From: Gemmatimonadota bacterium
Lineage (GTDB): Bacteria; Gemmatimonadota; Gemmatimonadetes; Longimicrobiales; RSA9
DNA: 32,112 bases
Direction of reading: 5' to 3'
Assembly (NCBI GenBank): GCA_017881445.1
Contig: JADGQX010000024.1
Location: 1-32,112 of the forward strand
Below, one piece after another: positions 1 through 32,112 of the stretch. Each line of letters opens with the position of its first letter. The stretch's first letter is position 1. The notes under the pieces are model-generated. The model ran no database searches and had not been told where the DNA came from. It worked only from the letters and a program-made list of their open reading frames with translations. The translations under genes were made by a program, and so were the position numbers.

Positions 1-1
1 A

Positions 2-910
2 CCCGCCACAGAGCGGGGCGATCGACCGGACCTTCTCTCCCCGCGGGAGCTCGCGGCCCTGGGCGGGCTGGAGTTCGTGTCGCGGGTGGTGGTGGAGGGC
101 TTCCTGGCCGGGCTGCACCGCTCCCCGCACCGCGGCTTCTCCGTGGAGTTCGCGGAGCATCGCATGTACCAGCCGGGCGACGACCTGCGCTACGTGGACT
201 GGCGCGTCTACGGCCGGTCCGACCGCTACTACATCAAGCAGTTCGAGGAAGAGACCAACCTGCGCTGCTACATCCTGGTCGATGCCAGCGCGTCCATGGC
301 CTGGAGCTCGGCGGGACTGCCGCCCAAGCTCTGGTACGCGCGCCAGCTCGCGGCCTGCCTCGCGCTGCTGCTGCTGCGCCAGGGGGACGCGGTGGGGCTG
401 CTGGCCTTCGACGAAGCGGTGCGGGCCCACATGCCGCCGCGGGGCGGGCGGCTGCGCTTCAGCCACCTGGTCGCGGCGCTGCAGGGGGTGGAGGCGTCGG
501 GGAAGACGGAGGCCGGGAACGCGCTGCGCGACATCGCGGGGCGGCTGCGTCGCCGGGGGCTGGTCGTGCTGCTGTCGGACCTGCTGGTGGACCCGGAGTC
601 CACGCGCCTGGCGATCCAGTTCCTGCGGCACCGCGGCCACGAGGTGCTGGTGTTCCATCTGCTCGACCCGGGCGAGCGCGAGCTGCCCACCGTGCGCGAC
701 GCGCGCTTCGTGGACCCGGAGACGGGCGAGGAGATCCCGGTGAGCGTGGCGGACCTGCGGGTCGAGTACCGCGAGGCCGTGACGCGGGCACTGGAGGAGT
801 GGCGCCTCGCCCTCGTGCCCCAGGGCGTGGACTATACCGTGGTGGAGACGGACCAGCCCATGGTGCACGCGCTGCGCGCGTATATGGCCAAGCGCGAGCG
901 GCTGGGTTGA
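2..910 (+). CDS. DUF58 domain protein, 5'-truncated by the window edge
   Basis: The ORF track starts at GTG 77, but the frame is open to base 2 (..PDLLSPRELAALGGLEFVSR..) and reads as DUF58: VVEGFLAGLHRSPHRGFSVEFAEHRMYQPGDDLRYVDWRVYGRSDRYYIKQFEEETNLRCYILVDASASM. The true start is upstream of the window. Confidence 0.93.
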   Translation, partial: PATERGDRPDLLSPRELAALGGLEFVSRVVVEGFLAGLHRSPHRGFSVEFAEHRMYQPGDDLRYVDWRVYGRSDRYYIKQFEEETNLRCYILVDASASMAWSSAGLPPKLWYARQLAACLALLLLRQGDAVGLLAFDEAVRAHMPPRGGRLRFSHLVAALQGVEASGKTEAGNALRDIAGRLRRRGLVVLLSDLLVDPESTRLAIQFLRHRGHEVLVFHLLDPGERELPTVRDARFVDPETGEEIPVSVADLRVEYREAVTRALEEWRLALVPQGVDYTVVETDQPMVHALRAYMAKRERLG

Positions 911-911
911 C

Positions 912-2897
912 ATGGGATTCCTGAGCCCCCTGCTGCTGGCGCTGGCCGCCGCGGTCGCCATCCCACTGGTGCTGCACCTGTTCCAGCGGCATCAGGGCCC
1001 ACGCATGATCTTCCCCGCGCTCCGCTACCTGCGGCGCGCGGAGAAGGAGAGCGCGCGCCGGATCCGCCTGCGCCAGATCCTGCTGCTGGCGCTGCGCCTG
1101 GCCGTCCTGCTGCTGCTGGCGCTGGCGGCGGCGCGCCCCTACGTGCGGGCGGGCGGCGCCGGTCACGAGCCCACGGCCGCCGTCATCGTGCTGGACAACT
1201 CGCTCTCCACCGGGCTGGTGGTGAACGACCGGCGGGTCCTGGACGAGCTGAAGCGGCGGGGGCTGGAGCTGGTGGCGCAGGCGGCGCCGGACGACCGCTT
1301 CTGGGTGATCCGCGCGGGCGCGCCCTGGGACCCGGCGGTGCCGGGGGATGGCGCGCAGGCGGCCGAGCGGATCCGCACCACCGAGGTGTCGGCGGGCGCG
1401 GCCGACCTGGGCGCCGCCCTGGACCGGGCGCGCTCGCTCCTGGCCGCCGGGGCGGAGCGGCGCGCCCCCGAGATCGACCTGCTGAGCGATCTGCAGGGGT
1501 CCGGACTCCCCGCGCCGGTACCGGCCGGGCGAGGCGCGCCGCCGCTGGTGGCCTGGCTGCCCCACCCGACTATGCCCCCCAACGCGGGCGTGGCGGACGT
1601 GGAAGTGGGCGGGGGACTGGCACCGCGTGCGGGCGTCCGCTCCGTGGTGGACGTGCTCATTTCGGGATCCCGGCGCGATTCCGTCGGCATCCGGCTGACC
1701 CTCGATGGCCGCACCAGCGCCGCCGCCCACGGGGCGCCGGGCTCCACGACCGTGCTGCCCTTCCCCGCCCGCGCCGCCGGCATCGCCACCGGCTTCGTCG
1801 AGGTCGACCCCGACGCCCTGCGCGGCGACGACCGGCGCTACTTCGTCGCCGATGTGCAGCCGCCGCCGCTGGTCGCCCTGACGCAGCCCATGCCTTTCGC
1901 CGAGGCCGCGCTCGCCGTGCTGACCGATGCCGGACGGATCCGGCGCGGCGAGGCCACCGGCGCCGACGTGGTCATCGCCCCCGGCGCCGCGGGCGTCGCG
2001 GGCTCCCCGCCGGGGCGTACGGTGGTGATCGTCGCGCCCGAATCGCCGCTGCAACTGGCGGGCGTGAACCAGCGGCTGGCGCTGATGGGCGCACCCTGGC
2101 GCCTGGGCGAGCCCCAGGGAGCGGGTGAGGCGCGCTTCGACGCCCGCGACACGGCCGACGACCTGGTCCGCGCCCTGGCGGGGGCCCGCGTCCGCCAGCT
2201 CTATCCCCTGCAGCGCCAGGGCGCCGCCGCGGGGGACACGGTGCTGCTCCGCCTGAGCGACGGCTCGCCCTGGGCGGTCCGGGGCTCGCTGCCCTCCGGT
2301 GGCCACTACCTGTTGCTGGCATCGCCGCTCTCCGCCGAGGCGACGACGCTGCCCACCTCGTCCGCCATGGTCCCGCTGCTGGACCGGCTGACCGGCGCCT
2401 GGGCGTCCTCCGCGCCCACGCGCACCGAGGCGCTCCCGGGACAGTTGGTCCCGCTGCCCCCCGGCGCCGATGGCGTCGGGCGGCCGGACGGCGGCCGCGA
2501 GCAGGTGACCGGTGCCGGCTATCGCGCCCCCGGCGTCGCCGGCATCTACAGGATCACCGCCGGCCAGCGACCGATCGGCGCCTTCGCGGTCAACCCGCCA
2601 GCCGCGGAGTCGGACCCGGTCCGCCTCTCGGGGCGGCGGCTGGCGGCGCAGCTCCCCGACTGGGCGCTGGAGACCGCGAACTCCCCCCGCGAGTGGGCCC
2701 GCGATGTGTTCCGCCATCGCCTCGGTCACGAGATCTGGCGGCCGCTGCTGCTGCTCCTGCTGGTCGTCCTCCTGGTGGAGGCGCTGGCCGCGAGCGCCGG
2801 GCGGGGGCGGGGGCGGGGGCGGGCCCCGGCCGCGCGGGCTGCGCCGTTGCGGACCGCCGGGGGGGTAGCGGGCGCCGCCGGAAGCACGGTAGCCTAA
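912..2897 (+). CDS. BatA-like membrane protein (aerotolerance regulator N-terminal domain, VWA-like region, C-terminal TM)
   Basis: N-terminus MGFLSPLLLALAAAVAIPLVLHLFQRHQGPRMIFPALRYLRRAEKES plus TM helix, VIVLDNSLSTG, and a C-terminal hydrophobic helix (WRPLLLLLLVVLLVEALAAS). Follows DUF58 directly. Confidence 0.88.
   Translation: MGFLSPLLLALAAAVAIPLVLHLFQRHQGPRMIFPALRYLRRAEKESARRIRLRQILLLALRLAVLLLLALAAARPYVRAGGAGHEPTAAVIVLDNSLSTGLVVNDRRVLDELKRRGLELVAQAAPDDRFWVIRAGAPWDPAVPGDGAQAAERIRTTEVSAGAADLGAALDRARSLLAAGAERRAPEIDLLSDLQGSGLPAPVPAGRGAPPLVAWLPHPTMPPNAGVADVEVGGGLAPRAGVRSVVDVLISGSRRDSVGIRLTLDGRTSAAAHGAPGSTTVLPFPARAAGIATGFVEVDPDALRGDDRRYFVADVQPPPLVALTQPMPFAEAALAVLTDAGRIRRGEATGADVVIAPGAAGVAGSPPGRTVVIVAPESPLQLAGVNQRLALMGAPWRLGEPQGAGEARFDARDTADDLVRALAGARVRQLYPLQRQGAAAGDTVLLRLSDGSPWAVRGSLPSGGHYLLLASPLSAEATTLPTSSAMVPLLDRLTGAWASSAPTRTEALPGQLVPLPPGADGVGRPDGGREQVTGAGYRAPGVAGIYRITAGQRPIGAFAVNPPAAESDPVRLSGRRLAAQLPDWALETANSPREWARDVFRHRLGHEIWRPLLLLLLVVLLVEALAASAGRGRGRGRAPAARAAPLRTAGGVAGAAGSTVA
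2799..2823 (+). other. Predicted G-quadruplex tract G3-C-G5-C-G5-C-G5-C-G3
   Basis: Sequence gggcgggggcgggggcgggggcggg: five G-runs with 1-nt loops, ~80 nt upstream of the mfd ATG. Confidence 0.7.
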
Positions 2898-2902
2898 TCG
2901 CC

Positions 2903-5900
2903 ATGCACCCGGTCCTCCTCGGCTCCATACGCCGACAGCCCCAGTACGGCGAGCTGCGCGGCCGCCTGCCCGTGCCCGGCTCCGCCCTCGGCATCGCCGG
3001 GCTCGCCGGCTCCGCCCCCGCCCTGGTCGTCGCGGCGCTGGCGGAGGACGAGCCCAACCGGCTCTGGGTCGTGGTGGCGCCCGATCCGCCCGCGGCCGAG
3101 GCCGTCCACGCCGACCTGGAAGCGCTGCTCAACCCCGGCCGGGCTGCCTACTATCCCCAGCGGGAGACGCTCCCCTACGAGGCCGCCGAGCACCACCTGG
3201 AGGTGAGCGGCCTGCGGGTGGAGGCGCTGGAGTCCGTTCTCGCCGGTCGCATCCGCCTGCTCGTCACCACCCCGCGCGCCCTGCAGGAGCGGGCCGAGAT
3301 TCCGTCCGCCCTGGCGGAGATGCGTCTCTCCCTGGCGCTGGGGCAGACCATCGCCCCGGCGACCATGGCCGCCCGGCTCGAGGCCCTCGGCTTCGTGCGC
3401 GTCGCTCTGGTCGAGGGCGTGGGCGAGTACGCCCAGCGCGGCGGCATCGTCGACCTCTTCGGCTTCGGCGCGCCCGAGCCGATCCGGGTCGAGTTCTGGG
3501 GCGACGAGATCGCCAGCATCCGGGCCTTCGACATCCTCGACCAGCGCAGCACCGGCGAGCTGCCCGCCGCCGACGTGCTGCCGGTGGACTTCGCGCGGCC
3601 GACCAGCCGTCCCGAATCCGAATCCGAATCCAGGCGCGTAGCGCCGGAATCCGAATCCGGCAGTCCCCGTGAACACCCGGATTCGGATTCCGCGCCTGCG
3701 GCGCTGGATTCCGCTGCGCTGGATTCGGATTCGCACGACTCCACTCTCCGTCGCTCCCTGCTCGACGTCCTCCCCCGGGACACGCTGCTGGTGGAGATCG
3801 TGGCCGGGCAGGCCGAGCAGGAGTTCGCCCACGTCTGGTCGCAGGTGGTGCACCTGCACGACGCGGAGACGCGCCGGGGCGGCCACCCCGAGGCGCCGCA
3901 GGAGCTCTTCCTCATGCCCGCGCAGGCCGGCCAGCGCCTGGACGGCTTCGGCCGCATCCGCGTGCTGGCGCACGGAGACGCGACCGTGCGCTTCCGCGTC
4001 CGGGAGGCCGAGGCGGTCGAGCGGGACATGGAGGCGCTGGGCGCGCTGCTACGGGTCGGCGCCGCGCGGCGGGAGCAGACGCTGATCCTCTGCGACAACT
4101 CGGGGCAGATGGAGCGGCTGGAGGAGCTCATCGGCGGCAGGCGCGGCGTCGAGGGGCTCCCGCCCGGTACGACCCTGGCCCTGGGGCCGGTCTCCCACGG
4201 CTTCGTGCTGGAGGGCGCTGAGCCCTTCATCCGGGTGCTGACCGACCACGAGATCTTCCAGCGCGACCGGCGCCTGCGGCGGGGACGCCGCTTCCGCGGC
4301 GCCGTCGCCCTGGAGTCGCTGTCGCAGCTCAAACCCGGCGACTACGTGGTGCATATGGATCACGGCGTCGGCCGCTTCCTCCGGCTCGAGCGCGTGCGCG
4401 TGGGCGAGCAAGAGATCGAGGCGCTGGTGCTGGAGTACGCCGGCGGCGAGATCCTGCGGGTCCCCGTCTACCGCCTGGACCTGATCGAGCGCTGGGTCCC
4501 CGACCGGGAGGAGGGCGAGGCGCCCCGCCTGCACAAGATCGGCGGCAAGGCCTGGAAGACGCTGAAGGGCAAGACCGAGAAGGCCATCCAGGAGATGGCG
4601 CTCGAGCTGCTCCAGCTCTACGCCACCCGCCAGCTGGCGGAGCGCCCGGCCTTCGAGGCGGACACCCGCTGGCAGAAGGAGATGGAGTCCTCCTTCCTCT
4701 ACGAGGACACGCCCGACCAGCGCCAGGCGACCGCGGATGTGAAGCGCGACCTCCAGGGCCGCCACCCCATGGACCGCCTGCTCTGCGGCGACGTGGGCTA
4801 CGGCAAGACCGAGATCGCCATCCGGGCCGCCTTCAAGGTGGTGCAGGCGGGGAAGCAGGTGGCCGTGCTCGCCCCCACCACCATCCTGGCCGAGCAGCAC
4901 CTCCACACCTTCCGCCAGCGCCTGGCGGGATTCCCCGTGCGCATCGAGGCGCTCTCCCGCTTCCGCACGCCCAGGGAGCAGGAAGGCATCCTCGCCGCCC
5001 TGGCCGGCGGCGCGGTGGACATCGTCGTGGGTACCCACCGGCTGCTGGAGAAGGACGTCGTCTTCAAGGACATCGGCTTCCTCGTGGTGGACGAGGAACA
5101 GCGCTTCGGCGTCAAGCAGAAGGAGCGCCTCAAGGAGCTCAAGCACAACATCGACGTGCTCTCCATGACGGCGACGCCGATCCCCCGCACGCTCCACTTC
5201 TCGCTCACCGGTCTGCGCGACCTCTCGCTGCTGCAGACGCCGCCGCGGGACCGGATGCCGATCATCACCCACGTACTGCCCTGGGTGGACGAGGTGCTGG
5301 AGGACGCGATCCGGCGCGAGCTGGACCGGGGTGGGCAGGTCTTCTTCGTCCACAACCGCGTGCAGACCATCCAGAACGTGGCCGAGGCCGTGCGCTACCT
5401 CATCCCGGACGCCAGCCTGGCCGTGGCCCACGGCCAGATGGCGCCGGCGGAGCTGGACGACGTCGTCGGCCGCTTCATCGAGGGCCACGTCCAGGTGCTC
5501 GTCACCACGGCCATCATCGAGAACGGCATGGACGTGCCCACGGCCAATACCATGGTCGTGGACCGCGCCGACCAGTTCGGGCTGGCCCAGCTCTACCAGC
5601 TGCGCGGCCGCGTCGGCCGGTCGCATCACCGCGCCTACTGCTACCTCCTCGTCCCCGAGGGTGTGAACGAGGAGGCCGAGCGCCGCCTCCGCATCCTGGA
5701 GCACTTCACCGAGCTCGGCAGCGGCTACGCCATCGCCCTCAAGGACCTGGAGCTACGGGGCGCCGGCAACATCCTGGGCGGCGAGCAGTCCGGCTTCGTC
5801 CACGCCGTCGGCCTCGACACCTACACCCGGCTGCTCGAGGATACCATCGGGCGTCTCAAGGGCGAGAAGAAGGAGCTCTGGCCGCCACCGGACGTGTCCA

Positions 5901-6340
5901 TGGAGGGCGCCGCGTTCCTGCCCGACGCCTACATCCCCGACGCCTCGCAGAAGCTGCACCTCTATCGTCGCATCTCCCGCATGGAGAGCGCCGGCCAGGT
6001 GGCGGCGATCCGCGCCGAGCTGCGCGACCGCTACGGACCCCTCCCGCCGGAGGTGGGACGCCTGCTGGACGCGGCCGCGCTCCGCCTGCTGGGCGCGCAG
6101 CTCGGCGTCGAGCGCGTGCTCCTGCGCGAGCACGAGGCGCGCGTCAACTTCCGCCCCGACGTCAGCCCCCGCCTGACCGCGCTCCAGGGCGCGTTCCGCG
6201 ACCGCCAGCTCGAGGTCGAGGTGCGCCGGGCGGCGCCCCTCTCCATCGTGCTCCGCCGCTACGGCGCCGAGGCTCTCACCGAGACCCTCGCCGGCGCCTT
6301 CGAGCTGCTCGCCGCCGCGGCGCGCGCCCAGGCCGCGTAG
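2903..6340 (+). CDS. mfd: Transcription-repair coupling factor Mfd
   Basis: ATG 2903 (the ORF track extends it upstream). Contains the CarD/RID-like region (LKPGDYVVHMDHGVGRFLRLERV), helicase motifs (LLCGDVGYGKTEIAIRAAFK, VVDEEQRFGVKQKERLK, SMTATPIPRTL, QLRGRVGRS) and the TRG/D7 region. Confidence 0.97.
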   Translation: MHPVLLGSIRRQPQYGELRGRLPVPGSALGIAGLAGSAPALVVAALAEDEPNRLWVVVAPDPPAAEAVHADLEALLNPGRAAYYPQRETLPYEAAEHHLEVSGLRVEALESVLAGRIRLLVTTPRALQERAEIPSALAEMRLSLALGQTIAPATMAARLEALGFVRVALVEGVGEYAQRGGIVDLFGFGAPEPIRVEFWGDEIASIRAFDILDQRSTGELPAADVLPVDFARPTSRPESESESRRVAPESESGSPREHPDSDSAPAALDSAALDSDSHDSTLRRSLLDVLPRDTLLVEIVAGQAEQEFAHVWSQVVHLHDAETRRGGHPEAPQELFLMPAQAGQRLDGFGRIRVLAHGDATVRFRVREAEAVERDMEALGALLRVGAARREQTLILCDNSGQMERLEELIGGRRGVEGLPPGTTLALGPVSHGFVLEGAEPFIRVLTDHEIFQRDRRLRRGRRFRGAVALESLSQLKPGDYVVHMDHGVGRFLRLERVRVGEQEIEALVLEYAGGEILRVPVYRLDLIERWVPDREEGEAPRLHKIGGKAWKTLKGKTEKAIQEMALELLQLYATRQLAERPAFEADTRWQKEMESSFLYEDTPDQRQATADVKRDLQGRHPMDRLLCGDVGYGKTEIAIRAAFKVVQAGKQVAVLAPTTILAEQHLHTFRQRLAGFPVRIEALSRFRTPREQEGILAALAGGAVDIVVGTHRLLEKDVVFKDIGFLVVDEEQRFGVKQKERLKELKHNIDVLSMTATPIPRTLHFSLTGLRDLSLLQTPPRDRMPIITHVLPWVDEVLEDAIRRELDRGGQVFFVHNRVQTIQNVAEAVRYLIPDASLAVAHGQMAPAELDDVVGRFIEGHVQVLVTTAIIENGMDVPTANTMVVDRADQFGLAQLYQLRGRVGRSHHRAYCYLLVPEGVNEEAERRLRILEHFTELGSGYAIALKDLELRGAGNILGGEQSGFVHAVGLDTYTRLLEDTIGRLKGEKKELWPPPDVSMEGAAFLPDAYIPDASQKLHLYRRISRMESAGQVAAIRAELRDRYGPLPPEVGRLLDAAALRLLGAQLGVERVLLREHEARVNFRPDVSPRLTALQGAFRDRQLEVEVRRAAPLSIVLRRYGAEALTETLAGAFELLAAAARAQAA
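3614..3732 (+). repeat. In-frame inverted-repeat hexamer element within mfd
   Basis: (GAATCC)x3 3614-3631, (GAATCC)x2 3647-3658, then (GGATTC)x2 3679-3690, GGATTC 3706-3711, (GGATTC)x2 3721-3732. Small hairpins GGCGC-GTA-GCGCC (3633-3645) and GCGCC-TGC-GGCGC (3692-3704) lie inside the arms. Encodes ESESES..ESES..DSDS..DS..DSDS. Confidence 0.85.
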
Positions 6341-6381
6341 CCCGCGCGGGACCCGCGCCGCCCCCCGGCGGTACAACAGGG

Positions 6382-6403
6382 GGCGCTGGCGAGGCGCTGG
6401 CGA
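6382..6403 (+). repeat. Perfect 11-bp tandem duplication (GGCGCTGGCGA x2)
   Basis: ggcgctggcga|ggcgctggcga in the mfd-ppiC intergenic region. Confidence 0.9.
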
Positions 6404-6477
6404 ATGCCCTAGACTGATCGGCTGTGCACTTGGTTGGTGCAGCCCACTCCGCCCTAGCAGGTCTCGAAGGAGAGACA

Positions 6478-7950
6478 ATGAGGAAGCTCATCCCGCTGCT
6501 CGCGCTGGCCGGCGCGCTGTCGTTCCCGGCATGCGAGAGCTTCGGCCAGGCGCTCGGCGCCCACAAGAACGTGGTGGCACGTGCCGCCGGCCATGACCTG
6601 ACCGTGGACCAGGCGGTCGCGCTCATGAACCAGAACCCGCGTCTGCCGAACCAGCCCGACCTGGTCAACGCGCTGGCCAACCTCTGGGTGGACTACACGC
6701 TGCTGGCCGCGGCGGCGCAGAAGGACTCCACGCTGAAGTCGGTCAACCTGGAGCCGCTGGTCAAGCCCGCGCTGGAGCAGGGGATGGTGTGGAAGCTCCG
6801 GGACAAGGTGATCCACTTCGACACGATGATCTCCGACGCGGACCTTCAGAAGCTGTACCAGGAGCAGTCGCCGGGTACGCAGGTGCGGGCCAGGCACATC
6901 CTGTTCCGGCTGCCGCCGGACGCGACGCCGGTGCAGCGGGACAGCATCCTCAAGCTGGCGCAGTCGGTGCGCGCGCAGGTCGTGGCCTCGGCGGGCAAGA
7001 ACTTCGGCGAGCTGGCGCGGAAGTACAGCGAGGACCCCGGCTCCAAGGCGCAGGGTGGCGAGCTGGGCTTCTTCGCCAAGGGTCAGATGGTGGCACCCTT
7101 CGACGCGGCGGCCTTCAAGCTCCAGCCGGGGGAAGTGAGCGCGCCGGTGGAGACCCCCTTCGGTCTGCACATCATCCAGGTCGAGGAGCGCAAGCAGACG
7201 CCCTTCGAGACGGTGAAGGTGCAGTTCCGGCAGAAGGCGGTGCAGGACCGCGTCCAGCAGGCGGAAACGCAGTACGTGGCGCGCCTCACGGACACGCTCG
7301 GCCTGAAGGTGGCCGATGGCGCCTTCGACGTGGTGCGTGACATCGCCAAGAAGCCGGAGATGAAGCTGGGCGGGCGCGCAGGCGACCGGGCGCTGGTGAC
7401 GTACAAGGGCGGCTCGCTCGCGGCCGGGACGCTCATGGACGTCCTTCGCTCGCTGCCGGCGCAGCAGCGCACGCAGTTCGGCAGCGCGACCGACGACCAG
7501 CTGAAGAACGTGCTGCTGGGGCTCGCTCGCAACCAGGTGCTGATTGCCGAGGCGCGGCGGCAGGGGTTCGCGGCCTCCAAGCAGCAGCAGGACTCGCTCA
7601 CCAACGTGGCGCGCCAGCAGCTGATGGGCGTGGTCCGCAGCGCCGGTCTCATCGGCATCAAGCCGCAGAGTGGCGAGAACGACGAGCAGGCGGTGGAGCG
7701 CAAGGTGCGCTCGCTGGTGGAGGCCGTGGTCAAGGGCGAGCAGAACATCATCCCGCTCGGCCCGCTGGCCTACGCGCTGCGCGAGCAGTTCAGCGGCCAG
7801 GTGTACGACCGGTCCTTCCCCAACGTGGTCGCCAAGGTGCAGGCGACGCGGCCGCCCGTTCCGCCGCAGGGGCTGCAGCTGCCGAACCCGGCGCCCGTGC
7901 CGACGACGACGCCGACCACGACTCCGGCCGCGCCTCCGGCCAAGAAGTGA
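6478..7950 (+). CDS. PpiC/parvulin-type peptidyl-prolyl cis-trans isomerase, exported, possibly lipoprotein
   Basis: ATG 6478 preceded by SD-like gaaggagag. N-terminal signal MRKLIPLLALAGALSFPAC; parvulin domain VRARHILFRLPPDATPVQRDS...FGELARKYSEDPGSKAQGGELGFFAKGQMVAPFDAAAFKLQPGEVSAPVETPFGLHIIQVEER. Confidence 0.93.
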   Translation: MRKLIPLLALAGALSFPACESFGQALGAHKNVVARAAGHDLTVDQAVALMNQNPRLPNQPDLVNALANLWVDYTLLAAAAQKDSTLKSVNLEPLVKPALEQGMVWKLRDKVIHFDTMISDADLQKLYQEQSPGTQVRARHILFRLPPDATPVQRDSILKLAQSVRAQVVASAGKNFGELARKYSEDPGSKAQGGELGFFAKGQMVAPFDAAAFKLQPGEVSAPVETPFGLHIIQVEERKQTPFETVKVQFRQKAVQDRVQQAETQYVARLTDTLGLKVADGAFDVVRDIAKKPEMKLGGRAGDRALVTYKGGSLAAGTLMDVLRSLPAQQRTQFGSATDDQLKNVLLGLARNQVLIAEARRQGFAASKQQQDSLTNVARQQLMGVVRSAGLIGIKPQSGENDEQAVERKVRSLVEAVVKGEQNIIPLGPLAYALREQFSGQVYDRSFPNVVAKVQATRPPVPPQGLQLPNPAPVPTTTPTTTPAAPPAKK

Positions 7951-7953
7951 GTG

Positions 7954-7980
7954 CGCCGCGCCAGGAACACCGGCGCGGCG
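7954..7980 (+). other. Stable hairpin: 9-bp stem CGCCGCGCC / GGCGCGGCG
   Basis: Perfect inverted repeat with a 9-nt loop starting 4 nt after the stop of the preceding CDS. Confidence 0.6.
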
Positions 7981-7995
7981 GAGGGATATTAGACC

Positions 7996-8029
7996 GGGGC
8001 CGGTGCTCGCGCCGGCCCCATCCCTTTTT
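7996..8029 (+). terminator. Rho-independent terminator
   Basis: GGGGCCGG-tgctcgcg-CCGGCCCC followed by atcccTTTTT. Confidence 0.8.
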
Positions 8030-8045
8030 CGGTACTGTGGTGCGC

Positions 8046-9383
8046 ATGATTCACTCTCGTATCTGCGTGGCCTTGCTGGCACTGGCGGCGCTCGTCCCAC
8101 TCGGTGCCCGGCCCGCTGCCGCGCAGGAAACCGCGCCCGTCAACTCGGAGTCGCTCGATCGCATACTCGCGGTGGTGGGCGACAGCGTCATCACCGAGAT
8201 GAACATCGAGGAGGACCTGCTGCGCCTCCAGGCGCAGGGGCAGCTTCCCAAGGACGCCACGCCCGCGCAGATCGCGACCGTCCGGCACCAGCTGCTGGAC
8301 GGTCGGGTGAACGATCTCGTGCTGCTCGAGGCGGCCGCGCGCGACACCACCCTCAAGGTCCCGCCCGAAGAGGTCACGTCCAAGGCGCAGCAGCAGCTCG
8401 ATGCCATGCAGCACAACTTCCCCTCGACGGACGCGTTCAACCAGGCGCTGGCGGCCCAGGCGCTCACGCTCTCCGAGTATCGCCAGCAGCTCGAGAGCGA
8501 CGCGCGCCGCGCCGCCCTGGTGCAGCGGTACCTGGAGAAGGTGCAGCGCGATCGCAAGCCGCCCACGCCCACCGAGACGCAGATCCGCAGCTTCTTCGAC
8601 GAGCAGAAGGCCCAGCTGGGGGAGCGGCCGGCGACGGTCACCTTCGAGCAGGTCGTGGTCGCGCCCACCCCAGGTGACTCGGCCAAGAGGGCCGCCCTGG
8701 CCCAGGCCGACTCGATCCTCGGGCGGATCCGTTCGGGCGACGACTTCGGCGCCCTGGCCAAGCGCTTTTCGGACGATCCCGGCAGCAAGGAGAAGGGCGG
8801 CGATCTCGGCTGGTTCCGCCGCGGCCAGATGGTCGAGGCCTTCGAGAATGCCGCCTACAGCATGGCGCCCGGCCAGGTCAGCGGCGTGGTCGAGAGCCCG
8901 TTCGGCTACCACATCATCAAGCTGGAGAAGGTCCGCGGCGCCGAACGCTCCGCCCGCCACATCCTGATCAAGGCTGCGGTCACGCCCGAGGACACGGTCC
9001 GGGCCCGCCGCACGGCCGACAACGTGGCCGCGAAGCTGAAGGATGGCACGGTACCCTTCGACACCCTCGTCGCCCGCTACAACGATCCGAGCGAGACGCA
9101 GACGCGGGTCGGTCCCTATCCCACGGCCAAGCTGCCGCCGCCCTACGACACCGAGCTGGCCAAAGCCAAGTCGGGGCAGGTCCTCGGACCGTTCCGCCTC
9201 AGCGGCGCGGATCCCGTGAAGTGGGCCGTGGTCAAGGTGGACGAGGTCAAGGCGGCGGGCGAGTACTCGCTGGAGGATCCGGCCACGCGCGAGCAGGTCC
9301 GCGACCAGGTGCAGCGCCAGCTGCTGATGGACGAGATCATCGGCGACCTCAAGCGCCGTACCTTCGTGGACATCCGTTCCTAG
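8046..9383 (+). CDS. SurA-like periplasmic peptidyl-prolyl isomerase/chaperone
   Basis: Signal peptide MIHSRICVALLALAALVPLGARPAAAQ; SurA N-like region (DRILAVVGDSVITEMNIEEDLLR...); parvulin motif DDFGALAKRFSDDPGSKEKGGDLGWFRRGQMVEAFENAAYSMAPGQVSGVVESPFGYHIIKLE; a second, less typical rotamase-like segment after RSARHILIK. Confidence 0.92.
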   Translation: MIHSRICVALLALAALVPLGARPAAAQETAPVNSESLDRILAVVGDSVITEMNIEEDLLRLQAQGQLPKDATPAQIATVRHQLLDGRVNDLVLLEAAARDTTLKVPPEEVTSKAQQQLDAMQHNFPSTDAFNQALAAQALTLSEYRQQLESDARRAALVQRYLEKVQRDRKPPTPTETQIRSFFDEQKAQLGERPATVTFEQVVVAPTPGDSAKRAALAQADSILGRIRSGDDFGALAKRFSDDPGSKEKGGDLGWFRRGQMVEAFENAAYSMAPGQVSGVVESPFGYHIIKLEKVRGAERSARHILIKAAVTPEDTVRARRTADNVAAKLKDGTVPFDTLVARYNDPSETQTRVGPYPTAKLPPPYDTELAKAKSGQVLGPFRLSGADPVKWAVVKVDEVKAAGEYSLEDPATREQVRDQVQRQLLMDEIIGDLKRRTFVDIRS

Positions 9384-9396
9384 CGACGAGGTCCCC

Positions 9397-10353
9397 TTGT
9401 CGCGGCGCGGCGACGTCACCCTCGCGGTCACGGTCGGCGACCCTCGGGGCATCGGCCCCGAGGTGGCGCGCAAGGCCGCGATCGCGCTGCGCGACGCCGG
9501 CGACCCCATCCGCCTCGTCTTCGTCGGACCGACCGGCACCGGCGCGGAGTCCGCCGCCGGTCGCTTCGTCGCCACCGGCGAATGGCGGGCGGGGGGATCC
9601 GCGGCCCGGGCCGGCGCATTGGCGGGTGAAGCCATCGAGCGCGCCGCCGCCATGTGCCTGGCGGGGGAAGTGGACGGGCTGGTCACGGCGCCCATCGACA
9701 AGGCGGCGCTGCACGCCGGCGGGCGCGCGTTCCCGGGTCACACGGAGATGCTGGCGCATCTCGCCGGAGCGCAACATGTTGTAATGTTGATGGATGCGGA
9801 GCGGACCGCACTGGGCGGTCCCTTGCGCGTCGTGCTGGCCACGACGCACCTTCCGCTGGCGGGGGTGCCCGCGGCCCTCTCGATCGATCTCATCGTGCAA
9901 CAGAGCCGGATCACCGCCGAGGGTTTGCGCCACGGCTGGGGGATTCCCCGGCCTCGCCTCGCCCTGTGCGCCGTGAACCCGCATGCGTCCGATGGTGGGC
10001 TCTTCGGCGACGACGAGGCCCGCATCCTCGAGCCGGCGCGCGAACGCCTGCTCGCGCAGGGGGTGGACGCGGCGGGACCGATCCCGGCGGACACGGTGTT
10101 CGTCCGGGCGATCCGCGGCGAGTTCGATGCCGTCATCGCGCCCTACCACGACGTGGGTATGGCCGCATTCAAGACCGCGGCGTTCGGCAGCGGCGTCAAC
10201 GTGACGCTGGGGCTGCCGTTCGTGCGCACGTCGCCGGACCACGGGACGGCGCTGGACATTGCGGGGCGGGACATCGCCGACGCGGGCTCGATGATCGAGG
10301 CCGTCCGGCTGGCTGCGCGCCTCGCGGCGGGAAGGAAATCGGCCAGGCCATGA
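9397..10353 (+). CDS. pdxA: 4-hydroxythreonine-4-phosphate dehydrogenase
   Basis: TTG start 9397; VTVGDPRGIGPEVARKAA, VTAPIDKAALHAGG..FPGHTEMLA, NPHASDGGLFGDDE, APYHDVGMAAFKTAAFGSGVNVTLGLPFVRTSPDHGTALDIAG. Confidence 0.96.
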   Translation: MSRRGDVTLAVTVGDPRGIGPEVARKAAIALRDAGDPIRLVFVGPTGTGAESAAGRFVATGEWRAGGSAARAGALAGEAIERAAAMCLAGEVDGLVTAPIDKAALHAGGRAFPGHTEMLAHLAGAQHVVMLMDAERTALGGPLRVVLATTHLPLAGVPAALSIDLIVQQSRITAEGLRHGWGIPRPRLALCAVNPHASDGGLFGDDEARILEPARERLLAQGVDAAGPIPADTVFVRAIRGEFDAVIAPYHDVGMAAFKTAAFGSGVNVTLGLPFVRTSPDHGTALDIAGRDIADAGSMIEAVRLAARLAAGRKSARP

Positions 10354-11027
10354 TCCGTCTCAGCCACGTCTGCATGGAGTACCCGCGCACGGGGCTCGCG
10401 CTGGATGACGTCACCTTCATGCTGAAGAAGGGCGAGTTCTGCTTCCTCACGGGACATAGCGGCGCGGGCAAATCCACGGTCCTGCGGCTGATTCACATGG
10501 CGGAGCGCCCCACCGGGGGCGAGGTCCGGGTCAGTGGCTACTCCTCGACGCGCATACGGGAGAAGGACGTGGCCATGCTCCGCCGCAAGATAGGCTACAT
10601 CTTCCAGGATTTCCGGCTGCTGGCCAACCGCACGGCGGCGGAGAACGTGGCCTTCGCCCTGGAGGTCACGGGTGCTCGCTCCAACGTGATCCGCAGCAAG
10701 GTGGCGCGCCTGCTGGGGCATGTGGGGCTGGCGAGCAAGGCCGAGGCGCTGCCGGGGGAGCTTTCCGGGGGCGAGCAGCAGCGGGTCGCCGTGGCGCGCG
10801 CGCTCGCGCACGAGCCACTCGTGCTGCTGGCGGACGAGCCCACGGGCAACCTGGACGAGCGGGCGAGCTGGGGGATCTTCGAGCTGTTCCGCGGCATCAA
10901 CGCCTCGGGCACCGCCGTGCTGCTGGCGACGCACGACCTGGACCTGGTGCGGAAGAGCCCGGGCGTGCGGCTGCTGGAGCTCGACCACGGGCGCCTGGTC
11001 TACGACTCCGCCGCCGTGGCCGCCTGA
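10350..11027 (+). CDS. ftsE: Cell division ATP-binding protein FtsE
   Basis: ATGA overlap with pdxA. Walker A GHSGAGKSTVLRLI, ABC signature LSGGEQQRVAVARAL, Walker B VLLADEPTGNLD. Confidence 0.95.
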   Translation: MIRLSHVCMEYPRTGLALDDVTFMLKKGEFCFLTGHSGAGKSTVLRLIHMAERPTGGEVRVSGYSSTRIREKDVAMLRRKIGYIFQDFRLLANRTAAENVAFALEVTGARSNVIRSKVARLLGHVGLASKAEALPGELSGGEQQRVAVARALAHEPLVLLADEPTGNLDERASWGIFELFRGINASGTAVLLATHDLDLVRKSPGVRLLELDHGRLVYDSAAVAA

Positions 11028-11028
11028 G

Positions 11029-11886
11029 ATGCCTTACGCACTGCGCGAGGCCCTGGCCGCGTTCCGCCGCTCCCCGGCCCTGACCGGGCTCTCCTGCGCC
11101 ATGATCGCGCTCTCCCTCTTCATCGTGGGGCTGTTCGGCATCGTCGCCTACAACATCCGGCGCACGATCGAGCGGGTGGAGAGCCGCGTCGAGGTGGTGG
11201 CCTACCTGCGCGACGACGCCTCGCCCAACGCGGTCGAGCTGGCACAGCGGGAGATCGCCGCGTTCCCCGAGGTCCAGCGCGTCTACTACGTCTCCCGTGA
11301 CGAGGCCCTCGAGCTCGCCCGCCGGGACCTGGTGGAGTTCCGGGCCGTCTTCGACGACCTGGACGTCAATCCGCTCCCGGCCTCCTTCGAGGTCCGGCTC
11401 CGGCCCGGCCAACGCGGCGCCGACGCCGTCAAGGCGGTGGCGCGCAGGATCGGATCCTACCCCTTCGTCGAGGATGTACGCTTCGGCTCCGAGTGGCTGG
11501 ACAAGGTGTTCCTGCTGCGCCGCGTGGCAGGGGCCGCTACGCTGCTCCTGGGCGGGGCTTTCGCGGTGGTGGCGGCGCTCATCATCGCCACGGCCGTGCG
11601 CATGGCCGTCTTCGCCCGCAAGGACGAGATCGCCGTCATGCGCCTGGTAGGCGCCACGGAGTCGTTCGTCCGCCGCCCCTTCCTCCTGGAGGGGCTGTTC
11701 ACGGGCCTGGCTGGCTCCATTCTGGCGCTGGTCGCCACCTACGGGCTCTTCCGGGTGCTTTCCGGCGCCGTGGTGCAGCTCGAGTGGATACCCGCCACCT
11801 GGCTCGCGCTCGGGCTCGCCGTGGGGGCGTTCCTCGGCTTCGCCGCCAGCGCGCTCGCGGTGCGCCGCCACCTGCGGGAGATCTGA
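11029..11886 (+). CDS. ftsX: Cell division protein FtsX (permease-like)
   Basis: N-terminal TM, extracytoplasmic domain (VEVVAYLRDDASPNAVELAQREIAAFPEVQRVYYVSRDEAL) and a C-terminal FtsX fold with AVRMAVFARKDEIAVMRLVGATESFVRRPFLLEGL; directly after ftsE. Confidence 0.95.
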   Translation: MPYALREALAAFRRSPALTGLSCAMIALSLFIVGLFGIVAYNIRRTIERVESRVEVVAYLRDDASPNAVELAQREIAAFPEVQRVYYVSRDEALELARRDLVEFRAVFDDLDVNPLPASFEVRLRPGQRGADAVKAVARRIGSYPFVEDVRFGSEWLDKVFLLRRVAGAATLLLGGAFAVVAALIIATAVRMAVFARKDEIAVMRLVGATESFVRRPFLLEGLFTGLAGSILALVATYGLFRVLSGAVVQLEWIPATWLALGLAVGAFLGFAASALAVRRHLREI

Positions 11887-13142
11887 TGCCGCGCATGGCG
11901 CGCACCCTGGCCGCCGCGGCGCTGCTCCTGCTCGCGGCCGGCGGCGTCGCCGGGCAGCAGCCCCAGCAGCCGCCCCCGGCGGCGACCCCGGAAAGCCTCC
12001 GCCGCGAGCTGCGGGAGAGCCAGTCCCGCCTCGAGCAGATCCGGCAGGAGCGCGCCGAGCTGCAGCGGCAGATGGAGCTGCTCCGCTCCCGGGTCCACGA
12101 CGCCACGGGCGAGCTGAGCAATATCCAACGCCAGGTGAACGTCTCCGCCAGCGCGCTCAAGGAGTTGGATTTCCAGTCCCGGGCGCTGAACGCCAACGTG
12201 GCGGCGACGACTCGCCAGCTCCTGCTCACGCGTGACCGGCTGCAGGAGCGCGGTGCGGTGCTGCACCAGCGGCTGCGCTCGATCTACAAGCGGGGCGCGC
12301 TCAACCCGGTGCGGGTGATGCTCTCGGCCGAGAGCTTCAGCGACCTGCTGAACCGCTACAAGTACCTGCATCTGATCACGGTGTACGACCGGCTGCTGGT
12401 AGACGAGGTCCGGAACCTGGAGGGCGACCTCGTCGCCCAGGACCAGGAGCTCGCCAGCAGCCTGGACCAGCTCGACCGCCTGCGGCAGCAGAAGCTGGAG
12501 GAGTTCGCGCAGCTGCAGGTCCTGCAACAGCAGCAGCAGCGGACGGTGACGCAGTTCCGGGGACGCGTGCGCGTGGCCGAGGGGCGGATGGCGCAGCTCG
12601 CCCGCGACGAGGCGCGCCTCACCGGCGCCCTCGCCGATCTCGAGCGCCGCCGTCGCGAGGACGAGCGCCGCCGCGCCGTGGCCGGCGCGCCGGCCTCCCT
12701 GGACAAGGGACTGTCCACCCGCGCGCTCGGGTCCCTGAGCTGGCCCGTGGACGGCGATGTGATCTACCGCTTCGGCGCGGACCGGAAGCCCAATGGCGTG
12801 GTGCTGCGAAACAACGGCATCGGCATCGCCGCACGGGCGGGCACCAGCGTGCGCGCGGTGGAAAGCGGCACGATCGTCATGGCGCGGCCGTTCGAGGGCT
12901 ACGGCCCCACGGTCATGGTCAGCCACGGTGGCGGTTACTACACGCTCTACCTCTACCTCGGCTCGGTGGCCGTGCGGCAGGGCCAGCGCGTGCTGGCCGG
13001 GCAGGTCGTGGGCACGGTGGGCGGCGACCGCACGCCCGAGGGCGCCCACATCGAGTTCCAGGTGAGGGCCCCGCTGCGCGGCGGCCAGGTGCCGGAGCCG
13101 ATGGATCCCCTCGACTGGCTGCGCAGCCGGGGCACTCGGTGA
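11886..13142 (+). CDS. EnvC-like coiled-coil protein with degenerate M23/LytM domain
   Basis: TGATG overlap with ftsX; signal peptide, long coiled coil, C-terminal LytM fold (NNGIGIAARAGTSVRAVESGTIVMARPFEGYGPTVMVSHGGGYYTLYLYLGSVAVRQGQRVLAGQVVGTVGGDRTPEGAHIEFQVR). Confidence 0.92.
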   Translation: MPRMARTLAAAALLLLAAGGVAGQQPQQPPPAATPESLRRELRESQSRLEQIRQERAELQRQMELLRSRVHDATGELSNIQRQVNVSASALKELDFQSRALNANVAATTRQLLLTRDRLQERGAVLHQRLRSIYKRGALNPVRVMLSAESFSDLLNRYKYLHLITVYDRLLVDEVRNLEGDLVAQDQELASSLDQLDRLRQQKLEEFAQLQVLQQQQQRTVTQFRGRVRVAEGRMAQLARDEARLTGALADLERRRREDERRRAVAGAPASLDKGLSTRALGSLSWPVDGDVIYRFGADRKPNGVVLRNNGIGIAARAGTSVRAVESGTIVMARPFEGYGPTVMVSHGGGYYTLYLYLGSVAVRQGQRVLAGQVVGTVGGDRTPEGAHIEFQVRAPLRGGQVPEPMDPLDWLRSRGTR

Positions 13143-14284
13143 GCGGGCTCGCGCCGCTGCGCGGCCACGAGGACGTGCGCAGCGCCCTCGCCCGCGCGGT
13201 CAGGGCCGGGGAGCTGCCGGGATCGCTCCTGCTGCACGGCCCCCCGGGCGTGGGCAAGCAGCGGCTCGCGCTCTGGCTGGGCCAGCTCCTGCTCTGCGAG
13301 AGGCCGGGGGTGGAGCCTTGCGGCGAGTGCCGCTCCTGCCGCCTCTCGCTCCATCTCCAGCACCCGGACCTGCACTGGTTCTTCCCCATCGAGCGGCCCA
13401 AGGGTGGCGGCTCCCCGGAGAAGCTCGCCGAGGGCATGGAAGAGGAGCGCGCCCGACAGCTGGCGCAGATCCGGGAGCAGCCGCTGCGCACGCTGGTCTC
13501 CGACAAGCCCATCGGCTTCTTCATCCAGCAGATGCAGACGCTGCGGCGCGTCACCGCCAGCCGCCCGGCCATGGGCAGTCGCAAGGTCTTCGTCATCGGC
13601 GACGCCGAGCTGCTCGTGCCGCAGGAGTCCAGCCCGGACGCGGCCAACGTGCTGCTCAAGCTGCTGGAGGAGCCCCCCGCCGACACCACGGTGCTGCTCA
13701 CGGCCAGCGATCCCGACGAGCTCCTCCCCACGATCCGCTCGCGCCTGCTGCCCATCCGCGTGCGGGCGCTCCCGGCGGACGATGTCGCCCGCTTCCTCGT
13801 CGAGCAGCGCGGCATTTCCGCCGACGCGGCCAACCGCGTGGCTCGCCTTGCCCAGGGCTCCATCGGCCACGCCCTCGGGTTCCTCCCCGACGGGGGCGAG
13901 CCCGGACCCCTCGAGAAGCGCCGCGCCGACGCCCGCCTACTGCTGGATGCCGCCGCCTCCCCCCGTGCGGAGGCGCGCTTCGCCGCCGCACTTCGCGTCG
14001 GGCCGGCCGGTGCCCGCGGCGTCTTCAGTGACGTGCTCGAGCTGCTCGCGGTCTGGGTGCGCGACCTCGCAGCCGTGGCGGCCGGCGCCGCCGAGACCGT
14101 GGTCAACGTCGATGCGCTGCCGGAGCTCGAGGCGCTGGCCGCTCGCCTTCCCGACGCCAGCGCGGCGGCGCCGCGCATGGTGCGGCTCGTGGAGGAGGCG
14201 CGCACCCTCGCCCACGGCAACGTGAACCCCCAGCTGACCCTGGCCAACCTGCTGCGCGGCCTGTCCGAAGCTCTTTCCTCGTAG
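13139..14284 (+). CDS. holB: DNA polymerase III subunit delta'
   Basis: GTG start overlapping the previous stop (GTGA); [37 protein letters not shown] zinc motif, [54 protein letters not shown]. Confidence 0.92.
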
Positions 14285-14349
14285 GGAGTTGCGCCCCATC
14301 GTACATCTGTCAAGCTACCGCGCCGCCGACGCTGCCTTTATCTTGCGCG

Positions 14350-14859
14350 ATGCTTCCGCACCAGGATGAGGCAGGCCGGCCCCGCATGGTGGACGTGGGC
14401 GCCAAGCTCGAGACCGAGCGCGTGGCGGTGGCCGAGGGCGTCCTGGTCATGGCCGCCGCGACGCTGGCGGCGATGCGGGCGGGAAAGACCCCGAAAGGGG
14501 ATCCGCTGGTCGTGGCGCAGGTGGCGGGGATCCAGGCCGCCAAGCGCACCAGCGAGCTGATCCCGCTCTGCCACCCGCTGGCGCTCACCTCCGTGGATGT
14601 GGTCCTGGAGGCCGAGGACGCGCTGCCGGGCGTCCGGGCGACGGCGACGGCGCGGGTACGGGGGCGGACGGGGGTGGAGATGGAAGCGCTCACGGCGGTG
14701 AGCGTGGCCCTGCTGACCGCCTACGACATGCTCAAGGGCATTGACCGGGGGATGGAGATCCGGGGCGTACGACTGATGCGTAAGGCGGGCGGGCGGAGCG
14801 GCGAGTGGGTCGCGGGCTCCGGCTCGGACGCGAGGGAAGCGGCGCAGCGAGAGGAGTGA
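14350..14859 (+). CDS. moaC: Cyclic pyranopterin monophosphate synthase
   Basis: [25 protein letters not shown]...[28 protein letters not shown]...[35 protein letters not shown]. Confidence 0.97.
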
Positions 14860-14862
14860 AGG

Positions 14863-15621
14863 ATGTCACTCTGGAAGCGGGGCTACGCCAAGGGGCGGGC
14901 CAGCCGGCCCATGCAGCCGACGGAGGTGCCGTCGGTGCTCTGGCAGTGGGAGTACGGCTGGATGAGCCCGGGCCGGCGCGCGCTGCTGGCGATCTGGCGC
15001 ATCGCCAGCAAGCCGCTGCCGGGCGTGCTGGTGGCCGTGGGCGCGTTCAGCGTGGGCATGCTGCTGGGCGCAGGCCCGGATTCCACGGCCGTGAGCTGGC
15101 AGCTGCGTCATCAGCTGGGCACGGCCGAGCGTCGGCTGGAGGCGCGGGAAGGCGAGCTGGAGCTGGTGCGGCTGCAGCTTGCCCACATGAACGTCGTCAT
15201 GGCCAACTCGGCGCGGTATCGCATCCCCGCGGACCTGTCGGGCCAGATCTACGATGTGGCGCTCTCCGAGGGGATCGACCCGGACGTCGCCTTCCACCTG
15301 GTGGCCGTGGAGAGCGAGTTCACCGGCTCCGCCGTCAGCCCCAAGGGGGCCATCGGCCTCACCCAGGTCATGCCGAGCACCGCCCGCGAGATGAACCCGC
15401 GCCTCACCCGCGATGACCTGTTCCACCGGGAAACCAATCTGCGGCTCGGTTTCTCCTACCTGCGCGACCTGATCCGCACCTACGATGGCAACCTGCGGCT
15501 GGCGCTGCTGGCATACAACCGCGGCCCCGCCGTGGTGGACGCCCTCCGCAAGCGGGGACGCAACCCCGACAACGGCTATGCCGGTGCCGTCCTGAGCGAC
15601 GGCGTCGAGCGCGACCGCTGA
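14863..15621 (+). CDS. Membrane-anchored lytic transglycosylase (SLT domain)
   Basis: SD gaggagtgaagg before ATG 14863; N-terminal TM; SLT motifs VAVESEFTGSAVSPKGAIGLTQVMPSTAREMNPRLTRDDLFHRETNLRLGFSYLRDLI..RLALLAYNRGP. Confidence 0.92.
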   Translation: MSLWKRGYAKGRASRPMQPTEVPSVLWQWEYGWMSPGRRALLAIWRIASKPLPGVLVAVGAFSVGMLLGAGPDSTAVSWQLRHQLGTAERRLEAREGELELVRLQLAHMNVVMANSARYRIPADLSGQIYDVALSEGIDPDVAFHLVAVESEFTGSAVSPKGAIGLTQVMPSTAREMNPRLTRDDLFHRETNLRLGFSYLRDLIRTYDGNLRLALLAYNRGPAVVDALRKRGRNPDNGYAGAVLSDGVERDR

Positions 15622-15634
15622 CCCGGCCGCCGCC

Positions 15635-15657
15635 GCGGGCGGTCGTGTGTCGCCCGC
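15635..15657. terminator. Hairpin between convergent genes (possible bidirectional terminator)
   Basis: GCGGGCG-gtcgtgtgt-CGCCCGC between the stops at 15621 (+) and 15668 (-); no T-tract. Confidence 0.45.
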
Positions 15658-15667
15658 CGGCGCCGCT

Positions 15668-15952
15668 TCAGCCGTACTGGATGCCCCCGTCGTCGGGGGA
15701 CTCGGGGTCCACGGTCTCCAGCTCCTCTTCCGTCACCCCCACGACCTCGCCGTCCGCGAACTCCACCAGGTACCCCGAGCGGGCATCCGCGCTGTTCTCG
15801 GGCCCCCAACCGCCGACGACCTCACCGACCTGCCCCGCGTAGCGCCGGGACTGCTCGTACTGCGGGTTGGTGACTCTGACCCAGTGCATGAACTCGCTCC
15901 TGCTGGCGCTGCTGCCTTGCGGTCCAGCACGCCAGTGCAGGAGCCAGGCCAT
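15668..15952 (-). CDS. Small acidic conserved-looking protein of unknown function (possible SH3/KOW-like beta fold)
   Basis: 94 aa; HWVRVTNPQYEQSRRYAGQVGEVVGGWGPENSADARSGYLVEFADGEVVGVTEEELETVDPES; 12 nt downstream of a transglycosylase gene on the same strand. An internal Met may be the true start. Confidence 0.65.
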   Translation of the reverse strand: MAWLLHWRAGPQGSSASRSEFMHWVRVTNPQYEQSRRYAGQVGEVVGGWGPENSADARSGYLVEFADGEVVGVTEEELETVDPESPDDGGIQYG

Positions 15953-15964
15953 TCCGTGCCGCGA

Positions 15965-17092
15965 CTACCGGTCGTGCGAGCGCGAGCCGGCGGATGCGCT
16001 CGCCGCGAGGCGCGAATGTTCGCTCTTCGCGGCGCGCTTGGCGCTGCCGTGCCGTCGGCTCGCCTTCGCCAGCCGGTGCCGGTCCGCCGCCCGCTCGCGC
16101 GCCGAGGCCCCGGCCACCACGTCCGCCTGCTTCTGCAGCGCGAACAGGTGCGGGAAGTTCGCCACGAACGCCCGCGTCAGGCCCTGCGGGATCCGGACCG
16201 CCCACGCGCTCGCCTTCACCGGCGGCGTCACGTTCTTCAGGTAGTGCGGGTTGAGCTGGTCGACCACCGTGGAGTCGGCCCCCGTGGCCTGCGAGATCGT
16301 CGCGAGCCGCGTACCACCCGGCACCTGCACCGTATCGAAGCTCAGCGGCTCGTGGTAGCTGAGGTCGTTGAAGCCGTACTTTTCAGGATTCTTCGCGATC
16401 TCACCCGCCGCCAGGATGAGCGGCACGTAGTCCTGCGTCTCCTTCGGCAGGTGGGGCGCGATCGCCCAGTACGTCTCGTCGTCACCCTGCGAGCGCCCCG
16501 TCTCCTGCCGCAGCACCCGCGCGACCCGGCCCGGGCCGCAGTTGTACGCCGCCGCCGCCAGCCACCAGCTGCCGAACTGCCGATGCAGGTCCCGCAGGAA
16601 GTCCAGCGCCGCATCCGTCGCCGCCACCGGGTCACGCCGCTGGTCCACGTACGGCGTCACCTTCAGGCCCAGCTCCTTGCCCGTCGACTCCATGAACTGC
16701 CACAGCCCCACGGCCCGCGTGCGCGAGAGCGCGTCCGGCGAAAAGCCGCTCTCGATGAACGCCAGGTACACCAGGTCCTCGGGCATCCCCCGGGCACGCA
16801 GCTCCCGCCGGATCATGGGCACATACCGCCCGGACTGCTCCAGCCAGAGCCGCATCTTCCCGCGCCTCGCGCCGCTCAGCAGATCCTCGAAGTAGGCGAC
16901 ACGGTCCGTCCGCTTCAACGGCAGGTCCCAGCTCGCGCCGACCCCCGAGGCCTCGACCGCTGCCGCGCTCGTTGCCCCGGGGGGCGTCGCCTCGTGCGAC
17001 GGCCGCCCGATCGCATAGGCCGTCAGCAGCGCGGAGCCCGCCAGCACGCTCCCCAACAACAGCGTCCGGAGCTCTTTCGTTGCGCCCTTCAT
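15965..17092 (-). CDS. MltD-like lytic transglycosylase (SLT plus one LysM-like segment)
   Basis: SD gtggaggtggg before the ATG; DLVYLAFIESGFSPDALSRTRAVGLWQFMESTGKELGLKVTPYVDQRRDPVAATDAALDFLRDLHRQFGSWWLAAAAYNCGPGRV. Confidence 0.93.
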   Translation of the reverse strand: MKGATKELRTLLLGSVLAGSALLTAYAIGRPSHEATPPGATSAAAVEASGVGASWDLPLKRTDRVAYFEDLLSGARRGKMRLWLEQSGRYVPMIRRELRARGMPEDLVYLAFIESGFSPDALSRTRAVGLWQFMESTGKELGLKVTPYVDQRRDPVAATDAALDFLRDLHRQFGSWWLAAAAYNCGPGRVARVLRQETGRSQGDDETYWAIAPHLPKETQDYVPLILAAGEIAKNPEKYGFNDLSYHEPLSFDTVQVPGGTRLATISQATGADSTVVDQLNPHYLKNVTPPVKASAWAVRIPQGLTRAFVANFPHLFALQKQADVVAGASARERAADRHRLAKASRRHGSAKRAAKSEHSRLAASASAGSRSHDR

Positions 17093-17157
17093 CCCACCTC
17101 CACGAGTGAGCTACCCGCCGTACGACCCGCGCATTCGAGCGCGCGCAGGCGCGTGCC

Positions 17158-17180
17158 GACGCATCCCACCGGAATGCGTC
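17158..17180 (-). other. Hairpin in the 5' leader of the transglycosylase gene
   Basis: GACGCAT-N9-ATGCGTC inverted repeat between the predicted promoter and the start codon. Confidence 0.4.
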
Positions 17181-17219
17181 CCGCCGGTCCAGCCCGTATT
17201 GTGTCAGGAGTCTAAGAGG

Positions 17220-17248
17220 AAGATAACGGAAAGCGGCTCGCCGGTCAA
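17220..17248 (-). promoter_or_regulatory. Sigma-70-type promoter for the 15965..17092 gene
   Basis: Minus strand TTGACC-N17-TATCTT (-35 at 17243-17248, -10 at 17220-17225). Confidence 0.65.
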
Positions 17249-17275
17249 CCCGGGAACCTGTTGTAATGGCTAGAT

Positions 17276-19000
17276 TTACGGAAGTGGGGCGTCACGCCCC
17301 GTCCCGCGGTCGAGCAGCAGCTCCACCCGGTCGCCCGGGTGCAGTACCGCGTCATCGGGCAGGCTGTTCCACTCGCGCACGCGCTCCACGGTGACGCCGT
17401 GTTCCCGGGCGATGCGGAAGAGCGTGTCCCCGTCCCGCACCCGGTACAGCACCAGCTTCCGGCGGGAGACGACGATCTCCTGTCCCGGCTGGATGACGCT
17501 GCCCTTGCGCAGGCCGTTCAGCTCCAGGAGCTGGGCCAGGGTGAGGCCGTGCTTGCCGGCGATGCCGGCCAGAGTGTCACCCGGGCGAACGCGGTAGCGC
17601 CCGCCGGTCCGGCCCGGCGACTCCTGGACCCTGGGCGCCGCCTTCGCGGCCGGCTCGGGAGCTTGGGCGCGAGCGGATGATCCGGCCGGATGGGCCGATT
17701 CCCCCGGGGCGTGCGAGGTACCGGCCTTCGGGCCGGCATCCGCCACCGTGGACCGGACCGGGCGCGCCGCAGCGGTCTTGGTGTGGGCGTCTCCCTCGGC
17801 GGTGGCGAGAGCGCCGGCCGGCACCATGGGGATGATGAGCTCACGCCCTTCCGCGAGCACCCTGTTCTTCTTCTTCAGGTGGTTGGCCTTGCGCAGCGCC
17901 GGCAGGCTGACGCCGTACCTTTCGGCCACGCTCGCGGGCGTCTCCCCGGCCGAGGCGGTGTAGTGCAGGTCGTGGGCGCGCTCGGCGCGCGACATGGCTG
18001 TCAGGCGCGCGAGGACCTTGCCGGCATGGCCCGCCGGCACCCGCACGGCCACGGTGCGGCCGGGGGGAGTCACGCCCAGGTAGAACTCGGGGTTCAAGTG
18101 GCGGATGACGTCCTCGGAGGTGCGGGCGGCACGGGCCAGGGCGGCCATGTCCGTTGGGCGCCGGACGTGCACGACCTCGAAGTCGTCGGCGGACGGCAGC
18201 TTGTCCGCGGTGACGCCGAAGAGAGCCGGGTACTTGGCGAGCATGGAGGCCGCCAGGAACTTCGGCACGTAGTCCCGGGTCTCGCCGGGAAGCACGGGCT
18301 CGATGCGCCAGAAGAGCGAATCGGCGCCGCGAGCGCCCCCGGCCATGGAGTCGAGCGCGCGAGCGACGCGGCCGGAGCCCGCGTTGTACGCCGCCGCCAC
18401 CAGGTACCAGCTCCCGAGCTCCCGGTGAAGGGAACGCAGGTGGTGGACGGCCGCGTCCGTGGCGCGAATGGGATCGCGCCGCTCGTCGACGTAGGTGGAG
18501 ACCTCCATCCCCTCCATGCGCGCGGTCCCGGCCATGAACTGCCAGATGCCCACGGCGTGCGCGCTGGAGGTGGCGCCGGTCACGAAGCCGCTCTCGATGA
18601 GCGCCAGGTAGACGAGGTCGCCCGGGAGACCCGCCGAGGTGAGCTGCCGCCGGATGTAGGGCTCGTAGCGCGCCATCCGCTCGAGCCAGCCGGCGAAGGT
18701 GCCGCGATAGCGCTGGAAGTACCGCAGCCAGTACTCGACGCGGCCGTTGTACTGCAGGGAGATGTCGAAGCTGTCCGGGCTCACGCCCTCGGGAAGCGGC
18801 AGCGGCTCCAGGTCCTGGCGCGTCACCTCGCGGCCGGCCCCGCCCGGCACGGCCGCGTTCATCGTATCCACCCCGGTCTGCGGCTGCGCCCGCGGCTCTT
18901 CTACGACCACCGCATCGCCCACCCCCGCGGGCCGCACCCGTCCGGCGCAGCCCGACGCGACCAACGCCAGCAGCGTGATCTCGACTGCCCTTCTCATCAC
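17276..19000 (-). CDS. MltD-like lipoprotein lytic transglycosylase with three LysM repeats
   Basis: Lipobox-like LVASGC; SLT motifs DLVYLALIESGFVTGATSSAHAVGIWQFMAGTARMEGMEVSTYVDERRDPIRATDAAVHHLRSLHRELGSWYLVAAAYNAGSGRV; LysM-like segments at YTASAGETPASVAERYGVS, YRVRPGDTLAGIAGKHGLT and YRVRDGDTLFRIAREHGVT. Confidence 0.94.
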   Translation of the reverse strand: MMRRAVEITLLALVASGCAGRVRPAGVGDAVVVEEPRAQPQTGVDTMNAAVPGGAGREVTRQDLEPLPLPEGVSPDSFDISLQYNGRVEYWLRYFQRYRGTFAGWLERMARYEPYIRRQLTSAGLPGDLVYLALIESGFVTGATSSAHAVGIWQFMAGTARMEGMEVSTYVDERRDPIRATDAAVHHLRSLHRELGSWYLVAAAYNAGSGRVARALDSMAGGARGADSLFWRIEPVLPGETRDYVPKFLAASMLAKYPALFGVTADKLPSADDFEVVHVRRPTDMAALARAARTSEDVIRHLNPEFYLGVTPPGRTVAVRVPAGHAGKVLARLTAMSRAERAHDLHYTASAGETPASVAERYGVSLPALRKANHLKKKNRVLAEGRELIIPMVPAGALATAEGDAHTKTAAARPVRSTVADAGPKAGTSHAPGESAHPAGSSARAQAPEPAAKAAPRVQESPGRTGGRYRVRPGDTLAGIAGKHGLTLAQLLELNGLRKGSVIQPGQEIVVSRRKLVLYRVRDGDTLFRIAREHGVTVERVREWNSLPDDAVLHPGDRVELLLDRGTGRDAPLP

Positions 19001-19003
19001 CGG

Positions 19004-19639
19004 CTAGCCAATCGTGCTCAGGTAGTTCCCCAGGATCCGGTTGAGCGCACTCAGCACGGCCAGCGCCGCCGTCTTCAACGGGTCCTCCGTGGTCAGGACG
19101 GCACCGACCAGGCGCAGCGGACCGCCGCTCTCCCGGAAGATCGACACCACAGTGATCTCCTGGTCGAAAGCCCGGATCTGCTTGACCCCGATCAGCCGAA
19201 GCCGGAGCTCGTCCGGCGAGAGCGCCTGCACTGCGCGAACCGTCGCCAGCGCCGCCGTCCGCATCTCCAGCGCCGCGCTCGTCTCGCCCAGCTCCTCGCC
19301 CGTGTGCAGCACCCCGTCCCACTCCAGAGTCACGCGCATCCGCACGTGACCTTCCGGCGCAGGAAACCGCTGAACTCCCACGAATCGCACCCGGTGCCGC
19401 GCGTGTGCCCCCAGCGTCGCCGCCACCTCCACCGGGATGGTGTCCGCTTCCTCCCCCTCCGCCGTCAGGATCGCGCGCGCCTGCTCCTCCAGCATCGCGT
19501 GGTCCACGTCACCTCCGGCCACGATCCAGACACTACCTCTCTCCTCGTCCACCAGGACGCGCTCCACGGCGTCGAGCACTTCGAGCCGCGTGCGCAGCGC
19601 TTGCACCGTGCTCGCGCGCAGAGCGGATAGGCTGGCCAC
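19004..19639 (-). CDS. Conserved-looking hypothetical protein, two-domain
   Basis: GTG at 19639 proposed because the longer ORF (to 19729) would run through a good promoter. Segments LEVLDAVERVLVDEERGSVWIVAGGDVDHAMLEEQARAIL and VRMRVTLEWDGVLHTGEELGETSAALEMRTAALATVRAVQAL...ITVVSIFRESGGPLRLVGAVLTTEDPLKTAALAVLSALNRIL. Stop is 3 nt before the mltD-like start. Confidence 0.75.
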   Translation of the reverse strand: MASLSALRASTVQALRTRLEVLDAVERVLVDEERGSVWIVAGGDVDHAMLEEQARAILTAEGEEADTIPVEVAATLGAHARHRVRFVGVQRFPAPEGHVRMRVTLEWDGVLHTGEELGETSAALEMRTAALATVRAVQALSPDELRLRLIGVKQIRAFDQEITVVSIFRESGGPLRLVGAVLTTEDPLKTAALAVLSALNRILGNYLSTIG

Positions 19640-19695
19640 GATGCCGACTCGCGGAAAGAGTTGAGTGGAGGTAGGACAAAGTTGGATCTGGCGCG

Positions 19696-19725
19696 AAGAT
19701 AGGCCGGAACAAAAGGCGGTGTCAA
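19696..19725 (-). promoter_or_regulatory. Sigma-70-type promoter
   Basis: Minus strand TTGACA-N18-TATCTT (-35 at 19720-19725, -10 at 19696-19701). Confidence 0.75.
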
Positions 19726-19736
19726 GCAAATGGTCG

Positions 19737-19762
19737 CGCCCGGCGGCCGGCGCCGCCGGGCG
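19737..19762 (-). terminator. Strong hairpin downstream of the eRF1-like gene
   Basis: 11-bp perfect stem CGCCCGGCGGC-cggc-GCCGCCGGGCG between the stop at 19782 and the next promoter; weak T-richness on the minus strand (gcgaccattt). Confidence 0.55.
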
Positions 19763-19781
19763 TGCCTGCCTTGGCAGCCCC

Positions 19782-20927
19782 CTAACCTAACCCACTGTGC
19801 GGCTGGAACTTGAGCAGCGCACCCGCACCGTTCATGTCCGCAAGTGCTTGCTGGCTAACGAATTCCACCGGAATCTCCTGCTCCTCCGCCATCCGGATCA
19901 TCACCTCGGCGATGTCCACGCCATCCCGGATCTCACCGCCGCAATAGGGACAGGCGCCGTCGTGACGGGAAAGGAAGAAGCCGCACTGCTGGCACTGCCC
20001 ACCGGCGTTTCGCAGGTCGCGAGCGAGCACCAGGGTGTCCACCTTGCCTTCCTGAAGCTGCTCCAGCGTCTGCTGCACACCGGCGGCGGCGAAGTGCCGC
20101 TGCCGCACCCGGTCGTGCAGCTGCTCGAGCGCACGAGTCTCCTTCTCCTGCTTTCGCCGGCCGAAGAACGGCAGCAACCGCTCTACGACCTCGGCCGCGC
20201 GAGCCTCGCCCGGCCCCGCGGCGGTGTAGACCAACTTCTCCTGGACACTCGGGCCCAGGTCGGACGTGAAGAGCTTCACGTTCTCCTCGGTGCCCAGGAC
20301 GATCAGGTACTCGGGACGGTGTCGGCGATCGAACTCCTCGAGTTCCCGCACGGCTTCCTTGAAGAAGTTCCGCCGCTCCTGTTCCTTGCGATTCTGGTAC
20401 TCTTCGTGCGACGACCCGCTCGCCTGCACCTCGTGGGGCGCGGGATGGCTCTCGGCCGCGAGCCGCTGCTCGCTCTGCACCTGACCGGAGCGCAGCGTCA
20501 GCAGCCAGAGTGAGGTCCGGTCCACGATGGCGACGCCGTATAGCGGGTGGCTCTCGACCACCTCCGCGAGCGGACCGATGATCGGGCGCTCCGCGATCTC
20601 CAGGCGGTTCTGCAGCGGCACCGCCACCTGGTACCCTTCCATCCAGTCGCTGCCGATCTCCGCGTACAGCGCGATGCCCTTGTTCGCCTCCTCGAAGCGC
20701 TCCTCCAGCCACTGTTCCACCCGCGAGAATGCCGCCCCCAGAGCCTCCCTGTGATGACCCTCCCGATCACTGTCCAGCTCCGAGAACCGACCCTTCTGCT
20801 TGGAGAGGAAGACGCCATGCGTGCGCTTGTTGTCCGAGTTCACCGACATGTCCAGGAAGAGTGAGAGGACCTGCTTGCCCGTGAAGGGCCGGTGGATGAG
20901 TCGGTGGATGTCCTCGCGAGAAGCCAT
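19782..20927 (-). CDS. eRF1/Pelota-like bacterial protein (baeRF / Balon-type superfamily) with C-terminal zinc ribbon
   Basis: MASREDIHRLIHRPFTGKQVLSLFLDMSVN... ; middle-domain pattern EEYQNRKEQERRNFFKEAVRELEEFDRRHRPEYLIVLGTEENVKLFTSDL; zinc ribbon CQQCGFFLSRHDGACPYCGGEIRDGVDIAEVMIRMAEEQEIPVEFVS; ends GAGALLKF. The upstream extension of the ORF track (to 21992) overlaps guaB and is rejected. Confidence 0.8.
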   Translation of the reverse strand: MASREDIHRLIHRPFTGKQVLSLFLDMSVNSDNKRTHGVFLSKQKGRFSELDSDREGHHREALGAAFSRVEQWLEERFEEANKGIALYAEIGSDWMEGYQVAVPLQNRLEIAERPIIGPLAEVVESHPLYGVAIVDRTSLWLLTLRSGQVQSEQRLAAESHPAPHEVQASGSSHEEYQNRKEQERRNFFKEAVRELEEFDRRHRPEYLIVLGTEENVKLFTSDLGPSVQEKLVYTAAGPGEARAAEVVERLLPFFGRRKQEKETRALEQLHDRVRQRHFAAAGVQQTLEQLQEGKVDTLVLARDLRNAGGQCQQCGFFLSRHDGACPYCGGEIRDGVDIAEVMIRMAEEQEIPVEFVSQQALADMNGAGALLKFQPHSGLG

Positions 20928-21163
20928 GAGCTCAGCCGGGGGTTCGGGTTCGCCAGCCGGCGCGAGGGGGTCGCGCCACCCACCGTCCAGGGTGCAATGG
21001 CCGTGCCCCCCTTCAGCGAACGCAGGGGCGAGGGCCATGGCCAGGGCGCACAGCGGAGGAGGGCCGAGGGCGGAAGCTCTCGTCGGGAGGGGACGACGGA
21101 CGCAGGGCACGGCGGGCTGGCCGTTCCCCCCGGGTCGTGATTCCAGGCGGGCCGCGCACCGGC

Positions 21164-22763
<1,600 letters not shown>

Positions 22764-22787
22764 GCGCTCGCCGCCAGCCCGCCCGGC

Positions 22788-23333
22788 CTAGGGCACGGCG
22801 CCGTCCTCTCCGGCGGCATCCCGGCCCGGGGGCGCCGCGGGCGGCGCGGACGCCGGCTCCGCCGGGGCGACGACGTCGTCCGCCGGCGCCGGCGCAGCGG
22901 GGGCGGCCTCCGCGTGTGGCAGCACCGGCGTGCCATCCACCACCTCCACGCCGGCCGGAAGCGTGGCCTCGCCCGGGTGCGGCGCGGGCGGCGTCGCCTC
23001 GGCGAGCATGCCCTTCCCCGCCTCCACCACCTCGTCCACCACGCCCAGGCCCGTCTGCACCACGCCCGAGACGACGTCGCGACCGGTCTCCAGCGCGCGC
23101 CGCGCCATGCCCAGCATGCTCACGGCGCCGGTGATGTACTCCGGCGCGACCGACCGGCCACGCAGCCGGTCCTGCAGCCGCTCCGCAAACCGTTGGATTC
23201 CCGACGGTTCCGAGGCTTGCCCTGCCGCGTACTTGCCCTCCAGGAACTCGATGAAGTCCAGCACCTGGAACAGCTGCCCGTCCGGGAGAACCTGCAGCTT
23301 GCGCCAGACGCGCTCGCGCGTGATGTCGTCCAT
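22788..23333 (-). CDS. DUF2281-like N-terminal domain protein with Ala/Pro-rich tail
   Basis: MDDITRERVWRKLQVLPDGQLFQVLDFIEFLEGKYAAGQ...; low-complexity Ala/Pro/Asp C-terminus. The ORF-track extension to 24416 overlaps the plus-strand acyltransferase and is rejected. Confidence 0.75.
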   Translation of the reverse strand: MDDITRERVWRKLQVLPDGQLFQVLDFIEFLEGKYAAGQASEPSGIQRFAERLQDRLRGRSVAPEYITGAVSMLGMARRALETGRDVVSGVVQTGLGVVDEVVEAGKGMLAEATPPAPHPGEATLPAGVEVVDGTPVLPHAEAAPAAPAPADDVVAPAEPASAPPAAPPGRDAAGEDGAVP

Positions 23334-23549
23334 GGTCGTGTTCCTCTCCTTGACGGTCCGCGCCCCAACCGGCGCCGCCGGAATGTACGATGCCCGCTCG
23401 CCGGCCGGGAGAGCCGACACGCCCGCCCACCTCCCTACGCAGGACAGGGCTCGCGTGTTGCGCGGGTGCGCGCCGCGGCGGGGGTCGCCCTGGCGGGAAT
23501 GAGACTCAGCCTCACATTCCCCGCCCTGCCCGACCCGGCCCAGGCCGCG

Positions 23550-23578
23550 TTGACCCCGACCACGCGCACCTCTAAGCT
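23550..23578 (+). promoter_or_regulatory. Possible sigma-70 promoter for the acyltransferase gene
   Basis: TTGACC-N17-TAAGCT, weak -10. Confidence 0.4.
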
Positions 23579-23624
23579 GTTGCTTTGCGCCGCAGCAGAG
23601 GTTCCGAGAGACCGGGGGGCTACG

Positions 23625-24446
23625 ATGGTGTTCCTGCCGTTGCGGGCTGTGGGTGTGGGTGAGGTGGCAGCCGAGGTGTACGAGCGCTGGCTGGCGGAGC
23701 TGGAGGCGTCGCTGTCGAACCCGGGAACGGATCGCAACGAGCTCTGTCGCCGGGTGCTGACGGAGCTGTACTACCCGCAGCTTCTCGACTCGGACCCGTC
23801 GTCGCTGCCATTGGCGACGCAAGTGGCGCTGCTGCAGATGGATCCGCGCAACGTCACGCTGGAGCCCGAGTACTACGCCGAGCTCGACCCGGAGCGCTAC
23901 TACCGGGTGAAGCCGCTCATCTGGCTCTGGGAGATGTTCGACAAGAGCCCGCTGGGAGAGAACGTACACCTGGGCGTGAAGCTGCGGAGGCTGCTGGCGC
24001 GGCACATCTTCGCCCGCTGCGGCGCCAACTTCAAGTGCTTCCACTTCGTGAAGCTGTCCTTCGGCTACAACCTGGAAGTGGGCGACAACGTGGTGGTCCA
24101 CCGGCACGTGCTGCTGGACGATCGCGGCGGCATCATCCTCGGCCATGGCGTCTCGATCGCCGACTTCTCCAACGTCTACAGCCACACGCATTCCCTCGCC
24201 GACGGCCGGGACGTGGAAACGCCCATGACGGTCCTGGGCAATGGCGTACGCATCACCTACCACGCGACGGTGCTCGCCGGCGTCCACATGGCGCCCGACT
24301 CCATGATCGGAGCGCTGGCGGTGGCGACGAAGGACGTTCCCGCGGGCGAAGTGGCCCTGGGGATCCCGGCGCAGCCGCGTCTGAAGAAACCGCCCATGGA
24401 GGAACGCCCGGCGCACCCGGCGACGCGGGACCCGCTGGCGGAGTGA
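23625..24446 (+). CDS. Left-handed beta-helix (hexapeptide repeat) acyltransferase
   Basis: ATG 23625; LEVGDNVVVHRHVLLDDRGGIILGHGVSIADFSNVYSHTHS...VLGNGVRITYHATVLAGVHMAPDSMIGALAVATKDVPAGEVALGIPAQP. Confidence 0.88.
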   Translation: MVFLPLRAVGVGEVAAEVYERWLAELEASLSNPGTDRNELCRRVLTELYYPQLLDSDPSSLPLATQVALLQMDPRNVTLEPEYYAELDPERYYRVKPLIWLWEMFDKSPLGENVHLGVKLRRLLARHIFARCGANFKCFHFVKLSFGYNLEVGDNVVVHRHVLLDDRGGIILGHGVSIADFSNVYSHTHSLADGRDVETPMTVLGNGVRITYHATVLAGVHMAPDSMIGALAVATKDVPAGEVALGIPAQPRLKKPPMEERPAHPATRDPLAE

Positions 24447-24483
24447 AGGCCGGGCGCGGCTCCCCGTACCCGGGTCTCATTAT

Positions 24484-24563
24484 CAACGGCCGCAAGCGCA
24501 AGCGCGAGCGTTCACGTTCACGATCGTGCACGGGAACATGCCCGCTTGCGCTTGCGGCCGTTG
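24484..24563. repeat. 80-nt near-perfect palindrome between convergent genes (possible bidirectional terminator or REP-like element)
   Basis: 21-bp outer arms CAACGGCCGCAAGCGCAAGCG (24484-24504) and CGCTTGCGCTTGCGGCCGTTG (24543-24563); inner palindrome GTTCACGTTCACGA/TCGTGCACGGGAAC (24510-24537), 12 of 14 pairs; ends 2 nt before the acs stop. Confidence 0.9.
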
Positions 24564-24565
24564 GT

Positions 24566-26521
<1,956 letters not shown>

Positions 26522-26560
26522 GGGCTCCTCCTGGATCACGATCGGGATTTGCGGCCGGGG

Positions 26561-26589
26561 ATTGTACCACGCCGACTCGCCGCCAGCAA
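26561..26589 (-). promoter_or_regulatory. Sigma-70-type promoter for acs
   Basis: Minus strand TTGCTG-N17-TACAAT (-35 at 26584-26589, -10 at 26561-26566). Confidence 0.6.
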
Positions 26590-26652
26590 CGCCACCGCAA
26601 CCGCCCGGCCAAACGCCGGCGGCCCCGGCCGGCCGCCGCCACGGGTGGCCGA

Positions 26653-26686
26653 AAACGCCGATGGCGGCTTGAATTTATCGGCGTTT
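26653..26686. promoter_or_regulatory. Perfect 10-bp inverted repeat centred on the -35 of the dksA-like promoter (operator candidate)
   Basis: AAACGCCGAT (26653-26662) and ATCGGCGTTT (26677-26686), 14-nt spacing. Confidence 0.55.
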
Positions 26687-26697
26687 CCGAATATCTT
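26669..26697 (+). promoter_or_regulatory. Sigma-70-type promoter for the dksA-like gene
   Basis: TTGAAT-N17-TATCTT. Confidence 0.7.
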
Positions 26698-26781
26698 GCG
26701 GGCCTGTCCATTTCTGGCATTAAGCGGCACCGTCCGCAACCGGGCTGCCCACGGCGCAAGCAGCCGATGGAGGCGAAGGTG

Positions 26782-27174
26782 ATGGCCAAGAAACTCACGA
26801 AGAAGCAGGTCGACCATATCCTGCAGCGCCTCCTGCGCGAACGCGAGCGCGCGCTCCGCTCTCTCGGCCAGTTCGACGAGCTGGCCAAGATGTCGGCCGA
26901 GCAGAATGATTCCGACCTCTACTCCTATTCGGACCACATCGCCGACCTCGGCACCGATGCCATGGAGCGCGAGAAGATGCTGCTCTTCGCCAGCAAGGAA
27001 GGCCGCTACCTCTACCGGGTCGAGGAGGCGCTGCGGCGCCTCTACAAGGAGCCCAAGACGTTCGGCATGTGCCACAACTGCGGCAATCCCATCGACTTCG
27101 AGCGCCTGGATGCGCTGCCCCATGCGCGCTATTGCCTCGACTGCAAGCTGAAGGAAGAGCAGGACGCGGCCTAG
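26782..27174 (+). CDS. DksA/TraR-family zinc-finger protein
   Basis: SD GGAGG before ATG 26782; SDHIADLGTDAMEREKMLLFASKEGRYLYRVEEALRRLYKEPKTFGMCHNCGNPIDFERLDALPHARYCLDCKLKEE (CxxC..CxxC). Confidence 0.93.
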   Translation: MAKKLTKKQVDHILQRLLRERERALRSLGQFDELAKMSAEQNDSDLYSYSDHIADLGTDAMEREKMLLFASKEGRYLYRVEEALRRLYKEPKTFGMCHNCGNPIDFERLDALPHARYCLDCKLKEEQDAA

Positions 27175-27198
27175 CTCGCTCGCGCTTCCCTGCTCCCG

Positions 27199-27240
27199 AC
27201 CGCGCCCCGGCCTCTCCGCCGCGGCGCGGTTCTCTTTCTC
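27199..27240 (+). terminator. Terminator-like hairpin after the dksA-like gene
   Basis: ACCGCGCC-N16-GGCGCGGT followed by tctctttctc. Confidence 0.55.
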
Positions 27241-27267
27241 GGCCCGTTCCCCGCCCCGTGGCTCAGC

Positions 27268-27303
27268 CTCCGTGCCCTCCGTTCACTCCGTGTGCTCCGT
27301 GCG
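27268..27303. repeat. 9-bp tandem repeat, CTCCGTNNN x4
   Basis: CTCCGT at 27268, 27277, 27286 and 27295: CTCCGTGCC CTCCGTTCA CTCCGTGTG CTCCGTGCG. Confidence 0.85.
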
Positions 27304-27651
27304 TCTCAGGATGGCCGCCAGATCCCGGACGAAGGCGCCGCGCGCCAGCACGCGCTCGGCACCAGCCGCGCGCGCCGCGCGGATCGCGTCCTCCCGCACG
27401 TGCGGCGCATACGCGACCACCGGCACCGCGGCCGTGGCCGCATCCGCCTTCAGCCGCGCGATGGCGACCGCCGGCTCACCCCGTGCTTCCAGGTCCACGA
27501 CCACCAGGCGCGGCGGGTCGGCCGCCGCGGTCGCCAGCAGCTCGTCGGCCCCGCGCACCAGCCGCAGCTCGATGCCGCCGGCCTGGGCCGCGCCGCGTAT
27601 GCGCGCCGCCGCCATGAGATCGGCTGCCCAGGCCAGCACGTAGTCCCGCAT
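27283..27651 (-). CDS. Degenerate response-regulator receiver-like protein
   Basis: MRDYVLAWAADLMAAARIRGAAQAGGIELRLVRGADELLATAAADPPRLVVVDLEARGEPAVAIARLKADAATAAVPVVAYAPHVREDAIRAARAAGAERVLARGAFVRDLAAIL resembles a CheY fold. The upstream start at 27696 is also possible. Confidence 0.7.
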   Translation of the reverse strand: MRDYVLAWAADLMAAARIRGAAQAGGIELRLVRGADELLATAAADPPRLVVVDLEARGEPAVAIARLKADAATAAVPVVAYAPHVREDAIRAARAAGAERVLARGAFVRDLAAILRRTEHTE

Positions 27652-27712
27652 CTCAGCGCTCCCTGTCCCAGGCCCGCACGCGAGCGGCGGGCGCACAAAC
27701 GGAGAATTACTA

Positions 27713-27742
27713 TTGACTCGGCTCCGGCGGCCGGGTTAAACT
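27713..27742 (+). promoter_or_regulatory. Sigma-70-type promoter for the fur-family gene
   Basis: TTGACT-N18-TAAACT. Confidence 0.55.
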
Positions 27743-27798
27743 AACAAAACAGCCCACTTTCATTGTTGCCGAAGAGGATCATCCAGGCCGGAGACGCG

Positions 27799-28260
27799 AT
27801 GGCGAGCAGGGACTGGGCTCTTGGCGTGCGGGCGCCCAGCGCTCCCGAGGCCGTGCTGAGGGAGGCGCTGGAGGCGAAGGGGCAGAGATACACGGGGCAG
27901 CGCGCGGCCGTGTACCGCCTCCTGCTGCACAGCCGGAGCCATCCGACCGCGGACGAGGTCTTCACGGCGGTGCGGCGGGAGATCCCGGACATCTCGCTGG
28001 CGACCGTGTACAAGTCGCTGGAAGCGCTGGTGGGCTGCGGCCTGGCGGTGAAGCTGACGTACGGCGACGCCGCGGCGAGGTATGACGGCCGGACGGACCC
28101 GCACCCTCACGCGCGCTGCAAGCGCTGCGGCGCGGTGGTGGACATGCCGGTCGAGCTGGCGGCGCAGGCGCTGGACGGCCTGGGGGACATCCGGGGCTTC
28201 CTGGTGGAGGGCTACCGGCTGGAGCTCGTGGGCCGATGCGCGAGGTGCCGGGCTGCCTGA
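27799..28260 (+). CDS. Fur-family metal/peroxide-responsive regulator (Fur/PerR/Zur not resolved)
   Basis: SD ggag before ATG 27799; RYTGQRAAVYRLLLHSRSHPTADEVFTAVRREIPDISLATVYKSLEALVGCGLAVKLTYGDAAARYDGRTDPHPHARCKRCGAVVDMP...GRCARC. Confidence 0.94.
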   Translation: MASRDWALGVRAPSAPEAVLREALEAKGQRYTGQRAAVYRLLLHSRSHPTADEVFTAVRREIPDISLATVYKSLEALVGCGLAVKLTYGDAAARYDGRTDPHPHARCKRCGAVVDMPVELAAQALDGLGDIRGFLVEGYRLELVGRCARCRAA

Positions 28261-28277
28261 TTCAGGCGCGGCCGTGG

Positions 28278-28311
28278 AGAGCGGCGGCGGGCGAGAGCCC
28301 GCCGCCGCTCT
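28278..28311. terminator. 15-bp perfect stem with GAGA tetraloop between convergent genes
   Basis: AGAGCGGCGGCGGGC-GAGA-GCCCGCCGCCGCTCT between the stops at 28260 (+) and 28334 (-); no T-tract. Confidence 0.7.
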
Positions 28312-28333
28312 GGCATACGGGGGCGGACGCACC

Positions 28334-29521
28334 TCAGCCGGCGCGAGGCGCCGCGGGGGCGCGGACGCGGGGGAAGCTCACGAGCACGCGGGTCCCAGTG
28401 GATCCGGTGTGGTGCTCGACGGAGCCACCGAGCTCGCTCTGGACGAGCGCGTCCACGATGCTGCGGCCACTGCCGAGGACGTAGGCGCCCTCGACGTGCT
28501 CGTAGCCGACGCCGTCGTCCTCGACCTCGAGGCTGATAGTGGCCTCGCTTTCGGAGACGTGGACTTCGACGCGGCCGGCGCGGCCTTCGGGGAAGGCGTG
28601 TCGCATGGCGTTGGTGAGTAGCTCGTTGAGTGTGAGGGCGACGGCGAAGCCCTGGGGCTCCTCGATGAGCACGGGGGGGCCGGTGACGTCGAGTGAGATG
28701 CGCTGCTCGGGATCGGCGACGTTGCGCAGCCGCTGGGCCATCTTCTCGGCGATCTCCTTGATCGGTATCCCGGTGTAGTTGCGGCGGCGCAGCGACTCGT
28801 AGACCAGCAGGAAGGAGCGGAGCCGGTTCTCGAGGGAGGAGAGTGCCTGGTCGGTGCTGCGGGGCGGGCGGCGGTTCCGCTCCATGCCGAGCAGGCCCAT
28901 GATGACGGACAGGTTGTTGCGGACGCGGTGGTCGATCTCGCGCAGCAGCCTGGCCCGCTCCTCGGCGTCCTTCTTGGCCTGCTCGTAGAGGTCGTAGTTC
29001 TGCTGGGCGAGCTCGGCGAGCCGGCGGTTGGTGTCCCGCAGCTCGCGCTCGGCGCGATGGGCGCGCAGGCGGCTCCTTATGCGGGCGGTCAGCTCCGCTA
29101 CGTGGAACGGCTTGGCCACGTAGTCGTCGGCGCCGGCGTCGAAGGTCCGGATCACATCCTCGGTGGAGGTCCGGGCCGTGACCATGATGACGGGGAAGAG
29201 CGGGTCGGGTCCCGCCTTGATCTCCCGGCAGATGGACCAGCCGTCGCGGCCGGGGAGCATGGCGTCGAGGAGGACGAGATCGACCTCCCCCAGGAAGCGG
29301 AACCCCTCCTCTCCACGTGCGACGGCCACCACCTCGAAGCCGTGGGCCTCCAGCAGATCCTGGAACATCTGCCGGGCGAGGGGCTCGTCATCGACGACGA
29401 GAATGCGGGCCGGCCGCTCGTCCGGATCGGTAGGCGGCAGGAGGGCGGCGCCGCTCTCGGCGCCGGCGCCGCCCGGGCTCTGCGTTGACATCACCGTTCG
29501 CGAGGAAGAACTCTCGCGCAC
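28334..29521 (-). CDS. Receiver + HisKA_2-type histidine kinase
   Basis: GTG 29521 with SD AAGGAG; REC ILVVDDEPLARQMFQDLLEAHGFEVV...VLLDAMLPGRDGW..VTARTS..DDYVAKPF; HisKA_2 LLREIDHRVRNNLSVIMGLLGMERNR; HATPase LTLNELLTNAMRHAFPEG..EDDGVGYE. Confidence 0.92.
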   Translation of the reverse strand: MRESSSSRTVMSTQSPGGAGAESGAALLPPTDPDERPARILVVDDEPLARQMFQDLLEAHGFEVVAVARGEEGFRFLGEVDLVLLDAMLPGRDGWSICREIKAGPDPLFPVIMVTARTSTEDVIRTFDAGADDYVAKPFHVAELTARIRSRLRAHRAERELRDTNRRLAELAQQNYDLYEQAKKDAEERARLLREIDHRVRNNLSVIMGLLGMERNRRPPRSTDQALSSLENRLRSFLLVYESLRRRNYTGIPIKEIAEKMAQRLRNVADPEQRISLDVTGPPVLIEEPQGFAVALTLNELLTNAMRHAFPEGRAGRVEVHVSESEATISLEVEDDGVGYEHVEGAYVLGSGRSIVDALVQSELGGSVEHHTGSTGTRVLVSFPRVRAPAAPRAG

Positions 29522-29524
29522 CGG

Positions 29525-30115
29525 CTACTCCTTCTGCAGCAGGGGCGCAGCGAGCAGGATCTTTCGAGCGAGCTCGACCATGGGCGTGTTCTTGTCCTGG
29601 CTGGTCTTCTGGAGGAAGCGGTACGCCTCCCGCTCCGTGAGTCCGCGGGTGTCCATGAGCAGCCCCTTGGCGCGCTCGATGATCTTCCTCTCCTCGAGCT
29701 TCAGTTCCAGCATGTCGCGCTGGTGCCGGGCATCGAGCCACTCGTCGAAGCGGGCGCGGGCGACGGCGATCGCGGGTGCCAGATCATCCGGGTCCACGGG
29801 CTTGACCAGGTAGTGGAAGATGGGAGCCCGCGTCGCCTCCTCGACCGTCCGCGAATCGCTATAGGCGGAGAGTATGATGATGGGCATGGGCCGCTCCGCG
29901 GTGATCTCGTGGGCGGCCTCGGGGCCGGTCATGACCGGCATGCGGATGTCGAGGAACGCGATGTCGGGCTTGGTTTCGCGGGCGAGCTGCACCGCTTCCT
30001 TGCCGTTGGTCGCGGTCGCGACGACCGTGTGGCCCAGCGTCTCGAGCTGGCTCGTCAGGGCCAGATTGTGCAGCGCCTCGTCATCGGCGATCAGCACGCG
30101 CAGGGCGGTGGCCAT
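29525..30115 (-). CDS. ANTAR-domain response regulator
   Basis: SD aaggag before ATG 30115; REC VLIADDEALHNLALTSQLETLG..IAFLDIRMPVMTG..ILSAYSD..YLVKPVDPDD; ANTAR DMLELKLEERKIIERAKGLLMDTRGLTEREAYRFLQKTSQDKNTPMVELARKIL. Confidence 0.94.
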   Translation of the reverse strand: MATALRVLIADDEALHNLALTSQLETLGHTVVATATNGKEAVQLARETKPDIAFLDIRMPVMTGPEAAHEITAERPMPIIILSAYSDSRTVEEATRAPIFHYLVKPVDPDDLAPAIAVARARFDEWLDARHQRDMLELKLEERKIIERAKGLLMDTRGLTEREAYRFLQKTSQDKNTPMVELARKILLAAPLLQKE

Positions 30116-30327
30116 TGGGGACTCCTTGCAGAGGACGAACCTCGTCCGATGGGGTTGCGCGGATGCCTGGTGGTTCCCGCAAGGGTCAAGCCAGACGCGA
30201 CGCGGCGCGCTCGACCCCCTGCGAGTTGAGGCGCGCCGTGACCTCGTCGTCCGGCTTCGGCGGGCGACGGGGGCAACTTGGAGGCGGCCGCGCCGGGACG
30301 CAAGGTCCGCCGCGGGGCGATGCGACA

Positions 30328-30343
30328 TGGCCCCCCTCTTGCA
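30328..30343 (+). promoter_or_regulatory. Sigma-54 (RpoN)-type promoter candidate
   Basis: TGGCCCCCCTCTTGCA: GG-N10-GC spacing and TGGC/TTGCA elements, ~71 nt upstream of ATG 30414. Confidence 0.55.
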
Positions 30344-30413
30344 CTTTCGGCGTGCCAGAATGGATGTTCAGGCCAGGCCGCGGGACGCGCGGCATCCCTG
30401 CCGATGGAGCACG

Positions 30414-32112
30414 ATGGGTTCCTTGCTGACTCTGGTCGCCCTGGCGTGGGCCGCGCTGCTGAGCCTGGCGGCGGCGGTGCCGCCGCCTTCCCGTGCCAGC
30501 GCTTCACCGGCGCGCGCGGCCGCTTCCCCTTCGGCGCGGCGGCCAGGGGCGGGCCCGGCGACGCGGGCGTTGCAGGAGGACCTCGCGCGCTACGTGGACG
30601 TCCCGGGCTGGCGGGCGGAGTTCAGCGTCACGGTGGTCTCGCTGGACCGGGGGGACACGCTCTTCACGCAGAACCCCGACCTGCCGCTGGCGCCGGCGTC
30701 GGACATGAAGCTGTACACGACCACGGCTGCGCTCTACTACCTGGGCGCCGATTTCCGCTACAGCACGTACGTGCTCACCCGCGGCGAGCTGAAGGATGGT
30801 GTCCTGGACGGCGACGTCGTCCTCTACGGCACCGGCGACCCCTCGCTCTCCTTCCGGTTCCACGGCAACAGCAGTGCGTCGATGCGCGAGTTCGCGGACT
30901 CCATGGTCGCGCGGGGCGTGAAGGAGATCCGGGGCGACATCGTCGGGGACGGCTCGTACTTCCGCGGCTATGCAGCGGGCTACGCCTGGGACCAGAACTA
31001 CATGAACGCGTCCTACGCGGTGCCCTCGGGCGCACTTTCGCTGAACGAGAACCTCGTCACGCTGCGCATCTCGCCCGGAGCGTCGGCGGGCGCACCGGCG
31101 GTCGTGGAGGGGATGCCCGGCGGCAGCTGGCTGGCGGTGCAGAACGAGGCGGTGACCACGGCCGGCGGGCGGAGCGGCATCGACGTCCGGCGTTGGAGCT
31201 ACGATGGCCCGATCGTGGTGAAGGGGCGCATCAGTCGAGGCGCCGGTGCCATCACGCGCCTGGTGGTGGCGGCGGATCCGGCGCAGTACACGGCGGCGGC
31301 GTTCCGGCAGGCGCTGGAGGAGCGGGGCATCCGCGTCTCCGGCGCCGTGCGGGCGGTGCACGACTCGGCTCAGTCGCCGGTGACGGGGCGGGCGGTATTC
31401 GCGCCGGCTTTCGGACGTGGGGCTCCGCTGCACGTGATGATGGTGTACCAGTCGCCGCCGCTGCTCAACATCCTGGACATCCTGATGCACCTCTCGCACA
31501 ACATGTTCGCGGAACAGACGCTGCGGACGGTGGGCCGGGTCGCCCTGGGAGAGGGCTCGGCGCCTGGCGGTCACCGGGCGATCATGGAAATGCTGAGCTG
31601 CGAGACCGGGCTGGACACCACCCGGCTGATGCTGCACCAGGTCGACGGCTCCGGCCTCTCGCCCGAGAACCGGACCACCACCCGCACCATGATCCGCCTG
31701 CTGACCGTGGCGGCGGGCGCACCCTTCTTCCCCGCCCTCTGGCAAACGCTGCCGGAGGCGGGGCACCGCCACCTGACGCGCATGTTCAACACGCCCGCCT
31801 ACAACAACCTGCGGGCCAAGACGGGGACCATCGACAACGTGTCCGCGCTCTCCGGCTACGTGCGCGCGGCCGACGGCGAGCGCCTCGCCTTCAGCATCAT
31901 CAGCAACGGAGACCCTTCCACCTGGAAGGCCAAACGGGTGGAGGACGCCATTGGCGCCCGGCTCGCCGCCTTTTCCCGCCCGGAGGGCGAGCTAGCCTCG
32001 CCCGTGGACCCGTCGTTCCGGGCGGCGGGAGCCGCCGCCGTGACGGCCGCCGCCCCGGCCGCCCCGGCCGCCCCGGTCGCGGCGCCCACGGGCGCCGCTC
32101 CGCCGGCCGCCG
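30414..32112 (+). CDS. D-alanyl-D-alanine carboxypeptidase/endopeptidase, PBP4 type (peptidase S13), 3'-truncated by the window edge
   Basis: Absent from the supplied ORF track (no stop in window). Manual translation: MGSLLTLVALAWAALLSLAAAV...LFTQNPDLPLAPASDMKLYTTTAALYYLGADF (SxxK)...YAVPSGALSLNENLV (SxN)...NNLRAKTGTIDNVSALSGYV (KTG), then an Ala/Pro-rich tail still open at 32112. Confidence 0.93.
   Translation, partial: MGSLLTLVALAWAALLSLAAAVPPPSRASASPARAAASPSARRPGAGPATRALQEDLARYVDVPGWRAEFSVTVVSLDRGDTLFTQNPDLPLAPASDMKLYTTTAALYYLGADFRYSTYVLTRGELKDGVLDGDVVLYGTGDPSLSFRFHGNSSASMREFADSMVARGVKEIRGDIVGDGSYFRGYAAGYAWDQNYMNASYAVPSGALSLNENLVTLRISPGASAGAPAVVEGMPGGSWLAVQNEAVTTAGGRSGIDVRRWSYDGPIVVKGRISRGAGAITRLVVAADPAQYTAAAFRQALEERGIRVSGAVRAVHDSAQSPVTGRAVFAPAFGRGAPLHVMMVYQSPPLLNILDILMHLSHNMFAEQTLRTVGRVALGEGSAPGGHRAIMEMLSCETGLDTTRLMLHQVDGSGLSPENRTTTRTMIRLLTVAAGAPFFPALWQTLPEAGHRHLTRMFNTPAYNNLRAKTGTIDNVSALSGYVRAADGERLAFSIISNGDPSTWKAKRVEDAIGARLAAFSRPEGELASPVDPSFRAAGAAAVTAAAPAAPAAPVAAPTGAAPPAA

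Follow-up and report, generated by a model that had tools for sequence, protein, structure and literature searches.

A Balon-like protein of bacterial aeRF1 family 10 with a zinc-ribbon insert and an altered catalytic loop in Gemmatimonadota

Introduction

What does a bacterial protein built like eRF1 and Pelota do when the loop that reads GGQ in aRF1 has lost this motif? The question is raised by a gene on the reverse strand at 20927..19782 of the window, the 32,112-nt stretch of DNA analyzed here, which is one complete contig of a draft genome. The gene encodes a baeRF_family10/Balon-like protein of 381 aa. In eukaryotes eRF1 acts as the release factor at stop codons, and the Gln of the motif is the residue required to free a finished protein. 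Balon, by contrast, is a hibernation factor of idle ribosomes (PMC10901736); features specific to it are a bL27 trap and an HP motif at the decoding centre. We argue below that the protein is probably a Balon-type hibernation factor of bacterial aeRF1 family 10, one that binds in the A site and does not hydrolyse peptidyl-tRNA. Most of this picture is expected from publications of 2019 and 2024, and the protein joins an already described family. What is new is the combination of a GG-aromatic loop with a zinc-ribbon insert, together with further decay of the loop in the window copy.

Family membership and domain organization

The reading frame is intact, and an alignment of homologues places the ATG at the same position as in relatives. 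The Pfam model baeRF_family10 (PF18854) matches residues 115-252 with 68.5 bits against a curated cut-off of 27.1 (E 9.5e-19). Families 2, 3, and 5 of the baeRFs match more weakly, and the C-domain model eRF1_3 (PF03465) scores 25.6 bits, its cut-off being 25.8. PF18854 is matched by all 21 aligned members, and Pfam also assigns to it MSMEG_1130, a Balon of solved structure (E 4.6e-36). MSMEG_1130 is likewise the top sequence match in the PDB (7.9e-14 with the single sequence, 5.7e-21 with a profile); the Balon Rv2629 follows close behind, and aRF1 ranks below MSMEG_1130. All three NCBIfam models of ribosome hibernation factors match 21 of 21 members, with scores below their equivalog cut-offs; the protein itself scores 93.8 vs 480 bits with the MSMEG_1130 model, 66.9 vs 320 with that of Rv2629, and 46.8 vs 330 with that of AOC03_06830. 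It is therefore homologous to the described Balons without being an equivalog of any of them. Nor does it qualify as an aRF1/eRF1 release factor, as TIGR03676 gives 44.3 vs 234.7 bits and both GGQ and NIKS motifs are absent. The gene was also considered as part of a defence system and rejected, there being no PADLOC match.

Three domains follow one another on the reverse strand. The N-terminal domain (residues 1-110; 20598..20927) lies by homology on the decoding-centre side. It contains a conserved stretch with invariant V29, N33, R35, F40, and L41, and profile alignment to aRF1/eRF1 finds no NIKS motif in it. The RNase H-like middle domain, on the peptidyl-transferase side, is the part matched by PF18854 (residues 115-252; 20172..20585). 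The C-terminal domain is Pelota/eRF1_3-like (residues 262-375; 19803..20144), and it is here that PF03465 falls just short of its cut-off.

An AlphaFold model built with 21 sequences (mean pLDDT 87, pTM 0.81) agrees with this layout. Its first Foldseek match is ribosome-bound MSMEG_1130 (8v9l), over the full length, with TM 0.81/0.82 and E 1.6e-24. The model gives TM 0.71/0.74 with Rv2629, 0.62-0.66 with the Psychrobacter Balon, at most about 0.5 with full-length aRF1/eRF1 chains, and about 0.22-0.42 with Pelota/Dom34; such global scores depend on inter-domain orientation, and for a predicted model they are evidence of architecture and arrangement, not of function. The sequence-only reading of this DNA had proposed baeRF membership, kinship to Balon, an eRF1/Pelota-like domain order, and a C-terminal zinc ribbon. 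Pfam, PDB and NCBIfam sequence comparisons and the model with its Foldseek matches bear out all four. The structural check that it had named comes out the same way, with an eRF1-type fold that is matched best by Balon and more weakly by Pelota.

Comparison with MSMEG_1130 (8v9j, 8v9l; PMC10901736) shows both shared and separate features. The two proteins have in common PF18854, three domains, a TM of 0.81, and the lack of NIKS and of a complete GGQ. Identity is only about 20%, however; the MSMEG_1130 loop is AGQ whereas that of the clade is GG-aromatic (SGS in the window), and the MSMEG_1130 insert is Cys-free whereas that of the clade is a zinc ribbon. Rv2629 and the Psychrobacter Balon AOC03_06830 (8v9k, 8rd8) share the fold, the domain order, and the NCBIfam matches below cut-off, but differ in loop and insert, with TM 0.62-0.74 and 13-17% identity. 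The release factors aRF1/eRF1 (4af1, 1dt9) have the same domain order and an alignable loop, and aRF1 has a C-terminal Cys-rich minidomain. Unlike them, the clade has neither NIKS nor the catalytic Gln, and global superposition is lower. Pelota/Dom34 resembles the protein in fold and in lacking GGQ, but the match is weak in both sequence and global structure.

Catalytic loop

Profile alignment to aRF1 and eRF1 places Ser170-Gly171-Ser172 in the GGQ columns, within a loop that reads ASGSS. The former catalytic loop thus comprises residues 170-173, S-G-S-S (20409..20420, reverse strand), with Ser172 in the Gln column. The claim that GGQ is missing at this site stands; the register first given for the loop (GSS) was one residue late, which leaves that conclusion unaffected.

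A comparison of the loop covered 33 zinc-ribbon clade members, no two of them identical. Tyr occupies the Gln column in 23, Trp in 4, Phe in 3, Glu in 2, and Ser in 1, the window copy; Gln occurs there in none of the 33. An aromatic residue at this column (GG[Y/F/W]S) is found in 30/33, and both glycines are kept in 30/33. The relatives follow the pattern GG[Y/F/W/E][S/A], and loop length is invariant among close relatives. The window copy lacks the first loop glycine as well as the Gln. In the tree it is nested in the f1 group as sister to L006 (support 0.98), so that the missing first glycine is most simply explained as a later loss.

According to Burroughs and Aravind 2019 (PMC6514570), family 10 usually retains the conserved Gln, which the Pfam model does not use as a criterion, and baeRF families without Gln have unconstrained loop lengths. 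In the sequences surveyed the clade departs from both statements, since its Gln is absent and yet its loop length is fixed in close relatives. MSMEG_1130 is described as lacking GGQ (PMC10901736), and in our alignments its loop reads AGQ. Because this hibernator keeps AGQ, having Gln in the loop does not set release factors apart from hibernation factors, and Gln loss by itself is no mark of a hibernator. The earlier step from a missing GGQ to hibernation or rescue that needs no hydrolysis is plausible, and of these two roles the evidence favours the former. Taken by itself, however, the lack of GGQ carries less weight than was first claimed. Hibernation and release factors cannot be told apart by the state of this motif alone. 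The series GGQ (aRF1), AGQ (MSMEG_1130), GG-aromatic (clade), and SGS (window copy) lets one ask what the catalytic loop does after peptide release has been abandoned.

Zinc ribbon

The C-terminal domain carries a zinc-ribbon insert (19932..20003, reverse strand) in which Cys312, Cys315, Cys326, and Cys329 form CxxC-x10-CxxC. Fifteen of the 33 clade members, from the f3 side of the tree, have Asp in place of the fourth Cys. In the alignment the ribbon occupies the position at which Balon carries its EF-Tu-contacting hairpin, a beta-hairpin inserted in the C domain (PMC10901736). Burroughs and Aravind regarded the two-strand insert as possibly a degenerate zinc ribbon (PMC6514570). By analogy of position, the ribbon may take over the hairpin's EF-Tu job.

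A GGQ does occur at the start of the ribbon (residues 309-311) and had been considered coincidental, a view that its lack of conservation supports. Relatives have GVQ, GAQ, GSR, GVR, or GGR at this site, and GGQ recurs in one other member only (L014). A relocated catalytic loop at this position was rejected for the same reason.

Distribution and gene neighbourhood

Homologues, nearly all full length, occur in 24 of the 41 genomes searched (own genome counted), so the resemblance is not due to chance. Of 297 genomes sampled from the phylum, 19 have a clade member at E <= 1e-30, mainly in families f1 and f3 and with none seen in family f2; looser family-10 relatives are present in 92/200 genomes. 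Close homologues were found only in Gemmatimonadota. The named relatives, Longimicrobiaceae included, are all metagenome assemblies of this phylum, to which the source of the window therefore very probably belongs as well. A screen of plasmid records for relatives in other phyla gave one from Azospirillum and one from Nonomuraea, both very distant. With this clade, the range of Balon-type factors comes to include a phylum that is mostly uncultured and has received little study.

The upstream neighbour is guaB, encoding IMP dehydrogenase (21164..22744, reverse strand), and this neighbourhood is conserved within the same taxonomic family. Five named loci have guaB upstream; in four of them it is directly adjacent, and in L070 it lies about 1.4 kb off. 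The sequence-only reading had noted guaB and cell-wall genes nearby, and both guaB and a LysM lytic transglycosylase gene are indeed neighbours. In L088 and L089, guaB adjoins a divergent clade member in opposite orientation, and hence the guaB link may predate the f1 arrangement.

The downstream neighbour (19004..19639, reverse strand; likely GTG start at 19639) encodes 211 aa and is linked to the baeRF gene by adjacency only. A gene of this type lies downstream in 12 of 15 named loci. Pfam does not match its product; weak matches to the LeuA allosteric domain appear in 6 of 14 homologues, and the model of the product matches the regulatory domains of LeuA and citramalate synthase. Its N-terminal part is ferredoxin-like and its C-terminal part resembles the LeuA regulatory domain, with no synthase. 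The family ends in a near-invariant ALAVLNATNRxLGNYL, occurs in 213/297 sampled Gemmatimonadota genomes, and seems to be a stand-alone regulatory-domain family not yet described. A near-consensus sigma-70-like site lies between the two genes at 19725-19696 on the reverse strand (TTGACA, 18 nt, TATCTT); as a pattern match only, it may be the downstream gene's own promoter. An obligate operon of the baeRF and LeuA-like genes was rejected in view of this promoter-like site and of the unequal distribution of the neighbour (213/297 genomes) and the clade (19/297).

Proposed role and alternatives

The Balon-type reading builds on homology, architecture, the predicted fold, the absence of NIKS and Gln, and conservation, all of which are directly supported. 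When cells are stressed or starved, the protein would move into the A site of the ribosome and form a tRNA-shaped block. Its N domain would lie at the decoding centre and leave the codon unread, NIKS being absent, while the loop of the middle domain would extend to the peptidyl-transferase centre and, for want of the catalytic Gln, would leave peptidyl-tRNA intact. The C domain and the zinc ribbon would face EF-Tu, like the Balon hairpin. As a result, the ribosome would stay idle and intact until growth resumes. The gene neighbours count against hibernation, as they are housekeeping genes and not a stress operon. Neither hpf nor raiA is adjacent to the gene; hpf lies on another contig of the genome, beside an HPr kinase gene. 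The near-invariant loop, with GG plus an aromatic and of fixed length in close relatives, is a further point against, as it suggests some particular activity at the peptidyl-transferase centre and not mere decay.

A Pelota-like rescue factor would also bind in the A site, in this case of stalled ribosomes, and promote their splitting or recycling without hydrolysis. Burroughs and Aravind proposed such a role for baeRFs (PMC6514570), and Pelota has the same fold, is itself without GGQ, and is matched both by profile (3j15, E 1.8e-5) and by Foldseek. The nearest matches by sequence and model are nevertheless the Balons, with Pelota/Dom34 at the low TM values given above. Bacteria are not known to have ABCE1 or Hbs1, which also argues against rescue of this kind, and we consider it quite unlikely. 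A lower probability still attaches to peptide release by another route, in which the glycine loop would hydrolyse peptidyl-tRNA and dispense with the standard Gln. Close relatives do keep both glycines and a constant loop length, a pattern tied to active families (PMC6514570), and acVLRF1 models match weakly, but the Gln is missing in 33/33 and the window copy is one glycine short as well. It is just as improbable that the baeRF has been repurposed off the ribosome, for example as a regulator of purine synthesis through guaB or together with the LeuA-domain-like neighbour. Adjacency speaks for such a role, since guaB adjoins the baeRF gene in f1 genomes as well as, differently oriented, in two f8 genomes, and the LeuA-domain-like gene is downstream in most named loci. 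All three ribosome-facing domains are kept and conserved, however, and the neighbour family is common without the baeRF clade.

In one form of the Balon-type reading, tentative and rather unlikely, the clade would have kept loop length and glycines and exchanged Gln for an aromatic residue that stacks as a plug of the peptidyl-transferase centre, with the zinc ribbon replacing the EF-Tu hairpin. If true, the aromatic plug would represent a distinct mode of hibernation and mark a route by which release factors turn into hibernators.

Other family 10 proteins in Gemmatimonadota

Other baeRF10-like proteins of the phylum (e.g. L106, L096) also match PF18854 and have a loop without Gln, but their loops differ, and the zinc-ribbon site holds a Cys-poor hairpin or no insert. 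L106, L105, L097, and L104 represent a second lineage of baeRFs, whose loop is longer and also has Trp where Gln used to be (GWGE). L143:4766-6067 on the forward strand (G000 contig C234) encodes a second family-10 baeRF, which is divergent and has a Cys-rich insert of its own; the gene is convergent with a double universal-stress-protein gene.
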